In this document: positions 1-64,000 of the stretch, piece after piece
How positions within the stretch are numbered: position 1 is the first letter of the stretch
Layout of the letters: every line of letters starts with the position of its first letter
Assembly: GCA_017617545.1 (NCBI GenBank)
Contig: JAFZVZ010000044.1
Coordinates: forward strand, 124,001 to 188,000
Length of the DNA stretch: 64,000 nucleotides
Source of the DNA: Lachnospiraceae bacterium
Lineage (GTDB): Bacteria > Bacillota > Clostridia > Lachnospirales > Lachnospiraceae
Direction of reading: 5' to 3'
The notes under the pieces: generated by a model
Databases searched by the model: none
What the model saw: only the letters and a program-made list of their open reading frames with translations
What the model was told of the DNA's origin: nothing
Position numbers and translations under genes: made by a program

Positions 1-51
1 GAGTTCACGGAAGCTTTGTTCGAACCGGTAGGGGAGGACGCGGAACAGTAA
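1..51 (+). CDS. C-terminal end of an unidentified protein (partial)
   Basis: The first 48 bases read in frame 1 as 16 codons ending in a TAA stop, giving the tail EFTEALFEPVGEDAEQ. The rest of the gene lies before the window. The acidic tail is not diagnostic. It ends about 40 bases before the next gene, whose own ribosome binding site and a small hairpin (61-78) fill the gap, so the two could be co-transcribed. That this is a real gene end is inferred from the open frame and the correctly placed stop. Confidence 0.45.
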   Translation, partial: EFTEALFEPVGEDAEQ

Positions 52-92
52 GTGTGAGGTGCGGAAACGATTTTCCGCAGAGGGGGGAAACA

Positions 93-2705
93 ATGAAAAA
101 AGTCTTTTTGCTGCTTGTGGCAGTATGTCTTGTGCTACTGCCGGTCGGTTGCTCGAAAAAGCCTGACAATTCCGGGGACAACAAGACGGAGGACGTGACC
201 GTGACACCCACGGAGGCTCCTACGAACGTGCCGGAGAAAACGCCGACTCCGACGGAGACGGGACCGGACAACCGGATCACGTTGACGCTGTCTCAGATTC
301 TCGACAAGAGCAACGGCGGGAATGTGATCATGTATGTGCTGGAAGGAACGCCGGAGGAGACGACGCAGGTAGCTTCCGTTCTCGCGTTTAAGGACGGCAA
401 GGTCACCGTGTACAACAGCGATACGGTGACGGAGGCACTCCCTGCGAATCTGCTTGCGGGCGCGGAGACATTTTCCGATGAGGAGCTTTTGAGCCGGCTG
501 GACGAGGCATACCAAAAGCGTGTGAGTTTTGCGATCGGGGAGATCGTAAAGAAGAACGAGGAAGCGGCGGCACTGTACGCCCTGTCGCTGACCGGAAGCG
601 AAGCGGGTGAGTGGACAGGACGCGATTATTTTTCGACATGTAAGGACTGGTATGTATGCGTGGACGCGCCGGCCGCGTACGAATATTACACGTTTGTGTA
701 CACGGATGCGTCGGGCAAGAATCTTCTCCAGGAGAAGCTGATCGTGCCTCAGGTCTGGGGGACGGACGAGCTGATCACGAGAAACGGGGAGATCATGGCA
801 GGGCAGTCGATCGTGTTTGACTACAAAAAGGCAGAGGCGCCCGCGATCCCCGGATATGATTCCGATACATTGGCGGCGGCTGACGCCGAGATGTGGCTCA
901 ACGAGTATAAAAATGTGATCGTCAGCATCCGCGAGGACGAAAGCGCTTCGGCGCAGGGCAACGTGCAGGTTGCTCTCAGGGATGCCCTGACGATCGACGC
1001 GAAAAAGCCTCTGTACGGAAAGATCGCCAACCGGGATTACATCGGGTATGCGACGGAGAACGGCGGTTCGGTGATCCTTCTTTGCGAGCCGGACACGGCT
1101 TCCGCAGCAGACACCGCGGAGACGATACAGGGGAAGGCTTCCTATATTGTGAACCCGGATTACACGAAGGAGGCGCAGCTCCGCTATGACATCAACCGGA
1201 GCCTTCTTTCTTCCGCGGAGCCGTTCTGGGAGAAGGAGAGCGTCAAGACGTATCTGAAGGATTATGTCACCAAGGAGCTGGCATATCGGTTTATTGAGAA
1301 CAAGCGCACGGATCTCGGATGCTATGTGCTTGAGTGCCTCGGCTTTGCCGATGAGGCGGAGCAGGTACGCGCAGAGAAGGACAACGAGCCGGAGGAGAGA
1401 GATCTGGGCGGTATGACGCTTGTCCTCGGCAACTGGTGGGATGACGGATCCATCGAGCCGTTCTCGGAATCGGACAAGATCATATACGACTATCAGCAAG
1501 AGGTAATGAGGAAGAATAACTTCTCCGTCGTCAAGAAATGCGACTACACCTGGGGTGACCAGGCGGAATCCTGTATTCTGTCCATTGTCTCGGACGAGCC
1601 GCTGGCCGATATCCTGATGTTCGACTACCGGTTCATTGGATCGTTCATGAATGCCGAAAAACCGATGTTTGCCGACCTCTCAAAACTCACGGAGTTTGAT
1701 TTTTCGGACGAAAAATGGAACAAGCAGGTCACGGAGTGCATGACGATCGGCAACAGCATCTACGGTTTTTCCCTTACGAAGGATCCGACGACGGGCGTGT
1801 ACTGGAACAAGGATCTTGTGGAGATGCTGCTCGGACCCGGCAAGGGAGATTGTCTGTACGACTGGCAGGCGAGCGGAGAATGGACGTGGGATAAGTTCAA
1901 GGAGTTCGCAAAGGAGTGTACGGTTGACCGGGACTTCGACGGTATGACGGATATCTACGGACTTACCGCATTTCAGGCGTACTTCTTTGAGATGGCGATC
2001 ATATCCAACGGTCATCAGTTTGTGACAAAGGGTGACAGAGGGCTCTATTCCAACCATACAAACAGCAAGGATATCATCGACGACTGCAACTGGGCCTACA
2101 GCTTTTACACGGAGTGTCTGGCGACGAGCAGCGCATCGCATACAAACTGGGATTACTTCCTGGATGAGTTTATGAACCAAAAGGCGGTAATGCTTGTCTA
2201 TGATTCCTACTACGCGGAGCAGCTGATGTACAACATGCAGGCACTGGAAAATGAGCATCAGCCCGGCGGCTTCAATTTCGGCTTTGTGTGTTTCCCGAAG
2301 GGACCGAAGGCAAGCGGTTACAGTACCTGTGTCCGTGACAACATTCAGGTGATCCCGAACTGTACCGACACCATGGAGAGGCTCTCGGATATCGCGTATG
2401 CCTTCAATGTATATACCGATACGCCGGAGGAGCTCGAGGACGAGAAGGATTACTGGAAGGCACCGTACTACAATTATCTCGATACCCGCGCGGTGGATGA
2501 GACGCTTGATCTGATGCTGAACAAAAACAACAGGGTCATGCCGTATGCGTATATCGTGCCCAATCTGTGGGACAATAACAACGGACTGCTGCTGAGCGGA
2601 TATATGTATTCGGCCGACGGAAGCATCACGCCACAGGTCGGACTGGAAGCACAGAATTTTTATGTGCAGCAGGAAGTGGATGCGTTTAACGAGACGTTGA
2701 AGTGA
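93..2705 (+). CDS. Extracellular solute-binding-like lipoprotein, 870 aa
   Basis: The protein starts with a lipoprotein signal peptide (MKKVFLLLVAVCLVLLPVGC) whose lipobox Cys should be acylated and anchored outside the membrane. A Thr/Pro-rich stalk follows (about residues 25-60). The second half, from about residue 440, resembles the family 1 solute-binding proteins of carbohydrate ABC transporters, with features such as GVYWNKDLVEML and EWTWDKFKEFAK. The first 400 residues are not recognised. At 870 aa it is about twice the usual size, suggesting an extra N-terminal domain. The start at 93 is chosen because AGGGGGGAAA precedes it and the signal peptide begins there. No ABC permease or ATPase gene is adjacent, so the substrate is unknown. 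A terminator follows directly. Confidence 0.75.
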   Translation: MKKVFLLLVAVCLVLLPVGCSKKPDNSGDNKTEDVTVTPTEAPTNVPEKTPTPTETGPDNRITLTLSQILDKSNGGNVIMYVLEGTPEETTQVASVLAFKDGKVTVYNSDTVTEALPANLLAGAETFSDEELLSRLDEAYQKRVSFAIGEIVKKNEEAAALYALSLTGSEAGEWTGRDYFSTCKDWYVCVDAPAAYEYYTFVYTDASGKNLLQEKLIVPQVWGTDELITRNGEIMAGQSIVFDYKKAEAPAIPGYDSDTLAAADAEMWLNEYKNVIVSIREDESASAQGNVQVALRDALTIDAKKPLYGKIANRDYIGYATENGGSVILLCEPDTASAADTAETIQGKASYIVNPDYTKEAQLRYDINRSLLSSAEPFWEKESVKTYLKDYVTKELAYRFIENKRTDLGCYVLECLGFADEAEQVRAEKDNEPEERDLGGMTLVLGNWWDDGSIEPFSESDKIIYDYQQEVMRKNNFSVVKKCDYTWGDQAESCILSIVSDEPLADILMFDYRFIGSFMNAEKPMFADLSKLTEFDFSDEKWNKQVTECMTIGNSIYGFSLTKDPTTGVYWNKDLVEMLLGPGKGDCLYDWQASGEWTWDKFKEFAKECTVDRDFDGMTDIYGLTAFQAYFFEMAIISNGHQFVTKGDRGLYSNHTNSKDIIDDCNWAYSFYTECLATSSASHTNWDYFLDEFMNQKAVMLVYDSYYAEQLMYNMQALENEHQPGGFNFGFVCFPKGPKASGYSTCVRDNIQVIPNCTDTMERLSDIAYAFNVYTDTPEELEDEKDYWKAPYYNYLDTRAVDETLDLMLNKNNRVMPYAYIVPNLWDNNNGLLLSGYMYSADGSITPQVGLEAQNFYVQQEVDAFNETLK

Positions 2706-2740
2706 CGCTCACTGACATTGAAATGACGATCATTCGGAAC

Positions 2741-2777
2741 GGACCGGGGAACGAAGCGTTCTCCGGTCCGCTTTTTA
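2741..2777 (+). terminator. Intrinsic terminator after the solute-binding lipoprotein
   Basis: A 12-bp stem (GGACCGGGGAAC at 2741-2752 with GTTCTCCGGTCC at 2758-2769, one G-T pair) with a 5-base loop is followed by CTTTTTATG. Confidence 0.85.
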
Positions 2778-3090
2778 TGTTGCCTCGTCGATGCAGAGGA
2801 GTTTTTCGGAAAATTCTATTTAATTTAATTGGTTTTCTCAAATTATTTTTTTATTATCCTTTATTATCGGCAGAAGTACCAAAAAACGTACTTGCGATAT
2901 GGCATTATGACATTGCCGGGAGGGAAAATGCTTTTTTACCCACCCTCCGCGTAGAAAATGATCCCGGTTCTTTGGTCGGTATGCGAATGGATTTTCCGGC
3001 CGTCATCGGTTATCATGGTTGCAGCGGGAGAGAGGACCCGGAAGGGTGTCAATGCGGCGGAACTTTTTTCGGTTTCTTTGATTTTTGGCA
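2778..3090. other. AT-rich intergenic region before recA
   Basis: About 310 bases without a convincing gene. The first half is unusually AT-rich. There is a short inverted repeat (AAGTAC at 2875 with GTACTT at 2889). The open frames crossing it lack ribosome binding sites and family resemblance. Nothing else is recognised. Confidence 0.5.
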
Positions 3091-3119
3091 TTGACAACAG
3101 CGAAAAAAAAGTATAGTAT
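3091..3119 (+). promoter_or_regulatory. recA promoter
   Basis: A consensus -35 TTGACA (3091-3096) is followed at 17 bp by TAGTAT (3114-3119); an alternative -10, TATAGT, starts at 3112 with 15-bp spacing. The LexA box lies just downstream, over the likely transcription start. Confidence 0.8.
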
Positions 3120-3126
3120 ACAAACA

Positions 3127-3138
3127 GAACAAATGTTC
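3127..3138. promoter_or_regulatory. LexA (SOS) operator of recA
   Basis: GAACAAATGTTC matches the Gram-positive LexA box GAAC-N4-GTTC in all eight fixed positions. It sits 8-19 bases after the -10, where bound LexA would block RNA polymerase. This is established for recA in Bacillus and clostridia; here it is inferred from the match. Confidence 0.9.
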
Positions 3139-3156
3139 GGAAAGGCGGATATCGGG

Positions 3157-4179
3157 ATGGCAACGGATGAGAAGTTGAAAGCGTTGGAAGCAGCAATCTC
3201 CAAGTTGGAGAAGAGTTACGGCAAGGGAGCGATCATGAAGCTCGGAGAGCCCAGTGCGGCAATGAGCATTGAGGCGGTTCCGACAGGATCGCTGAGCTTG
3301 GATATCGCGCTCGGGATCGGCGGTTTCCCCAAGGGACGTGTGATCGAGATCTACGGACCGGAATCGAGTGGTAAGACGACGGTAGCGCTCCACGCTGTTG
3401 CGGAAGTACAGAAGCGCGGCGGTATTGCCGGTTTCATCGACGCGGAGCACGCGCTCGATCCGACGTACGCGGCTGCCATCGGTGTGGATGTGGACAACCT
3501 TTACATTTCGCAGCCCGATGACGGAGAGCAGGCGCTCGAGATCACCGAGACGCTCGTTCGTTCCGGCGCTGTAGATATTGTGATCGTGGACTCTGTAGCT
3601 GCATTGGTCCCGAAGGCGGAGATCGAGGGCGAGATGGGTGATTCCCATGTCGGTCTTCAGGCGCGTCTCATGTCGCAGGCGCTTCGCAAGCTGACGTCCG
3701 TGATCAGCAAGACGAACTGTATTGTGATCTTCATCAACCAGCTCCGTGAGAAGGTCGGCGTGATGTTCGGCAATCCCGAGACCACGACCGGCGGACGCGC
3801 GCTCAAGTTCTATTCGTCCGTGCGTCTTGACGTGCGCCGCATCGAGACGATCAAGTCCGGCGGTGAGGCGATCGGTAACCGTACCCGCGTGAAGGTTGTC
3901 AAGAATAAGGTTTCGCCGCCGTTCAAGGAGGCGGAGTTTGATATCATGTTCGGCGAGGGTATCTCCAAGGAAGGAGATATTCTGGATCTCGCATGCTCGT
4001 GCGATGTCGTCGCGAAGAGCGGCGCGTGGTTTGCTTACCTCGGCGAGAAGATCGGCCAGGGCCGTGAGAATGCGAAGCTGTATCTCCGCGAGCATCCGGA
4101 CGTGATGCAGGAGATCGAGGCCAAGGTCCGTGACAAGTATCTTGCCAAGGTGAAGGGCGCGGATACCGAGGAGGAGTGA
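3157..4179 (+). CDS. recA: Recombinase A
   Basis: RecA polymerises on single-stranded DNA, drives strand exchange in recombination and triggers LexA self-cleavage in the SOS response. The 340-aa length is typical. The Walker A motif GPESSGKTT (Lys73) and the core elements [28 protein letters not shown] and [14 protein letters not shown] are all present. The upstream in-frame ATGs at 3085 and 3133 are rejected: the first lies before the promoter and the second inside the LexA box. The ATG at 3157 follows GGAAAGGCGG and opens with the usual [11 protein letters not shown]. recX follows 53 bases later, the common order. Confidence 0.98.
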
Positions 4180-4232
4180 TATCCCGGTGACGTGAAAGTA
4201 TATACCGTGATTACAGGAGATGAATTACCGAT

Positions 4233-4922
4233 ATGCTGATCACCGATCTGATACCCAAGGGCAAGCGTCAGTCGATCGTATGCCTGGACGGGACGCCGGC
4301 AGGGTTCCTGGACAACAGGGACATATCCGCTTACCGGCTGGAGGCCGGCGGGGAAGTGAACGAGGTCACGTGGGCGAAGATCGTCGAGGAGACGATACTG
4401 CCTCGAGGCAAGCGTAAGGCGCTGGAACTGCTTCAGCTTCAGGACCGCACGACGAAGGAGCTGCATGACAAGCTTGTTTCCGGGGATTACACGGAGGAAC
4501 AGACGCGGGAGATCATCGCGTATGTTGCGTCCTTCCGTTATATCGACGAGCGGAGATACGCGGTGAACTGGTTCCGTTCGCATGCGAAGAACAAAAGCTT
4601 CCGCGAGATGCAGCAGACACTTTTGATGCGCGGCGTGGAGCAGGAGACCATCACGGCTGCATACGAGCAGTTCTGCAGCGAATTTTCCAACGAGAACGGA
4701 AGCGGAGAGGCTGCGGATCCTTCCGGTGAGGACGCATCCGGAGACACTGCGGAGGTGCTGGCGGTTCGCAGGTTTGTCAGCCGAAGGGTGAAGGGCACCG
4801 AGATGACTGCGGATGAGCGTAGGAAGGTGTACGCGGGACTGGCGCGCAAGGGCTTTTCCCAGGACGCGATCCGAAAGGTGCTTTCAGGGTACCAAACGGT
4901 CGGTCCCGAGGATTCGGAATAG
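4233..4922 (+). CDS. recX: RecX, regulator of RecA
   Basis: RecX binds RecA filaments and limits their growth. The 229-aa protein has the RecX helical repeats: ALELLQLQDRTTKELHDKL is the first three-helix module, YIDERRYAVNWFRS the second, and KVYAGLARKGFSQDAIRKVL the third at the C-terminus. The N-terminal 65 residues form an extra lead region common in clostridial RecX. An acidic Ser/Gly-rich insertion lies at about 150-170. The AGGAG site ends about 13 bases before the ATG, longer than usual. It probably shares the SOS-controlled recA transcript, and a terminator follows. Confidence 0.9.
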   Translation: MLITDLIPKGKRQSIVCLDGTPAGFLDNRDISAYRLEAGGEVNEVTWAKIVEETILPRGKRKALELLQLQDRTTKELHDKLVSGDYTEEQTREIIAYVASFRYIDERRYAVNWFRSHAKNKSFREMQQTLLMRGVEQETITAAYEQFCSEFSNENGSGEAADPSGEDASGDTAEVLAVRRFVSRRVKGTEMTADERRKVYAGLARKGFSQDAIRKVLSGYQTVGPEDSE

Positions 4923-4962
4923 CGTTTTTAACAGTATTTGAACAGCGATTTTACGTCAATAT

Positions 4963-4999
4963 GTCCGTTTCGACGAAAAGGTCGAAACGGGCATTTTTT
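4963..4999 (+). terminator. Intrinsic terminator after recX
   Basis: GTCCGTTTCGAC (4963-4974) pairs with GTCGAAACGGGC (4981-4992) around a 6-base loop, followed by ATTTTTTA. Confidence 0.9.
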
Positions 5000-5002
5000 A
5001 TG

Positions 5003-5031
5003 TTGCTTTTTACAGGCGTTTTCGCTATAAT
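5003..5031 (+). promoter_or_regulatory. Promoter of the carboxyltransferase/Na+ pump operon
   Basis: TTGCTT (5003-5008), 17-bp spacer, TATAAT (5026-5031). It lies right after the recX terminator and about 135 bases before the first gene, leaving a long leader with no structure I recognise. Confidence 0.75.
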
Positions 5032-5170
5032 GCTACTCGGTGGATTTTGGTTTATCACCATACCAAAGATACCTGTGCAACGGGTCGGAAGACCGGTCTG
5101 AGCGACGTATTCGGATCGTTTCCGACAGGTACCGGAACACAGTTATGATTATATTAACGGAGGGCTGAAC

Positions 5171-6622
5171 ATGAGTAGTACAGCGAAACTGTCCGCACGG
5201 GAACGCATTGAGACCCTGCTGGACAACAACAGTTTTGTTGAGATCGGTGCGCTTGTGACGAAGCGAAGCACGGATTTCAATATGCAGCAGGCAGATGCTC
5301 CGGGCGACGGCGTCATCACCGGCTACGGCGTGGTTGATGATCGTCTCGTGTATGTGTACAGCCAGGATGCCGCGGTTCTGGGCGGCACGCTGGGCGAGAT
5401 GCATGCGAAGAAGATTGCCAATCTGTATCGTCTCGCAATGAAGACCGGTGCTCCGGTTGTGGGCCTGGTTGATTGCGCAGGTATGCGTCTTCAGGAGGCT
5501 TCCGATGCGCTGACCGGGTTCGGTCGCTTGTACAAGGCGCAGACGATGGCTTCCGGTCTGGTTCCGCAGATCACGGCCGTTTTCGGCAACTGCGGCGGCG
5601 GACTTGCCGTTCTTGCGGCAATGAGCGATTTTACGGTGATGGAGAAGAACGACGCGAAGCTGTTCGTCAATGCTCCGAACACCATCGCGGGCAACAACGA
5701 GGGCAAATGTGACACGGCTTCGGCAGCTTTTATGGCAGAGTCCGGCATGGTAGACGCTGTCGGCGAGTCCGAGGAGGATGTCCTTGCAAAGGTACGCGCG
5801 CTGATCGCGGTACTGCCTTCCAACAATGAGGATGACGCGCTTGAGGAGTGCACGGATGACCTCAACCGCGCGATGAACGGATTTGCCGCTGAATGCGCAG
5901 ACCCTGCGGTTGCGCTCGGCGACCTTTCCGATAACGGTCTTTTCGTGGAGATCAAGGCTGCTTACGCGCCTGAGATGGTCACCGGTTTCGTTCGTCTCAA
6001 CGGAGCGACGATCGGTGTCGTTGCCAACCGCACGGCGAAGTTCAACGCGGAAGGCAAGAAGGAGAGCTCCTTTGATGCTGTCCTCACCACGAAGGGATGC
6101 TACAAGGCAGAGAGTTTTGTAAAATTCTGTGACGCATTCGGCATTCCGGTTCTGACCTTTACCAATGTGACCGGCTATGCGAACGGCGCTTCCGAGACGA
6201 AGGGCATTGCGATCGCAGCAGCCAAGCTTTCGTACGCATTTGCCAACGCGACGGTTCCGAAGGTGAACGTTGTTGTCGGCAAGGCTTACGGCAGCGCTTA
6301 CATCACCATGAACTCCAAGTCGCTCGGCGCAGACCTTGAGTTTGCCGTTGAGGGTTCGGAGATCGGTACGATGGACGCTACGCTCGCTGCACAGATCGTT
6401 TACGCGGATGAGCTTGCGGCAGCTTCCGACAAGGATGCGGCTCTGAAGGCTAAGGCAGCAGAGTATCAGGCTGCTTACAACAGCTGCGAGAACGCTGCTA
6501 AGCGCGGTTATGTAGATGCGATCATCGACGCAGACTCCATGCGCGCTCAGATCGTATACGCGTTTGAGATGCTCTGCACGAAGAAGGAACTTCGTCCGTC
6601 GAAGAAACACGGCACGGTGTAA
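5171..6622 (+). CDS. Acyl-CoA carboxyltransferase subunit (MmdA/PccB type)
   Basis: The 483-aa protein belongs to the carboxyltransferase family of propionyl-CoA carboxylase beta and methylmalonyl-CoA decarboxylase alpha, which moves CO2 between an acyl-CoA and a carrier-bound biotin. Family marks include SARERIETLLDNNSFVEIGALV at the start, an N-terminal crotonase-like half with GFGRLYKAQ and GNCGGGLAV, and a C-terminal half with TFTNVTGYANG, GKAYGSAYI and EIGTMDATLAAQI. It is slightly short, and the start looks trimmed compared with PccB. The ribosome binding site CGGAGGGC precedes the ATG. It is first in a five-gene operon with the gamma, biotin-carrier and beta pump subunits. Propionyl/methylmalonyl-CoA is the likely substrate by family; this is inference. 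Confidence 0.88.
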   Translation: MSSTAKLSARERIETLLDNNSFVEIGALVTKRSTDFNMQQADAPGDGVITGYGVVDDRLVYVYSQDAAVLGGTLGEMHAKKIANLYRLAMKTGAPVVGLVDCAGMRLQEASDALTGFGRLYKAQTMASGLVPQITAVFGNCGGGLAVLAAMSDFTVMEKNDAKLFVNAPNTIAGNNEGKCDTASAAFMAESGMVDAVGESEEDVLAKVRALIAVLPSNNEDDALEECTDDLNRAMNGFAAECADPAVALGDLSDNGLFVEIKAAYAPEMVTGFVRLNGATIGVVANRTAKFNAEGKKESSFDAVLTTKGCYKAESFVKFCDAFGIPVLTFTNVTGYANGASETKGIAIAAAKLSYAFANATVPKVNVVVGKAYGSAYITMNSKSLGADLEFAVEGSEIGTMDATLAAQIVYADELAAASDKDAALKAKAAEYQAAYNSCENAAKRGYVDAIIDADSMRAQIVYAFEMLCTKKELRPSKKHGTV

Positions 6623-6637
6623 TCGAAGGAGGCATCT

Positions 6638-6985
6638 ATGAACGGATTACTTTTCGCAGTTGCGTCCGAAACGATCGTCAAGGCGCTGGAGAACACGGTC
6701 ATGGGTATCAGCATCGTGTTCCTTATGCTCCTGCTGATCTCGTTCATCATCAGCCTTCTGAAGCTGGTCAACAAGATCGGCACGAAGAAGACGCCGGAGA
6801 AAGCACCGGCTGCTCCTGCGGTTGATACGACCGAGGCTGAGGAAACGGACGATACCGAACTTGTTGCGGTCATTACCGCGGCAATCTATGCGTATGAGCA
6901 GACGATGGGCAACGATGTGCCGGCAGACGGGCTGGTAGTTCGCTCCATCCGCAAGGTCAATAAATCTAAATGGCAGAATGCCTGA
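6638..6985 (+). CDS. OadG-family small membrane subunit of a Na+-pumping decarboxylase
   Basis: The 115-aa protein has one N-terminal membrane helix (about residues 18-42), a charged Ala/Pro-rich linker, and a short cytoplasmic tail ending SIRKVNKSKWQNA. This is the architecture of oxaloacetate decarboxylase gamma, which holds the complex together at the membrane. The start at 6638 follows AAGGAGG by 7 bases. Its position between a carboxyltransferase and a biotin carrier supports the call. Confidence 0.85.
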   Translation: MNGLLFAVASETIVKALENTVMGISIVFLMLLLISFIISLLKLVNKIGTKKTPEKAPAAPAVDTTEAEETDDTELVAVITAAIYAYEQTMGNDVPADGLVVRSIRKVNKSKWQNA

Positions 6986-6999
6986 ATCAGGAGGACATC

Positions 7000-7362
7000 A
7001 TGAAAAACTATACAATCACGGTTAACGGCAATGTTTATGAAGTAAGCGTAGAAGAGAGCGGCGCTGAGGGCGCTCCGGTTGCTGCGGCACCGAAGGCGGC
7101 AGCTCCGAAGGCAGCTCCCAAGAAGGCGGCTCCGGCCGGTGCACAGGGCAGCGTTAAGATCGAAGCTCCCATGATCGGCAAGATCCTGAAGATCGTTGCC
7201 AATGCGGGCGCAACGGTTAAGAAGGGCGATGTCCTCGTAGTTCTTGAGGCTATGAAGATGGAAAATGATATCGTTGCTCCTCAGGACGGTACCGTAGCGA
7301 GCATCAATGTTACCGTCGGACAGAGCGTTGAACCCGGTGAAGTGCTTGCAACAATGAACTGA
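7000..7362 (+). CDS. Biotin carboxyl carrier protein
   Basis: This 120-aa protein carries biotin between the carboxyltransferases and the membrane beta subunit. The C-terminal 70 residues are a biotinyl domain with the attachment motif EAMKMEND (Lys86). A flexible Ala/Pro/Lys linker (about residues 25-48) gives the swinging arm. The start at 7000 is chosen over an in-frame upstream ATG because AGGAGGA lies just before it and MKNYTITVNGNVYEV is the usual beginning. It is the only biotin domain in the operon, so both carboxyltransferases must use it. Confidence 0.95.
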   Translation: MKNYTITVNGNVYEVSVEESGAEGAPVAAAPKAAAPKAAPKKAAPAGAQGSVKIEAPMIGKILKIVANAGATVKKGDVLVVLEAMKMENDIVAPQDGTVASINVTVGQSVEPGEVLATMN

Positions 7363-7440
7363 TGAAGTCTGATGCGTCAGTCGCGTGACTGACAATTGAC
7401 AGAATTGTTACAATGAACGAATATCGGGAGGATAACGTAT

Positions 7441-8937
7441 ATGCAGTACATACTGGATACATTGGGAAACCTGGCGAAATCCACGGCGTTTGCATCCCTT
7501 ACGTGGGGCAACCTGCTGATGATCTGTGTCGCCTTGTTTTTCATGTATTTGGCGATTGCCAAGGATTATGAACCGCTTCTGCTGGTTCCGATCTCCTTCG
7601 GTATGCTTCTCGTAAATATGTATCCTTCGATCATGGCGGCTCCGGTCGACCATGTGTATACATTTTACGATAAGAACGACGCGATGATCGCTTGCGTCAA
7701 GAACGAAGAGGTCGAGTTTTTCCAGACGGAAAACGGTGTGACAAAATATGTCTTCGATGTAGGTGCCTACAACGATGACCAGGGGACGACGGAAGGTCTT
7801 CAGAGACTTGCTTCCTTCACCTCCATGACAGACCTTTACAAGTACTATGATGCTTCGAGTAAGACGGAGGATGAGCTTCGTCTCGGAACTTACTATGTGA
7901 TCTATGTTGACAGCAAAACCGGTACGGAACTGTTGTTCTACACGAAGACGCAGGGTGAATGCAGCAACTATGAGTGCACGGGAAGCACCCGGATGGAGGA
8001 TACCAAGCAGGCAGGCGGTCTGTTGTACTACTTCTTCCAGCTGGATGAGTGGGCGATCCTGCCGTGTCTGATCTTCATGGGCGTCGGCGCGATGACAGAC
8101 TTCGGACCGTTGATCGCAAACCCGAAGAGCTTCCTGCTCGGTGCTGCCGCACAGATGGGTATTTTCTGTGCATACCTGATGGCGATCTTCATGGGCTTCA
8201 ACGATAAGGCGGCTGCCGCAATCTCCATCATCGGCGGTGCGGACGGTCCTACCTCGATCTTCCTGGCCGGAAAGCTCGGTCAGACGGAATACATGGGTGC
8301 GATCGCGGTTGCGGCATACTCCTACATGTCGCTCGTTCCTATCATCCAGCCTCCGATCATGAAGCTTCTCACCACAGAGAAGGAGCGCAAGATCAAGATG
8401 GCACAGCTTCGTCCGGTTTCCAAACTGGAGAAGATCCTGTTCCCCATCATCGTTACGATCGTTGTTGTGGCGCTTCTTCCGGATACGGCTCCGCTGGTAG
8501 GCTGCCTGATGCTCGGTAACATTTTCCGCGAGTCCGGTGTTGTCCGTCAGCTGCAGGAGACGGCTTCGAACGCAATGATGTACATCGTTGTCATCATCCT
8601 CGGTACTTCCGTAGGTGCTACGACGAGTGCGGAGGCGTTCCTGAAGCTTGATACGCTGAAGATCGTCGCGCTCGGTCTGATCGCATTTGCGGTCGGTACG
8701 GCTGCGGGCGTTCTCTTCGGAAAGATTATGTGCAAGGCTACGCACGGAAAGATCAATCCTTTGATCGGTTCCGCGGGCGTGTCCGCTGTTCCCATGGCTG
8801 CGCGTGTTTCGCAGAAGGTCGGTGCGGAGGCTGATCCTTCCAACTTCCTTCTCATGCATGCGATGGGCCCGAACGTTGCAGGTGTTATCGGTACCGCGGT
8901 TGCGGCCGGTGTATTCATGGCAGTGTTCGGAGTATAA
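7441..8937 (+). CDS. Na+-translocating decarboxylase beta subunit (OadB family) with an extra domain
   Basis: The beta subunit decarboxylates carboxybiotin and uses the energy to export Na+. The family core is clear from about residue 200 onward: LIFMGVGAMTDFGPLIANP, the Na+-site motif IGGADGPTSIF (Asp268), and the C-terminal NVAGVIGTAVAAG. The protein is 498 aa, longer than the usual 370-430 aa. The excess is a hydrophilic segment of about 115 residues (about 65-185) between the first helices and the core, with no family I recognise and a likely position on one membrane face. The ribosome binding site GGGAGG lies 8 bases before the ATG. Confidence 0.92.
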   Translation: MQYILDTLGNLAKSTAFASLTWGNLLMICVALFFMYLAIAKDYEPLLLVPISFGMLLVNMYPSIMAAPVDHVYTFYDKNDAMIACVKNEEVEFFQTENGVTKYVFDVGAYNDDQGTTEGLQRLASFTSMTDLYKYYDASSKTEDELRLGTYYVIYVDSKTGTELLFYTKTQGECSNYECTGSTRMEDTKQAGGLLYYFFQLDEWAILPCLIFMGVGAMTDFGPLIANPKSFLLGAAAQMGIFCAYLMAIFMGFNDKAAAAISIIGGADGPTSIFLAGKLGQTEYMGAIAVAAYSYMSLVPIIQPPIMKLLTTEKERKIKMAQLRPVSKLEKILFPIIVTIVVVALLPDTAPLVGCLMLGNIFRESGVVRQLQETASNAMMYIVVIILGTSVGATTSAEAFLKLDTLKIVALGLIAFAVGTAAGVLFGKIMCKATHGKINPLIGSAGVSAVPMAARVSQKVGAEADPSNFLLMHAMGPNVAGVIGTAVAAGVFMAVFGV

Positions 8938-9006
8938 CGCAGAGGATGCGGGTATTTTTCGTATAATACATGACGCGTCCCTGCGGACGCGATTAAGGAG
9001 AAATCT

Positions 9007-10419
9007 ATGGCAGATCAGGTGAAAAAACCGGTTAAGATTACAGAGACCATCCTGCGTGACGCGCATCAGTCTCTGATCGCAACAAGAATGCCTACGGAAC
9101 TGATGCTCCCGATCGTGGAGAAGATGGACCAGGTAGGCTATCATTCCGTGGAGTGCTGGGGCGGTGCTACGTTTGACTCGTGCCTGCGCTTCCTGAAGGA
9201 AGATCCGTGGGATCGTCTCCGCAAGCTTCGTGCAGGCTTCAAGAACTCGAAACTGCAGATGCTTTTCCGCGGACAGAACATCCTCGGTTACAACCACTAC
9301 GCTGATGACGTAGTTGAGTATTTCGTACAGAAGTCGATCGCCAACGGTATCGACATCATACGTATCTTCGACTGCCTCAACGACCTCCGCAACCTGGAGA
9401 CCGCTGTGAAGGCTACGAAGAAGGAGGGCGGACATGCGCAGATCGCTCTGTCCTACACCCTCGGCGACGCTTACACGCTTGAGTACTGGGAGAAGACCGC
9501 TAAGCAGATCGAGGAGATGGGTGCTGATTCCATCTGTATCAAGGATATGGCAGGCCTTCTGGTTCCGTACAAGGCATCCGAGCTTGTTACCGCTCTGAAG
9601 AACGGTAGCTCGCTTCCAATCCAGCTGCATACGCACTACACCTCCGGTGTGGCTTCCATGACGTACATGAAGGCTGTTGAGGCAGGCTGCGACATCATTG
9701 ACTGCGCTATGTCTCCTCTGGCTCTTGGTACCAGCCAGCCGGCAACCGAGGTTATGGTTGAGACGTTCCGCGGAACTCCGTACGACTCCGGCCTCGATCA
9801 GAACCTTCTTGCGGAGATTGCGGAGTACTTCCGTCCGTACCGTGAGGAGTGCCTCAAGAGCGGCCTCCTGAACCCGAAGGTTCTCGGTGTTAACATCAAG
9901 ACCCTTATGTATCAGGTTCCCGGCGGTATGCTCAGTAACCTCGTGTCCCAGCTCAAGGAAGCAGGCGCAGAGGATAAGTTCGAGGCAGTGCTTGAGGAAG
10001 TTCCGAGAGTTCGTAAGGACTTCGGTGAGCCGCCGTTGGTTACGCCGTCGTCCCAGATCGTCGGTACGCAGGCCGTTCTCAACGTTCTGCAGGGCGAGCG
10101 CTACAAGCTTGTGACGAAGGAGTCGAAGAAGATCCTCTCCGGCGAGTTCGGCCAGACCATCAAGCCGTTCGATCCCGAGGTTCAGAAGAAGTGCATCGGC
10201 GACGTGAAGCCGATCACCTGCCGTCCGGCAGACCTCATCGAGCCGCAGCTTCCGAAGTTCAAGGAAGAGTGCAAGCAGTGGGTTCAGCAGGAGGAGGATG
10301 TTCTGTCCTACGCGTTGTTCCCGCAGGTTGCTACCGAGTTCTTCAAGTACCGTCAGGCTCAGCAGACCGGGGTCGATGTGACCAAGGCCGATGCAGCAAC
10401 GAAGTCCTACCCGGTATAA
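9007..10419 (+). CDS. Oxaloacetate decarboxylase alpha / pyruvate carboxylase B-type carboxyltransferase
   Basis: The 470-aa protein is the TIM-barrel carboxyltransferase that exchanges CO2 between oxaloacetate/pyruvate and biotin. Motifs include ETILRDAHQSLIATRMP, GGATFDSCLRFL, the metal ligands in HTHYTSG (His208, His210) and ALGTSQPATEVM. It ends after the PYC_OADA region and lacks the C-terminal biotinyl domain found in many OadA proteins, so it depends on the separate carrier at 7000-7362. AAGGAG precedes the ATG. It is the last gene of the operon, followed by a terminator. Confidence 0.93.
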   Translation: MADQVKKPVKITETILRDAHQSLIATRMPTELMLPIVEKMDQVGYHSVECWGGATFDSCLRFLKEDPWDRLRKLRAGFKNSKLQMLFRGQNILGYNHYADDVVEYFVQKSIANGIDIIRIFDCLNDLRNLETAVKATKKEGGHAQIALSYTLGDAYTLEYWEKTAKQIEEMGADSICIKDMAGLLVPYKASELVTALKNGSSLPIQLHTHYTSGVASMTYMKAVEAGCDIIDCAMSPLALGTSQPATEVMVETFRGTPYDSGLDQNLLAEIAEYFRPYREECLKSGLLNPKVLGVNIKTLMYQVPGGMLSNLVSQLKEAGAEDKFEAVLEEVPRVRKDFGEPPLVTPSSQIVGTQAVLNVLQGERYKLVTKESKKILSGEFGQTIKPFDPEVQKKCIGDVKPITCRPADLIEPQLPKFKEECKQWVQQEEDVLSYALFPQVATEFFKYRQAQQTGVDVTKADAATKSYPV

Positions 10420-10436
10420 TCCGAAGACAGTTTACG

Positions 10437-10472
10437 ACCGCCCGAGAGGTAACTCCCGGGCGGTTTTTTTTG
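10437..10472 (+). terminator. Intrinsic terminator of the carboxyltransferase operon
   Basis: ACCGCCCG (10437-10444) pairs with CGGGCGGT (10457-10464) and is followed by a run of T. Confidence 0.95.
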
Positions 10473-10486
10473 TGCGGAAAATGCGA

Positions 10487-10515
10487 TTGCGGAGCCTCAT
10501 TTTTCGGGGTATACT
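10487..10515 (+). promoter_or_regulatory. Promoter of the ECF sigma/serpin operon
   Basis: TTGCGG (10487-10492), 17-bp spacer, TATACT (10510-10515). It resembles a housekeeping promoter rather than an ECF one. Confidence 0.65.
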
Positions 10516-10621
10516 GAAAAAAGAGAGCTAAAAGATGAGATTTTTTCGGAAAATGCGTTAACATTCGGCTGGGAATGTTGTCCTATAGGGTAGGAGAAAG
10601 ATGATCGCAGGGGGACGTTCC

Positions 10622-11179
10622 ATGGAAGATGATCAGATCATTGAGCTGTATTTTCAGCGAAAACAACAGGGGCTGGCAGAGACGCAGCAGAAGTACGGGA
10701 AATATCTGCAGACGATCACGTACAGGATCCTCGGGAGCAACGAGGATGCCGAGGAGTGTGTGAACGACACGCTGCACCAGGTGTGGAACCGCATTCCGCC
10801 TGAGCGGCCGTCGGTGTTTCGGATGTTTCTCGCCAAGTTTGCGCGCAACTGCGCCATCAACCGGTATAGGGCGCTGCACGCGGCGAAGCGCGGCGGGGGA
10901 GAAGCTTCGGTTGCGCTTGAGGAGCTCGAAGAGTGCATTGCCGGCAAATCCGACCCGGAGCAATCGGCTCTGTCGGAGGAATTGTCGAGTTCAATCCGCG
11001 GGTTTGTGCGCGCGCTTCCCGCGAAGGAGGGGGACATTTTCCTGCGAAGATATTTCTTCACGGAAAATGTGAAGGAGATCGCGGAGAAGTACGGGATCTC
11101 GCCGAACAATGTGAGCGTTGTCTTAAATCGCACCAGAAAGAAGCTGCGGGAACACCTGTTGCGGGAGAACCTGCTGTGA
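10622..11179 (+). CDS. ECF-type RNA polymerase sigma factor
   Basis: A 185-aa sigma-70 family protein with region 2 (QKYGKYLQTITYRILGSNED, then ECVNDTLHQVWNRIPPERP) and region 4 (LPAKEGDIFLRRYFF and a helix-turn-helix EIAEKYGISPNNVSVVLNRTRKKL). Such factors redirect RNA polymerase in response to an outside signal. The start at 10622 (MEDDQIIELYFQR) matches the usual beginning of this clostridial subgroup and follows AGGGGGA. An ATG at 10601 with its own AGGAG is possible. The next gene, 71 bases on, encodes a membrane protein with a short cytoplasmic N-terminus and an external serpin domain, and takes the place of an anti-sigma factor. Confidence 0.92.
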   Translation: MEDDQIIELYFQRKQQGLAETQQKYGKYLQTITYRILGSNEDAEECVNDTLHQVWNRIPPERPSVFRMFLAKFARNCAINRYRALHAAKRGGGEASVALEELEECIAGKSDPEQSALSEELSSSIRGFVRALPAKEGDIFLRRYFFTENVKEIAEKYGISPNNVSVVLNRTRKKLREHLLRENLL

Positions 11180-11250
11180 GGGGAGAACCTGTCGCGAAGG
11201 AGGACCTTCGCGGAGGAAGAACGGTGCCGGGACACGGAAAGGAGTAACGC

Positions 11251-12774
11251 ATGAAGGCGGAAGATTTATATGACAGCATCGGGACGGTGGATGAGGATCT
11301 GCTGGAGCGAAGCGAACAGAGGGGGAAAGAAGGCGAAGAGAACGAAGGGAGTTCGAAGAAATTGAGGCTTACGCCGCGCAGGAAAATGCTGATCGCTGCG
11401 GCGGCAGTGTTGCTCGTCTGCGGGATTGTCGCGCTAGTTGCCGGCATTTTCCGAAAGAAAACGGACGATCCGTTGAACCCGGAGAACGATCCGATTCTCA
11501 AGAAGTACGTGCTGGCGGGAGTGTCGATGCCGCAGCCGGGGGAGCCGAAGTATGAAGATTATCCGGAAACCGAGGAGGGAGAAAAGGCACTGCTGGATGC
11601 AAGGAATGCATGGTACAAGGCAACTGAAAAACGCTTCGCCCTGCTTTCCCAATACGGTGAAGACAAGGCATATGCCGCGGTTGATCAGTTCACGTTCCGG
11701 AGTATGAAGGCGTTTCTGTCAGGACGAAGAGGACAGAATAAAGTGTATTCGCCGATCAATATCTATCTTTTGCTCGGCATGCTTGCGGAATCGACGGCGG
11801 GCAACTCGAGAGAGCAGCTTCTATCTCTGGCCGGCGTGGACAGCCTTGAGGATATGCGGTCACTGTCAAAGGCGCTGTGGAACCGTCTGTACCGGGACAG
11901 CAGGAACGAAAAATGCATCCTCGGAGCTTCCATGTGGCTCAATAAAGATGCGTTCGACAAGTACAATCAGGACACACTGGAACGGCTGGCGTCGGAGTAT
12001 TATGCGTCCTCGTTCAGCGGAAAAATGGGGAGCAACGCTTACAGCGAAGCGTTTCAGCAGTGGCTGAACAATATGACCGGCGGCATGCTCGGGGACAGCA
12101 TTAAGGACATGAAGCTTGAGAAGGACAAACTCCTTGTTCTTGCCACAACGATCTATTTTGTTGAGCAGTGGGGGAAGCCGTTTTACGAAGGTGATACGAG
12201 AGATGCAACGTTCCATGCGGAAGACGGGGACAAAACGGTTCCGTTCATGCACGAGGACGGAACCGGGGCGTATTACCGCGGGGAGAGATTTGTCGCGGTA
12301 CGCAAATCCCTGGTGTACTCGGGAGTGTGGCTGATTCTGCCGAACGAGGGAGTGTGCATGGATGAGCTGATGTACGATCTGGACCTTGCAGATCTGTTGT
12401 CAAGAGATTCTGTTGATCGGGATTACGCCGATATTCATATGGACATACCGAAGTTTGATATCAAGGATGATCCGAATCTGATTGAGGCGCTGAAGGCACT
12501 TGGTGTGACCGATATCTTTGACCCGTTGGCAGCCGATTTTTCACCTCTGTCGGGTGTGGGCGCATATGTGGATGAGGCTAAGCATTCCGTGCGGGTTCAG
12601 ATGGACGAGGAAGGAGTCAAGGCAGCTGCTTTGACGGAAGTCGGTATTGAAGCGAGCTTACTCCCCGCGAATGAGGAGGAGATTTATATCACCTTTGACC
12701 GTCCGTTCCTGTTCATTGTACAGGGCGATTACGGGGAGCTTCCGCTGTTCGCGGGCGTTGTGGAGGATCCCTGA
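11251..12774 (+). CDS. Membrane-anchored serpin with anti-sigma-like N-terminus
   Basis: The 507-aa protein begins with about 45 cytoplasmic residues (MKAEDLYDSIGTVDEDLLER), then one membrane helix (about 46-67), then an external serpin domain (about 110-505). Serpin marks are VYSPINIYLLLGMLAEST, the hinge-like MDEEGVKAAALTEVGIEAS (about 451-469) and the closing strand DRPFLFIV. Serpins trap target proteases by a conformational change. The N-terminal start is typical of proteins encoded next to this ECF subgroup, where it is thought to bind the sigma factor; here that is inference. AAGGAG precedes the ATG. The inhibited protease is unknown. A role as a protease sensor that frees the sigma factor is a hypothesis. 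Confidence 0.85.
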   Translation: MKAEDLYDSIGTVDEDLLERSEQRGKEGEENEGSSKKLRLTPRRKMLIAAAAVLLVCGIVALVAGIFRKKTDDPLNPENDPILKKYVLAGVSMPQPGEPKYEDYPETEEGEKALLDARNAWYKATEKRFALLSQYGEDKAYAAVDQFTFRSMKAFLSGRRGQNKVYSPINIYLLLGMLAESTAGNSREQLLSLAGVDSLEDMRSLSKALWNRLYRDSRNEKCILGASMWLNKDAFDKYNQDTLERLASEYYASSFSGKMGSNAYSEAFQQWLNNMTGGMLGDSIKDMKLEKDKLLVLATTIYFVEQWGKPFYEGDTRDATFHAEDGDKTVPFMHEDGTGAYYRGERFVAVRKSLVYSGVWLILPNEGVCMDELMYDLDLADLLSRDSVDRDYADIHMDIPKFDIKDDPNLIEALKALGVTDIFDPLAADFSPLSGVGAYVDEAKHSVRVQMDEEGVKAAALTEVGIEASLLPANEEEIYITFDRPFLFIVQGDYGELPLFAGVVEDP

Positions 12775-12813
12775 TCGGATGTGTCAGCGAGGGAAAAACG
12801 AACAATGATCGTC

Positions 12814-12839
12814 GGGACGCGAAGATTAATTCGCGTCCC
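12814..12839 (+). terminator. Probable terminator hairpin after the serpin gene
   Basis: A perfect 10-bp stem GGGACGCGAA / TTCGCGTCCC with a 6-base loop. The T-run is poor (GCTTTACG), so termination may be partial. Confidence 0.5.
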
Positions 12840-12841
12840 GC

Positions 12842-12870
12842 TTTACGCATCACGGAAAATGTTGTAAAAT
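12842..12870 (+). promoter_or_regulatory. Candidate promoter of the XRE regulator
   Basis: TTTACG (12842-12847), 17-bp spacer, TAAAAT (12865-12870). A perfect palindrome lies 8 bases after the -10. Confidence 0.5.
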
Positions 12871-12878
12871 ACCCCTGT

Positions 12879-12890
12879 ATTACATGTAAT
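12879..12890. promoter_or_regulatory. Candidate operator palindrome ATTACATGTAAT
   Basis: A perfect 12-bp palindrome at the expected transcription start of the XRE gene. XRE repressors often bind such sites in their own promoters. Binding here is inference. Confidence 0.45.
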
Positions 12891-12995
12891 CCGGGAAACT
12901 CTCAGCATCTGAGAGAAGTTTTCGGCCGTTGAGATAGACATTTTTCTCTCTCAACAGTAGAATGCAGTCAAACGAAACGGGGAGGTTTTGATCTT

Positions 12996-13691
12996 ATGGA
13001 AAAACGAACATTCGGTTCTTTTTTGACTGCGCTGCGCAAGGCGAACGGAATGACGCAGAAGGAGCTGGCGGACAGCTTAAGCGTCTCGGACAAGGCGGTG
13101 AGCCGCTGGGAGAGGGATGAGACGTTTCCGGACATTTCACTCCTTCCGGTGATCGCAGACACGTTCGATGTGACCGTGGACGAATTGCTCCGCGGCGGAA
13201 GAAACTCCGAGGAGACAGGGGAAACCGCGGTGCCCGGCAAGAGGACGGAAAAGCAGATGAGCAAGCTGATCGAAACGGTGTTATTCCGCTTCACTGCGGC
13301 AGTTCTGATCTGCGTCGGTTCCGCGTTCGGCGCGATGATCGTGCGCACGATTTTCTGGGGTTGTGAAGTCTCGGCGACCTTGTATATGGTGTCGGAGGCG
13401 GTTTTCTTCTGTGTCTGGCTGGCGGCGCTGATCATTCTGATCGTTTACTATATGAGTTGCGACAACAAACTCACCGGGCCGGAGGAGTATGAAGAGCTTC
13501 TGGAGAGCGGAAAGAAAACTCTGGCGAGGAGATTCCGCAGGGGTCTTTTGTTCCTCGTTGCGATGATCCCTCTTCTGATCATGTTTATGCTCGAATGGGG
13601 TTGGGGAGCCGTTGTGCTGTCGCTTTTGATCGTCGGAATACCGATGATCGTCAGCTTGATGGACTGGCTGATCAGTACCGAAGACAAATAA
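12996..13691 (+). CDS. XRE-family transcriptional regulator with membrane helices
   Basis: The 231-aa protein has an N-terminal helix-turn-helix of the XRE/Cro type (about 1-66; [20 protein letters not shown] is the DNA-reading part). A linker and four predicted membrane segments follow (about 94-114, 122-150, 184-200 and 203-225). This one-component architecture is common in Firmicutes and links DNA binding to a membrane signal. GGGAGG lies about 11 bases before the ATG. A palindrome at its promoter suggests self-regulation. The next gene (cysteine desulfurase) starts 20 bases later, so the two may be co-transcribed, though no functional link is evident. Confidence 0.88.
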
Positions 13692-13711
13692 TTTGGATAA
13701 CGAGGCGGAAA

Positions 13712-14905
13712 ATGGCGATCTATCTTGACAATGCAGCTTCAATGAAGACGCGCGCGGAAGCACTTGCGGCAGCGATGCCGTATCTTGCGGAGGAGTACGG
13801 GAACCCGTCCTCGCTGCACACGCCGGGACTGTCGGCGAAGAAGGCGATCCAGAAGGCGAGGGAGGATCTGGCAACGTGTCTGTGGTGCAAGCCGAGCGAG
13901 ATCGTCTTCACTTCCGGCGGCACCGAGAGCGATAACCTCGCGATCAAAGGGTATTTCGAGGCGAACTGCGAGCGTGGGAAGCATATCATCACTACAAATA
14001 TCGAGCATCATGCGGTTAGCGGAAGCATCGAATGGCTGCGTGGACATGGCGCCGAGGTGACGGTTTTGCCGGTGGACAGCGAAGGGCTGATCACGGCGGC
14101 GCAGGTGGCGGAAGCTATCCGGCCTGACACCATCCTCATCGCGATCCAGTATGCCAACAACGAGATCGGAACCGTGCAGCCGATCGCTGAGATCGCCACG
14201 CTCGCCAGGGAGCGGGGAATTGCATTTTTCACGGACGCCGTACAGGCGGTAGGGCATGTTCCGTTTGCCCTCGGAAGTGCCGAGGGAGCGGGCAAGCTGC
14301 CCGCCGGCGACACGCCGTACAACTACCTCGGGATCACGATGCTCGCGGGTTCGGCGCACAAGTTCGGCGGACCGAAGGGAACCGGTTTTTTGTTTGTCAG
14401 GGAAGGAACAAAACTTGTACCGCAGATGCACGGCGGACCGCAGGAGATGCGCCTGCGCGCAGGCACGGAGCACGTGGCCGGCATCGTCGGCATGGCGGCG
14501 GCTCTGATCGGCTCCTGCAGGGAGCTTCGAGAGAGTTCAAGGCGTGTGCGTGCGCTTCGGAACGCGATGATCGACAGAATCCTTGCCGAGATCCCGGATT
14601 CCCGGGTCAACGGAAGCCGCACAAACCGGCTGCCCGGCAATGTGAGTGTGTCGTTCGCGGGCGTTGAGGCGGCATCGGTGCTTGTGATGATGGATATGGC
14701 GGGTATCGCCTGCTCGGGCGGATCCGCGTGCACATCGGCTTCGGGAACGGTATCTCACGTGATCGAAGCGCTGCATATCCCCATGGAATACGAGAACGGA
14801 ACGATCCGCATGACGATCTCACCGGCGACGACGCGCGCGGAGATCGATGCCGCAGTGACGGCTCTTGAAGGGATTGTTGAGAAGCTTCGAGCGGGTCGGA
14901 AGTGA
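13712..14905 (+). CDS. Cysteine desulfurase (NifS/IscS type)
   Basis: This PLP enzyme removes sulfur from cysteine for Fe-S clusters or thiolated tRNA. The 397-aa length fits. Seen are the opening YLDNAASMKTR, the substrate-site motif TSGGTESDN, the PLP lysine in GSAHKFGGPKG (Lys217) and the sulfur-accepting Cys in GSACTSASG (Cys340). A longer-than-usual loop with GKLPAGDTPYNYL lies before the PLP lysine. The start at 13712 gives the standard N-terminus and follows GAGGCGG; the longer open frame upstream only overlaps the regulator gene. No IscU or ThiI gene is adjacent. It could serve the SMS system at 42112-43796 (inference). Confidence 0.93.
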   Translation: MAIYLDNAASMKTRAEALAAAMPYLAEEYGNPSSLHTPGLSAKKAIQKAREDLATCLWCKPSEIVFTSGGTESDNLAIKGYFEANCERGKHIITTNIEHHAVSGSIEWLRGHGAEVTVLPVDSEGLITAAQVAEAIRPDTILIAIQYANNEIGTVQPIAEIATLARERGIAFFTDAVQAVGHVPFALGSAEGAGKLPAGDTPYNYLGITMLAGSAHKFGGPKGTGFLFVREGTKLVPQMHGGPQEMRLRAGTEHVAGIVGMAAALIGSCRELRESSRRVRALRNAMIDRILAEIPDSRVNGSRTNRLPGNVSVSFAGVEAASVLVMMDMAGIACSGGSACTSASGTVSHVIEALHIPMEYENGTIRMTISPATTRAEIDAAVTALEGIVEKLRAGRK

Positions 14906-14996
14906 TATTTTACGATTGGGAAAATGAGAGTTCGGGGTGAAGCAGGCCTGCGGGAGCGGGTTGCGGATTCCCATTTTATACGGAGGTCAGAGACGC

Positions 14997-17054
14997 ATGA
15001 ACAGCGCGGAGTGCTATTTACAACCGGACGGAACGCCGAAGCCGGAGATGCTCGGAAGCAACCCGTGGCTTGCGCTTCTGACCGAGACAGAGCATGTCTA
15101 TGTCAACGCGGAGCGGATCGAGAGCGTCGGGACGATCTCCGGGCGCGAGACACTGGATTACGTGATGCGAAGCCTCGATATCCTGCAGGAGATCGCGGAC
15201 ACGGGGCGGTTGGACGATGATGCACGCGGAGAGATGCGGCGGATCATCACGACCGTACTGCAGTGGGCGGAGACAGCCAAGGGCGGCAGCCATGCGCAAC
15301 GCAGTGAATGGACGGAGAAGGGCTATCCGCTTGACATCCACAACGAGGGCTCCGCGATGATCTATAAAGAGTATGCGGAGCGCGGGGAAGTCGTATATGA
15401 TGAGCGCATTTTCCAACTGATCCGCACGCACGGACTGATCGGACAGAGCATCCGGGGCGAGATCCCGGTGAGCCACAATGCCTCGCTGTACGCGATGGCA
15501 GGACGGAGCAACCTCGACTGGTACCGTCTTCTGTATACGTTAAATGAGTGCATCATCCGTGCGGCGGGCGAGAGGATATGGAACAGCGTGCGATACGATG
15601 TCGCGACGCTGATTCGAAGGATCCTTGAGGGCGACTGGTCGGAGTTCTCGACACAGTACCGGCTGGAGCGGCTGTGTCCTGCGGAGTACGATATCTACGA
15701 CGAGGATGCATGGTTCTTTGAGCAGGAGATATTTCCGCGGTACGAGCTGTGGTATTTTACGTCCGCGCTCGGTGCGTTTGAGATCGGGCAGATCCGCGTG
15801 ATCCTGAGGGCGGTGCTCGATGAGATCGCGAGGAGGGAGAGCGCTGCCGGGGCAGACGGTGCGGCAGTAAAAGACGCCGCAGTGCGCCACCTCAATTTCA
15901 AGCCGCTCGCGGATTCCTTGTGGTACGATTACGAGGGCAAAAAGAGGATCAACATATACAAGAAGCGCATTATCGAAAAATACCTTCGCGATGCATCCGT
16001 TCAGAACGTAAACCTCTGCGTGACGATTGAGAACGGCACCGCGTATGTGGATTTTGCATTTTCCAAAGTGTGTGAGAAACTGATCGATTTCTGTGTGGAG
16101 GCGGAACGCTGCGGGCTTCTGACCTTCGAGAAGAGCATCATCGTGCTGTATGACATGTTCGGGTTCCGAAGGGACGCGTTTGACCGGCTCAACAATGAAA
16201 ACAAGTACCTCGCGACCATGAACCAGACGGCGAACAGCACAAAGGAGAGCATTATTTCCTATGTGACGGGGCGGACGGTGGTGGATGTCGGTTCCGGCGG
16301 CGGGGTGCTTCTCGACCGGCTGGAGCAGAATTTTCCGGAAAAGCGCATCATCGGAACGGATATTTCTGCCAATGTCATCGATGTGCTGAACGGAAAGAAG
16401 GCAAAGGAGGGGCACCGCTGGGAGGTGCGGATCCACAACTTCGTCGAGGGCGAGTTCGGGGAGCCGGTGGACAGCGTGATCTTCTCGTCCATTTTGCATG
16501 AGATCTATTCCTATACCGAGACGGAGCGCGGACGCTTCGACATCGAGAGCGTGAAGAAAGCGCTGTGCAACGCGTACCGAAGTCTTTGTCCGGGCGGGCG
16601 GATTATCATCCGCGACGGTGTGAAGACGGACAGCAAAGAGCTGCGGACGGTGCATTTTGCGGATGCTTCGGGTCTTGAATTTCTGCAGAATTACCGGCAG
16701 GATTTCCGGGGTCTTACGGACATTCCGGAGGAGGCGAAGCTCACCGCGATCGATGCGGAAAATCTCACGGTGACCGGCGACATCAACTTTATTCGCGAGT
16801 TCATGTACACCTACACCTGGGGCAGCGAGAGCTACGCCCACGAGGTGCAGGAGCAGTTCGGGTATTGGACCCTCGCGGAATACAAAGCGTTTCTGACGAG
16901 CCTAGGCGCGAAGCTGATCGTGTCGGAGGAACTGCTGGAGCCGGGGTATCCGGAGCATCTGAAGGAGAAGCTGACGCTTACGGATGCAGCGGGCAGCGAA
17001 GTGGATTATCCGCCTTCGAATTGCATACTGGTGGCGGAGAAACCGTGCGGTTGA
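14997..17054 (+). CDS. Large protein with C-terminal class I SAM methyltransferase domain
   Basis: The 685-aa protein has a C-terminal methyltransferase fold (about 410-600). Motif I is VVDVGSGGGVLLDRLEQNF, followed by the acidic residue in IIGTDIS. A post-I segment SVIFSSILHEIYSY and SLCPGGRIIIRDGV complete the core. The first 400 residues match no family I know. They contain many Tyr and Arg residues and look fully folded, perhaps a substrate-recognition or second catalytic domain. The start at 14997 follows CGGAGG; an in-frame ATG at 14937 lacks a good site. The substrate is unknown. It sits 91 bases after the desulfurase, on the same strand. Confidence 0.75.
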   Translation: MNSAECYLQPDGTPKPEMLGSNPWLALLTETEHVYVNAERIESVGTISGRETLDYVMRSLDILQEIADTGRLDDDARGEMRRIITTVLQWAETAKGGSHAQRSEWTEKGYPLDIHNEGSAMIYKEYAERGEVVYDERIFQLIRTHGLIGQSIRGEIPVSHNASLYAMAGRSNLDWYRLLYTLNECIIRAAGERIWNSVRYDVATLIRRILEGDWSEFSTQYRLERLCPAEYDIYDEDAWFFEQEIFPRYELWYFTSALGAFEIGQIRVILRAVLDEIARRESAAGADGAAVKDAAVRHLNFKPLADSLWYDYEGKKRINIYKKRIIEKYLRDASVQNVNLCVTIENGTAYVDFAFSKVCEKLIDFCVEAERCGLLTFEKSIIVLYDMFGFRRDAFDRLNNENKYLATMNQTANSTKESIISYVTGRTVVDVGSGGGVLLDRLEQNFPEKRIIGTDISANVIDVLNGKKAKEGHRWEVRIHNFVEGEFGEPVDSVIFSSILHEIYSYTETERGRFDIESVKKALCNAYRSLCPGGRIIIRDGVKTDSKELRTVHFADASGLEFLQNYRQDFRGLTDIPEEAKLTAIDAENLTVTGDINFIREFMYTYTWGSESYAHEVQEQFGYWTLAEYKAFLTSLGAKLIVSEELLEPGYPEHLKEKLTLTDAAGSEVDYPPSNCILVAEKPCG

Positions 17055-17115
17055 TCGCCGGTGAAATTAGAAGGTGTGTTTTTAGGGTAGCATAGACGTA
17101 TTCTGAGGGGGACGA

Positions 17116-18570
17116 ATGAAAAGAAAAACGTTGTTGTGTATTGTGGTTGGATTGATGCTTTTGCTTTTCGTCGGATGCGAACGGAATCGCGAAGAGAAAG
17201 AGACGAAGCAGCGTCTGAGCGGGTTTGATTTTACGAAGTATGTGTACGATGAAAAAACGGAACAGATGAACTCGGTGATGACCGGAACCCAGGAATATGA
17301 TACCGAGGGTAGGTTGACCCGGCTGTCATGCGAGGCGGAGAAGGATTACCGTGCGGATTACAGGTTCGAATATGACGATTTAGGTCGGATTGCCGTTCTG
17401 AACGCAAAGGAACAGTCTGACAAGACAAGTGTTACAATCACCCAGTTATGCTATACATATTACAAAGACACGGATGTCATTGTGCGTTGCGAAAAAGAGC
17501 ATACATTTCGTTGGATTGACGATGATCTGGGGGAAAATGAGATATCACATGTGTATACTCTGGAAAATGAAATTGCTTTTGACGGCGAGATCATCGGAAG
17601 CAAGTATATTGGGGACGATGAAACGATTGTATTGGCCGAATATGATCCCGACGCGCGGAAAGTAACAAATTACTATGATATCACCAGCCGGAGGGCGAGT
17701 TCGTACACTGTTTACATTGATTCAACTAACCCGACCATCACAAAAGGGGAAATCGTATCAGAGAGTTTTTATGATGAAAACGGGAAACGGCTTCGGACGG
17801 AATACCCGGGCGGGGACAGATGGGAATACTTTTATGACGATGCTACGGGGGCGTTATCAGAGGTTTATTCGTATGATTCGGATGGATTAGTTACGAGTAC
17901 GTTCCGCTTTGATGAAAAGGGAAGGGAAATATACTATGAAAGGGAAATGCCCTTCTGGTACGAGCTTGATGAACTGAATTATTCGAAATTGGTGACAGAA
18001 ACAAGTTGGGAGGAGAATTCCGATGTTCCCGGCGGGGTTGTCAAGGACGAAAAAGAGTTTGGGAAAAGAGCGGACGGTACGATGGAATTAATCTCGGAAT
18101 GCAGATCCCTGAAAATGCCGTATGATCCGAGACAAAGAATTGAGGAGCAGATGTTTCAGGATGGTGAAACGTGGTGGGGGTACCTGGATTTTTGGAAGAG
18201 TTTGCTGGATGGGTACTGGGTATATATCAGTGATACAAATTCATTAGGGGCTGATTATGAAAACGGACGGTACTTTACATACGCGGAATATGAAAATGCG
18301 GACTACATTTTCAATGATAACAAGAACGTACAGTACCTTGACGGGGTTGCTGCATCAAAGATGGCTGCGGAATTTTCCGGGGATGTCATGAAATGTACCG
18401 TGAAGGGAAAGCTTCCGTCACCGGACAGCAAAGAATATAAGACCACCGCTGTATTGGAATACGATGAATACGGAAACATTAAGAGAAAGATCTCATACGG
18501 GGAACAGGGCGGGATCGTTGCTTACGAGTATGAGTACGAGTACCGGTTCTACGATGAAACCGGTGAATGA
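17116..18570 (+). CDS. YD-repeat (RHS-like) lipoprotein
   Basis: A 484-aa lipoprotein with signal peptide and lipobox (LLLFVGC, Cys21). The mature part holds several YD-type repeats such as YDTEGRLTRLSC, YDDLGRIAVLNA, YDENGKRLRTEY, FDEKGREIYYER and YDEYGNIKRKIS. These build beta-sheet shells in RHS proteins and cell-surface carbohydrate-binding proteins. There is no toxin-like C-terminus or peptidase motif. GAGGGGGAC precedes the ATG. The gene is more AT-rich than its neighbours, which may mean recent acquisition. Function is unknown. Confidence 0.75.
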   Translation: MKRKTLLCIVVGLMLLLFVGCERNREEKETKQRLSGFDFTKYVYDEKTEQMNSVMTGTQEYDTEGRLTRLSCEAEKDYRADYRFEYDDLGRIAVLNAKEQSDKTSVTITQLCYTYYKDTDVIVRCEKEHTFRWIDDDLGENEISHVYTLENEIAFDGEIIGSKYIGDDETIVLAEYDPDARKVTNYYDITSRRASSYTVYIDSTNPTITKGEIVSESFYDENGKRLRTEYPGGDRWEYFYDDATGALSEVYSYDSDGLVTSTFRFDEKGREIYYEREMPFWYELDELNYSKLVTETSWEENSDVPGGVVKDEKEFGKRADGTMELISECRSLKMPYDPRQRIEEQMFQDGETWWGYLDFWKSLLDGYWVYISDTNSLGADYENGRYFTYAEYENADYIFNDNKNVQYLDGVAASKMAAEFSGDVMKCTVKGKLPSPDSKEYKTTAVLEYDEYGNIKRKISYGEQGGIVAYEYEYEYRFYDETGE

Positions 18571-18588
18571 GTGAGACCCGGTTTGTCA
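18557..18588 (+). terminator. Terminator overlapping the stop of the YD-repeat gene
   Basis: AAACCGG (18557-18563) pairs with CCGGTTT (18578-18584), followed by GTCATTTT. The stem includes the last codons and stop region of the gene. Confidence 0.55.
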
Positions 18589-18605
18589 TTTTGAGTGAAA
18601 GAAGA

Positions 18606-18639
18606 AAGCGCTGCCCGGTGCATGCATCGGACAGCGCTT
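18606..18639 (-). terminator. Probable terminator of the rqcH-PHP operon
   Basis: AAGCGCTG (18606-18613) pairs with CAGCGCTT (18632-18639). Read on the - strand it is followed by a pyrimidine-rich tract (CTTTCTTC). It lies 6 bases after the - strand gene. Confidence 0.5.
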
Positions 18640-18645
18640 GTTGAT

Positions 18646-19464
18646 TCAGAACTTGTGGAACTTCGGTACGCCCCCGGAAAATGTCGCGTACTCCGTAAAG
18701 CCGATCTCTCGCAGCATGGCTTCCGCCCTGTCGAAGTCGGCGGCGACATGCTCGGCGTAGTGGGCATCGGATGCGATGGTGATCAACCGGCCGCCCAGCT
18801 CGTAATAGCGTGCTGCGATCGCGGCGGAGGGATTGGTCTCCGGGTAGTTCCTGCGAAGAGAGCCCGTGTTGATCTCAAGGCCGATGTCGCGGCGAAGAAG
18901 TGTCTGCAGGATGGCGTCGACGGCATCCTGCATTTTCCGTATATGCACGCGCTTGCCCTTCGGAACATAGCGCATCAGGTAATCCAGGTGGCCGCAGACA
19001 TGAAAGCCGCTGTAGTGCTCCATGTTCCACAGCTCGGCTTCGAAGTAGCGAAGCATCCCTTTTGTTCCGGTAAAGTTGTCCCAATATCCGGGATAGTAGG
19101 GGTCGATGTGTTCAAGACAGTGCGTGGAACCGATGACGAAGTCAAAGGGATAATCCTTGAGCAGCTTTTCGTAAAATGCCGTCACGGGCTCAACCACATC
19201 CGGTTCATCCCTGAGACCGAGTTCGACGCCAATCTTTACATCAATGCGGCCTTTCCATTGTTCTTTGAGTTTGCTCATCGTTGCCCAATACTTCTTGGGG
19301 TCGAAAAGAAACTGTGTATTGTCCATCGGAAAGAGATAGTCCATGTGATCCGTGAAGCAGTAGGTCGTCAGCCCGCGCGCATAGGCGCTTTCGAGCATCG
19401 CTTCCGGCTCGGCGTCACTGTCCGTGGAAAAGTTTGTGTGCGTGTGCATGTCTGCAAATATCAT
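18646..19464 (-). CDS. PHP-domain histidinol-phosphatase-type hydrolase (HisK family)
   Basis: The 272-aa protein is a PHP-fold metallo-phosphoesterase. The metal-binding start DMHTHTNFSTDSD, the CFTDHMDYLFP segment, IGSTHCLEHID, FHVCGHLDYLMRY, GLEINTGSLR and the final ASDAHYAEHVA are all in family order. Such enzymes remove phosphate from histidinol phosphate, but many relatives act on other phosphates, and no other his gene is seen here. The start is set at 19464 because AGGAGG lies 8 bases upstream; the in-frame ATG before it includes that site. It follows rqcH by 23 bases in one operon. Confidence 0.88.
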   Translation of the reverse strand: MIFADMHTHTNFSTDSDAEPEAMLESAYARGLTTYCFTDHMDYLFPMDNTQFLFDPKKYWATMSKLKEQWKGRIDVKIGVELGLRDEPDVVEPVTAFYEKLLKDYPFDFVIGSTHCLEHIDPYYPGYWDNFTGTKGMLRYFEAELWNMEHYSGFHVCGHLDYLMRYVPKGKRVHIRKMQDAVDAILQTLLRRDIGLEINTGSLRRNYPETNPSAAIAARYYELGGRLITIASDAHYAEHVAADFDRAEAMLREIGFTEYATFSGGVPKFHKF

Positions 19465-19487
19465 GCAATCAGCCTCCTGCAAATGGT

Positions 19488-21245
19488 TTAATCCTTAACC
19501 AGCAGCTCCGCGTGTTCCGCGGGCGTGGCCACCAGCGAGAAGTTGGTGTAGTAGACGACAAAGCCGGGCTTTGCGCCGGCGGGCTTCTTCACATGCTTCT
19601 TCTGGATGTAGTCGATCTCCACCTTCTGCGCGTCGCGATTTTTCGAATAATACGCGGCGAGAGAGCCGGCAAGCTCGAATACGGCATCCGGAACCTCGGC
19701 GCCGCCGGAGCGGACGAGCACGTGCGAGCCGGGGATGCCCTTGGCGTGGAACCACCAGTCGTTCGCGGCCGCAAAATGATGCGTGAGTTCTTCGTTCTGG
19801 TAGTTGTTGCGCCCGACGTAGATGTCGAACCCGTCGGCGGTGCGGTAGTGGTACGGGCGGCTCGTCATTTTCCGCGAAGCGCGGCGGTCGGAACCGTTTT
19901 TATGGAACTTCAGGTATCCGCAGTCCGTGAGCTCGCGGCGGATGTCCGCAAGGTCGGCTTCGTCCGCGGCAAACTCGAGAGATTCACGCACGGACTCGAG
20001 GTGCGCGAGTTCCTCACGGCTCTCGGTGATATGCGAGGCGAGCGCCTCACCGGTGCGCTTCAGTTTGCTGTATCGCTCATAGTAGCGCTTGGCGTTATCC
20101 ATGATCGAGAGCGTCGGGTCGAGCGCGATCGTGATCTCGGTATCGTCGTAGTAGTTCGTGCACGTGAACGACTCGGAGCCGGACACGGCGCTGTATCCGT
20201 AGGTCGTCAGCAGCTCGCCGCAGATGCGGAAGCGGTCCTTCTTCTCCGTGTCGGCGAACTGTTTCTCCTGCAGATCAAGCTTCTTGGCGACACGCTCGAT
20301 CGCGGTCTGCACCGTGCGGCGCAGCTCGGCCGATTTCTGGCGGATGCGGGTCGCGGCTTCCTTCGTCTCGTAGTAGTAGAGCAGAAGCTCGCTCATGGAT
20401 TCGAACGTTTTCGATTCATACTTCGGAAAATCGGTGTACACCGTGAGCGGTAACGCCGCAAACTCCGCGGGGATGCCGCCTTGGAGCACGCACATCGGCG
20501 CGAAGGCTCCTTCCGTCACAGTATCCCGAAGCCATGTCAGAGCATCCCCGAGACGCTCGAACGCCTCGTCGTCGCACTCCGCGATATCGGTGACACTGTC
20601 AAGTCCTGCGCGGTGCGTTAGTTCATTGGCGATCACGGGGCTGATTCCGGTGATTGTCGTGTAGATCGCCCTGCGGAGGTCGCCCGTGCAAGCGCGCACG
20701 GCGGTGACCAGATCATCGACCGCCTCGTTTCGGAATGAGTGCTTGTCCGCGGTGTTCGGGATGAAGTATGCGCGTCCGGGGAGAACCTCACGCACCGAGC
20801 TGACCATCGCGGAGACGCGCTTGATGCTGTCGATGACCGTCTCGCTGTCGTCGCAGAAGATAATGTTCGAGTGCTTGCCCATCAGCTCGATGATGAGCCA
20901 TTTGACGCGGGTGTCGCCCATCTCGTCGAGGTGCTCGATCTTGATGCGGATGATGCGCTCGAGATCGGGCTGTTCCACCGAGAGGATGCGCGCGCTGTTT
21001 AAGTGCTTCCGAAGCAGCATGCAGAAGTTCGGCGCCGTCAGCGGCGAGGGGCGGTTGTCCGGGATCAGGCACGCGAGCGGAAGTGACGCGCTCGCGGAGA
21101 GATGCAGCCGGTAGGTGTCATAGTTTTTTATCGTCAGAAGAAGCTCGTCGGGTTCGGGCTGCGCGATCTTGGTGATCCGCCCGCCGACCAGCGTCTGTTG
21201 CCATTCGTGTACAAGGCAGGAAACGGTGATTCCGTCGAGAGCCAT
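19488..21245 (-). CDS. rqcH: RqcH/NFACT ribosome-quality-control factor
   Basis: RqcH binds stalled 50S subunits and adds alanine tails that mark unfinished proteins for decay. The 585-aa protein has an N-terminal NFACT-N domain (MALDGITVSCLVHEWQQTLV, GGRITKI), a coiled-coil middle (about 270-430), and a C-terminal NFACT-R domain with GFDIYVGRNNYQNEEL, HFAAANDWWFHAKGIPGSHV and VEIDYIQKKHVKKPAGAKPG. It was formerly annotated as fibronectin-binding protein. The start at 21245 follows GTGAGGA; the open frame extends further upstream but without a ribosome binding site. Confidence 0.95.
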   Translation of the reverse strand: MALDGITVSCLVHEWQQTLVGGRITKIAQPEPDELLLTIKNYDTYRLHLSASASLPLACLIPDNRPSPLTAPNFCMLLRKHLNSARILSVEQPDLERIIRIKIEHLDEMGDTRVKWLIIELMGKHSNIIFCDDSETVIDSIKRVSAMVSSVREVLPGRAYFIPNTADKHSFRNEAVDDLVTAVRACTGDLRRAIYTTITGISPVIANELTHRAGLDSVTDIAECDDEAFERLGDALTWLRDTVTEGAFAPMCVLQGGIPAEFAALPLTVYTDFPKYESKTFESMSELLLYYYETKEAATRIRQKSAELRRTVQTAIERVAKKLDLQEKQFADTEKKDRFRICGELLTTYGYSAVSGSESFTCTNYYDDTEITIALDPTLSIMDNAKRYYERYSKLKRTGEALASHITESREELAHLESVRESLEFAADEADLADIRRELTDCGYLKFHKNGSDRRASRKMTSRPYHYRTADGFDIYVGRNNYQNEELTHHFAAANDWWFHAKGIPGSHVLVRSGGAEVPDAVFELAGSLAAYYSKNRDAQKVEIDYIQKKHVKKPAGAKPGFVVYYTNFSLVATPAEHAELLVKD

Positions 21246-21342
21246 AGGATATTCCTCACATCGTATAAATATCTCGCCGCAAAATGAAAAGCATTTTACG
21301 TAAGACGCGCGCAGTACTACCTGCAGTGGTGTCTTCCCCCGA

Positions 21343-21371
21343 AGTATACCACAATTTGTTTGACATTGCCA
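21343..21371 (-). promoter_or_regulatory. Candidate rqcH promoter
   Basis: On the - strand TGGCAA, 17-bp spacer, TATACT. The -35 matches consensus weakly. It overlaps the divergent + strand promoter at 21360-21388, so the two cannot be used at the same time. Confidence 0.4.
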
Positions 21372-21388
21372 CGGGAAAAACATATAAT
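21360..21388 (+). promoter_or_regulatory. Strong promoter of the rhomboid-like gene
   Basis: A perfect consensus: TTGACA (21360-21365), 17-bp spacer, TATAAT (21383-21388). Confidence 0.9.
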
Positions 21389-21479
21389 AGAAATGATTGA
21401 ATTTTAGTGAAACGGCGCTGCCGGACACGGTCAAAACGGGTCTTCGGCAAGGGGGAGCGCCGAAGGAGAGCGGAAGGCA

Positions 21480-22421
21480 ATGATCAACAAATTAGAACGC
21501 AAATTCGGACGCTACGCGATCAAGGGACTGATGAAGTACATCGTGCTTCTGTACGGACTTGGCCTCATCATGTTCTTCGTGAGTCCGCAATTCTATTATA
21601 ACTGGCTGGCACTCGATATCGAGAAGACATTCCTGCATTTTCAGCTGTGGAGACTGATCACGTTTCTGATCCAGCCGATCGAGCAGAACAACATTTTCTT
21701 CGTGCTGATCACGATGTATCTGTATTACTTTATCGGCAATATGCTGGAGATGAAGTGGGGCAGCTTCCGGTTCAACCTGTTTTATTTTTCGGGAGTGCTC
21801 TTCAACATTCTCATGTGTGTTGTGGTGTACCTGTTCATGCTGATCGTGTACGGGACGGGAATCTCGGTTCCGGTCAGCCTGGAGTACATCAACCTGGCAA
21901 TGCTCTTCGCGTTTGCGGTGGAGTTCGGTGACGTCCAGATGCTTTTGTTTTTCGTCATCCCGATCAAGGTCAAGTACCTGGGAATGTTCGTGGCGGCGAT
22001 GTACGGATACGCGTTTATATCCGTGTTCATCAAGGAAAACTTCATGAGCTTCCTCTACCTGTTCATCCCGTTCGTGATCGGCATCATGAACTTCCTCATT
22101 TTCTGGTTTGTCACCAGGAAAGCGAGAAGAGCGCATAAGAGGACCGTGGCGGATATGCGCCGGCGGTACATGTACATGCAGGGCGTGAGGACCGGAGAGC
22201 GCGAGGGAACCGTTGTCAACCAGGCCGCGGGTCGCAAGGTCATCACGAGACATCGCTGCGCGGTGTGCGGGCGCACGGAACTGGACGACGATATGCTGGA
22301 GTTCCGCTTCTGCTCCAAGTGTGAGGGCAACTACGAGTACTGCATGGATCACCTCTACACGCACACGCATGTGGTGCGGGAGAAGACCGGTTCGGGGAGT
22401 GTCGATGAGAAATCGGAGTGA
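21480..22421 (+). CDS. Rhomboid/derlin-like membrane protein with C-terminal Cys cluster
   Basis: The 313-aa protein has about six membrane helices (about residues 18-215) in a rhomboid-like layout, including the LWRLITFLI entry segment and MYLYYFIGNMLEMKWG. The GxSG catalytic serine of active rhomboids is not seen, so it resembles inactive derlin-type members. After an Arg/Lys-rich stretch the tail has CAVC (260-263), FCSKC (278-281) and YCMDH, a probable zinc-binding module in the cytoplasm. AAGGAGAGCGGAAGGCA precedes the ATG. Its partner or client proteins are unknown. Strong promoter upstream suggests steady expression. Confidence 0.65.
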   Translation: MINKLERKFGRYAIKGLMKYIVLLYGLGLIMFFVSPQFYYNWLALDIEKTFLHFQLWRLITFLIQPIEQNNIFFVLITMYLYYFIGNMLEMKWGSFRFNLFYFSGVLFNILMCVVVYLFMLIVYGTGISVPVSLEYINLAMLFAFAVEFGDVQMLLFFVIPIKVKYLGMFVAAMYGYAFISVFIKENFMSFLYLFIPFVIGIMNFLIFWFVTRKARRAHKRTVADMRRRYMYMQGVRTGEREGTVVNQAAGRKVITRHRCAVCGRTELDDDMLEFRFCSKCEGNYEYCMDHLYTHTHVVREKTGSGSVDEKSE

Positions 22422-22472
22422 CGGCCGCGGACCGCATAATAAAGACTATACGTTTGGAGACTGAGCAACAGT

Positions 22473-23861
22473 ATGAGTATTAAGAGCATCGAGCGACGTT
22501 TGTGCAGCTCGTTTTACGATATGGCATGGCTGAACCTCTCCGCGGGGATTGAGAATCTTCCGGAGATCGCCCCGGACAAGGACGGCTTCGGGACACTCAC
22601 GGAGGACTTCCGGAAGCAGTTCCTCACCGAGGGAAGGGCGCTCACGGAAGCATTTGCGTCCGGTGACCGGGAAGCGGTTTCCGCCGGCACGGAGAAGATC
22701 CTCGCGCTGCGTGCGCTGATCGCCGCGGTTGCGGAGGAACTGACGCGGTACCGCGCGGAGGGAAGACTTCTTCGAAACGTGCTTCTCCGCCGCGAGGCAG
22801 TCGGGTTGTCCTCGGGACCGGTCAATGTCGAGGACGAGGTGCGTGAACTTCTCGGGAAAATGTTCGCAAGCGACGATCCGATGATCACAAACCTTCGGAT
22901 CCGTTCGATGGTAGCGGCGTTTCCGGCGCGCATGACGAGATCGAGTTTTTACGACCGGATCGCCGGGTATCTCTCCCTGTACAACGGACAGGAGGACGGT
23001 GACGGTCTGGATGCGTTTGTGTACCGTCTTCGCAGTGCGGCAGCGGTGCGCGGCAATGTCGCGGAGGTTTCCGCTGCAGAGAAGACGTCATTCCTTGATC
23101 CGCTGTTGCAGCCCGCGAGAGATGCGGTGTGCGTCACCGTGGCCGAGGGCACGGTCACGACGGACAATGCCATCAAAACTCCCGAGGAAGTGACGGCGAT
23201 CGCAGACAGGCTCGGCGAGACCAACGCCGGGATCGATACGGCGATCGGTGAGCTGGAGAGCATTACGAGATGCATCAACTCGATCGCGGCGATCGGACTT
23301 TTGAGCGGAATGGAGCCCGATCCTGAGGAGACTTCCTCCGTTGTCGGAGATGTGCGTCCTGCGGTTATCGCGCAGCTTGACAAGGCTGCGGACGCGGACG
23401 TGGATGCTGCGGAATACGAGAGCGCGACGGCGCGCGCCCACGCGGCGATGGAGACATATTTTGAGCCGCTGTCCGTGCTCATGGAGACGGAGACCGGGCG
23501 GTTGCAGGCTGAGATCGATAAGATGGATGATGAAGCGGCGGAAGTTTATATTCCGGTGATGAAGGCAGCGCGCCTGATGTCGACATCGGCATTTGCCTCA
23601 CTGGAACATACACCCGCGGTGCCGGTAACGCCGGAGCGCGTGGACAGCTGCCGTGAGGAGCTGAACCGGGAGTTCGACGCGTGCTTCGCGGGACAGCCGA
23701 AGGCGATGGTGCGGGAGATCATGGCGGCGGTTCTAGCCGAGCTGCCGGTTTGGTTTGACAGCCGTACCGAGGTGATGGAATACATGCTGCAGTCGCTGCG
23801 CGGTTGCCGCACGGATGGGGAGCGCAGGTTTGCCATCCGGTTGCTTCGGGCAGCACTGTGA
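22473..23861 (+). CDS. Uncharacterised helical protein, 462 aa
   Basis: No family is recognised. The protein is soluble with no signal peptide or membrane helix. It is rich in Ala, Glu and Arg and reads as almost entirely helical (AEELTRYRAEGRLLRNVLLRR; AAALRRR-type runs on other strands are shadows). It contains few Cys and no nucleotide-binding motif. It is followed after 11 bases by the small gene at 23873 and seems co-transcribed with the membrane protein upstream (51-base gap). The position before the DUF2953-gerW pair matches where other clostridia often carry scpA-scpB, but this is not ScpA by sequence. Confidence 0.65.
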   Translation: MSIKSIERRLCSSFYDMAWLNLSAGIENLPEIAPDKDGFGTLTEDFRKQFLTEGRALTEAFASGDREAVSAGTEKILALRALIAAVAEELTRYRAEGRLLRNVLLRREAVGLSSGPVNVEDEVRELLGKMFASDDPMITNLRIRSMVAAFPARMTRSSFYDRIAGYLSLYNGQEDGDGLDAFVYRLRSAAAVRGNVAEVSAAEKTSFLDPLLQPARDAVCVTVAEGTVTTDNAIKTPEEVTAIADRLGETNAGIDTAIGELESITRCINSIAAIGLLSGMEPDPEETSSVVGDVRPAVIAQLDKAADADVDAAEYESATARAHAAMETYFEPLSVLMETETGRLQAEIDKMDDEAAEVYIPVMKAARLMSTSAFASLEHTPAVPVTPERVDSCREELNREFDACFAGQPKAMVREIMAAVLAELPVWFDSRTEVMEYMLQSLRGCRTDGERRFAIRLLRAAL

Positions 23862-23872
23862 TCGGGTGAGAT

Positions 23873-24163
23873 ATGCTGAAACTTGCTGAGAAAATCCAAT
23901 CGATTCCGGACGAGGCGCAGGAACTCGGTGCCATGATCCGCGCGGTGCGAAAGAGCCGCGGCGGAGATGGGGTATACTGTGTGATGCGCTCGGAGACCAC
24001 GCAGGGGCTGATGGAGATCACTCCTCTGATCTACGCGCGGATGGAGGCAAAGCAGCATGATATCGAGATCATCGGTCTTGCGCGCAGCAAGACGAACGCA
24101 CTGGAGCTGGTGCGGCAGATGGTCGATGAGATGGCGAAGAACGGTGAATTTTCCGCGCAGTGA
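23873..24163 (+). CDS. Uncharacterised small protein, 96 aa
   Basis: A small soluble protein of mixed alpha/beta appearance (DGVYCVMRSETTQGLMEITP, then DIEIIGLARSKTNALELV). No family is recognised. It follows the 462-aa unknown gene by 11 bases, starting after GGGTGAGAT, so it is probably translationally coupled to it. Reality is supported by codon pattern and tight spacing only. Confidence 0.6.
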   Translation: MLKLAEKIQSIPDEAQELGAMIRAVRKSRGGDGVYCVMRSETTQGLMEITPLIYARMEAKQHDIEIIGLARSKTNALELVRQMVDEMAKNGEFSAQ

Positions 24164-24244
24164 GACTGAACAGGATCCTCTGCGGAGGGAAGAGCCGGAT
24201 GCAGCGAATGCATCGGATACAGATCAGGAAAGCAGGAGGCAGGG

Positions 24245-25381
24245 ATGGGAGTTGTATTGCTGATTTTGAAAATCCTCGGAATCACGATCCTGTGCATCCT
24301 CGGACTTGTGCTCCTGATCCTTGCACTTGTGTTGTTCGTGCCGATCCGCTATCGGGCAAAGGGCAATATCGAGTCGAAGGAAAAGCACTCCGGGACAGTG
24401 TGCGTGCACTGGCTTCTGCACGCGATCGATATAAAGATCATCGACGATCCCGAGACGAAGACAGTATCAAAGAAAATCCGTATCCTCGGACTGTTCGGAA
24501 AGAAGATGGATTCAGTGATCTTCCCCTCCGAAAAGGACAATGACGGGGACGAAGACGAGGATGAGGAAACCGCGGTGAGCGGTGAAACGAAGCCGGAGGA
24601 AAGGGAAGACCAAACCGTGAGCACGGCCGCGGAAGCGACGCAGGCGGATACGGCGGAAACCACGGCGGAACCGGAGCAGAAGGAAGACGGTTCTCAAGCT
24701 GACAAGCCCGCAACGAAGCCGGCGGAAGATAAAAAGGACGAGGCAAAGCCTGCGGAGGACAAGAAGGACGAGGCAGGCAAGCCGGCTGAGGATAACAAAG
24801 ACGAAGCGGGAGACAAGCCCGCGGGGGATAACGAGGACGAGACCGAAGGAATGTTGTCTGAGGAAGAGGCTTCCGCGGACAAGCCGAAGAAACGCTCCAT
24901 CGGAGAGCGGATCGAGGATCTGAAGGAAACGGTGTCCTGTGTGCTGGAGCTGTTCTCGAGACGCAAGGATCTGCTGAAGGAGTATTTTACGAAGAAGTCC
25001 ACAAAGGCGGCCATCGGAAAACTCTGGAAGACGGTGCTGTGGCTTTTGAAGACGATCGCGCCGAGAAAGGGATATGCCGAGGTAACGTTCGGACTGAAGG
25101 ATCCCGAGATGACGGGCAAGGCATTTGCCGCGGCAGCGGCGCTGTATCCGTGGTACGGGGGCCACATTGATCTGTATCCCGATCTTGAGAAGGAGACGCT
25201 TCAGGGAGAGGGCGATATACGCGGAAGGCTCCGTCTGTGGGGCGTTGCCATCCGGGCGCTGAGCATCCTGTTTGACAAGAACATCAAGAAGGTGCGCAGG
25301 GAGTTCGAGATGGTCAAGGACAAGATGACAAGCACACCGGCGGAACTTAAGAAGATCATCAGGAAGGAAGACGCGGCATAG
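24245..25381 (+). CDS. DUF2953 domain protein (YtfI-like) with acidic/basic repeats
   Basis: The 378-aa protein begins with one membrane helix (about 4-32). The DUF2953 region includes FVPIRYRAKGNIESK and, at the C-terminus, YAEVTFGLKDPEMTGKAFAAAAALYPW and a final basic helix. Between them lies a long charged linker (about 95-215) with tandem copies of a KPAEDKKDEA-like decapeptide. In Bacillus the homologue ytfI lies next to gerW (ytfJ) and is expressed in sporulation; the same pair is here, 80 bases apart. GGAGGCAGGG precedes the ATG. Biochemical function is unknown. Confidence 0.8.
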   Translation: MGVVLLILKILGITILCILGLVLLILALVLFVPIRYRAKGNIESKEKHSGTVCVHWLLHAIDIKIIDDPETKTVSKKIRILGLFGKKMDSVIFPSEKDNDGDEDEDEETAVSGETKPEEREDQTVSTAAEATQADTAETTAEPEQKEDGSQADKPATKPAEDKKDEAKPAEDKKDEAGKPAEDNKDEAGDKPAGDNEDETEGMLSEEEASADKPKKRSIGERIEDLKETVSCVLELFSRRKDLLKEYFTKKSTKAAIGKLWKTVLWLLKTIAPRKGYAEVTFGLKDPEMTGKAFAAAAALYPWYGGHIDLYPDLEKETLQGEGDIRGRLRLWGVAIRALSILFDKNIKKVRREFEMVKDKMTSTPAELKKIIRKEDAA

Positions 25382-25461
25382 GCCGCATGCAGGGGTTGGG
25401 AACCCAATATATTAAAGCGGCGGCCGGAACGGAGAAGAGGCGCGCGGAAAAGGAGAGAAAC

Positions 25462-25884
25462 ATGGCAGATGTGAATTTCAAGGAGACTGTACAGAACCTG
25501 TTAAACGGGATGGAGGGCTTTGTGTCCACGAAGAGCGTCGTCGGAGACGCGAAGGTTCTGGAGGACGGAACCGTGATCATTCCTTTGGTGGATGTATCCT
25601 TCGCCGTAGGCGCGGGCGCATTTAACAAGGAGGCGAAGAACCGCGCGACCGGCGCTATGGGCGGCAAAATGTCCCCGTGCGCGGTGCTGATCATCCGCGA
25701 CGGCAACACGCGCCTTGTCAGCATCAAGGATCAGGATACGATGTCCCGCATCTTTGAGATGCTGCCCGATGTGGCGGAGCGCGTAAAGGGCATGATCGGC
25801 AAGAAGAAAAAGGATGACGAGGTGCCCGAGGAGACGATCAATGAGATCGCCGACGAGCTTCTGCGGGAAGGCGAGGAGAAGTGA
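25462..25884 (+). CDS. gerW: GerW family sporulation protein (YtfJ)
   Basis: The 140-aa protein shows the GerW core: VNFKETVQNLLNGMEGFV, GTVIIPLVDVSFAVGAG and the Gly-rich segment before CAVLIIRDG. In Bacillus GerW is needed for spore cortex and germination by certain receptors. A Lys-rich stretch and an acidic tail end the protein. The start at 25462 follows AAAAGGAGAGAAAC. The pair with DUF2953 upstream suggests this species forms spores, or descends from spore formers. Confidence 0.9.
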   Translation: MADVNFKETVQNLLNGMEGFVSTKSVVGDAKVLEDGTVIIPLVDVSFAVGAGAFNKEAKNRATGAMGGKMSPCAVLIIRDGNTRLVSIKDQDTMSRIFEMLPDVAERVKGMIGKKKKDDEVPEETINEIADELLREGEEK

Positions 25885-26004
25885 TTCCTGAGCCCGTCCG
25901 GAGATGGATGACAACAAGATTGTTTTGGGAATGCCGGCTCGATCCGGCATTTTCCGATTATACGGTAAATGAAGGTGCCGACGAAGGTTGATGGGAGATA
26001 CGCG

Positions 26005-27327
26005 ATGAGAGAAATCTGCAAACCGGATCCGTTGCTGACGAAGCTGCTGCCGCCGTTGAAACCCGTGCCGGGAGTTGTGTATGTGCCGTCGCAGTTCGCG
26101 CTGCGGTTTGAGCATAACGGAAGACAGTATGCGTTTCACACGATGATGAAGCAGTGCGTCGAGGCCAAGCTGCCGGAGCAGGCAGCGGCGGGCGAGGGCT
26201 ATGATGAGCTGATACAGGGGCAGTTCCTCGTGCCGTCGGACAGGGACGAGTGCGCCTATTACAACTCGGTGTCAACCCTGGTGCGCACGTACACGAGGAA
26301 AAGCGGCAACCGCGGGTTCACCATACTGCCTACGCTCGGATGCAACGCGCGCTGCGTGTACTGCTACGAGGAAGGCATGAAACCGGTGTCCATGACGCCG
26401 GAGACGGTGGAGCAGACGATCCGGTTTATCATAGACACGCACATCGGCGATACGGTGAAGCTCTCGTGGTTCGGCGGGGAGCCCCTGCTACGGCCGGACG
26501 TCATCGACCGGATCTGCGAGGGGATGCGGGAAGCCGGGCTTGAGTATTATTCCACGATGATCACGAACGGAAGCCTGATCACGGAGGAGATCATCCGAAA
26601 AATGAAAACCGACTGGAAGCTTAAGAGGATCCAGGTTTCCATGGACGGAGCGGAGGAGGAGTACATTTTCCGAAAGAAATATGTCGATTATCAGGATTAC
26701 TACCGGTCCGTGATGCGAGCCGTGAGCCGCATGTCCGAGGAAGGGATCCATGTCAACATCCGCTGTAATGTCGACACGAACAACATGGACGGCATCGAAC
26801 AGTTCCTGAGTGATCTGGAGAGCGGGATCGCGAACAAGGATAACGAGAGCATGTACTTAGCGCTGCTCAACAACGCCCGCATGGGAGACGATGACCTGTC
26901 GCTCTGGAAGAAGGTTGTTGAGTTTCAGGAGAAGCATAAAGCTTCGAAAATACGGCTTGGCCGGCTGATCGGACTGCGTCGTGGATTCCGAAAGAGCCAT
27001 TGTATGGCGGACGGCAACGGCGTGGTGATCGCACCGGACGGAAGCCTGTACCCGTGCGAGCATTGTCCGCCGGAAAGCCGGTTCGGCGATGTTTGGAACG
27101 GTACGACGGAGCCGTCGGTCAAAGACGAATTCTGCCGAACGGACATTACTGCTGAGAAATGCCGGAAATGCATGTTCCTCCCGGACTGCACCTCATTTTC
27201 CAACTGCCCGGTGAAGGACACCCACTGCCGGGAGCTGCGGGAGCTGGTCAACCTGAGCGCGCTCAGGGATATGATCGATCGCGCCGGAGATGGTGAGACG
27301 GCGGATGACGGAGACGCGTACTGCTGA
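26005..27327 (+). CDS. Radical SAM/SPASM peptide-modifying enzyme
   Basis: The 440-aa protein has the radical SAM [4Fe-4S] motif CNARCVYC (Cys113, Cys117, Cys120), the SAM-binding SWFGGEPLL, and a C-terminal SPASM region with extra cluster cysteines (SLYPCEHCPPE; CRKCMFLPDC; FSNCPVKDTHC). Such enzymes form thioether, C-C or other cross-links in ribosomal peptides. The N-terminal 100 residues have no clear RRE domain. The start at 26005 (MREICKPD) follows GGGAG; an ATG at 25969 is in frame but has a weak site. The PqqD-like protein and the Cys-containing peptide downstream are probable partners, though a promoter separates them. Confidence 0.9.
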   Translation: MREICKPDPLLTKLLPPLKPVPGVVYVPSQFALRFEHNGRQYAFHTMMKQCVEAKLPEQAAAGEGYDELIQGQFLVPSDRDECAYYNSVSTLVRTYTRKSGNRGFTILPTLGCNARCVYCYEEGMKPVSMTPETVEQTIRFIIDTHIGDTVKLSWFGGEPLLRPDVIDRICEGMREAGLEYYSTMITNGSLITEEIIRKMKTDWKLKRIQVSMDGAEEEYIFRKKYVDYQDYYRSVMRAVSRMSEEGIHVNIRCNVDTNNMDGIEQFLSDLESGIANKDNESMYLALLNNARMGDDDLSLWKKVVEFQEKHKASKIRLGRLIGLRRGFRKSHCMADGNGVVIAPDGSLYPCEHCPPESRFGDVWNGTTEPSVKDEFCRTDITAEKCRKCMFLPDCTSFSNCPVKDTHCRELRELVNLSALRDMIDRAGDGETADDGDAYC

Positions 27328-27408
27328 GTGATGCTGCGAGATGAAATCGGATTGTTTTTCGGTTGGGAGGAAATGCGCCGGAAAATGAACGATTTTCACA
27401 GAAATTGT

Positions 27409-27437
27409 TTGAATATTCTGCGGTAATGTTGTATCAT
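27409..27437 (+). promoter_or_regulatory. Candidate promoter of the PqqD-precursor operon
   Basis: TTGAAT (27409-27414), 17-bp spacer, TATCAT (27432-27437), about 43 bases before the GTG start. Confidence 0.6.
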
Positions 27438-27479
27438 GTTATCGTATTAGGGTACGGATGATGAACGGAGGGAACATCG

Positions 27480-27740
27480 GTGAGACTGAAGGACAATATC
27501 CTCACTCATGAGATCGATGGAACACAGTTTCTTGTCCCTGTCGGCGCGGAGGCGTTCAGGGGGATCGTGAGAAGCAACTCTTCAGCTGCTTTTATCGTGA
27601 ACTGCCTGAAGGAAGAAGTTACACGGGATCAGATTGTGGATGCGATGTGTGCCGAGTACGATGCGCCGAGAGAGGTTTTGGCTGCGGACGTCGATGAAGT
27701 ACTGGAGAAACTCCGTTCCATCGGAGCACTTACGGAATAA
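27480..27740 (+). CDS. PqqD-family peptide-binding protein (RRE)
   Basis: The 86-aa protein has the PqqD fold pattern: FLVPVGAEAFRGIVRSNSSA, a winged-helix-like VTRDQIVDAMCAEY and the final helix VDEVLEKLRSIGALTE. These proteins hold the leader of a precursor peptide and present it to modifying enzymes. It starts with GTG after GGAGGGAACATCG. The precursor gene begins 28 bases after its stop. A standalone PqqD next to a small peptide gene is strong evidence of a RiPP system. Confidence 0.88.
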   Translation: MRLKDNILTHEIDGTQFLVPVGAEAFRGIVRSNSSAAFIVNCLKEEVTRDQIVDAMCAEYDAPREVLAADVDEVLEKLRSIGALTE

Positions 27741-27768
27741 TAACACATGGTAAAGGAGAAGCCGGAAC

Positions 27769-27915
27769 ATGAAAAAGTATGTGAAAGCAGAACTTGAGTT
27801 GATCGACATCGAGACTGAGAACGCAATCCTGACCTCGTGCGGTGATATGGACTGCGGTAATGACGGCACCGATTGTGACAATACGTACGATCCTACTTCG
27901 GGTGCAGCCGGCTGA
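27769..27915 (+). CDS. Candidate RiPP precursor peptide, 48 aa
   Basis: A 48-residue peptide begins MKKYVKAELELIDIETENA and ends DNTYDPTSGAAG. The first 23 residues look like a leader, with the MKKYxKxELExI pattern seen in small peptides of Lachnospiraceae. From Cys24 the sequence is a short Cys/Asp/Gly-rich core with Cys24, Cys29 and Cys36 and no Lys or Arg. The start is supported by AAAGGAG about 12 bases upstream (27752-27758). It lies between a PqqD-like gene and an S26 peptidase, only three bases before the latter. The Cys residues may be cross-linked by the radical SAM enzyme upstream and the leader removed by the peptidase; both are inference. Confidence 0.85.
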   Translation: MKKYVKAELELIDIETENAILTSCGDMDCGNDGTDCDNTYDPTSGAAG

Positions 27916-27918
27916 TCT

Positions 27919-28356
27919 ATGTCGACATCATTTGAATCCTTTCTTGCCGAAGAGGGGAAACTTGTATACAAAACTCGCGGCGTGAGCATGGAACCGATGC
28001 TGCGACAGAACCGCGATCTAGTTGTCATCGAGGTACCGGACGGAAGGCTGAAGCGCTATGATGTAGCGTTTTACAAGCGGGGCGATGCGTATGTGCTGCA
28101 CCGCGTGATCCGAGTTACCGAGGACGGCTACCGGATCCGGGGGGACAATACCTACAGCATTGAGATCGTACCGGAAAGCAACGTCATCGGCGTCCTGACA
28201 GCGTTTAACCGCAAGGGGAAAGAGTACACAACGAATAATCGGGCATATCGTCGATATGTCCGATTTTGGTGTGCGATCTATCCGATCCGGGCGCTGTGGG
28301 TGCGTGCCCGCAGGCTCGGAGTAGGGATATTACGAAAACTCGGACTGCACAAGTGA
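27919..28356 (+). CDS. S24/S26 (signal peptidase-like) serine peptidase
   Basis: The 145-aa protein has the S26 boxes: TRGVSMEPML with nucleophile Ser23, RYDVAFYKRGD, YVLHRVI and IRGDNT. In the usual bacterial enzyme a Lys follows in the place where His61 stands here, so it belongs to the Ser/His type (SipW/ER-like). No N-terminal membrane helix is visible; a basic C-terminal tail (CAIYPIRALWVRARRLG) may touch the membrane. Start codon lies three bases after the precursor stop with no clear ribosome binding site, so translation is likely coupled. Probable role: cutting the precursor leader. Confidence 0.85.
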   Translation: MSTSFESFLAEEGKLVYKTRGVSMEPMLRQNRDLVVIEVPDGRLKRYDVAFYKRGDAYVLHRVIRVTEDGYRIRGDNTYSIEIVPESNVIGVLTAFNRKGKEYTTNNRAYRRYVRFWCAIYPIRALWVRARRLGVGILRKLGLHK

Positions 28357-28449
28357 CTTTAGCGGAACAACCGTTAAGACGAAGGCAGGATCGGGGATGT
28401 TGTGTTAGAGAATTGTTGAAACGGTAGTCTACGGATCGGAGCGGAACAA

Positions 28450-29640
28450 ATGGCGCAGGAAACCTCAAAAGAGATTTTGACCGCACAGAGCCAGGTGGTA
28501 AAGGACCTGGCTTATCTTGTGAGTTGTGCGGTAAACAGCCGTGCACCTGAGAAGGAACGGATCGCTTCGATGGACGTGGATGCGGTGCTGAAACTTGCTT
28601 CCCGCCATTCACTTGCAGCCGCTGCGTCGATGGCTCTCGAGAGTGGCGGATACAAGACGAAGGAAACCGTGACAAAGATTGCTATGGCAGTTCGCAAGAC
28701 GGCTTTCTTTGAAGCGGAGTGGGAGACGATCAGGAAGAAGCTTGAGGGAGCGGGGATATGGTATTTACCCTTGAAGGGCGTAGTTCTCAAATCCATGTAT
28801 CCCCAGTACGGCATGCGCGAGATGGCAGACCACGACATCCTTTTTGATGCGACCAGACAAGCGGATGTGCGTACTATCATGGAGGGACTCGGGTATACGA
28901 CAAAAGAATACGGAACTAGCAATCATGATGCTTACAATAAAGCGCCGGTGATGAGCTTTGAAATGCATTTGGAGTTGTTTGAGAATTGCTTTGACGAGCT
29001 GGAGAAAGTGTATTCGTATTATTCGGATATCGAAAAGAAACTGCTCGGAGAGGGATTCGAGAAGCATTTTTCGGACGAAGACTTCTACCTGCATTTGGTG
29101 GCACATGAATATAAGCATTATTGCGTTTCCGGCACAGGGCTTCGTTCGCTTCTCGATATTTACGTGTTCCTTACGCACAAGACACTGAACTGGAAGTATG
29201 TTGAGAAGGAAACGCGGGAAATGGGCTGCGCGGAGTATGAGAAGATTAACCGTGATCTGGCGTTTCAGTTGTTTGGTGACAGAGAAATGACGGCAGAGTG
29301 CGAGGATATGCTGACATACATCGTTTCCTCAGGTACGTACGGTAATCAGAAGATACGGGCTCAAAACAGAATGAATAAAAACGGGTGGGGGAAAACCCGG
29401 TACATGTTAAGCAGGTTCTCTGTTCCGTTCAGTAAAAAGAACAAGCGATATGAAGTATATTCCCGTAGATATCCGACATTTTACAAGCACAAGATCCTGC
29501 TTCCGCTGCTGCCGTTCTACCGCACCGCGAAAGCGATCCGGCGCGGCAGTTTCAAGAATGAATTCCAGTCGATCCGGGAGGCCGACGCGAGCGGAGCAAA
29601 GTCGCCGGAAAGCGCGGGAACGGATGCGAAGAAGGAATGA
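28450..29640 (+). CDS. Nucleotidyltransferase-like protein (PF14907 type)
   Basis: The 396-aa protein has the pattern of the uncharacterised nucleotidyltransferase family: WYLPLKGVVLKSMYPQYGMREMADHDILFD (shown here as the site with R and D-x-D-like residues, near 107-135), then FEMHLELFENCFDELEKVY and a helical C-terminal half. Members are often encoded in lasso-peptide and other RiPP loci, with a proposed adenylyl or similar transfer. GATCGGAGCGGAACAA precedes the ATG. It sits 93 bases after the S26 peptidase and ends before a separate ribosomal operon, so it closes the cluster. The substrate is unknown. Confidence 0.75.
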   Translation: MAQETSKEILTAQSQVVKDLAYLVSCAVNSRAPEKERIASMDVDAVLKLASRHSLAAAASMALESGGYKTKETVTKIAMAVRKTAFFEAEWETIRKKLEGAGIWYLPLKGVVLKSMYPQYGMREMADHDILFDATRQADVRTIMEGLGYTTKEYGTSNHDAYNKAPVMSFEMHLELFENCFDELEKVYSYYSDIEKKLLGEGFEKHFSDEDFYLHLVAHEYKHYCVSGTGLRSLLDIYVFLTHKTLNWKYVEKETREMGCAEYEKINRDLAFQLFGDREMTAECEDMLTYIVSSGTYGNQKIRAQNRMNKNGWGKTRYMLSRFSVPFSKKNKRYEVYSRRYPTFYKHKILLPLLPFYRTAKAIRRGSFKNEFQSIREADASGAKSPESAGTDAKKE

Positions 29641-29672
29641 ACAAGGTTTTCGTAAAATACGAAAAATAGTGC

Positions 29673-29701
29673 TTGCATTTTCCGAACAAGTTTGATACTA
29701 T
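29673..29701 (+). promoter_or_regulatory. rpmB promoter
   Basis: TTGCAT (29673-29678), 17-bp spacer, TACTAT (29696-29701). The spacer begins with the over-represented octamer ATTTTCCG (29677-29684). Confidence 0.8.
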
Positions 29702-29749
29702 ACTACTGTTCGGTTTTTGAAGACTTATTTCAAAAGGAGGTGCGATATC

Positions 29750-29947
29750 ATGGCTAAGTGTGATATTTGTGATAAAGGCGCTCTGTTCGGAAGACAGATC
29801 AGCATTACGAGAAGTCAGGTTTCCGGACGTGCCAACAGAATGTGGAAGTCCAATGTGAAGTCGGTTCATGTAAAGGTGAACGGCGGAACCAAGAAGATGC
29901 ACGTTTGCACAGCTTGCCTCAGAGCAGGTCTTGTTGAGCGTGCGTAA
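29750..29947 (+). CDS. rpmB: 50S ribosomal protein L28
   Basis: A 65-aa ribosomal protein with CDICDKGALFG at the start and TACLRAGLVERA at the end. Two CxxC pairs (Cys4/Cys7 and Cys54/Cys57) show the zinc-binding form of L28. The start at 29750 follows a perfect AAAGGAGGTG. It has its own promoter and terminator, then asp23-fakA-recG as in many Firmicutes. Confidence 0.97.
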   Translation: MAKCDICDKGALFGRQISITRSQVSGRANRMWKSNVKSVHVKVNGGTKKMHVCTACLRAGLVERA

Positions 29948-29967
29948 TCAACTGCGAATGTATGGAA

Positions 29968-30018
29968 GAGTCCGATAAAGCGATTCTGTGAAGGATTGTT
30001 TTATCGGGCTCTTTTGTG
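29968..30018 (+). terminator. Intrinsic terminator after rpmB
   Basis: GAGTCCGATAAA (29968-29979) pairs with TTTATCGGGCTC (30000-30011), followed by TTTTGTGTT. Confidence 0.9.
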
Positions 30019-30039
30019 TTGTGCGGGGGTAATCGCGGC

Positions 30040-30068
30040 TTGCATTTTTCGCGTGACTGTACTATAAT
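30040..30068 (+). promoter_or_regulatory. Promoter of asp23-fakA
   Basis: TTGCAT (30040-30045), 17-bp spacer, TATAAT (30063-30068). Confidence 0.9.
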
Positions 30069-30152
30069 GAGCGGGGATTTGCGGGAGCAAGTCCTACAAA
30101 ACGTTTGCGCTTGCGAAGGGGAACGCGGCTGCAGACGGGAAAGAGGTGTACC

Positions 30153-30509
30153 ATGGACGGAAATTTAGAGACCAAGTATGGGGAAGTTTATATTGATCTG
30201 GATGTGATCGCACAGTATGCGGGTTCCGCTGCCGTGGAGAATTTCGGCGTGGTCGGAATGTCGGCCGTAAGCATGAAGGACGGTTTGGCGAAGCTGCTTC
30301 GCAGAGAGAGCTTAAGCCACGGTGTTCAGGTGCAGATCGACGGCAACAAGCTTACGATCGATCTTCATATCATTGTATCTTACGGGATCAGTGTGGCGAC
30401 AGTCTGCCAGAACCTGTGTGAGACGGTCAAGTACCGCGTGGAAGAATTTTCCGGATTGATCGTAGAGAAAATTAATGTCTATGTCGACGGAGTACGCGTG
30501 ATCGACTGA
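30153..30509 (+). CDS. Asp23/Gls24 family protein (YloU-like)
   Basis: The 118-aa protein has the Asp23 signatures YIDLDVIAQYAGSAAVENFGVVGM and VNVYVDGVRV-like ending (INVYVDGVRVID). Relatives are membrane-associated envelope or stress proteins; YloU lies next to fakA/yloV in Bacillus. The start at 30153 follows GAAAGAGG and gives the normal N-terminus. It is followed by fakA after 75 bases. Confidence 0.92.
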   Translation: MDGNLETKYGEVYIDLDVIAQYAGSAAVENFGVVGMSAVSMKDGLAKLLRRESLSHGVQVQIDGNKLTIDLHIIVSYGISVATVCQNLCETVKYRVEEFSGLIVEKINVYVDGVRVID

Positions 30510-30584
30510 TGACACTTGCCTTGCGCCGGGAAAGCTTCACCGGCGTTGCCGCGTGACGGCAGAGGCTAAAAGGAGGAACGTAAA

Positions 30585-32261
30585 GTGGCGTTGTTGACAG
30601 TGGATGCCGCACTTCTGCGCAAGATGTTTCTTGCCGGTGCAAAGAATCTGGAATCCAAGAAAGAGATTATTAACGAGTTAAATGTGTTCCCTGTGCCGGA
30701 CGGTGATACCGGAACCAACATGACCCTGACGATCCTGTCGGCGGTCAAGGAGGTTCAGGCCGCACAGGACCAGTCATCCATGAAGGCGCTCTCCAAGGCA
30801 ATGTCCTCGGGTTCGCTGAAGGGTGCGAGAGGCAATTCGGGTGTTATCCTTTCCCAGCTGCTTCGTGGATTTTCCAAGGTTGTCGGTAATTACGACGAGA
30901 TTACGATCCCGATCGCGGCAGAGAGTTTTGCCAAGGCGGTTGACACGGCGTACAATGCCGTAATGAAGCCGAAGGAGGGCACGATCCTCACGGTAGCGCG
31001 CGCAGGTGCTGAACGCGCGGCGGAGCTGGTCGGCGTGAGCCAGGATTTCGAGGATTTTACGACGCAGGTTGTACAGCGCATGCAGGAAGCGCTTGACTAT
31101 ACGCCGGAGCTGTTGCCTGTTTTGAAGGAAGCGGGAGTTGTCGACAGCGGCGGACAGGGACTCCTTGAGGTGATGCGCGGCGGGCTTGACTGCATGCTCG
31201 GCAAGGAGGTCAATCTCGACTTTGAGTCGGGCGCGGAGACGAAGGCGAGCGGCAACGGTGCCAAGGGCGCTGCTTCCGACAGCATCTCCACGGCGGATAT
31301 CAAGTTCGGTTACTGCACCGAGTTCATCATCAAGCTGGAGAGAACGTTCTCCATGGCGGATGAGGCGGCATTCAAGGCATATCTGTCATCCATCGGCGAT
31401 TCGCTTGTATGCGTTTCGGACGATGATATTGTGAAAGTACATGTACATACGAACGATCCCGGTCTGGCGATCCAGAAGGCTCTGACCTTCGGACAGCTGA
31501 CCCGCATGAAGATCGATAACATGCGCGAGGAGCACAACGAGCGCGTGATCATGAGCGCGGAGAAGGCGGCGGAAGAGGAGCCCGCGAAGGACGAGCCCCG
31601 CAAACCGTACGGCTTTGTGGCGGTTTCCGTCGGCGAGGGCATGAACGCCATCTTCCGTGAGCTCGGTGTTGACTGCCTGATCGAGGGCGGCCAGACGATG
31701 AACCCGAGCACCGAGGACATGCTTACTGCGGTTGCCAAGGTCAACGCGGACCACGTGTTCATTCTTCCGAACAACAAGAATATCATCCTTGCGGCTGAGC
31801 AGGCAAAGCACCTTGAGAAGGAGAAGGATATTATCGTGATCCCGACCAAGACGGTGCCGCAGGGTGTGAGCGCGGTGATCGCGTTCAACCCCGAGCTGTC
31901 GGCGGAGGAGAACCTCGAAGCCATGAAGGAAGCTCTCGGTTATGTCAAGAGCGGTCAGGTGACGTACGCGGTGCGCGATACGAGCATCGACGGGCACGAG
32001 ATCCACGAGTCCGACATCATGGGCATTTCCGACGCGGGCATTGTCGCAGTCGGCAAGAACATCGAGGATACGACGCTCGAGATGATCGAGACGATGGTTG
32101 ACGAGGAGTCCGGCCTTCTCAGTATCTACTACGGCAGCGATGTCACGGAGGAGGATGCGCAGGGACTTGCGGATCGGTTCTCCGAGAAGTTCCCGCTGAT
32201 CGATGTGGAGATCCACAGCGGCGGTCAGCCGATCTACTACTATGTAGTTTCCGTGGAATAA
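30585..32261 (+). CDS. fakA: Fatty acid kinase catalytic subunit (DAK2/DegV, YloV)
   Basis: FakA phosphorylates fatty acids held by FakB (DegV) proteins, feeding exogenous fatty acids into phospholipids. The 558-aa protein has the N-terminal DhaL-like ATP-binding domain (ELNVFPVPDGDTGTNMTLT, GARGNSGVILSQLLRG), a middle domain and a C-terminal DegV-like domain (YGFVAVSVGEGM, ending YYVVSVE). It starts with GTG after AAAAGGAGGAACG. No FakB gene is in the window. Confidence 0.93.
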   Translation: MALLTVDAALLRKMFLAGAKNLESKKEIINELNVFPVPDGDTGTNMTLTILSAVKEVQAAQDQSSMKALSKAMSSGSLKGARGNSGVILSQLLRGFSKVVGNYDEITIPIAAESFAKAVDTAYNAVMKPKEGTILTVARAGAERAAELVGVSQDFEDFTTQVVQRMQEALDYTPELLPVLKEAGVVDSGGQGLLEVMRGGLDCMLGKEVNLDFESGAETKASGNGAKGAASDSISTADIKFGYCTEFIIKLERTFSMADEAAFKAYLSSIGDSLVCVSDDDIVKVHVHTNDPGLAIQKALTFGQLTRMKIDNMREEHNERVIMSAEKAAEEEPAKDEPRKPYGFVAVSVGEGMNAIFRELGVDCLIEGGQTMNPSTEDMLTAVAKVNADHVFILPNNKNIILAAEQAKHLEKEKDIIVIPTKTVPQGVSAVIAFNPELSAEENLEAMKEALGYVKSGQVTYAVRDTSIDGHEIHESDIMGISDAGIVAVGKNIEDTTLEMIETMVDEESGLLSIYYGSDVTEEDAQGLADRFSEKFPLIDVEIHSGGQPIYYYVVSVE

Positions 32262-32282
32262 GAATATTCTGAAAATGCGGTT

Positions 32283-32326
32283 CGCCGCGCGAGCCCCTTG
32301 AGCGGGGAGCGCGCGGCGTGTTTTTT
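32283..32326 (+). terminator. Intrinsic terminator between fakA and recG
   Basis: CGCCGCGCG (32283-32291) pairs with CGCGCGGCG (32310-32318), followed by TGTTTTTT. It ends only 14 bases before the recG start. Confidence 0.85.
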
Positions 32327-32340
32327 AGGGAGAGTCGTCG

Positions 32341-34359
32341 ATGAGGTGGAATTCACCGATAACCGAACTCAAGGGCATCGGCCCGAAAAGCGCGGAAGCG
32401 TATCATCGTCTGCGGATCGAAACCGTGGGCGATCTGTTGTCGTGGTTTCCGAAGAAGTACGATACCTTCGAGGCGGAGCGCCCGATCGCGGATGCGAGGG
32501 AGGGGCGTCTTGTCACGCTGCTGGGAACATTTTCCGGAAACCCGCGCGTCATCACGACAGGAAAGGGAATGACCATCCTCACGTGCACGTTCCGAGACGT
32601 GAGCGGGACCATCGCCGCAAAATGGTTCAACGCACCGTTCCTGCGCAAGCAGATCTCCCAGGCGAAGTATGTGCTTCTTCGCGGGAAAATCTCGAGGGAC
32701 CGCGGTGGTCTCTGCATTCTTCAGCCGGAGATCTACACACCGGAACGGTACCGCGAGATGATGAAGACGCTGCGGCCGGTGTACGGACTGACGGCAGGAC
32801 TTACGAAAACCTCGGTCGCGAAAGCGGTTGCGGATGCGCTGCGGCAGTGTGAGATCCCGGACCCCATGCCGGTTTCCATGCGAAAGGAGCTGCGGCTGTG
32901 GAGCTTGAAGGACGCGTATGAGGAGGTTCATTTTCCGAAGAGTGAGGAGACGACGAAGGAAGCTATCCGTCGGCTGGCGTTCGACGAGTTTTTCCGTTTC
33001 CTTGTGGGAATCCGGAGTGTAAAGGAACAGACGGAGGTGATCCCCAACCGGCATCCCGCGTTTATGACGGAGTACGCGAACCGGATCGTCAGGTCGCTTT
33101 CGTACGCGCTCACGGGCGCGCAGGAGAGGTGCTTTCAGGAGATCGCGGAGGATCTGCGGGGCGAAAGCCCGATGCAGCGCCTGTTGCAGGGCGACGTCGG
33201 TTCGGGCAAGACCGTGATCGCCGAGATGGCGCTTGCCACGATCGCGGAGGCCGGGTACCAGGGGTGCCTGATGGTGCCTACCGAGGTGCTTGCGAAGCAG
33301 CATTTTGCGGAGCTGTGCAGACGCTTTGAACCGCTCGGGATCAGCGTAGGCCTTCTCACGGGATCCATGACGGCGGCGGAGAAACGTACGGTCCGCGAGG
33401 CGGCGGAAAAGGGCGAGATCCGCGTGCTTGTAGGAACGCACGCGCTGTTCCAGCAGTCGGTTGGGCTGCCGGAGCTCGGACTTGTGGTCGTCGACGAACA
33501 GCATCGCTTCGGCGTGGAGCAGCGCCGGAAACTGACGGACAAGGGAGTGACGCCGCACGTACTTCTGATGAGCGCGACACCGATCCCGAGAACGCTCGCC
33601 ATGATGCTGTACGCGGACCTTGACATATCGCTTCTCGACGAGATGCCGGGAGAGCGGCTGCGGATCAAGACGGCGGTCGTGGACGGCGGGTATCGTCCGA
33701 AGGCGTGGAAGTTCCTCGAGGAGCATGTCCGCGCAGGGGAGCAGTGCTATGTCATCTGCCCGCTGATCGAGGAGAGCGACGGCCTGGAGGCGAACAACGT
33801 CTCGGACTATGCGGAACAGCTTAAGGAGGCGTTGCCGGATCTGCGGATCGGCCTTCTGCACGGGCGCATGAGCGCTTCTTCGAAAAATGAGGTCATGGAG
33901 GCGTACGCAGCCCATGACTATGATATTCTGGTGAGCACGACGGTCATCGAGGTCGGTATCGACGTCGCCAATGCGACCGTGATCCTGATCGAGGACGCCG
34001 AGCGCTTCGGCCTTGCGACGCTGCATCAGCTTCGAGGGCGCGTCGGACGAGGGAACAAGCAATCGTACTGTATTCTCGTGCAGGGAAGCGATTCGGATGA
34101 GGCGCGCGAGCGGCTGACCGTTCTGCAGACGGCCGCGGACGGATTTGCCATCGCGGAGAAGGATCTGCAGATGCGAGGCCCCGGAGATTTCTTCGGAATC
34201 CGCCAGAGCGGCGACAATGTGTTCCGGATCGCGGACCCGATCCGTGACGCGGAAGTGCTGACGCTCGCGAAGCGCACGGTCGACAGTCTGACCAAGGAAC
34301 AGTACGCCAAAGCCGTGAAGCTTTGTCTTGCAGATAATGACACTAATGTGGTATACTAG
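32341..34359 (+). CDS. recG: ATP-dependent DNA helicase RecG
   Basis: RecG remodels stalled replication forks and branched DNA. The 672-aa protein has the N-terminal wedge/OB domain (LKGIGPKSAEAYHRL, GTIAAKWFNAPFLR), Walker A GDVGSGKTVIAEMA, the DEQH box (VVDEQHRFGVEQRRKL), LLMSATPIPRTLAM, and the C-terminal helicase motifs (STTVIEVGIDVANAT, HQLRGRVGRG). GGGAGAG lies just before the ATG. A terminator stands between fakA and this gene with no room for a promoter, so expression needs read-through. Confidence 0.96.
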   Translation: MRWNSPITELKGIGPKSAEAYHRLRIETVGDLLSWFPKKYDTFEAERPIADAREGRLVTLLGTFSGNPRVITTGKGMTILTCTFRDVSGTIAAKWFNAPFLRKQISQAKYVLLRGKISRDRGGLCILQPEIYTPERYREMMKTLRPVYGLTAGLTKTSVAKAVADALRQCEIPDPMPVSMRKELRLWSLKDAYEEVHFPKSEETTKEAIRRLAFDEFFRFLVGIRSVKEQTEVIPNRHPAFMTEYANRIVRSLSYALTGAQERCFQEIAEDLRGESPMQRLLQGDVGSGKTVIAEMALATIAEAGYQGCLMVPTEVLAKQHFAELCRRFEPLGISVGLLTGSMTAAEKRTVREAAEKGEIRVLVGTHALFQQSVGLPELGLVVVDEQHRFGVEQRRKLTDKGVTPHVLLMSATPIPRTLAMMLYADLDISLLDEMPGERLRIKTAVVDGGYRPKAWKFLEEHVRAGEQCYVICPLIEESDGLEANNVSDYAEQLKEALPDLRIGLLHGRMSASSKNEVMEAYAAHDYDILVSTTVIEVGIDVANATVILIEDAERFGLATLHQLRGRVGRGNKQSYCILVQGSDSDEARERLTVLQTAADGFAIAEKDLQMRGPGDFFGIRQSGDNVFRIADPIRDAEVLTLAKRTVDSLTKEQYAKAVKLCLADNDTNVVY

Positions 34360-34399
34360 CAGAGTACGCGTACAGCGTACTCTGCTAGTATACTTTTAT
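34351..34399 (+). terminator. Terminator hairpin containing the recG stop codon
   Basis: A perfect 19-bp stem (34351-34369 with 34375-34393) with a 5-base loop, followed by TTTTATC. The TAG stop of recG lies in the left arm. Confidence 0.9.
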
Positions 34400-34402
34400 C
34401 GC

Positions 34403-34445
34403 AGAACCGCGCAGCGGAAGGTTCGCTACGCTCACCGCGCGGTTC
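34403..34445. repeat. Inverted repeat AGAACCGCGC...GCGCGGTTC (copy 1)
   Basis: The left arm AGAACCGCGC (34403-34412) and right arm GCGCGGTTC (34437-34445) flank a 24-base loop. A second copy with the same arms is at 59161-59201. Both follow a gene end and could be a spread palindromic element. Confidence 0.6.
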
Positions 34446-34482
34446 GCGGCATTGAATAGTAGTCCTTGTTGTGGAGGAGAAC

Positions 34483-36732
34483 ATGCTGGGTCTGTTATAT
34501 ATTATTCTGAATTTCTTTACCGGCTTTGTGATCTGTTCGCTCTGTATTCCCAGACTTTCGTTGTTCACACGAAAGACATATCTTGGGAGTAAAATATCAC
34601 TGAGCCCGGCTCTGCTTTCACTGCCTTTGTGGTATATCACGGGCGCATTTCTCATGACGTGGGTGACATATTTTACGGCGTACCTCGCGATGATGTGCGG
34701 AGCGAAGAATCCTCTCGTTGTCGCGGATATTATGGTGATGCCGTTCTTTGCGCTGTTTGACGTTCTGGGAGTGCTGCTCCTCAACAAGCGTCATAAGCTC
34801 AGAAAGGTTGTCGGAACGCTGTGGCGCAACCCGCCGACGGGCGACATTATTTTCGCTTTCCTCGCGTTCCTTTTTGCCGCGTTTTTGATGTGGTGGACGT
34901 TCAGCTACCAGAACGGTACCTACCGCGTCGGTATCTCGGTGTTCAGCGATTTTGCGCCGCATCTCGGAATGATCCGCTCGTTCTCAAAGGGAACGAATTT
35001 TCCGACTTCGTACTCGCACTTTGCGGGTGAGGATATCAAGTACCACTTCCTGTTCCAGTTTATGGTCGGCAACCTGGAGCTTCTCGGACTGCGTCTGGAC
35101 TGGGCGTTCAACCTGCCGAGCGCGATCTGCTTCGCCGGCGCGTTCTGCCTTCTGTATGTGCTTGCCGTGAAGATCTCGGGCAAGAAGGCAGTCGGCTGGG
35201 TGGCGGCGCTTCTGTTCGCGTTCCGTAGCAGCGACGCTGTTTTCGATTATCTCGCAAAGCCTACGGAGGCGGAGATCAAACGACTGTTCCCCGACCTGCT
35301 GAAGAAGACACCGTGGTTTATGATCCAGGGGGATCCGGACAAGCTCGAGGAAGTGACCTGGGATGCGCTGAAGGCCAATGAGGGGTTCGTCGGAACTACG
35401 ACCCATGAGGACTGGGGCCTTTGGAATCTCAATGTATACTGCAACCAGCGGCATCTGGCGATCGGTCTGTGCGCGATGCTGTGCCTGATATTGTTCCTGC
35501 TGCCGCCGTTGTTTGCGGCGATCAAACGGATCCGCGAGCGTATCGTGCAGGCGGAGACGCAGTACAGGGAAGAGGATCCGGAATTCAAGTTCCTGTACGC
35601 GGAGAAGGTTGCCAACGCGATCCGATATTCGCTCGCAACGAAGGAGGGGTGGCTTGCGCGCAACTGGGTGCAGCCGATCTTCTTAGGGTGTCTGCTCGGC
35701 ATGTGCAGCTTCTTCAACGGCGCCTGTGTCATCGGATGCCTGTGCGTTTTGTTTGTGCTTGCGATCGTGTCTGACCGCAGGCTTGAGTATGCGATCGTTG
35801 CGGCGATCACGGTGGCGTTCACCCTGTTCGCGACGCATTTCTTCATCGACGGTTCGGCTGTCGATCCGCAGTATTACTTCGGTTTCCTCGCGGATACCCG
35901 GACCTTTGCCGGAGCGTGGGAGTATATCATGACGCTGTGCGGTATCCTGCCGTTTGTGCTGCTTGCCGCCTTCGTGCTGTCGGACGGCACGCGCAAATGG
36001 GTCATGTTCGCCTTCACCGCGCCGTTCATTCTCGCGTTTACGACCTCGTTGACCATCGATATCACGGTCAACCACAAATACATCATGATGAGCCTGATGC
36101 TTCTCGCGGTGCCCGCGGCATACTTCCTTGTGTGGCTGTGGGAGAGAGCGGGAGCGTGGCCGAAGATCGTGTGCGTGCTCCTGATCTTCGTGCTGACGGC
36201 TACCGGACTGTACGACCTGCGTACGGTGATCCGGAAAAACGATCCCCAGAAGGGGAAGAATGTCGGCTACATCGCGCTGGAGGAGGACGATCCGATCACG
36301 GAATGGATCGCGGAAAATACAACCTCGAAAGATATATTCCTCTCCCCGTACTACTCGCTCAACAACGTAGTCATGGGCGGTGCGATGCTGTACTACGGCT
36401 GGCCGTATTACGCGTGGTCCGCGGGATATGACACGCCGACACGGCAGAAGAATGTTACGGCGATGTACGAGGCAAGCTCTCAGGTGGAGCTGATGGAACT
36501 TGTCATGGAGTACGGGATCCGCTATATCATCGTCGATGACGAGGCGCGCAGGTCAAGCGAATATGACCTGAACGAAACCGTGATCAAGATGACATACAAG
36601 AAGGTTATGGAAAACAGGGACATGGCGATCTACGACACCAGGGAGGTGCTCGATTCGGCATATCTGCCGCTTCCGGATACGAGTGATCCCGACACGGATA
36701 TAGATGACATAGATGACGGTTACGACGATTGA
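34483..36732 (+). CDS. Large multi-pass membrane protein, probable GT-C glycosyltransferase
   Basis: The 749-aa protein has about 12 membrane helices and a soluble C-terminal part with a short Asp-rich end. The segment after the fourth helix (APHLGMIRSFSKGTNFP, SHFAGEDIKYHFLFQFM) resembles the conserved loop of GT-C enzymes and DUF2298 proteins that take sugars from polyprenyl phosphates. The start at 34483 follows GTGGAGGAGAAC; the open frame begins at GTG 34471, which overlaps that site. The gene leads a three-gene cassette with a GT2 enzyme and a DUF2298 protein. Sugar and acceptor are unknown. Confidence 0.72.
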   Translation: MLGLLYIILNFFTGFVICSLCIPRLSLFTRKTYLGSKISLSPALLSLPLWYITGAFLMTWVTYFTAYLAMMCGAKNPLVVADIMVMPFFALFDVLGVLLLNKRHKLRKVVGTLWRNPPTGDIIFAFLAFLFAAFLMWWTFSYQNGTYRVGISVFSDFAPHLGMIRSFSKGTNFPTSYSHFAGEDIKYHFLFQFMVGNLELLGLRLDWAFNLPSAICFAGAFCLLYVLAVKISGKKAVGWVAALLFAFRSSDAVFDYLAKPTEAEIKRLFPDLLKKTPWFMIQGDPDKLEEVTWDALKANEGFVGTTTHEDWGLWNLNVYCNQRHLAIGLCAMLCLILFLLPPLFAAIKRIRERIVQAETQYREEDPEFKFLYAEKVANAIRYSLATKEGWLARNWVQPIFLGCLLGMCSFFNGACVIGCLCVLFVLAIVSDRRLEYAIVAAITVAFTLFATHFFIDGSAVDPQYYFGFLADTRTFAGAWEYIMTLCGILPFVLLAAFVLSDGTRKWVMFAFTAPFILAFTTSLTIDITVNHKYIMMSLMLLAVPAAYFLVWLWERAGAWPKIVCVLLIFVLTATGLYDLRTVIRKNDPQKGKNVGYIALEEDDPITEWIAENTTSKDIFLSPYYSLNNVVMGGAMLYYGWPYYAWSAGYDTPTRQKNVTAMYEASSQVELMELVMEYGIRYIIVDDEARRSSEYDLNETVIKMTYKKVMENRDMAIYDTREVLDSAYLPLPDTSDPDTDIDDIDDGYDD

Positions 36733-36768
36733 CGAAGACATGTCGTCAAGCATGACTGGAGGAGTAAA

Positions 36769-37536
36769 ATGGATAAGCTGTATATTGTGATCCCCGCGTA
36801 CAACGAGGAAGCGAATATCGAGACTGTCATTAAGGAATGGTATCCCATCATCGAGGAGCGCAGCGAGGACAGCCGCCTTGTCGTCATTGACGACGGCAGC
36901 AAGGACTCGACCTACGCCATCATGCAGAAGCTCGCGGAGACGATGCCGAAGTTCATTCCGCTCACAAAGCCGAACGGTGGACACGGCGCGACCGTGTTGT
37001 ACGGTTACCGCTATGCTCTGGATGAGGGCGCGGACTATGTGTTCCAGACGGATTCGGACGGACAGACGAGACCCGCGGAGTTCGCTCAGTTCTGGGAGAA
37101 GCGCGAGGAGTATCACATGGTGATCGGACACCGCAAGGGCCGCCAGGACGGATTTTCCCGCGTTATCGTAACGAAGACGCTGAAACTTGTGTGCCTGTTG
37201 TGCTTCCATGTGCGCGTGAAGGATGCCAACACTCCGTTCCGTATCATGCAGTCGGAGTACCTCAAGAAAAACCTTGAGGTTATTCCGGAAAACTACAACC
37301 TGCCGAACGTTGTGCTCTCGGTGCTTTACGCGAAGAAGAAGGAGCCCGTTCTCTATATACCGATCACGTTCCGTCCGAGACAGGGCGGCGTGAACTCGAT
37401 CAACATGAAGAAGATCTTCAAGATCGGAAAGCAGGCGTGGAAGGATTTCCGCGAGATCAACCGCTGCATCAAGCGCAGCATGAAGGCCGAGAAGGCGGAG
37501 AAAGAGAAAGCAGAGAAGCAGAAGGGGGAGAAGTAA
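36769..37536 (+). CDS. Family 2 glycosyltransferase (polyprenyl-phosphate sugar synthase type)
   Basis: The 255-aa protein has the GT-A features of GT2: IPAYNEEANIETVIKEW, VIDDGSKDST, NGGHGATVLYGYRYAL, and the DxD-like QTDSDGQT. The C-terminal half (VKDANTPFRIMQ, PITFRPRQGGVNSIN) matches dolichyl-phosphate-mannose-synthase relatives. There are no membrane helices, and the tail is a Lys/Glu-rich helix. GGAGGAGTAAA precedes the ATG. It probably makes the lipid-linked sugar used by the two large membrane proteins on either side. Confidence 0.9.
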   Translation: MDKLYIVIPAYNEEANIETVIKEWYPIIEERSEDSRLVVIDDGSKDSTYAIMQKLAETMPKFIPLTKPNGGHGATVLYGYRYALDEGADYVFQTDSDGQTRPAEFAQFWEKREEYHMVIGHRKGRQDGFSRVIVTKTLKLVCLLCFHVRVKDANTPFRIMQSEYLKKNLEVIPENYNLPNVVLSVLYAKKKEPVLYIPITFRPRQGGVNSINMKKIFKIGKQAWKDFREINRCIKRSMKAEKAEKEKAEKQKGEK

Positions 37537-37539
37537 GGA

Positions 37540-40386
37540 ATGAAGACAGGAAGGAGAAAAACATACCTGTATGCCACCGTCGTGGCCATACTGATGTTTT
37601 TCATGTTTTTTTCACTGGGCATGCACTACCTCGGGGCGTCCGATTTTTCGTACGTGCTCCGCTGGTGGCTGACATTGCTGATGCTCGGTCTGGCGTTCCA
37701 GCCGCTGTCCATGGTGATGTTCAAAAACCTGCGTGACGGAGGGTGGTTATTTTCCAAAATGCTGGGTATCGCATGCGCCGGCTGGCTGATGTGGGTGCTT
37801 GCGTCGATCAGGCTGTTCAAGTTCACGCGCACCAACTGTGTGATCATGGTCATCGTGGTGTTCGCGATCAACATGCTGATCTACTACCTGATGGACCTGA
37901 GAAAGAGCAGGAAGGCCGATCTGCGCAAGTTCTATACGGATGAGCGTGTATGTGCCATCCTGAGCGTGGAGGCGATCTTCTTCTGCGCGTTTGTGTTCTG
38001 GTGCTACCTGAAGGGCATCTCGCCCGCGGCATACGGCACAGAGCGCTTCATGGACTACGGTTTCATGATGTCCATGTTCAAGAGCGATTACATGCCGCCG
38101 GCCGATATGTGGCTGGCAGGCAACAGCATCAACTATTACTATGTGGGTCAGTATCTCATGACCTACATGACGAAGCTGGCGGGAGTGCCGGTGACGCACG
38201 GTTACAATATCGCGATGATGTTTCTGGCAGCAGGCGCATTTGCCATGTCGTACTCGCTCGGAAACAATCTGATGCACATTTATATTTCGTACCGCAGAAA
38301 GCGCACCTACACGCAGACGGAGCTTCAGCAGATGGCGGAGGTCGGATGCGTCTCATCAGAGAAGGAGCCGCCGTTCTTCCGGCCGTTCTTCGCAGGTTCG
38401 CTGTCCGCGCTGGCAGTTGCCATCGCCGGAAATATGCACTACCCGTACTACAAGTACATTTATCCGAAGCTGCAGCACCTGTGGGGCGTTGAGGAATCGG
38501 ATATCTACTCCAAATACTGGTTCCCGGACGCGACGCGTTACATCGGGTACCGCCCGGATGTGGATGACAAGACGATCCACGAGTTTCCGGTGTATTCCTT
38601 TGCTATCGGCGACCTGCACGCGCACGTGATCAACATGCTGTTCGTGCTGACGCTGCTGACGCTTCTGGTCGCATGGCTCACGCACCGCCGCAAGGCTATG
38701 GACATTGTGCGCGATTACGGATGCAAACCGCGCATGCTTTCATACTGCAAGGAAGTGTTCCGTCCGGAGCTCGTGCTCTGTGCATTCCTTCTCGGAATGT
38801 TCAAAATGATCAACTACTGGGATTTCCCGATTTACTTTGTCGTCTGCGGCGCGATCATCCTGTTCTCCAACCTGATCGTGTACCGGTATCGTTCGGAGGC
38901 GTGGATCCTGACGGCGTTGCAGGCAGCAATGTTCATCGTTGTTCCGTCGGTCGCATCGCTGCCGTTCACGCTTACGTTCGACAGCATTTCGACAGGCATC
39001 GGCTTCAACGGGGCAGGGCATCATACGTCACAGTTCCAGTTGATGATCCTTTGGGGACTTCCGTTCCTGTGCCTGTGCACCTTCATCATCCTGCGGTTCC
39101 ATGAGTTCACCGTGCAGATGAACAACAGCAAGAAGAACGCATCCCGCGTGGCGCTTCCGAAGGAACTTGAGTCTGAGGTGGATAACGAGGAGACGGCGGA
39201 GGATCCGTTGAGACCGGAGGTTTCCAACGTCATCACCCGCTTTATGGACAGCCTGGGGATCGCGGATCTGTTTATCCTGACCATCGGACTGTGCGCGTTC
39301 GGTCTCGTTCTGCTGCCGGAGATCGTCTATGTCAAGGATATCTACGGTGGCGCGTACCAGCGTGCCAACACGATGTTCAAACTGACGTATCAGGCGTTCA
39401 TCATGTACGGGCTGAGCATGGGATACATCATCACCAGATTCCTCACCATGCCTGCTAACCGTGTCATGAAAGGGGCGGGAATTGTGTTCTTCTGTCTGCT
39501 GATGTCCACGGTCGGATACTTCAACGAAGCGTACACGACCTGGTTCGGCGGATACTACCAGGGACTGGATGCGTCGGCGTTCATCCGCAAGGACTGCAGT
39601 ACGGCAGACGCGGAGATCATCGACTTTATCAACGAGACATTTGACGAACAGGTCAATGTGCTGGAGATGCACGGCCTGAGCTACACGTACTTCAACCGTA
39701 TCTCCGCATTTACCGGAATGCCGACCGTGCTCGGCTGGCAGACGCATGAGTGGCTGTGGCGAAGCAGCGGCATCAAGGATTATCCCGAGCTTGTCTCGAA
39801 CCGCCGCAATGACGTCATCACGATCTACACGTCGACCAATGAGAGTCAGGTCGCATATCTGATCGAACTGTATGACCTTGATTACGTATATATCGGACAG
39901 TGCGAGCAGGTGGACGGTTACGCCGACAACCCAGGAGCGGATGAGCAGGCAGTCACCGTACAGGGGAAGCGCTGCCGCAAGATCGATGTCAACACGGCGC
40001 TTCTGAAGAGCCTCGGATCGGTGGCGAAGGAAGCCGTTGATAACAAGACCAAGGAGACGGCATACCTGATCAAGATCGACCGTGACCGCACGGCAGAGCT
40101 GGCAAAGCAGTATTTTACGAAGCTGTCCGACAAGGAGCTCCTGATCGTAGGCGACGGACGACTTCTTCATATCGATTACGAACTGGATCTTCAGCTTCGC
40201 AAGACCGGATACGCGACTGTTTCCGACTATATCATCTACGTCCTCGGACGCATGCCGGAGCAGGGCGAGAAGGTAACCTACAAGCCCGCGGAGAAGGAAG
40301 AGCAAAATGTGAACTTCGGTGTTGTCTTCGAGGTGGTCAAGGTTTCCGAGGATGGCATTGAACAGGTTAAGGTGATCAAGCCGTAA
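37540..40386 (+). CDS. DUF2298 (Chlor_Arch_YYY) membrane protein, 948 aa
   Basis: The protein has many membrane helices (about 12-14) and the DUF2298 signature DYMPPADMWLAGNSINYYYVGQ. Further family segments are YSFAIGDLHAHVINMLF, FKMINYWDFPIYF and GGAYQRANTMFKLTYQAF. A soluble C-terminal region of about 250 residues (from about 690) closes the protein. The family is predicted to be GT-C-type glycosyltransferases acting on the outside of the membrane. It starts 3 bases after the GT2 gene, following GGGGGAGAAGTAAGGA, so the two are translationally coupled. The glycan made is unknown. Confidence 0.85.
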   Translation: MKTGRRKTYLYATVVAILMFFMFFSLGMHYLGASDFSYVLRWWLTLLMLGLAFQPLSMVMFKNLRDGGWLFSKMLGIACAGWLMWVLASIRLFKFTRTNCVIMVIVVFAINMLIYYLMDLRKSRKADLRKFYTDERVCAILSVEAIFFCAFVFWCYLKGISPAAYGTERFMDYGFMMSMFKSDYMPPADMWLAGNSINYYYVGQYLMTYMTKLAGVPVTHGYNIAMMFLAAGAFAMSYSLGNNLMHIYISYRRKRTYTQTELQQMAEVGCVSSEKEPPFFRPFFAGSLSALAVAIAGNMHYPYYKYIYPKLQHLWGVEESDIYSKYWFPDATRYIGYRPDVDDKTIHEFPVYSFAIGDLHAHVINMLFVLTLLTLLVAWLTHRRKAMDIVRDYGCKPRMLSYCKEVFRPELVLCAFLLGMFKMINYWDFPIYFVVCGAIILFSNLIVYRYRSEAWILTALQAAMFIVVPSVASLPFTLTFDSISTGIGFNGAGHHTSQFQLMILWGLPFLCLCTFIILRFHEFTVQMNNSKKNASRVALPKELESEVDNEETAEDPLRPEVSNVITRFMDSLGIADLFILTIGLCAFGLVLLPEIVYVKDIYGGAYQRANTMFKLTYQAFIMYGLSMGYIITRFLTMPANRVMKGAGIVFFCLLMSTVGYFNEAYTTWFGGYYQGLDASAFIRKDCSTADAEIIDFINETFDEQVNVLEMHGLSYTYFNRISAFTGMPTVLGWQTHEWLWRSSGIKDYPELVSNRRNDVITIYTSTNESQVAYLIELYDLDYVYIGQCEQVDGYADNPGADEQAVTVQGKRCRKIDVNTALLKSLGSVAKEAVDNKTKETAYLIKIDRDRTAELAKQYFTKLSDKELLIVGDGRLLHIDYELDLQLRKTGYATVSDYIIYVLGRMPEQGEKVTYKPAEKEEQNVNFGVVFEVVKVSEDGIEQVKVIKP

Positions 40387-40412
40387 CGGTTGTACAGAAC
40401 ACAAGAATAATT

Positions 40413-40450
40413 AAAGCTGCAGTGCCGGTGATCCGGTGCTGCAGCTTTTT
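40413..40450 (+). terminator. Intrinsic terminator of the glycosyltransferase cassette
   Basis: AAAGCTGCAG...CCGG pairs with CCGG...CTGCAGCTTTTT, with a 4-base loop at 40430-40433, followed by TTTG. The T/A tracts on both sides suggest it can also stop the converging - strand gene. Confidence 0.9.
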
Positions 40451-40503
40451 GTATGCTCATATTAAGTTTTATATGGTTCGGAAAATGAACCCGTTCACAG
40501 GCC

Positions 40504-41808
40504 TTACTCGTCCGCGTCAGCGGGCATCGAGCGCTCGGTGCCTGCCGCCTCGTCCGACTTGTTCGGAAGCGTGATCCGCACGCGGTCGATGCGGTTCTTG
40601 TCCACCTCGACAACCTCGTAAGTGACACCGTTTTCGTCGGTGACCGTCTCGCCGTTCACGGGGATATGCTCCAAAAGCATGTTCAAATGGCCTGCGATCG
40701 AGTCGTAGTCATCGGACTCGAGCGAGAGCCCGGTGGCATCGTTGACATCGTCAAGTTTGGCGGAGCCGTCCAGAAGGAACTCGGTGTCGGAGATCTTCGT
40801 GATCGGATCCTGTTCGTCCTCATCGTACTCGTCGCGGATCTCACCGACGATCTCCTCGAGGAGATCCTCAAGAGTGATGATGCCTGCGGTAGCGCCGTAT
40901 TCGTCCAAAACGACGGCGATCGTGTAGGAGTCCCTGCGCATCTCGGCAAGCAGGTCAGCCGTCTTCTTGAACTCGTAGGTGTAGAACGGCTTTCGCATCA
41001 GGTTTTTCACGTCGAACGCCTCGCGCTGACCGTCGTAGTGGAAGAGATCCTTCAGAAACAGAATGCCGATGACGTTGTCCTGCGTGGTCTCGTACACGGG
41101 GAGACGCGAATAGTTGTTGGCGCGGAACGCCTCGACGACATCGTCGTAGGACATTTCCGTCGAGACGAAATCAACATCGATACGCGGCACCATGACATCC
41201 TTGGCGACCGAATCGCCGAAGTCGACCACGTTGTTGATCATCTCTTTCTCTTCATTTTCCAAAACACCGTCCTCATGGCTCGCCTCAACGACGGTGAGAA
41301 GCTCGTCCTCGGTGATGGTCTGACGCTTGCGGGGATCGATCCCGAGCACGCGGAGAAGTCCTGTCGAGAAGACATTGATGAGGAAAATGACAGGTGTCAT
41401 TACGATCGTGTATGCGCGGATGACGGCGGAATACGCCATGGCGATGCGGTCACTGTACAAAGCGGCGATCGTCTTCGGGATGATCTCGCCGAAAATGATG
41501 ACCAGAAACGTGAGCACGCCTGTGGCGATCGAGAGCATCGTGCGTCCCCACATGCGCTGCGCGAACACGGACGTGAGCGCGGAGGCGGTGAGGTTGACGA
41601 TATTGTTGCCGATGAGGATCGCAGAGAGAAGCTTGGGCTGGTTGTCTAAAAGCGCAAGCACGCGGCGGGCAGCCCGGCGCGTCTCCGAGAGACTTCGCAT
41701 CTTCATCCGGTTGACGGACATCAGAGCCGTCTCCGCGGATGAGAAGAAAGCGGAGAGAAGTAACAGAATTATGATGATTGCCAGTTGTAGTCGTGAGGCA
41801 GGGTCCAA
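40504..41808 (-). CDS. CorC/HlyC-type CNNM-CBS membrane protein
   Basis: The 434-aa protein has an N-terminal CNNM membrane domain (LSAFFSSAETALMSVNRMKM, LIGNNIVNLTASALTSVF, VIIFGEIIPKT), two CBS domains (DVMVPRIDVDFVS; NLMRKPFYTYEF) and a C-terminal CorC/HlyC domain. Members take part in Mg2+/Co2+ homeostasis. I set the start at a TTG (41808), because AAGGAG lies 12 bases upstream and the resulting DPASRLQLAII opening matches relatives. The longer open frame runs on to 42111 through a promoter region without an ATG in a good context. Confidence 0.88.
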   Translation of the reverse strand: MDPASRLQLAIIIILLLLSAFFSSAETALMSVNRMKMRSLSETRRAARRVLALLDNQPKLLSAILIGNNIVNLTASALTSVFAQRMWGRTMLSIATGVLTFLVIIFGEIIPKTIAALYSDRIAMAYSAVIRAYTIVMTPVIFLINVFSTGLLRVLGIDPRKRQTITEDELLTVVEASHEDGVLENEEKEMINNVVDFGDSVAKDVMVPRIDVDFVSTEMSYDDVVEAFRANNYSRLPVYETTQDNVIGILFLKDLFHYDGQREAFDVKNLMRKPFYTYEFKKTADLLAEMRRDSYTIAVVLDEYGATAGIITLEDLLEEIVGEIRDEYDEDEQDPITKISDTEFLLDGSAKLDDVNDATGLSLESDDYDSIAGHLNMLLEHIPVNGETVTDENGVTYEVVEVDKNRIDRVRITLPNKSDEAAGTERSMPADADE

Positions 41809-41899
41809 AAAATAATCACACTCCTTAATCGGATAAAAATGGAACTTCGGGGGTTTTTGCGTCGCGAAATGCACGGCGCAAACCCGATGATACGTTACA

Positions 41900-41928
41900 A
41901 TTATACAGGAGAGCGCGAAAAAAATCAA
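41900..41928 (-). promoter_or_regulatory. Promoter of the CorC/HlyC gene
   Basis: On the - strand TTGATT, 17-bp spacer, TATAAT (complement of 41900-41905), about 92 bases before the TTG start. Confidence 0.7.
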
Positions 41929-42012
41929 ATATTGCCTTGCCGGAGGATAACAGGCCGCTTTGAGATGGGGAGAGCGGATCGTCTGTGCACACATTTTTCG
42001 TATTTTTCTCAC

Positions 42013-42041
42013 TTTCCCTGTAAGGGAAACTATGGTATAAT
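42013..42041 (+). promoter_or_regulatory. smsC promoter with palindrome at the -35
   Basis: A consensus -10 TATAAT (42036-42041). At the -35 position is the inverted repeat TTTCCC (42013-42018) / GGGAAA (42024-42029) with a 5-base centre, instead of a good -35 hexamer. This layout suggests control by a bound regulator, perhaps an Fe-S-sensing one such as an Rrf2/IscR protein (inference). Confidence 0.6.
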
Positions 42042-42111
42042 ACGGGCGGCGTCCACAGGGAGTCGGACGCGGCAGAGAGGCTGCCGCAGCGGTGGCGCGG
42101 GAAAGGATCAT

Positions 42112-42876
42112 ATGTTAGAGTTACGCAACGTGAGCTTTGCTGTCTCGGAGGAGAACAGCGGAGCGACGAAAGAGATCATAAAGAACGTCAGCCTGACGAT
42201 CGGCGACAATGAATTTGTCGCGATCACAGGCCCGAACGGCGGCGGAAAGTCGACGATGGCGCGCCTGATCATGGGCATTGAGAAGCCCACGTCGGGACGT
42301 ATCCTCTACAACGGGGAGGACATCACCGACCTGAGCATCACGGAGCGCGCGAAGAAGGGACTCGGATTCGCGTTCCAGATGCCGGTTCGTTTCAAGGGCA
42401 TCACGGTGAAGGATCTGCTGACGCTTGCCTACGGCAGCAAGCTGAGCACCTCGGAGGCGTGCCAGTACCTCTCGGAGGTTGGTTTGTGTGCGCGCGATTA
42501 CGTGAACCGCGAAGTCAATTCAAGCCTCTCGGGCGGCGAGCTCAAGCGTATTGAGATTGCGACGATCCTCGCGAGAAAGCCGCAATTTTCCGTGTTCGAC
42601 GAGCCCGAGGCGGGCATCGACCTGTGGAGTTTCCAGAACCTGATCCGCATCTTCGACCGGTTGCACAAGGAGATGAACGGCTCCGTCGTGGTCATCAGCC
42701 ACCAGGAGCGTATCCTCAACATCGCGGACCGCATCGTTGTGATCGCGGGCGGTGAGGTGCTGGAGCAGGCGGCCAGCGAGGAGCTGCTGCCGAAGATCCT
42801 GAGCGATTCGCTCGCGTGCCTGACGCATCATGAGACGATGGACGCGGGCAAAAGTGTGGCGGAAGGAGGTAAGTGA
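42112..42876 (+). CDS. smsC: SmsC/SufC-type ATPase of Fe-S cluster assembly
   Basis: The 254-aa ABC-type ATPase has Walker A GPNGGGKSTM (Lys46), signature LSGGELKRIEIA and Walker B FSVFDEPEAGID. SufC-type ATPases drive the scaffold that builds Fe-S clusters. The start at 42112 (MLELRNVSFAV) follows GAAAGGA. smsB overlaps the region directly after the stop. Only these two SUF-like genes are here, with no sufS, sufU or sufD, which fits the minimal SMS system described for anaerobes. Confidence 0.9.
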   Translation: MLELRNVSFAVSEENSGATKEIIKNVSLTIGDNEFVAITGPNGGGKSTMARLIMGIEKPTSGRILYNGEDITDLSITERAKKGLGFAFQMPVRFKGITVKDLLTLAYGSKLSTSEACQYLSEVGLCARDYVNREVNSSLSGGELKRIEIATILARKPQFSVFDEPEAGIDLWSFQNLIRIFDRLHKEMNGSVVVISHQERILNIADRIVVIAGGEVLEQAASEELLPKILSDSLACLTHHETMDAGKSVAEGGK

Positions 42877-42878
42877 TC

Positions 42879-43796
42879 ATGGATGCAATTCAGAAGCAGC
42901 TGTTTGAGCAGATCGCGGACCTTCACGAGGTACCGCAGGGCGCCTACAACTTCCGTGTGAACGGTGAGGGCGCGGGGCGCAATACAACGGAAAATATCAA
43001 CATTGTTACGAAGTCGGACAAGCCCGGCATCGATATCATCATCAAGGCCGGCACGAAGAACGAGAGCGTGCATATCCCTGTTGTTATCTCGCAGACGGGA
43101 CTGCAGGAGTGCGTGTACAACGACTTCTATATCGGTGAGGACGCGAACGTGACGATCGTCGCGGGCTGCGGCATTCACAATTCGGGGGACAAGACCTCCG
43201 AGCACGACGGCATTCACACGTTCCATGTCGGCAAGAACGCCCATGTCAAGTACGTGGAGAAGCACTACGGCTCCGGCGAGGGAACCGGCGAGCGGATCCT
43301 GAATCCCGAGACGGTGGTGTATCTCGACGAGGGCAGTACGCTCGAGATGGATACGGTGCAGATCGAGGGTGTTGATTCGACGGTTCGCACGACGCGCGCG
43401 ACGGTTGGCGACAGAGCGTCCCTGGTGATCCGCGAGAAGATCATGACGCATGACCGCCAGTTTGCGAAGACCGATTTCTCGGTGGAGATGAACGGTGAGG
43501 ACAGCGCGGTGGATCTTGTGTCCCGCTCGGTCGCGAAGGACAACTCCCGCCAGGAGTTCTACTCGAACATCGACGGCAACAACCGCTGCAAGGGCCACTC
43601 CGAGTGCGACGCGATCCTGATGGACCACGGCGCGGTGGCGGCGGCTCCGAAGCTGACGGCCAACCACCTCGACGCGTCCCTGATCCACGAGGCTGCCATC
43701 GGCAAGATCGCCGGCGATCAGATCATCAAGCTGATGACGCTCGGCCTGACTGAGGAGGAAGCGGAGCAGCAGATCATCAGCGGTTTCCTGAAGTAA
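42879..43796 (+). CDS. smsB: SmsB/SufB-D-type Fe-S scaffold protein
   Basis: The 305-aa protein is a short beta-helix scaffold of the SufB/SufD family: ISQTGLQECVYNDFYIGEDANVTIVAGCGIH, HVKYVEKHYGSG (quoted in parts), the CKGHSECDAILMDHG strand and the terminal LIHEAAIGKIAGDQIIKLMTLGLTEEEA helix. It is shorter than SufB (about 470) and lacks the N-terminal domain, as in SmsB. The ATG at 42879 follows AAGGAGGT by 8 bases; the smsC stop is two bases before it. Sulfur could come from the desulfurase at 13712-14905 or from sulfide. Confidence 0.88.
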   Translation: MDAIQKQLFEQIADLHEVPQGAYNFRVNGEGAGRNTTENINIVTKSDKPGIDIIIKAGTKNESVHIPVVISQTGLQECVYNDFYIGEDANVTIVAGCGIHNSGDKTSEHDGIHTFHVGKNAHVKYVEKHYGSGEGTGERILNPETVVYLDEGSTLEMDTVQIEGVDSTVRTTRATVGDRASLVIREKIMTHDRQFAKTDFSVEMNGEDSAVDLVSRSVAKDNSRQEFYSNIDGNNRCKGHSECDAILMDHGAVAAAPKLTANHLDASLIHEAAIGKIAGDQIIKLMTLGLTEEEAEQQIISGFLK

Positions 43797-43837
43797 TCCG
43801 GAGACCGGCGCATTATAGTGAGGAGTATTACTTAAGA

Positions 43838-44746
43838 ATGAAGTTTGTATCAAAGATGAGAGCGGTGGCGGCATGTGTGTTGCTTCTTGCGTGCCTGCTG
43901 GCGCTGACCGCGTGTGACAACGGCGGCAACAACACGACGCCCACGTCGGAGCCGACGGCGATCCCCGCGACGGGTTGTGAGGTACACATCCTCTCGATCG
44001 GCAAGGCGGACGCCATCTTACTGCTGGCGGACGGCAAGGCGATGCTGATCGACGCGGGCTATAAGCACAATGCGGATGAGATCGTGGCATATTTGAAAAA
44101 TAAAGGCGTGAGCCGCCTTGAGTACGTGATCCTCACGCACGGTGACAAGGACCACGTGGGCGGCATGGCGGATGTGCTCCGCAGCTTTGAGGTGGGGCAG
44201 GTACTGATCTCGCCGAAGAAGGAGAAATCGGAATACTATTCGGATATGGTAGCGGTGATGCAGGAGAAGAACATTTCCTGCGTGTCACCGGAGGTCGGCA
44301 CGACGTACACGCTCGGGACGGCATCGTTCCAGACGCTTGCGCCGGGACCGAAGGCGCTGAAGGAAGGCTCGGACAATGACGCGTCGATCGCGATCCGCTT
44401 CACGTACGGCAGCAAGAATTTTCTGCTGATGGGCGACGCGCTGTCGACGACGGAGAAGGAGTTGATGGATTCGTCCATGTCCATCCGCGCGGATGTGCTG
44501 AAGACCGGACACCACGGTAAGAGCGACGCGACCAACAAAAAGTTTCTGAAGGCCGTGCAGCCGAAGTATGCGGTGATCTGCTGCGGCGAGTCGGAGGAAG
44601 GTGACGAGGCAGGCGAGCCGGCATCGAAGGTTCTCGAACTGTTGGAGGATTTCCACGTGAAGACGCTGCGCACGGATGTGGTGGGAACCATCGTGTTCAA
44701 GACTGACGGGACGACGCTCACGTGCAACGCGGACGAAGCGGAGTAA
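43838..44746 (+). CDS. Metallo-beta-lactamase-fold lipoprotein (ComEC C-terminal-like)
   Basis: The 302-aa lipoprotein has a lipobox (LLALTAC, Cys27), a short Thr/Pro linker and an MBL domain with IGKADAILLLADGKAMLIDAG, the metal motif THGDKDHVGG and the later TGHHGKSDATN. This is the form seen in ComEC/Rec2 C-terminal domains and in secreted hydrolases of Firmicutes. It lies outside the membrane. The substrate may be nucleic acid or another phosphodiester; this is inference. No clear AGGAGG is visible; GAGGAGTATTACTTAAGA precedes the ATG at longer spacing. Confidence 0.85.
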   Translation: MKFVSKMRAVAACVLLLACLLALTACDNGGNNTTPTSEPTAIPATGCEVHILSIGKADAILLLADGKAMLIDAGYKHNADEIVAYLKNKGVSRLEYVILTHGDKDHVGGMADVLRSFEVGQVLISPKKEKSEYYSDMVAVMQEKNISCVSPEVGTTYTLGTASFQTLAPGPKALKEGSDNDASIAIRFTYGSKNFLLMGDALSTTEKELMDSSMSIRADVLKTGHHGKSDATNKKFLKAVQPKYAVICCGESEEGDEAGEPASKVLELLEDFHVKTLRTDVVGTIVFKTDGTTLTCNADEAE

Positions 44747-44769
44747 CAAGTCGGTAGAAGGGGGTAGCT

Positions 44770-45189
44770 ATGGCGGATTACGCGAGACTGCTTGAGGCGG
44801 CCAACGAGGCCAGACGGAACAGTTATTGCCCGTATTCGGGCTTTGCGGTTGGAGCGGCGCTGCTCACGACGGACGGCACCGTATACACCGGCGTCAATGT
44901 GGAAAATGCGTCCTACGGCGCCACGAACTGTGCCGAACGCACCGCGGTATTCAAGGCGGTTGCCGACGGGAAGCGCAAGGGCGATTTCGTCGCGATCGCG
45001 ATCTCGGGAGGGCCGAAGGACGGCTCACCGGTTCCGTGCCCGCCGTGCGGGATCTGCCGGCAGGTGTTGTCGGAATTCACGGATGCCGCGACATTTACCG
45101 TGCTCTGGGTGACGGAGATCACGGACGGAGACATGGCGTTTGAGAAGCACACGCTCGCGGAACTGCTGCCGGGTGCGTTCGAACTGTGA
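44770..45189 (+). CDS. cdd: Cytidine deaminase
   Basis: The 139-aa enzyme converts cytidine and deoxycytidine to uridine forms in pyrimidine salvage. Zinc ligands and catalytic Glu are in NCAERTAVF and PCPPCGICRQ, with the substrate segment YSGFAVGAALL and GVNVENASYG. The length is normal. GGGGGTAGCT precedes the ATG. It follows the MBL lipoprotein by 23 bases. Confidence 0.97.
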   Translation: MADYARLLEAANEARRNSYCPYSGFAVGAALLTTDGTVYTGVNVENASYGATNCAERTAVFKAVADGKRKGDFVAIAISGGPKDGSPVPCPPCGICRQVLSEFTDAATFTVLWVTEITDGDMAFEKHTLAELLPGAFEL

Positions 45190-45222
45190 CGCTTGAAACT
45201 TATAATTTTTGAACGGAAACGC

Positions 45223-45250
45223 TTGACAAAAGACAACTTCATGATATAAT
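45223..45250 (+). promoter_or_regulatory. tRNA-Met promoter
   Basis: Both hexamers are perfect: TTGACA (45223-45228), 16-bp spacer, TATAAT (45245-45250). An 11-bp hairpin (45254-45264 with 45273-45283) lies between it and the tRNA. Confidence 0.92.
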
Positions 45251-45287
45251 AGCGAAGTACCGCTTGAAAGAGAGCGGTACTTCATAT

Positions 45288-45361
45288 GGCGAAGTAGCTC
45301 AGTTGGCTAGAGCATACGGTTCATACCCGTAGTGTCGAGGGTTCGAATCCCCCCTTCGCTA
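45288..45361 (+). tRNA. tRNA-Met (CAT anticodon, elongator type)
   Basis: A 74-nt cloverleaf. Acceptor arms GGCGAAG/CTTCGCT, D arm GCTCAGTTGGCTAGAGC, anticodon stem ACGGTTCATACCCGT with CAT, T arm with GGTTCGAATCC, discriminator A. The 3' CCA is not encoded. The acceptor pair 1-72 is G-T, as in elongator tRNA-Met of Firmicutes. A tRNA-Ile2 with lysidine is possible but less likely by the sequence. Confidence 0.93.
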
Positions 45362-45367
45362 TCAAAG

Positions 45368-45405
45368 AAAAACCTCTTCTGCAAAACGGCAGGAGAGGTT
45401 TTTTG
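45368..45405. terminator. Terminator after tRNA-Met, possibly bidirectional
   Basis: AACCTCTTCTGC (from about 45371) pairs with GCAGGAGAGGTT with one wobble, followed by TTTTTTG. The A-run on the left could also serve the - strand barstar gene. Confidence 0.88.
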
Positions 45406-45472
45406 TTGCTTTCTTTATTTCGGAAAATGTGCATCACCCGGCAATCCCGGGAACAGAAACTTCAAGTATCGT

Positions 45473-45748
45473 TCAGTCCGCTGCGACGGTAAATGTCAGA
45501 TTGTCATTTTCCGACGCGGAATTGCGAAACACGGTGAGCAGTGCCTCGCCGTAGCCGCCGAGCGCCTTGAGCATGAGGTCCTTGCGGTACAGGATCAGGT
45601 GCGTCGGTTCGCACGGATCCGTCAGGATATCGTGCAGGGCATCGAGGTTGCACCCGTAGTAATCCGGCGCCTGCAGCCGCCAGCGGAGATAGGCATGCGT
45701 CGCTTCTTTCGTTGTCATGTAAAGCCCGTCCAGAGCTATCGTTTTCAT
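45473..45748 (-). CDS. Barstar-family ribonuclease inhibitor
   Basis: The 91-aa protein matches barstar: MKTIALDGLYMTTKEATHAYL, the inhibitor segment YYGCNLDALHDILTDPCEPTHLIL (as YYGCNLDALHDIL) and the C-terminal strand LTFTVAAD. Barstar plugs the barnase active site with an acidic helix (Asp35/Asp39 type residues in NLDALHD). It lies 45 bases downstream of a barnase-domain gene on the same strand, the classical toxin-inhibitor order. Confidence 0.92.
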   Translation of the reverse strand: MKTIALDGLYMTTKEATHAYLRWRLQAPDYYGCNLDALHDILTDPCEPTHLILYRKDLMLKALGGYGEALLTVFRNSASENDNLTFTVAAD

Positions 45749-45793
45749 CTGTGCCTCCGTGTTGTCCGGACGATCGTGCCGGAAATCCGTAAT

Positions 45794-46561
45794 TTAGTAC
45801 AGCTGTGTGAACGTCTCATAGTGGTCGTCGGTGTAGAAGATCAGACCGTCGTTGGAGAAAATGATGCGCTTCGCGCCGCGGCTCTTGCCCTTCGTGTCGA
45901 TATCGCACTCGGTGTATTTGCGGCCGTTTTTCTGCGGGAGCAGACCCTCGTAGTTGCCGAAGTAATCGCCGCCGATGGCCTTGCCCTTGGCGTACTTGTC
46001 GACGGAACCGCCGCTCCAGCCGAGAGCCTCGGCCTCCTTCTTGGTGATGTAGTTGCCCGGAAGATGACCGTAGGTGTGGATGTAGAGCGCAACACTGTCC
46101 TTGTCGTAGTACCAGCCGTCCTCATCGATGGCAGCGGACTGTTTCGGCGTCGGTGTCTTCGTCGGTTTCGGCGTCACCGTAGGCGTCGGAGTCTTGGTGG
46201 GCTTCGGCGTCGGTGTCGCGGTCGCGGGCTTGACCGTAGGTGTCGCAGTTTCCGTCGGCTCCGATGTCGGTGTTGCCGTGGGAGTGGGCGTCTCGATCGC
46301 TGCCTTCGTAGGCTCGCCTGCGGTTGTCGGTGTCGGCGTATCCGGCTGGCTTTCCGTCGGCGTTGTCGGCACGGGTGTGTCGGTCGCGGAAGCGCTCTCC
46401 GTAGGGGTAACCGTTACAATGTCGACCCCGCCGTCGGGAGTGTTGTCCTTCGAGGCGATGTACAGACCGTAGGCAAGCAGACCGACCGCGGCGAGGACGA
46501 TGATCGTCGCCAGGATCGGATGCTTTTTATAATTCTTTAAAATGTTGATCAGTTGTTCCAT
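45794..46561 (-). CDS. Membrane-tethered barnase-type ribonuclease
   Basis: The 255-aa protein has a short cytoplasmic start, one membrane helix (about 17-36), a Pro/Thr/Glu stalk (about 41-140) and a C-terminal barnase domain (about 145-255). Domain marks are HLPGNYITKKEAEALGW, GKAIGGDYFGNYEG and YTDDHYETFTQ. The catalytic residues are present: Glu218 (barnase Glu73), Arg232 (Arg87) and His247 (His102); Arg228 stands in for Arg83. The domain would lie outside the cell. Most barnases are fully secreted, so tethering is unusual. Start at 46561 is set by the helix; the site CTACGGAAA is weak. Confidence 0.9.
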   Translation of the reverse strand: MEQLINILKNYKKHPILATIIVLAAVGLLAYGLYIASKDNTPDGGVDIVTVTPTESASATDTPVPTTPTESQPDTPTPTTAGEPTKAAIETPTPTATPTSEPTETATPTVKPATATPTPKPTKTPTPTVTPKPTKTPTPKQSAAIDEDGWYYDKDSVALYIHTYGHLPGNYITKKEAEALGWSGGSVDKYAKGKAIGGDYFGNYEGLLPQKNGRKYTECDIDTKGKSRGAKRIIFSNDGLIFYTDDHYETFTQLY

Positions 46562-46632
46562 TTTCCGTAGACCGCGGGCGGAGCGCGCGGCCGATCCTTT
46601 CTCCCGTGAACGGGGCGTGTGCGGACAGTTAC

Positions 46633-46661
46633 ACAATAGCATTTTCCAAGCGGAAAATCAA
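46633..46661 (-). promoter_or_regulatory. Barnase-barstar promoter with inverted repeat in the spacer
   Basis: On the - strand TTGATT (complement of 46656-46661), 17-bp spacer, TATTGT (complement of 46633-46638). Between them is the perfect inverted repeat ATTTTCC-AAGC-GGAAAAT (46641-46658), a likely operator. Confidence 0.6.
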
Positions 46662-46681
46662 CCGCGGGACGGCGGAAATGT

Positions 46682-46710
46682 TTGCATTTGAAGGGGTGTC
46701 GTGGTATTAT
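46682..46710 (+). promoter_or_regulatory. ispF promoter
   Basis: TTGCAT (46682-46687), 17-bp spacer, TATTAT (46705-46710). Confidence 0.75.
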
Positions 46711-46802
46711 GGAAAATGGTTTCGGGTCGATACCCGGGCGTCCGCGACGGACGTCGCGCGGGGATCATGATCCGCGGCGGAAGACGGTTCAGAGAGGTAA
46801 TT

Positions 46803-47345
46803 ATGAGGATCGGAACAGGATATGATGTGCACCGGCTGACAGAGGGAAGACCGCTGATCTTGGGCGGCGTGACGGTGCCTTACGATAAGGGGCTTGCGGG
46901 CCATTCGGATGCGGATGTGCTTTTGCATGCCATCATGGACGCGCTGCTGGGGGCGGCTGCCCTCGGGGATATCGGGCTTCATTTTCCGGATACGGATCCG
47001 GCGTATGAGGGTGTCGATTCCCGTGTGCTGCTTCGGAAGGTCGGGACGCTGATCGCGGAGCAGTGCTACGTGATCTCGAACATCGATGCGACCGTGATCG
47101 CGCAGCGGCCGAAGCTGCGGGATTACATCAATGACATGCGCGGCAACATCGCCGAGGACCTCGGACTTGATATCTCGCAGGTGAGCGTGAAGGCGACGAC
47201 CGAGGAAGGACTCGGATTTACCGGCGCGGGCGAGGGAATCTCGGCGCAGGCGGTATGCCTGTTGGAGCCGATGGTTCCGTACACGGAGGTTGCGTACGGC
47301 GGCGGATGCGCCGGGTGCGCGGGCTGCTCCGGATGCGGACAGTAA
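46803..47345 (+). CDS. ispF: 2-C-methyl-D-erythritol 2,4-cyclodiphosphate synthase
   Basis: IspF forms the cyclic diphosphate in the MEP route to isoprenoids. Motifs: [19 protein letters not shown] with the metal Asp and His, [34 protein letters not shown] (in parts), [15 protein letters not shown]. The core ends at about residue 157; the extra 20-residue tail is rich in Gly and Cys ([12 protein letters not shown]). The start at 46803 gives the standard N-terminus and follows AGAGAGG. It has its own promoter; tex follows 31 bases later. No other MEP gene is in the window. Confidence 0.95.
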
Positions 47346-47376
47346 GTAAGATTATTAACGGGAGAGAGATTACCGT

Positions 47377-49653
47377 ATGACGATTTCACAGACCATTGCG
47401 AAGGAACTGAACATCAAAGTGACGCAGGTGGAGGCGGCGATCACGCTGATCGACGAGGGCAACACGATCCCCTTCATCGCGCGCTACCGCAAGGAGGCGA
47501 CGGGGATGCTCAACGACGAGCAGCTCCGTGACCTGAACGAGCGGCTTACGTACCTTCGCAACCTTGAGGATAAGAAGAAACAGGTGCTTGCGACGATCGA
47601 GGAGCAGGGCAAGCTCACGGACGAGCTGCGCAAGGCGATCGAGGACGCGACGACGATGGTGGCGGTGGAGGATCTGTACCGCCCGTACCGTCCGAAGCGC
47701 CGCACAAGAGCGACCGATGCGAAGGAGAAGGGTCTCGAGGGTCTCGCAGCCATTCTCACAATGCAGTACACGGACAAACCGATGGAGGAAGAGGCGCAGG
47801 CCTACCTCTCCGAGGAGAAGGGTGTGACGAGCGTCGAGCAGGCACTTCAGGGCGCGATGGACATCGTGGCCGAGTCGGTGAGCGATTCCGCGGACTACCG
47901 CAATTATATCCGCAGCGCCACGTTCAATAAGGGCATGCTGTACTCGGAGGCGAAGACGAAGAGCGAGGAGCCGTCCGTGTACGATATGTACAAGGATTTT
48001 TCGTCGCCGATCGAGAAGATGAGCGGCTACCGCGTACTGGCGGTCAACCGCGGCGAGAACGAGAAGGTGCTCACGGTGCGCATCGAGGCGCCCGAGGAGG
48101 ACATCCTTCGCTACCTGGAGAAGCAGGTTATCGTGCGTGATAACCCGAACACGACGCCGTACTTAAAGCTTGCCGTGGCGGACGCGTATCATCGCCTGAT
48201 CGCGCCGTCGATCGAGCGCGAGATCCGCAACGAGCTTACGGAAAATGCGGAGGACGGTGCCATCAAGGTCTTCGACAAGAACCTTACGCAGCTTCTGATG
48301 CAGCCGCCGATCACCGGCAAGGTGGTTCTCGGCTGGGACCCTGCGTTCCGCACGGGCTGCAAGCTCGCGGTCGTGGATGCGACAGGCAAGGTGCTGTACA
48401 CGGTCGTCATTTATCCGACCGAGCCTCAGAACAAGATTGCAGAGGCCAAGTCGTTACTCAAGAAGATCATCAATCACTTCGGCGTCGAGCTGATCTCGCT
48501 CGGCAACGGAACTGCGTCGAGAGAGTCGGAGAAGGTCATCGTCGAGCTTCTCGCGGAGATCCCGCAGAAGGTTGCGTACGCGATCGTCAACGAGGCGGGA
48601 GCGAGCGTGTACTCGGCGAGCAAATTGGCGACGGAGGAGTTTCCGAAGCTCGATGTCGGCGCGAGAAGCGCGGCGTCGATCGCAAGACGACTTCAGGATC
48701 CGCTGGCGGAGCTTGTGAAGATCGAGCCGCAGGCGATCGGTGTCGGGCAGTATCAGCACGATATGAACCAGAAGAAGCTTGCGGAGAGCCTCGGAGGCGT
48801 TGTCGAGGACTGCGTGAACCGTGTCGGTGTCGACCTGAACACGGCGAGCGTCTCCCTGCTTGAGTATGTTTCCGGTATCAATAAGACGCTTGCGAAAAAT
48901 ATCGTCACCTACCGCGAGGAGAACGGCCGATTCAAGAGCCGCAAGGAGCTTCTGAAGGTTGCGAAGCTCGGACCGAAGGCGTTTGAGCAGTGCGCGGGAT
49001 TCCTGCGGATCCGTGACGGCAAGGAGGCGCTTGATAACACGGGCGTGCATCCGGAGAGCTACGAGGCAGCATACAAGCTTCTCGATAAGCTCGGATACAC
49101 CGCAGCGGACATTACTGCGGGCGGCGCGAAGGGCATGCGCTCGAAGGTGAAAAATACGGCGGCACTCGCCGAGGAACTCGGTGTCGGTGAGATCACTCTC
49201 ACGGATATCATCGGCGAGCTCGAGAAGCCCTCGAGAGACCCCAGAGAGGATATGCCGAAGCCTATTTTACGAAGCGATGTCCTGGAGCTTAAGGACCTGA
49301 AGCCCGGCATGATCTTAAAAGGAACGGTCCGCAACGTCATCGATTTCGGAGCGTTCGTCGACATCGGCGTGCATCAGGACGGACTGGTGCATGTTAGCGA
49401 GCTCTCGGACAACTTCGTCAAGCACCCGCTCGATGTCGTGAAGATCGGCGATATCGTGGAGGTACGCGTCCTCAGCGTGGACGAGAAGCGCGGAAGGATC
49501 CAGCTCTCGATGCGCTCGGAGGAAGCAGCAGCCAGACAGGCGGCAGCGAAACAGGAGCGTGAGGCGCGCCGTGACAACCGAGACAACCGTGGCGGAAACC
49601 GCGGCGACAACCGCGGAGGGAACCGGAACGATACCCGGGAGAACAGAAGATAA
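47377..49653 (+). CDS. tex: Tex-family RNA-binding transcription accessory protein
   Basis: Tex proteins bind nucleic acid and affect transcription and stress resistance. The 758-aa protein shows the helical N-terminus (NTIPFIARYRKEATGML), a YqgF-like domain (LGWDPAFRTGCKLAVVDATG, quoted in part), two helix-hairpin-helix segments (SLLEYVSGINKTLAKNIV; LLKVAKLGPKAFEQCAGFL) and an S1 domain at about 645-720 (LKGTVRNVIDFGAFVDIGV, RIQLSMR). The tail is a short Arg/Gly/Asn repeat region (RGGNRGDNRGGNR), which likely adds RNA binding. Usual size. GGGAGAG precedes the ATG. Confidence 0.96.
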   Translation: MTISQTIAKELNIKVTQVEAAITLIDEGNTIPFIARYRKEATGMLNDEQLRDLNERLTYLRNLEDKKKQVLATIEEQGKLTDELRKAIEDATTMVAVEDLYRPYRPKRRTRATDAKEKGLEGLAAILTMQYTDKPMEEEAQAYLSEEKGVTSVEQALQGAMDIVAESVSDSADYRNYIRSATFNKGMLYSEAKTKSEEPSVYDMYKDFSSPIEKMSGYRVLAVNRGENEKVLTVRIEAPEEDILRYLEKQVIVRDNPNTTPYLKLAVADAYHRLIAPSIEREIRNELTENAEDGAIKVFDKNLTQLLMQPPITGKVVLGWDPAFRTGCKLAVVDATGKVLYTVVIYPTEPQNKIAEAKSLLKKIINHFGVELISLGNGTASRESEKVIVELLAEIPQKVAYAIVNEAGASVYSASKLATEEFPKLDVGARSAASIARRLQDPLAELVKIEPQAIGVGQYQHDMNQKKLAESLGGVVEDCVNRVGVDLNTASVSLLEYVSGINKTLAKNIVTYREENGRFKSRKELLKVAKLGPKAFEQCAGFLRIRDGKEALDNTGVHPESYEAAYKLLDKLGYTAADITAGGAKGMRSKVKNTAALAEELGVGEITLTDIIGELEKPSRDPREDMPKPILRSDVLELKDLKPGMILKGTVRNVIDFGAFVDIGVHQDGLVHVSELSDNFVKHPLDVVKIGDIVEVRVLSVDEKRGRIQLSMRSEEAAARQAAAKQEREARRDNRDNRGGNRGDNRGGNRNDTRENRR

Positions 49654-49949
49654 TTTTTCTTCTTGTTGTTTGATATAGCAAGTACACAGTATTCATATCA
49701 ATTGTATCAATATCGCATTTTACAATTGCATATTGACTAAGTAGGTGAAATGCTGTATTCTTTGACGAAACAAGAAACCAAGGAATATACATTCCTAAAT
49801 AAACGAACCATGCATATTTCGCAAAAGTATTCATAGGCTTCGGCGACGCGCATACAATTGCCGTAGCGAGTATTGCGAAGCCTACGAGCCGAGGCAATTC
49901 GTATGCGCATCGCCGAGGACAGCGGAAATGGATGGAATGGGAGGTCGCT
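49654..49949. other. AT-rich intergenic segment with long inverted repeats
   Basis: The first 185 bases are far more AT-rich than the genes around. They include a 28-codon open frame (49750-49836) that resembles nothing known. The second part holds two competing inverted repeats: 49840-49862 with 49893-49916 (22 of 24 positions matched), and 49834-49842 with 49876-49884 (9 of 9). No transposase is seen. It may be a decayed element or a structured leader of the kinase gene. Confidence 0.55.
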
Positions 49950-50777
49950 ATGGCATATAAGAGAGTGTTGACAATTCAGGATATTTCGTGTGTCGGACAA
50001 TGTTCCCTCACCGTAGCACTGCCGATCCTGTCGGCGTCGGGAACCGAAACCTGTATTTTGCCGTCCGCGGTTCTTTCGAACCATACGGCCGGCTTCTCGG
50101 GATTCACATTCCGCGATCTCTCGGATGACATGCCTGCGATCAGCGCGCAGTGGAAGAAGGACAAGATCACGTTTGATGCGATCTACACGGGATACCTCGG
50201 AAGCATCAAGCAGATCGACTACGTCCGCAACATCTTCGCGACGCATTGCAAGGGCCTTACGATCGTCGATCCGGCGATGGCGGACAACGGCAAACTGTAC
50301 GTCGGCTTCGACGAGGCATATGCGCAGGAGATGGCAAAACTCTGTTTCGAAGCGGATATCACGCTTCCGAACATCACCGAAGCATGCATGATGACGGGCA
50401 TGGAGTACAGGGAGACGTATGATCGCGCCTACATCGATCAGCTGCTTGACAAGCTGTGCGAGCTCGGCGCGAACACGATCATCCTCACGGGCGTTTCCTA
50501 CAAGGAAGGACGCACGGGAGTGGTCGTCAACAAGAACGGCGTTTCGACGTACTATGAGCACAAGAAGATCGCGGGCGGCTGTCACGGCACCGGCGATGTG
50601 TATGCATCGGCGTTCGTCGGCGCACTCATGCAGGGCATGAACGAGCAGGAAGCAGCCCGGATCGCGGCGGACTACACGGTACTGTGTATCGAGAAGACCG
50701 AGGGCGACCCGAAGCACTGGTACGGCGTCAAATTCGAACTGGCGCTCCCGGATTACGTGCGGATGCTCGGACTGTAA
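49950..50777 (+). CDS. Pyridoxamine/pyridoxal kinase (PdxY-like)
   Basis: The 275-aa enzyme is a ribokinase-fold kinase that salvages vitamin B6. It has LTIQDISCVGQCSLTVALPI at the start, FDAIYTGYLGS, VDPAMADNGKLY, LPNITEACMMTG and the catalytic GGCHGTGDVYASAF. It fits the pyridoxamine kinase group of Firmicutes. The start at 49950 (MAYKRVLTIQD) follows GGGAGGTCGCT; an ATG at 49932 in frame is less well placed. Confidence 0.9.
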   Translation: MAYKRVLTIQDISCVGQCSLTVALPILSASGTETCILPSAVLSNHTAGFSGFTFRDLSDDMPAISAQWKKDKITFDAIYTGYLGSIKQIDYVRNIFATHCKGLTIVDPAMADNGKLYVGFDEAYAQEMAKLCFEADITLPNITEACMMTGMEYRETYDRAYIDQLLDKLCELGANTIILTGVSYKEGRTGVVVNKNGVSTYYEHKKIAGGCHGTGDVYASAFVGALMQGMNEQEAARIAADYTVLCIEKTEGDPKHWYGVKFELALPDYVRMLGL

Positions 50778-50833
50778 AGGATAATAAGAAGAGCCGTGAT
50801 CTACCGGATCGCGGCAGAACGGAGTATAGATAT

Positions 50834-52270
50834 ATGGAAGACAGATTACAGATGTATAACACACTGACGCGCAACATCGAGCGCTTTGTACCGAATGAAC
50901 CGGGCAAGGTGGCGATGTATACCTGCGGACCGACGGTGTATCATTTTGCGCATATCGGAAACCTGCGAAGCTACATCCAGGAGGATGTTCTGGAGAAGAC
51001 GCTTCGCTACCTCGGCTATGACGTCAAGCGGGTGATGAACATCACCGACGTCGGTCACCTTTCCGATGACGGCGACAACGGCGAAGACAAGATGGTCAAG
51101 GGCGCGCAGCGCGAGCACAAGACCGTCATGGAGATCGCGAAGTTCTACACGGACGCATTTTTCGAAGACTGCAGAAAGCTCAACATCAAGACGCCTGACG
51201 TAGTCGAGCCCGCGACTGGCTGCATCCCCGAGTTCATCCACATGATCGAGGTGCTCCTTGAGAAGGGTTACGCGTATCAGGCAGGGGAAAATGTGTACTT
51301 CGACACGTCGAAGCTCAAGGAGTATTACGTGCTCACGAACCACAGTGAGGATTCGCTTCTCGAGGGTGTGCGCGACGACGTCGATGTCGACCCGAACAAG
51401 AAAAATAAGAACGACTTCGTTCTTTGGTTTACCAAGTCGAAGTTCGAGGATCAGGCGCTCAAGTGGGACAGCCCATGGGGCGTCGGATATCCCGGCTGGC
51501 ACATCGAGTGCTCGTGCATCAGCATGAAGCATCTCGGCGAGTACATGGACATCCACTGCGGCGGCGTGGACAACATTTTCCCGCATCACACGAACGAGAT
51601 CGCACAGTCCGAGTCGTACCTCGGACACAAATGGTGCAACTACTGGTTCCATGTGAACCACCTGAACGACCGCAACGGCAAGATGAGCAAGAGCAAGGGC
51701 GCGACGCTCACGGTTTCGGTGGTCGAGGAGAACGGGTACAACCCGCTTGTGTACCGCATGTTCTGCCTGCAGTCGCACTATCGCAAGCCTCTTGAATTCT
51801 CGTACGAGGTCATGGACCAGGTGAAGGCTGCTTACGAAAAGCTTCGCCGCAGACTTTCCGGTCTCGCGGAAACTGTCAGCGCCTGCAAGGCGGGGGAGGT
51901 CGATACTGAGGCGTTTGCGCAGTTCCGCAAGCAGTTTGAGGACGCGCTGTGCAATGATCTTAACACGGCGTCGGCGCTCACGGTGCTGTACGATGTGCTC
52001 AAGGCGGACATCTCTGACGCGACGAAGGTCGCGCTGACGGACAGCTTTGACGAAGTGCTCAGCCTGGATCTGACGAAGCCTCTTCCGGAGACGGAGGGCA
52101 GCGGTGCGGATGATGAGCTCACCTCGTGGATCGAGGAGATGATCGCGAAGCGTACCGAGGCGAAGAAGGCGAAGGATTTTGCGACGGCGGACGCGATCCG
52201 CGCGGAGCTTCTCGAGCGCGGCGTGGCGATCAAGGACACCCGCGAGGGAGTTGTCTGGGAGCTTGTATAA
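50834..52270 (+). CDS. cysS: Cysteinyl-tRNA synthetase
   Basis: CysRS charges tRNA-Cys. The 478-aa protein has MYTCGPTVYHFAHIGNLR with the HIGH-type site and first zinc Cys, the zinc region WHIECSCISMKHLGEYMDIHCGGVD (in parts), HHTNEIAQSES and the KMSKS loop NGKMSKSKGATL. The start at 50834 follows ACGGAGTATAGAT; an internal ATG six codons on is possible. mrnC begins 3 bases after the stop, then rlmB, the conserved order in Firmicutes. No T-box leader fits in the 56-base gap before the gene. Confidence 0.97.
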   Translation: MEDRLQMYNTLTRNIERFVPNEPGKVAMYTCGPTVYHFAHIGNLRSYIQEDVLEKTLRYLGYDVKRVMNITDVGHLSDDGDNGEDKMVKGAQREHKTVMEIAKFYTDAFFEDCRKLNIKTPDVVEPATGCIPEFIHMIEVLLEKGYAYQAGENVYFDTSKLKEYYVLTNHSEDSLLEGVRDDVDVDPNKKNKNDFVLWFTKSKFEDQALKWDSPWGVGYPGWHIECSCISMKHLGEYMDIHCGGVDNIFPHHTNEIAQSESYLGHKWCNYWFHVNHLNDRNGKMSKSKGATLTVSVVEENGYNPLVYRMFCLQSHYRKPLEFSYEVMDQVKAAYEKLRRRLSGLAETVSACKAGEVDTEAFAQFRKQFEDALCNDLNTASALTVLYDVLKADISDATKVALTDSFDEVLSLDLTKPLPETEGSGADDELTSWIEEMIAKRTEAKKAKDFATADAIRAELLERGVAIKDTREGVVWELV

Positions 52271-52273
52271 TAT

Positions 52274-52732
52274 ATGGACAATGATTTTTCAGAGTTAAAT
52301 GTAGCATCGGCGATTCTTGCGGAAGCGGGAATCGCCGATTGTGATGCAAAAGAATTTTCCCCGCTCACGCTTGCGTATATCGGGGACTGCGTGTATGAGC
52401 TTGTCGTGCGGACCATCGTGGTCGGAACGGCGGAACGGACCGTCAACACGATGCACAAGCACACCTGTAAGTATGTCAACGCGGCGGCACAGCGGCAGAT
52501 CCTCGATTCCATCGCGGATCAGCTCACCGAGCAGGAGCAGTCGGTCGTACGGCGCGGGCGCAACGCGAAATCGCACTCGGTCGCGAAAAATGCATCCGTG
52601 TCCGATTACCGTTACGCGACCGGTTTTGAGGCTTTGTGCGGGTTCTGGTATCTGACCGGCCAAAACGGAAGGATGCTTTCGCTGATCACGGAGGCGATGA
52701 AGGCGTTCGACAGCGGAAAGACGAACGTCTGA
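52274..52732 (+). CDS. mrnC: Mini-ribonuclease III
   Basis: Mini-III matures 23S rRNA ends. The 152-aa protein has the RNase III catalytic fold without the RNA-binding domain: LAYIGDCVYELVVRT, then VNTMHKHTCKYVNAAAQ and RRGRNAKSHSVAKNASVSDYRYATGFEALCG (in parts). It starts 3 bases after cysS, so it is translationally coupled. Length is normal. Confidence 0.95.
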   Translation: MDNDFSELNVASAILAEAGIADCDAKEFSPLTLAYIGDCVYELVVRTIVVGTAERTVNTMHKHTCKYVNAAAQRQILDSIADQLTEQEQSVVRRGRNAKSHSVAKNASVSDYRYATGFEALCGFWYLTGQNGRMLSLITEAMKAFDSGKTNV

Positions 52733-52842
52733 TGAGAACGGAATGGAGCAGCGCGAGGAAACTTTGCGGGGAGGCTTGTGCTGCGCAGGCAGTATAGGAG
52801 AAGTTTGACGGTACGGCAAGAGACGCAGAATGGAGGAATTCC

Positions 52843-53592
52843 ATGAGATACGAAGAGTTTACGATTGAGGGGCGCAACGCAGTGCTGGAGGCATTTCGCG
52901 CGGGCAAGACCATCGACAAGCTTTACATACAGACCGGGTGCAAGGACGGACCGATCCAGTCCATCCTCCGCGAGGCGAAGAAGGGCGACACGATCGTCAA
53001 CTTTGTGGAGAAGGAACGCCTGGACCAGATGAGCACAAGCGGCAAGCACCAGGGCGTGATCGCACAGGCTGCGGCTTACGAGTACGCGGAGGTTGAGGAC
53101 ATTCTCGCGGCGGCGGAAGCGAAGGGCGAGGCTCCGTTTATCCTGATCCTCGACGGCATCGAGGATCCGCATAACTTAGGCGCGATCATCCGTACCGCGA
53201 ACCAGGCGGGCGCGCACGGCATCATCATCCCGAAGCGTCGCGCGGTCGGCCTTACGGCGGTGGTTGCGCGCACAAGCGCGGGCGCGATCAACTACACACC
53301 CGTAGCGAAGGTGACCAACCTCGTGCGGACGATGGAGGATCTCAAGAAGCGCGGGATCTGGTTTGTGTGCGCGGACATGGACGGTGACGTGATGTACCGT
53401 ATCGATATGACCGGTCCGATCGGGCTTGTCATCGGCAACGAGGGAAGCGGCGTCAGCCGCCTTGTGAAGGAAGCGTGTGACTATACGGCGCAGGTGCCGA
53501 TGAAGGGTGATGTGGATTCGCTCAACGCGTCGGTCGCGGCAGGCGTGCTTGCGTACGAGATCGTGCGCCAACGAATGATGAAGAAGGCATAG
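52843..53592 (+). CDS. rlmB: TrmH/RlmB-type rRNA 2'-O-methyltransferase
   Basis: The 249-aa SPOUT enzyme methylates a guanosine ribose in 23S rRNA (position 2251 in the E. coli enzyme). It has an N-terminal substrate-binding domain (EEFTIEGRNAVLEAFRAGK) and knotted motifs LDGIEDPHNLGAIIRTANQAGAHG (in parts), GLVIGNEGSGVSRLV and VPMKGDVDSLNASVAAGV. AATGGAGGAATTCC precedes the ATG. It follows mrnC as in many Firmicutes. Confidence 0.94.
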   Translation: MRYEEFTIEGRNAVLEAFRAGKTIDKLYIQTGCKDGPIQSILREAKKGDTIVNFVEKERLDQMSTSGKHQGVIAQAAAYEYAEVEDILAAAEAKGEAPFILILDGIEDPHNLGAIIRTANQAGAHGIIIPKRRAVGLTAVVARTSAGAINYTPVAKVTNLVRTMEDLKKRGIWFVCADMDGDVMYRIDMTGPIGLVIGNEGSGVSRLVKEACDYTAQVPMKGDVDSLNASVAAGVLAYEIVRQRMMKKA

Positions 53593-53611
53593 TCGATCCG
53601 GGGCAGCATCG

Positions 53612-54304
53612 ATGGAACTCAGGCAAATTGCGACAATTTACAACGATTACACGGACAAATTCGGGATTCCGCGGCAGAGCGGACTCGCGGATACGGAGAG
53701 CCGCATCGTGTTTGAAAAGCCGTACCGCAATGCGGACGCGCTTCGCGGGATGGAAGGATTTTCCCACCTGTGGCTGATCTGGGGATTTTCCGAGGTGCCG
53801 CAGGAGCAGACGTTCCGGCCGACGGTGAGGCCACCGCGTCTCGGCGGCAACACGCGTGTCGGAGTGTGGGCGACCCGGTCTCCGTATAGGCCGAACCCTT
53901 TGGGGCTTTCGTGCGTGAAGATCATCCGTGTGGAGACGTCGACACCGGACGGACCTGTCATTACGGTGAGCGGCGCGGATCTGATGAACGGAACGCCGAT
54001 CTATGACATCAAACCGTACATTCCGTACGCGGACTGCGTGAACGGCGCGACCGGCGGATTTGCGGATGAGTTTGCGGGATACCGGCTGGAGGTCGTATGG
54101 GCACCGGGAGTGCGCGAGAAGGCGCTTGCGGAGGGCAGGAGCGAGGAATGGCTCGACGGCCTTGCCGAAGTTCTCTCGTCAGATCCGAGACCCGCGTACC
54201 AGACGGATCCGGAGAAGGTATACGGAATGCGCTATGCGGACGCGGAGGTATCATTTTCCGCGGAAGAGACAAGACTGATCATCCGGGATGTCAGGGAGGC
54301 ATGA
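53612..54304 (+). CDS. trmO: TrmO-type tRNA t6A methyltransferase
   Basis: TrmO (YaeB/TsaA-like) adds a methyl group to N6-threonylcarbamoyl-adenosine 37 of certain tRNAs. The 230-aa protein shows the beta-barrel core: LRGMEGFSHLWLIWGF, RVGVWATRSPYRPNPLGLS and GTPIYDIKPYIPYADC. A C-terminal part with RPAYQTDPEKVYGMRYAD completes it. It starts 19 bases after rlmB and may share its transcript. Ribosome binding site is weak (GGGGCAGC). Confidence 0.9.
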   Translation: MELRQIATIYNDYTDKFGIPRQSGLADTESRIVFEKPYRNADALRGMEGFSHLWLIWGFSEVPQEQTFRPTVRPPRLGGNTRVGVWATRSPYRPNPLGLSCVKIIRVETSTPDGPVITVSGADLMNGTPIYDIKPYIPYADCVNGATGGFADEFAGYRLEVVWAPGVREKALAEGRSEEWLDGLAEVLSSDPRPAYQTDPEKVYGMRYADAEVSFSAEETRLIIRDVREA

Positions 54305-54341
54305 CCGGATCAGTGCATATTGGAGTTTATTGGGGGGCAAA

Positions 54342-55514
54342 ATGGAAGAAGTGAAAGAAGAAAAGCAGAAGAAACCGCGACGGGGGATCGAGGACAGGCA
54401 TTTGGCGATCGTCAATATTATCATGTTTGTGTTTCTTTTGAACATCCTGTTTTTTACGATGCTGGAGACCTGGCCGCCCGACAGGGAAACGGCCGTAACG
54501 GTGGAGAACAAGACAGGGGAGCCTTGTTATATTGCGATCCTCTCAACGGATACGGAACGATACGGGGCAACTGTAGAAAAGAACCTGTTCGGTGATAGAT
54601 ACGCGGATTGTTTTGAAAAAGGTGAGGAAACAGACTTATACTGGCAAGCCGTTGAGGGTGCCGGAATTGTGCGCGGCCTCTCGGAAGAGGAAGCGAAATC
54701 GCTCGCGTCCGCGAAAAAACAGGAGCTTGCGATGCCGGGAAACCGGTATGCGTTCGAAATGTATCGCGAGCTGGTTCAGGAGTATTACAACTGTTCACAA
54801 GGGTATTTGAATAAAAGGGAACTCAATCCCGAAGACTATGCGCCCTATAAAGACTGGGTCGGGATCGCGGCGTATGAAGATCCCGAGGGGTATCGTTTTG
54901 TTCACCAGAATGTCCGGCAGGTGCAACAGGGCGAGACGGTCGCCCGTTGGTATGATGTCCTTGTGGAAGGACCGTTCAAGGTGCTGCTGTACTGGCCGTT
55001 CAGTGAACGATACGCGGTATCCGGTACGCTTGAGAGCAAACAGTGTCTCGATGAGTTGCGCGTGAGTGTAACGGAACTGCCGGAGAGTGTGGGACAGATC
55101 TCTGTCGAGAACGTGAGCAGGAGTGAGATGGTTCCGCTGTGGATCATCCTGCTTGCTTTTGTTGTGTCAGTCGGAGTGATTCTCCTGATCGCCTTCTCGC
55201 TCGGCGCTACGAAGAGGCAGCTTAAGATCATTACGCTTGTCAGCGCGGGCGCGCAGGTGATCCTGTATGCGTTTATGATCCTGACACACAACGCTCTTAT
55301 GGTTGAAGGCAGCCTGCGCGTGCATTACGGGGTTTTCGTCCCGGTGAAGGCTGTGTTTATTCCCCTTATGGAATTGCCGCTGTACGCACATTTCCTGCGC
55401 GAGAAGGAAAGCAGGGCCCCCTGGTTCAGGTATTGCGAGTTTACGCTTTTTGTTAACTGGGCGCCCATCGTCCTGAGCGTGGCGGGGATTATGCTTGTGA
55501 GTTGGCTCTTCTAG
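54342..55514 (+). CDS. Uncharacterised membrane protein, 390 aa
   Basis: The protein begins with a charged cytoplasmic stretch, has one membrane helix (about 26-45), an outer domain of about 200 residues and then four helices in the last 120 residues. The outer part holds many Tyr/Glu/Arg residues and no recognised domain. The gene seems more AT-rich than trmO. The start at 54342 follows TGGGGGGCAAA; the open frame begins upstream inside trmO. No function can be given. Confidence 0.7.
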   Translation: MEEVKEEKQKKPRRGIEDRHLAIVNIIMFVFLLNILFFTMLETWPPDRETAVTVENKTGEPCYIAILSTDTERYGATVEKNLFGDRYADCFEKGEETDLYWQAVEGAGIVRGLSEEEAKSLASAKKQELAMPGNRYAFEMYRELVQEYYNCSQGYLNKRELNPEDYAPYKDWVGIAAYEDPEGYRFVHQNVRQVQQGETVARWYDVLVEGPFKVLLYWPFSERYAVSGTLESKQCLDELRVSVTELPESVGQISVENVSRSEMVPLWIILLAFVVSVGVILLIAFSLGATKRQLKIITLVSAGAQVILYAFMILTHNALMVEGSLRVHYGVFVPVKAVFIPLMELPLYAHFLREKESRAPWFRYCEFTLFVNWAPIVLSVAGIMLVSWLF

Positions 55515-55581
55515 GAATCTTAAGAGAAACAGCGCTTATACGGGACATCTCGGATATTTGTTGAAAAAGGGAAAATAGTGC

Positions 55582-55610
55582 TTGCAAATCGGGTTTGGTT
55601 GTGTTATATT
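55582..55610 (+). promoter_or_regulatory. tRNA-Thr promoter
   Basis: TTGCAA (55582-55587), 17-bp spacer, TATATT (55605-55610), 15 bases before the tRNA. Confidence 0.85.
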
Positions 55611-55624
55611 AGCCGTTGTGTGAT

Positions 55625-55697
55625 GCTGCCTTGGCTCAGCTGGTAGAGCGTCGCCTTGGTAAGGCGGAGGTCGGCGGTTCAAATCCGCTAGGCAGCT
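55625..55697 (+). tRNA. tRNA-Thr (GGT anticodon)
   Basis: A 73-nt cloverleaf with acceptor GCTGCCT/AGGCAGC, D arm GCTCAGCTGGTAGAGC, anticodon arm CGCCTTGGTAAGGCG with GGT, T arm GGTTCAAATCC, discriminator T. The 3' CCA is not encoded. Confidence 0.95.
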
Positions 55698-55748
55698 TGA
55701 ACGATAGCGAGACAGCACTGTGAAAAAAACGCAGTGCAAACAAAAGGG

Positions 55749-55789
55749 GCGAACTTGTGAAACGAAGTTTCAATGAGTTCGCTCTTTTT
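55749..55789 (+). terminator. Terminator of tRNA-Thr
   Basis: GCGAACTTGTGAAAC pairs with GTTTCAATGAGTTCGC around a 3-base loop, with small internal mismatches, followed by TCTTTTTG. Confidence 0.85.
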
Positions 55790-55891
55790 GTTTGCAAAGG
55801 TTGCGCTTTTTGCGCAACCGTGCTGCGAGTAAACGACCACCGAGCGAGCTTGGCTCGCGAGGTGAGCGATTACGAGACAGCAACTGCGTAT

Positions 55892-55951
55892 CGAGCAAAC
55901 GTACACGAGAGGGCGCAGCCCTCGAGGGAGTTTGTTCGCAGTACTGCGCTT
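55892..55951. repeat. 60-bp direct repeat, copy 1
   Basis: Begins CGAGCAAACGTACACGAGAG and ends ACTGCGCTT. It is repeated without visible change at 56009-56068. Inside are the palindromes GAGGGC-GCA-GCCCTC and GAGCAAAC...GTTTGTTC. Confidence 0.85.
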
Positions 55952-56008
55952 GTTTCGATGGCGTGCTTTTTTGTTTGTATAACGGCGCGCCGGAGGCGCA
56001 CCGTGCTG

Positions 56009-56068
56009 CGAGCAAACGTACACGAGAGGGCGCAGCCCTCGAGGGAGTTTGTTCGCAGTACTGCGCTT
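56009..56068. repeat. 60-bp direct repeat, copy 2
   Basis: Same sequence as copy 1, 117 bases apart start to start. The segment ACCGTGCTGCGAG before it also occurs at about 55818, so a partial third unit exists. Confidence 0.85.
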
Positions 56069-56074
56069 TTTAAT

Positions 56075-56110
56075 GAAAATGCCCTGCACTGTGAAGTGCA
56101 GGGCATTTTC
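56075..56110. terminator. Perfect 15-bp hairpin, possible bidirectional terminator
   Basis: GAAAATGCCCTGCAC (56075-56089) pairs with GTGCAGGGCATTTTC (56096-56110) around TGTGAA. T and A tracts are inside the stem ends. Confidence 0.65.
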
Positions 56111-56288
56111 CGTTCAGAGCAATATTCTGTCCGGAGAATTTGAAGTACTGTTGAAAACTTCAGAGAAAAGGTAGAAATTTTTCGCAAAATTTGGTAATAT
56201 AAAGTAATCCCCGAAATGGTGCCTACGGGTTTACGGCACCGGCGCCGTTCGCTTCACGGGCGAAGAAGGGGACAGTACGAGGAGAAAG

Positions 56289-59093
56289 GTGAGTGGAAGA
56301 TATATGTATTGTATGATCTGCAAGGAAAACAGGGCAGGCGGCGACGGATTGTGCGTCAAATGCCGTTTCAAGATGAACACGCAGAATAAGGACGTTGCCA
56401 ACGACCTTGAAATACTGCTTCCGGAGGGCCGCTACGTCGGTAAAGCCAGAAACGGAATCCCGAACGGCAAGGGCGAGCTCACCTACAACGAGCACGATTC
56501 GCGCAAGTTCTACAGAGGCGATTTCAAGGACGGCATGCGCCACGGCAAGGGCAAGCTTGTGTTCCGCAACGATGCGTACTATGACGGTGAGTGGGCGAAC
56601 GACAAGTACGAGGGCTATGGCGAGGAATCGCTTCCCGGCGGCAATCTGCTGGAGGGCTATTACACCGCGGGACGCCTCACGAACGGCCGCGTCATCTTCG
56701 GTGACGGTCGCGAGTACGAGGGAGAGTGGAGCGATGACATGCCTAACGGTACGGGAAAGATGTACTGGCGCGACGGTCACGCGGAGGAAGGCTACTGGGT
56801 AAACGGAATATGCGCATTTTCCGAGACACCGACCGAGGAACAGATCGCACAGTTCCTGGCGGAACAGGAACAGCGCTCGCTCGATGAGAATCCTCTTGAG
56901 GATGAGGCGGACCAGGTCTGGAGACAGCAGAATACGGAGCTGCCGCCGGATGAGAACGCGGACAGCATCTGGAATTCTCTCGCGCGCGAGGAGCTCGCGG
57001 CTGCGGAGGAGGAAGAAGGAGCGCCTCTTCTGTTTGACAGCATGGGGGATTCCCCGAATATTTCCAAGAAGACATCACAGCGCGCGGAGCCGACGAAGAA
57101 GTCGGTCGCAAGACCGGTATTCCGTGGCAACGGATTTAACGGAGCGGATGCGAACGGAGACCTCGAGGACGAGGCGGATGCGCTTGCGAAGCGCATGGCG
57201 GAGGCTGCTGCACAGACTCTTGTAGTGCTTGACGACAGTGTTTCCGACATCGATCTGAACGGAAACGAGGCTGCTGCGGCAGCTGATGATGCGGAGAAGC
57301 CGCTGATCGCGGACGAGGGGACCGCAGCGGAGGCTGCGGACGGCAATGATGCGGCAGAAGCAGGAAAGGCCGCAGGAGAAACCCTGATCGCAGGGGACGC
57401 AGAGGATCTAGAGGATGCAGCGATCGCAGTCGCTGCGGAGAAGGGCAGTACAGAGGGGACTACTGAAATGATCGAATCCAGTTTTGTAGACACTTCGGAT
57501 GACAGAAAAGACAATGCCAATTCGAAGATTTTGAGCGGCATGTACGAGAGCATCGGCAAGCCGATCCCGGAGGAGCTTCGCGAGAAGAAGGTTGAGGTTC
57601 CGAAGGTGTCCGAGAAGACGCTTGAGGACCGCGCGATGCAGAGCCTGTTTGCCAAGATGGGAATGGTAACTGTTCCCGCGGAAACGGTAGAGGCTGCGGC
57701 AGCAGCGCAGCAGGCGGAAGAGGCGAACGCAGCTGAGCAGGAAACTGAGGCTGCTGAGGAGAAACCGGCAGCCACTGCGGAGGCGACCAATGCAGCGGAA
57801 GAGACCGCGGCGGAGGAGCAGGCTGAGGCTGTTGCGGAGACCAAGCCGTACGATCCGGTGACCAAGACCGGTTACCACGAGGAGACGTATGCGAACGGCG
57901 AGCACTATGTCGGTGATTTCCTGAACGGTAAGCGCCATGGCGTCGGCCGCATGGAATACATGAACGGCGATGTGTATGAGGGCGGCTACAATATGGGCAA
58001 GCGCCACGGTCAGGGTATTATGACCTATGCATCGGGCAGCCGTTACGAGGGCAACTGGGAGAACAGCATCAAATCCGGCCAGGGTCGTTTTGTTCAGACC
58101 AACGGCGAGGTTTACGAGGGCAATTTCGAGGGCGGTACCTTCGAAGGAAACGGTTCCTACCAGTTCAGCAACGGCAATACGTACATCGGCGACTGGAAGG
58201 GCGGCAAGCGCGACGGCAAGGGCGTGCTGATCTATGCCAACGGAGCCAAGGAACTCCAGATTTGGGAAGGCGGCAAGAAGGTCTTCGCGGAGATCGTAGA
58301 CGATCCGGTTCCGGCGGAGCCGGTCGAGGAAGCGGCGCAGGCAGCAGAGGAGACTACGGACAATGCGGCAGCAGCCGTTGAGAACGCAGTTGAGGCAGCA
58401 GCGGAGACCGCACAGGCGGCAGCAGAGAATGTTGCGGAGAACGCAGCTGAGGTTGCGGAGAATGCGGCTGAGACAGCTGAGAACGCTGTTGAAAATGCAA
58501 CGGAGACCGTAGAGAATGCAGCTGAGAATGTTGCAGAGAATGTAGAGAATGCAGCTGAGAACGCAGTTGAGACCGCACAGGCAGCTGTAGAGAATGTCGT
58601 TGAGAACGCGGCTGAGGTTGCAGAGAACGCGGCTGAAGCTGTCGAGAACACTGCAGAGAACGCGGCTGAGACCGTGGAGAATGCGGCTGAGAACGTTGCA
58701 GAGGCAGCAGCGGAGAACGTACAGGAAGCCGCGGAGAGTGTTGCGGAAGCAGCGGAAGAGACCGCGCAGGAAGCACAGCAGCAGGTTGAGGCGGCTCCGG
58801 TTCGCGAGATCAAGAGCTTCAGCTACAAGAGCGGCAACCGTTACGAGGGTGAGGTTGACGAGAAGAGCATGCCTCACGGCAAGGGCGTCTTCACCTATAC
58901 GAACGGCAGCAGCTACGAGGGCGAGTTCGAGCACGGCGTGCGCAACGGATACGGCATTTTCCGCTGGTCGACGGGCGACAGCTACGAGGGCGGTTGGAAG
59001 AATGACAAGCGCCATGGCGAGGGTGTCATGAAGTACGCCAACGGACGTGTACGCAAGGGCCGCTTTGAAAACAATGAGTATGTCGGGATCTGA
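56289..59093 (+). CDS. MORN-repeat protein with zinc ribbon and long Ala/Glu helix, 934 aa
   Basis: The N-terminus has CMIC (8-11) and CVKC (22-25), a zinc ribbon. Three MORN blocks follow: about 50-175, 525-665 and 845-934, with units such as YEGEWSDDMPNGTGKMYW, YVGDFLNGKRHGVGRMEY and YEGEFEHGVRNGYGIFRW. Between the second and third lies an Ala/Glu/Asn/Val stretch of about 155 residues (about 683-838) in heptads like AENAAEV/AENAAET, probably a long helix. The rest is acidic low-complexity. MORN repeats usually bind membranes or partners. The GTG at 56289 follows AGGAGAAAG; ATG 56304 is an alternative. No signal peptide, so cytoplasmic. Confidence 0.8.
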   Translation: MSGRYMYCMICKENRAGGDGLCVKCRFKMNTQNKDVANDLEILLPEGRYVGKARNGIPNGKGELTYNEHDSRKFYRGDFKDGMRHGKGKLVFRNDAYYDGEWANDKYEGYGEESLPGGNLLEGYYTAGRLTNGRVIFGDGREYEGEWSDDMPNGTGKMYWRDGHAEEGYWVNGICAFSETPTEEQIAQFLAEQEQRSLDENPLEDEADQVWRQQNTELPPDENADSIWNSLAREELAAAEEEEGAPLLFDSMGDSPNISKKTSQRAEPTKKSVARPVFRGNGFNGADANGDLEDEADALAKRMAEAAAQTLVVLDDSVSDIDLNGNEAAAAADDAEKPLIADEGTAAEAADGNDAAEAGKAAGETLIAGDAEDLEDAAIAVAAEKGSTEGTTEMIESSFVDTSDDRKDNANSKILSGMYESIGKPIPEELREKKVEVPKVSEKTLEDRAMQSLFAKMGMVTVPAETVEAAAAAQQAEEANAAEQETEAAEEKPAATAEATNAAEETAAEEQAEAVAETKPYDPVTKTGYHEETYANGEHYVGDFLNGKRHGVGRMEYMNGDVYEGGYNMGKRHGQGIMTYASGSRYEGNWENSIKSGQGRFVQTNGEVYEGNFEGGTFEGNGSYQFSNGNTYIGDWKGGKRDGKGVLIYANGAKELQIWEGGKKVFAEIVDDPVPAEPVEEAAQAAEETTDNAAAAVENAVEAAAETAQAAAENVAENAAEVAENAAETAENAVENATETVENAAENVAENVENAAENAVETAQAAVENVVENAAEVAENAAEAVENTAENAAETVENAAENVAEAAAENVQEAAESVAEAAEETAQEAQQQVEAAPVREIKSFSYKSGNRYEGEVDEKSMPHGKGVFTYTNGSSYEGEFEHGVRNGYGIFRWSTGDSYEGGWKNDKRHGEGVMKYANGRVRKGRFENNEYVGI

Positions 59094-59160
59094 TCAAACG
59101 GTATCCCGCTCAGGGAACCGGAGGATAGTCCGATACCGCTGATACTTTGAATTCAACTGA

Positions 59161-59201
59161 AGAACCGCGCGGCGAAGGTTTATCTTTGGTTGCGCGGTTC
59201 T
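59161..59201. repeat. Inverted repeat AGAACCGCGC...GCGCGGTTCT (copy 2)
   Basis: Arms at 59161-59170 and 59192-59201 with a 21-base loop. The same arms occur at 34403-34445. It may end transcription of the MORN gene. Confidence 0.6.
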
Positions 59202-59237
59202 CGTTATGTTACGGGAATATGTAAGAGGAACGAAAAT

Positions 59238-61370
59238 GTGAGAAACAGTCTTCGGAAAATCGCATGGCTCATCGTCGCGGCGCTGCTTGTGACCGCGGTG
59301 TTGTTCGGCTGCAGTCAGGATAAGCCTGATGAACGGCCGGGCAGGCCGACGGAAGCGTCGACTCCGAGCCCGAGCTCGGTTTCCTCGTCCGTGACGCCGA
59401 CGGATCCGCCGACGCCGACGAACACGCCGAGCCCGTCGCCAAGTCCGACACCGATCCGCTCGAGGGACGACTACACTCTGAGCGAGCTGTACACTCCGAC
59501 GTACGGGGATTCGGTTTACTCGATCCCGCTTGGGGAGTACATGGAGGAGTGCTACCTGGCATCGGTGACGACCAACAACGACTTCGTCCTGATCTCGGCA
59601 TTCCGCGAGTATCACCAGGATGTCGATCAGTCCGATGACCCGGAGGAGGCGCGGCTGATCCTGTTTCATCTGGGAGTGCCGGACATTGTGAAGGTGCGTT
59701 CGCTGAGTGAACAGCCGATGATGAGCCCCGTGCTTTTTGATGACGGGTATTCGATCGCGTACAACGGGGAAGGCGCGTTTCTTGTTCTTGACCTGGATCT
59801 GCAGGAAGTCAGCCGGATCACCGTGGAGGGGGATTCGGTATCCTGTGTCGGCGCGATGGACAACCATGACATGTGGATATTGTCGCGGAACGACAAGGAA
59901 GGGGACACGCTCTATCTGTATTCCCGGGAAGGGGAGCAGCTCGCGGCATACGAGACCAACGGTGTACGGATTGCCAGGTATCTCTGCATGGACGGCAGCA
60001 TCCCGGTTTTCGCGGCGTATCGTTCCGACTACACCGAGTACCGCGTGCGGCTGGATACGGTCGACGGCGTGTTCCGGCAGATGAACGGTATTCATCTCGA
60101 GCTTGAGTGCTACCGTGATATGCTGGAATACTCGACGGAGCAGAAGTGGATATTTACCGATTTCCATCAGTCCGACCCGGTGTATATGATCCCCAAGGCG
60201 ACGTCGAAGGAAATTCTGGAGTCGTGCGAGAACGGACGGTTTTCCACCGTTGAGTGGATATTTTCCGACGACAGCGACGACTATGAGACGATCTACCGGG
60301 TGTACGACATCAAGACGCAATCCCTCATCGGACAGCTGTCCAACTCGCTGATCAACGACCACGACTACTTCGGGCAGTCGCACCTGACGAAACACGGCTA
60401 CGTGCTGATTGAGACCGGCATCGGTGCGGATGACACGGCGTTGCTGATCTGGGATCCCACGTCGGAGCCTCCCGTGCAGGTTGAGGGCTCGCAGGTTGTA
60501 TATCCGACGAGCCAGATCTACGACCTTCGGATCATGGCGAACCGGTTCCTCACGGAATTCGGCGTCTATGTGTATTTTGAGGAAGTGGATATGCACGGGG
60601 AGATGTTCGGAAGCTACCGGCTGATCCCGTGTGAAGATATGAACCGCCTGCAAATGACGATGAACGAGTTGTACGAATCGGTTCTGGAGTACCCGGAAGG
60701 CTTCTGGGAGGACCTGCTCGCGGACGGTGAGAGAGGGTGTGTGAGGTTCTTCCTGTGCGGCGGTTTCGAGCGCACGGACTTAAGCGCCATCGAGGACGCG
60801 GCAGCTCTTACGAGCACGTCCTTTGAGGACATCTGCATGGCGTACGGCTCGACATATATCAACCAGTTCCGCGAGACGTTTGTGCACGAGTCCATGCACA
60901 TGATGGAGGTGCGGATCCGGCATTTCTGCGCGGAAAATGATCTGGATTTCGCGGGGTACTGGAACAACACGCTGAACACGGACAAATACCCGTATTTCGA
61001 CGCGTACACGGACGATTCCGGAGTGTCGCTCGACGATACCTCGGGAACGTACCTCGACAAGCCGAAGAAGGCGTGGTACATTGATGCGTATTCCCGGACC
61101 AACGAGCGGGAAGACCGAGCGAGGATCCTGGAGCATCTGTATCTCGGAAACAACTTCTACTTCAAGGAGAGCAGCCATCTGCGCGACAAGGCGGAGCATG
61201 TATGCGCCATCATCCGGGCGGCGTTTCCGAGTATCCGCAACAGCAGTTCGGAGATGCGATGGGAGTCCTACATCGGCATACTCGATCCGGCACCGTATCT
61301 GAGAAAGTATCGGTCGCAGAAACAGGATCAGGATCAGGAAATAATAAATGCCTCAGTCGTATCGGACTGA
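59238..61370 (+). CDS. Lipoprotein with C-terminal HExxH motif, 710 aa
   Basis: The protein begins with a lipoprotein signal (LLVTAVLFGC), then a Thr/Pro/Ser stalk (TPTDPPTPTNTPSPSPSP). A middle region (about 85-420) looks like beta-propeller strands. The C-terminal region contains HESMH (His550, Glu551, His554), the zinc-binding motif of zincin metallopeptidases, and a later acidic region. An extra Glu ligand has not been identified with certainty. It would act outside the cell. The GTG start at 59238 follows AGAGGAACGAAAAT; the open frame runs further upstream without a site. Relation to the MORN gene before it is unclear. Confidence 0.65.
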   Translation: MRNSLRKIAWLIVAALLVTAVLFGCSQDKPDERPGRPTEASTPSPSSVSSSVTPTDPPTPTNTPSPSPSPTPIRSRDDYTLSELYTPTYGDSVYSIPLGEYMEECYLASVTTNNDFVLISAFREYHQDVDQSDDPEEARLILFHLGVPDIVKVRSLSEQPMMSPVLFDDGYSIAYNGEGAFLVLDLDLQEVSRITVEGDSVSCVGAMDNHDMWILSRNDKEGDTLYLYSREGEQLAAYETNGVRIARYLCMDGSIPVFAAYRSDYTEYRVRLDTVDGVFRQMNGIHLELECYRDMLEYSTEQKWIFTDFHQSDPVYMIPKATSKEILESCENGRFSTVEWIFSDDSDDYETIYRVYDIKTQSLIGQLSNSLINDHDYFGQSHLTKHGYVLIETGIGADDTALLIWDPTSEPPVQVEGSQVVYPTSQIYDLRIMANRFLTEFGVYVYFEEVDMHGEMFGSYRLIPCEDMNRLQMTMNELYESVLEYPEGFWEDLLADGERGCVRFFLCGGFERTDLSAIEDAAALTSTSFEDICMAYGSTYINQFRETFVHESMHMMEVRIRHFCAENDLDFAGYWNNTLNTDKYPYFDAYTDDSGVSLDDTSGTYLDKPKKAWYIDAYSRTNEREDRARILEHLYLGNNFYFKESSHLRDKAEHVCAIIRAAFPSIRNSSSEMRWESYIGILDPAPYLRKYRSQKQDQDQEIINASVVSD

Positions 61371-61379
61371 GGCATTTTT
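61346..61379 (+). terminator. Terminator overlapping the end of the HExxH lipoprotein gene
   Basis: AAATGCCTCAGTC (61346-61358) pairs with GACTGAGGCATTT (61365-61377), followed by TTG; the stop codon TGA (61368-61370) is in the right arm. Confidence 0.85.
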
Positions 61380-61400
61380 GCATTGGTTAAGTCAGCTATG

Positions 61401-61868
61401 TTATTCCTCCGGCATCACGGCCTCAACGCCGTGAGAGAGATCGTAGAGATAGGGAGTGTACTTGTTTACGGTGTTATATGTGTAGCGGGCAACGCCATCC
61501 AGCAGTTCGGGCGAAAGGATGCTCTTGCGGAAGAGAACGGGAACGCGGAACACGGTGAATCCCTTGGTCGGCGAGAAATCAAACGTTGCCTCGTACATGC
61601 GGTCGTAGTTCAGTTCGCAGATCGCGCGCGCATACGCGTCACGGTATTCCTCCGCAACCGTAAAATTCAGCTTGCTGTACAGCGTGAGAAGCTGTGAGTT
61701 GGGATGAACGCTGAATTTGAACGACACCTCAAACGGCTCGGAGTCCACCTGGAACTCAATTTTCATCGTTTCATCGTCGCAGCTGTAGTTCTTCACAAGA
61801 CCGGATACAACCTTCTTGAGTGTCGCGAAGATGCGCTTTGCATCCAGCTCTTCCTGTGATGTTGCCAT
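61401..61868 (-). CDS. YbjN-like domain protein
   Basis: The 155-aa protein has a mixed alpha/beta fold like the YbjN family: FEVSFKFSVHPNSQLLTLYSKL, RDAYARAICELNYDRMYEATF and YNTVNKYTPYLYDLSHGVE. These resemble type III secretion chaperones in fold and often accompany large ATPases or secretion genes. GGGAGGATAAGACAC precedes the ATG. It follows the AAA+ ATPase gene by 15 bases, so the two are co-transcribed and likely work together. Confidence 0.7.
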   Translation of the reverse strand: MATSQEELDAKRIFATLKKVVSGLVKNYSCDDETMKIEFQVDSEPFEVSFKFSVHPNSQLLTLYSKLNFTVAEEYRDAYARAICELNYDRMYEATFDFSPTKGFTVFRVPVLFRKSILSPELLDGVARYTYNTVNKYTPYLYDLSHGVEAVMPEE

Positions 61869-61883
61869 GTGTCTTATCCTCCC

Positions 61884-64000
61884 TTAAATAAACCCTAAGG
61901 TATGTTTGGTCATTAATTTTTCGGAAAATTCACCTTCCGAAGCCGCCGCGCGGAAGTCATCGGAGGTGATGCGGATGGTGTCGAGACCGTCCATCTGCGA
62001 GCGGATCGCGGCTTTGGACCAGGTGCGTTCGTACAGGTTGCGCACGAAGCGGGCATTCGCGAAATCCTGCGAATCCACGTAGGCCTGGTCGAGCGAGTCG
62101 AAGAAGTTCGCAGCCGTCTGTTCCAGCTCGGGCTCGTACGCAAAATGCTTCCGAACCATCAGCATGTAAATCTCCGTCAGCTGTTTCTTCGTGTAGCTCG
62201 GAAAATCAATCTGGTACGGCATGCGGGAGCGAAGTCCTGCGTTGCCTTCCATCAACTTATCCATATCGTCCTTGTAACCGGCCATGATAACGACCATGTC
62301 GTCGCGATGATTTTCCATCTCGGAGATCAGGGTGGCAAGCGCTTCCTTGCCGTAGTCGTTGTTGCTCTCGCCGCTGTACAGCGCGTACGCCTCGTCGATA
62401 AAGAGCACGGAACCGTAGGCGTCTCGGCAGATGGAAGCCGTCTTCGGGGAAGTCTGTCCCACATACTCACCGCAGAGATCACGCGACATGTACTCGAAGA
62501 AGTATCCGTTGCGGAGAATTCCGTTCTCCGCGAAGATCTGTCCGAGAATGCGGGCAACGGTCGTCTTGCCGGTACCGGGAGCGCCGGTGAAGCGCATGTG
62601 CAGCGTCGGACGGTCGATGGACTTGTCCTTAAGGGAATACTTGACCTGGGAGACGATCTCACGGATGCGCTCCGTGATCGTTTCCATGCCGATCAGTTCG
62701 GAGAGCTTGTCAAATCCGGACTGCTTGTTTTCGTTGTAAGAAGTGGAGAGCCCCAGGATATCCTTCTTGTTGATGATCGTGAGGTCCGGAAGATCGGTGA
62801 AATCGGCTGAGGTGTCCGCCGCGGCAAGTGCCTCATCGCAGATCATGGCGTCGCTTTCCGCAACCGGGTCGGCTGTCTCAGAAGCATTTTCCGCTGCATC
62901 GGCAGCTGCGGCAATTGCTTCGATAGCTGCGTCCGCTGCATCGGCAGCTGCGTTCGTTATATCGGTTTCTGCAACGGTTTCCTCCGTTGCAGCGGTGGCT
63001 GTATCAGCTGTAGTGTCTGTCGTTTCAACCGCGGCTGCTTCCGCCTCTGCAGCGGCATTGGCATCGGCGAGGTGCTTCAGCCACAGGATCTCGCAGACGA
63101 TTTTCCGTACCGACTGCATGCCGTAGAAGCGGCCGTCGCTTTTCTCCTCGGCGATCCGGGAGAAGAACACATCCCACGCGTCGTCATCCAGGCGGAAGGA
63201 GTAATCCGCAAGGGCAAGCACGGCACCCTGCTTCAGCTGCTCGTTCGAGTACGGCGGCACGGCGATCGTGCGCAGGTACAGAACGTCGCTGATGGTGTCG
63301 CTGAGGGACTTGAGAGCGGTGGGCTCGATATAGGAAACGCGGAAAGCGAAGATGTAGTCGCTCTCCAGCGGGATCAGCTGGCGAAGGAACTGCTTCAGGT
63401 CGCCGAGACGCGGCCGCTCGGTAAATGCGCGGATGTCGATGCAGACGAGCCTGTTGCGGTTCTCGAGCTTGCCCAGAGCGGTGATCGTGTCGAACGGCGA
63501 CGTAAAACCGTCCTCAGTGTGCATGCCGAGCTTGATCTCCTTGACCGGATCGTCCCTGTAGAACGGGAACAGCTCGAGCGCCGTGATGAAATCGGTGAAG
63601 GTGTTCAGCATGGTCGTCAGACCGGCGCCGTCATTGACGGCGAACAGATAGTTCTGATGCTGGAAGGTGATCTGTGTATTGTGGCTGCGGATCTGGGGCG
63701 CGACGCTTGCGATCTCGCGGCACAGCTTCTTAAACTCGTCCCATCCGACAAGCGTGTCGAAGTAGGAGAGCGGTGAACTGTCATTGCTTTTGGGACCTTC
63801 GGTCATTGCCAGCATGACCTCCGGGTAGACATAGTACACGGAGTTGGTCGACTCGTGGATCTGCCGTCCGTCGTTGAGAGTAAACTCCTCCTGAAGAACG
63901 GAGTTGATCTTCTGCGCGGTCTGTTCCACGGCGCCGTTTTCAAGGGTGAAGGAGATCAGTGCGTAATCCTCGTGATCGACCTTGAAGCTGTTGCCGAACA
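61884..64000 (-). CDS. SpoVK/CbxX-type AAA+ ATPase (5' end outside the window)
   Basis: At least 704 codons are open to the window edge. The C-terminal AAA+ module (about the last 280 residues) has GMETITERIREIVSQVKY, Walker A GAPGTGKTTVARILG, Walker B SVLFIDEAYAL, LEGNAGLRSRMPYQI-type sensor region (EGNAGLRSRMPYQIDFPSY) and ANARFVRNLYERTWSKAA, typical of SpoVK/CbxX. Before it lies a long Ala/Thr/Glu linker and an N-terminal domain of over 300 residues with no recognised family. A GTG at 63929 could start a 681-aa form, but the frame is open upstream with good codons. SpoVK acts in sporulation; the role here is unknown. Confidence 0.88.
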   Translation of the reverse strand, partial: FGNSFKVDHEDYALISFTLENGAVEQTAQKINSVLQEEFTLNDGRQIHESTNSVYYVYPEVMLAMTEGPKSNDSSPLSYFDTLVGWDEFKKLCREIASVAPQIRSHNTQITFQHQNYLFAVNDGAGLTTMLNTFTDFITALELFPFYRDDPVKEIKLGMHTEDGFTSPFDTITALGKLENRNRLVCIDIRAFTERPRLGDLKQFLRQLIPLESDYIFAFRVSYIEPTALKSLSDTISDVLYLRTIAVPPYSNEQLKQGAVLALADYSFRLDDDAWDVFFSRIAEEKSDGRFYGMQSVRKIVCEILWLKHLADANAAAEAEAAAVETTDTTADTATAATEETVAETDITNAAADAADAAIEAIAAAADAAENASETADPVAESDAMICDEALAAADTSADFTDLPDLTIINKKDILGLSTSYNENKQSGFDKLSELIGMETITERIREIVSQVKYSLKDKSIDRPTLHMRFTGAPGTGKTTVARILGQIFAENGILRNGYFFEYMSRDLCGEYVGQTSPKTASICRDAYGSVLFIDEAYALYSGESNNDYGKEALATLISEMENHRDDMVVIMAGYKDDMDKLMEGNAGLRSRMPYQIDFPSYTKKQLTEIYMLMVRKHFAYEPELEQTAANFFDSLDQAYVDSQDFANARFVRNLYERTWSKAAIRSQMDGLDTIRITSDDFRAAASEGEFSEKLMTKHTLGFI

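What the first reader, a model, noticed from the sequence alone, without database searches (positions are those of the whole stretch)
26005..29640. Candidate RiPP locus: radical SAM/SPASM, PqqD, tiny Cys peptide, His-type S26 peptidase, nucleotidyltransferase
Seen: five genes in one direction with a very small peptide gene in the centre, tight spacing (28, 3 and 93 bases) and the right enzyme set. Known: PqqD-like proteins present precursor leaders; radical SAM/SPASM enzymes cross-link peptides; PF14907 proteins occur in RiPP loci. Inference: the peptide is bound by the PqqD protein, modified by the radical SAM enzyme and cut by the S26 peptidase. A promoter separates the radical SAM gene from the rest, so the maturase may be only loosely tied. 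No exporter gene is present.
Basis: partly seen in the sequence, partly recalled or inferred. Interest (0 to 1): 0.75.

Follow-up and report, generated by a model that had tools for sequence, protein, structure and literature searches.

The report
Radical-SAM variant of signal-peptidase-processed peptides
This gut bacterium carries a small gene set that very probably makes a modified peptide: one protein grips the peptide's front part, a radical enzyme alters its cysteine-containing tail, and a signal-peptidase-like enzyme cuts the front off; related gut bacteria carry the same set, in a form I did not find described in the papers I searched.

Summary
In detail: five same-strand genes, with the stated gaps. 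A leader profile built without the window or its sister picks the 48-aa peptide alone out of 1542 six-frame segments (E 3e-8). The peptide looks like a RiPP precursor: conserved leader, variable Cys/Asp-rich core, dN/dS about 0.15.

The module matches the "linear polyphosphorylated peptide" (LPP) logic published in 2026 (PMC13381572): discrete Tyr-selective RRE, TM-less Ser/His SipW-like leader peptidase, NTP transferase. It differs by a radical SAM/SPASM enzyme, a term absent from that paper's main text, and a Cys core.

The radical SAM gene is not loosely tied. Among 56 precursors found by leader alone, 30 of 31 with a radical SAM gene within 6 kb have core Cys, against 5 of 25 without. An HprK-like kinase and an MsbA-like exporter, missing here, are encoded elsewhere in the same genome, with a second, Cys-free precursor.

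Chemistry is unproven; the ranthipeptide CX3D spacing is not enriched. Verdict: real, functional-looking, a new variant of a known kind. Bonus: 8 of 19 checked precursors sit 16-76 bp behind giant proteins.

The parts
25930..25951 (.). inverted repeat (8-bp stem, 6-base loop) with short T tail between ytfJ and the radical SAM gene; possible terminator of ytfJ
   Evidence: read from sequence; stretch conserved in sister species; not listed by the terminator scan
26005..27327 (+). radical SAM/SPASM peptide maturase, 440 aa; CX3CX2C at residues 113/117/120, eight further Cys at 333-408 and a C-terminal Cys440
   Evidence: Pfam; NCBIfam (best TIGR04463, 140.5 bits against a cut-off of 525); these Cys conserved in 21-23 of 22-23 aligned sequences
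27409..27437 (+). promoter-like TTGAAT-17-TATCAT before the PqqD gene
   Evidence: 9 of 12 matches, not above chance; stretch largely conserved in sister
27480..27740 (+). discrete RRE (PqqD family), 86 aa; Asn33 and Asp70 align with the leader-gripping Asn33/Asp70 of LppB
   Evidence: Pfam 3.5e-15; N33 and D70 invariant in 27 of 27 (59 of 60 each in the wider set); alignment to PDB 9x8z; paper section 8
27769..27915 (+). RiPP precursor peptide, 48 aa
   Evidence: E 3.1e-8 to a leader profile without it; dN/dS; SD-like AAAGGAG upstream
27769..27837 (+). leader, residues 1-23 (MKKYVKAELELIDIETENAILTS); predicted cut after Ser23
   Evidence: of 25 leaders in A5, 22 end in Ser, 2 in Thr, 1 in Ala (the rows were cut there by me); 22 of 23 residues identical in the sister; cut site inferred from the -1/-3 rule
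27838..27912 (+). core, residues 24-48, three Cys (24, 29, 36) and six Asp
   Evidence: sequence (one search count); the three Cys conserved in the sister
27919..28356 (+). TM-less S26 (SipW/archaeal type) leader peptidase, 145 aa; Ser23, His61, Asp76 (invariant in A1 and A8), Glu82 (invariant in A8)
28450..29640 (+). PF14907 nucleotidyltransferase, 396 aa; Lys109-Gly110, Asp127-x-Asp129 and His219 kept in 29 of 29

Best explanation
A RiPP pathway built on the LPP logic but fitted with a radical SAM/SPASM maturase. The PqqD-type RRE holds the leader (Tyr4 in its pocket). The radical SAM enzyme modifies the Cys-containing core, most likely by intramolecular links from the cysteines. The cytosolic SipW-like peptidase then cuts the RRE-presented leader, most likely after Ser23. 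The PF14907 enzyme probably adds a nucleotidyl or sugar-like group, perhaps on a phosphate placed by the HprK-like kinase encoded elsewhere in the genome; an ABC exporter, also encoded elsewhere, carries the product out. Shown here: gene content, conserved active-site residues, precursor family, radical SAM-Cys association, presence of the distant parts. Inferred: every biochemical step, their order, the kind of cross-link, the cut site and the biological role.
For: Leader profile finds the peptide. Selection and conserved Cys. In 80 S26-seeded loci (the best 80 of 207 confirmed stretches) PqqD lies on the match strand of the fetched stretch in 53, HprK-like in 32, PF14907 in 30, rSAM in 19. 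Complete clusters HprK/precursor/rSAM/PqqD/S26/ABC/PF14907 occur, e.g. L104 and L112. Leader-first survey: core Cys in 30 of 31 precursors with rSAM within 6 kb and in 5 of 25 without, P 1e-9; with leaders not used in the profile 18 of 19 and 5 of 24, P 1e-6; cores of 8-30 aa 20 of 21 and 5 of 20, P 3e-6. RRE Asn33/Asp70 as in LppB. The homologous LppS cut LppA in vitro only with LppB; S29A, H68A and D93A were inactive (PMC13381572). Own genome has an HprK-like kinase (50%), an ABC exporter 56% identical to that of L104 (next best 26%) and a second precursor.
Against: No biochemistry. The leader has YxxA where LPP leaders have YxxP, and P-13A weakened LppB binding, though 8 of 56 precursors show a [YF]xxA motif, 7 of them near rSAM. 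The residue spaced like LppS Asp93 is Glu86 here. In the sister MAG the radical SAM gene has one in-frame stop inside SPASM, and no close ABC exporter was found there (best 26%; assembly 82% complete). 13 of 80 S26 loci show none of the other queries on the match strand, and 10 more only an ABC match. In Sarcina sp. DSM 11001 the two rSAM-precursor loci have no PqqD or S26 within about 7 kb. The counts are not corrected for relatedness, and some rSAM-minus loci are cut by contig ends.
Confidence: 0.78

Rival explanations
1. A plain LPP locus: RRE, peptidase and NTP transferase act on the peptide, and the radical SAM gene is an unrelated neighbour.
For: A promoter-like site and a 152-base gap separate the radical SAM gene; most S26-seeded loci lack it (61 of 80); 'radical SAM' does not occur in the main text of the LPP paper.
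Against: 18 of 18 rSAM loci also have PqqD; 8 of 8 close rSAM orthologues have a precursor within 4 kb; core Cys tracks rSAM; same order rSAM-PqqD-precursor at another site in G011; rSAM under selection (dN 0.12, dS 0.64; stop codon left out).
Confidence: 0.07
2. A true ranthipeptide of the PapB/Clo7bot kind with Cys-X3-Asp/Glu thioethers (a narrower claim about the chemistry, compatible with the best explanation).
For: TIGR04463 and PapB maturases are the best NCBIfam relatives; 5wgg (recalled to be CteB, a SCIFF thioether maturase) is the best profile match among solved structures; C24-GDM-D28 is a CX3D motif; D/E at Cys+3 is 23 of 74 against 16.3 expected, nominal p 0.037.
Against: Scores are far below the curated cut-offs (111 against 340; 140.5 against 525). 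D/E at Cys+4 is not enriched (13 of 73, expected 15.8); the +3 value does not survive correction for seven offsets.
Confidence: 0.35
3. The short ORF is an unmodified small protein (regulator or toxin-like) and its neighbours serve other substrates.
For: No product is known; the peptide matches no Pfam or NCBIfam family.
Against: Near-invariant leader and variable core, tandem paralogues beside the same enzymes (L172 three; L074, L087, L106 and L113 two each), leader motif of RRE ligands.
Confidence: 0.05
4. A lasso-peptide locus that has lost its cyclase, with RRE and NTP transferase left over.
For: The nearest solved RRE by sequence is TbiB1 (recalled to be a lasso RRE); NTP transferases and HprK-like kinases are typical of paeninodin-like loci (PMC13381572).
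Against: No B2 peptidase or asparagine-synthetase-like cyclase among the ORFs of the locus; neighbours of relatives were not searched for these; the peptidase is SipW-like; rSAM and Cys core are shared by relatives.
Confidence: 0.04

Closest known systems
Linear polyphosphorylated peptides (LPP; lppA-K-B-S-D-N of Paenibacillus alginolyticus), PMC13381572 (sections 4, 6-9, 11 and 12 read; supplements not seen)
   Same: Discrete Tyr-selective RRE (Asn33, Asp70), SipW-like Ser/His leader peptidase, NTP transferase, precursor with a YxxP/A-type leader; in relatives also the HprK-like kinase and an ABC exporter.
   Different: Radical SAM/SPASM enzyme and Cys core; leader without HQ or FET and with YxxA here; kinase and exporter in trans; Clostridia, many from ruminants.
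Ranthipeptides, PapA/PapB and the TIGR04463 and Clo7bot maturases (NCBIfam; PapB abstract opening seen in a search listing, PMC9413430)
   Same: Radical SAM/SPASM maturase beside a Cys- and Asp-rich short peptide.
   Different: Far below family cut-offs; no CX3D enrichment; separate RRE and SipW-like peptidase.
Paeninodin-type lasso peptides (as described in PMC13381572)
   Same: PqqD RRE, NTP transferase, HprK-like kinase.
   Different: No cyclase or B2 peptidase in the locus; Tyr- rather than Trp-type leader; Asp70 where PbaB1 has Gln.

Membership tests
LPP | SipW-like (SpI) leader peptidase gene | tested here: met
   TIGR02228 1.2e-7 and SipW model 0.0018, both below cut-off; Ser23/His61 invariant; third LppS residue (Asp93) would be Glu86 by spacing only; not compared with LppS directly
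LPP | discrete RRE that grips Tyr through Asp70 and the kink through Asn33 | tested here: met
   both invariant in 27 of 27, aligned without gap to LppB 9x8z (E 0.1); binding not tested
LPP | NTP transferase | tested here: met
   PF14907 4.4e-40, D-x-D intact; whether LppN is of the same Pfam family was not checked
LPP | HprK-like kinase in the cluster | tested here: not met
   none in the locus; orphan homologue at G000:C30:47652-48371, 50%
LPP | MsbA-like transporter in the cluster | tested here: not met
   none in the locus; homologue at G000:C34:4546-6210, 56% to the L104 exporter
LPP | leader motif YxxPxVLxHQxIxFETxxS | tested here: not met
   here YVKAELELIDIETENAILTS: Tyr and hydrophobic register kept, Pro to Ala, no HQ
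LPP | polyphosphorylated linear core | not testable with these tools
   needs mass spectrometry
Ranthipeptide (PapB, TIGR04463, Clo7bot) | maturase above curated score | tested here: not met
   111/340, 140.5/525, 109.9/600 bits
Ranthipeptide (PapB) | CX3D/E spacing in cores | tested here: not met
   13 of 73 Cys in 33 cores, expected 15.8; one CX3D (C24-D28) in the window peptide
Ranthipeptide | SPASM-type auxiliary cluster cysteines | tested here: met
   eight conserved Cys after the core domain plus C440; Pfam SPASM only 16 bits
Ranthipeptide | thioether to a non-alpha carbon | not testable with these tools
   needs MS/MS or NMR
Lasso peptide | B2 peptidase and macrolactam synthetase in the cluster | tested here: not met
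   absent among the genes of 25500-30200; rest of the genome not searched

The most novel reading that the evidence does not exclude
The window encodes the central workshop of a genome-wide, trans-acting peptide-maturation system. One RRE/peptidase/NTP-transferase set serves several scattered precursors: Cys-core ones next to a radical SAM gene, which get cross-linked, and Cys-free ones encoded directly behind giant secreted proteins with a shared C-terminal ALxYVxxVL...ALYxYYxAAxxY domain. The matured peptides work with, or are attached to, those surface proteins.
Probability: 0.22. Interest if true: 0.85.

Novelty: new variant of a known kind. Interest (0 to 1): 0.64.

Why it matters
It joins two RiPP worlds: a radical SAM/SPASM maturase and the newly described SipW-type leader peptidase with a Tyr-selective RRE. 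It gives a ready set of 56 scored precursors, with and without radical SAM nearby, that makes substrate specificity directly testable. It also suggests that parts of one RiPP pathway can be scattered over a genome, which cluster-based mining would miss, and it offers a first functional lead (giant secreted proteins) for LPP-type peptides, whose role is unknown.

Tried and rejected
Rejected: radical SAM as a chance neighbour. Rejected as a firm label: ranthipeptide. Rejected: exporter absent from the organism. Led nowhere: a single-peptide search in 250 family genomes gave only matches with E 0.002 or worse beyond itself; the radical-SAM-first search over the class found only the window's own copy and two 32%-identical proteins (3 of 391 genomes at E 1e-40); the viral-contig scan gave one marginal 28-residue match.

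Errors found and corrected: one search gave the second L079 precursor a wrong core offset (0 Cys); corrected. In one search the L28 query was translated in a wrong frame; it still located the rpmB start, so the gaps there are usable. In one search the L229 leader was marked as outside the profile; corrected. The Cys-offset test used 28 cores and left out five that I had (L079b, L113b, L171, L172b, L172c); one search repeats it with all 33 and its numbers are the ones given (+3 went from p 0.013 to 0.037).

Scope of the leader-first count: searches list 56 matches at E 0.01 or better (46 and 10); all 56 were scored, the window's own included. Matches at 0.01 to 0.1 were not scored. Of the five rSAM-minus precursors counted with Cys, two (L238, L246) owe it to a short profile match that puts a leader Cys into the core. 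The S26-seeded set is capped: the best 80 of 207 confirmed stretches.
Full report
WHAT IS THERE. Between ytfJ and rpmB lie five same-strand genes: a radical SAM/SPASM enzyme (26005-27327), a PqqD-family RRE (27480-27740), a 48-aa peptide (27769-27915), a TM-less S26 peptidase (27919-28356) and a PF14907 nucleotidyltransferase (28450-29640). The gaps are 152, 28, 3 and 93 bases. The genome is 2.7 Mb in 45 contigs. Its relative G020 carries the same operon; its contig has the length and gene content of the record RUG14085, an uncultured Lachnospiraceae bacterium (L067). Of 23 ytfJ loci from the 22 genomes of the genus, 16 have ytfJ and rpmB only 97-184 bases apart; the window and G020 have the cluster; four could not be read. 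So the cluster looks like an insertion in this lineage. In G011 the same site holds a 33-aa precursor-like peptide plus a PF14907 gene instead.

THE PEPTIDE IS REAL AND LOOKS LIKE A RiPP PRECURSOR. Between window and sister 22 of the first 23 residues are identical; the tail varies but keeps its three Cys; dN 0.16, dS 1.10. A leader profile built from 23 other precursors, leaving out the window and its sister, finds this peptide alone among 1542 six-frame segments of the window (E 3.1e-8, next 1.9). Related precursors (alignments A4 and A5) follow MxxYxKPxMEVIxL..DVIxTS, then a variable core. Of the 25 leaders of A5 22 end in Ser, 2 in Thr and 1 in Ala, and 24 of 25 have Leu, Val, Ile or Thr two residues earlier: the small -1 and tolerant -3 of signal peptidase sites (rule recalled; I chose where to cut the rows). 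I therefore predict cleavage after Ser23; this is inference.

THE PARTS BELONG TOGETHER. An S26-seeded scan of public genomes gave 207 confirmed stretches, of which the best 80 are kept, most titled as Clostridia or their families and many from ruminants. On the match strand of these stretches PqqD is present in 53, HprK-like kinase in 32, PF14907 in 30 and radical SAM in 19 of 80 (with the window queries and the L023 HprK alone 54, 31, 29 and 18 on either strand). All 18 radical SAM loci also have PqqD. Thirteen loci show S26 and none of the other queries on that strand, ten more only an ABC match; they are unexplained. L104 and L112 have HprK-like, precursor, radical SAM, PqqD, S26, ABC exporter and PF14907. 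Starting from the radical SAM protein, 10 of 250 genomes of the family of G675 match at E 1e-60; of the 8 with at least 50% identity, 8 have a precursor within 4 kb and 7 have PqqD, the eighth (L174) being cut by the contig end (the seed locus). S26 is seen in 4 of these 8; L173 has none in 15 kb, the other three are cut by contig ends (and for the seed). In Sarcina sp. DSM 11001 two radical SAM-precursor loci lie apart from the HprK-PqqD-S26 locus. In G011 the order rSAM-PqqD-precursor recurs at another site, with an exporter downstream.

RADICAL SAM AND CORE CYSTEINE GO TOGETHER. A leader-only profile (A5) was searched in 250 genomes of the family of G675 and 22 of the window's genus. All 56 matches at E 0.01 or better were scored. 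With a radical SAM gene of any tested type within 6 kb, 30 of 31 cores hold Cys; without, 5 of 25 (Fisher 1.2e-9). With leaders not used in the profile: 18 of 19 and 5 of 24 (1.2e-6). With cores of 8-30 aa: 20 of 21 and 5 of 20 (3.4e-6). Cys make up 96 of 981 core residues with radical SAM and 5 of 312 without. Limits: related genomes are not independent, some radical SAM-minus loci end at contig edges, and most training leaders came from radical SAM loci. The leader differs too: position four of YxxP is Pro or Ala in 29 of 31 radical SAM precursors, but Leu in 13 of 25 others.

HOW IT PROBABLY WORKS. The closest worked-out system is LPP (PMC13381572; sections 4, 6-9, 11 and 12 read). There LppB, a discrete RRE, grips Tyr-16 through Asp70 and the kink at Pro-13 through Asn33; LppS, a SipW-like Ser/His/Asp peptidase, cut in vitro only with LppB present; LppK phosphorylates Ser3; deleting LppN changed nothing detectable; LppD is named the export pump. 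The window RRE has Asn33 and Asp70 at the same positions, invariant in 27 of 27 relatives (59 of 60) and aligned without gap to LppB in PDB 9x8z (E 0.1, so weak on its own; TbiB1 5v1u is the best hit at 8.6e-8). The window peptidase has Ser23 and His61 and no TM helix; by spacing the third catalytic residue would be Glu86, an unproved point. The radical SAM enzyme keeps CX3CX2C, eight SPASM-region Cys and a C-terminal Cys. The transferase keeps D-x-D in 29 of 29. So leader binding, radical modification of the Cys core and RRE-dependent cleavage are the likely steps; their order is unknown.

MISSING PARTS ARE ELSEWHERE IN THE GENOME. An HprK-like kinase 50% identical to that of cluster L094 lies alone at G000:C30:47652-48371, and an ABC exporter 56% identical to that of cluster L104 at G000:C34:4546-6210, against 26% for the next ABC protein. 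In G020 the kinase was found (49%) but no close exporter. A second precursor with a YEKP leader and no Cys lies at G000:C44:125139-125207, 17 bases behind a 2355-aa protein with a signal-peptide-like start.

WHICH FAMILY. It works like LPP but is not filed as an LPP: kinase and exporter are not in the cluster and the leader motif differs. It is not filed as a ranthipeptide: scores are far below cut-offs and D/E at Cys+4 is not enriched (13 of 73, expected 15.8; +3 is 23 of 74, expected 16.3, nominal p 0.037, not significant over seven offsets). Results against a finished picture: YxxA instead of YxxP, and an in-frame stop in the sister MAG's radical SAM gene, real or an assembly error.

NOVELTY. 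The main text of the LPP paper holds no 'radical SAM'. Nine searches of the open-access library listed no paper that I recognised as describing a radical SAM variant with a SipW-like peptidase; most subscription papers, preprints and supplements are not covered. PMC13289728 was seen in passages only, the remaining papers in listings only. Hence: new variant of a known kind.

Noticed in passing
L221 8113-8208 minus strand (own genome G000:C44), L226, L228, L231, L234, L235, L238, L247: Precursors, mostly without core Cys, lie 16-76 bp downstream of large proteins (1015-2398 aa, several with a signal-peptide-like start by eye) that share a C-terminal ALxYVxxVL...ALYxYYxAAxxY domain: 8 of 19 precursors checked. 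Two more such peptides follow the domain in G016 (L292, L300), but many domain proteins in G004, G008, G016 and G018 have none detected.
   Followed up: partly
genus genomes: The C-terminal domain is matched in 7 of 22 genomes of the genus (7-13 matches in four of them); 6 of these 7 also have the S26 gene, which is matched in 10 of the same 22.
   Followed up: partly
L023, L027, L028, L029: A related but distinct cluster in four genomes of the genus: roughly 440-aa secreted protein, radical SAM, short peptide, HprK-like kinase, TraX-like membrane protein (PF05857, 6e-32 in L023; the others by look-alike sequence) and S26. A TraX-like protein in a RiPP cluster is unexpected.
   Followed up: partly
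L022 and L067, radical SAM gene: Single in-frame stop inside the SPASM region of the sister MAG's radical SAM gene; real inactivation or assembly error is open.
   Followed up: no
G011: L030, L223, L224, L225, L308: The parts of the system are scattered over five loci of one genome: PqqD-S26; PqqD with partial PF14907 and precursor; HprK beside three precursor-like ORFs on the other strand; rSAM-PqqD-precursor-ABC; precursor-PF14907.
   Followed up: partly
L233, L236, L237: LPP-like Clostridia clusters HprK-PqqD-S26-ABC-PF14907 without radical SAM have 27-29-aa precursors with YEAL or YETL leaders and 4-6 residue Cys-free tails, three in tandem in L233.
   Followed up: partly
L127, L132, L133, L134, L137-L140, L142: HprK/PqqD/S26 clusters (most with PF14907) with no precursor of this leader type found; a conserved roughly 107-aa protein (MKYK...GEMLLAER or similar) precedes HprK.
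   Followed up: no
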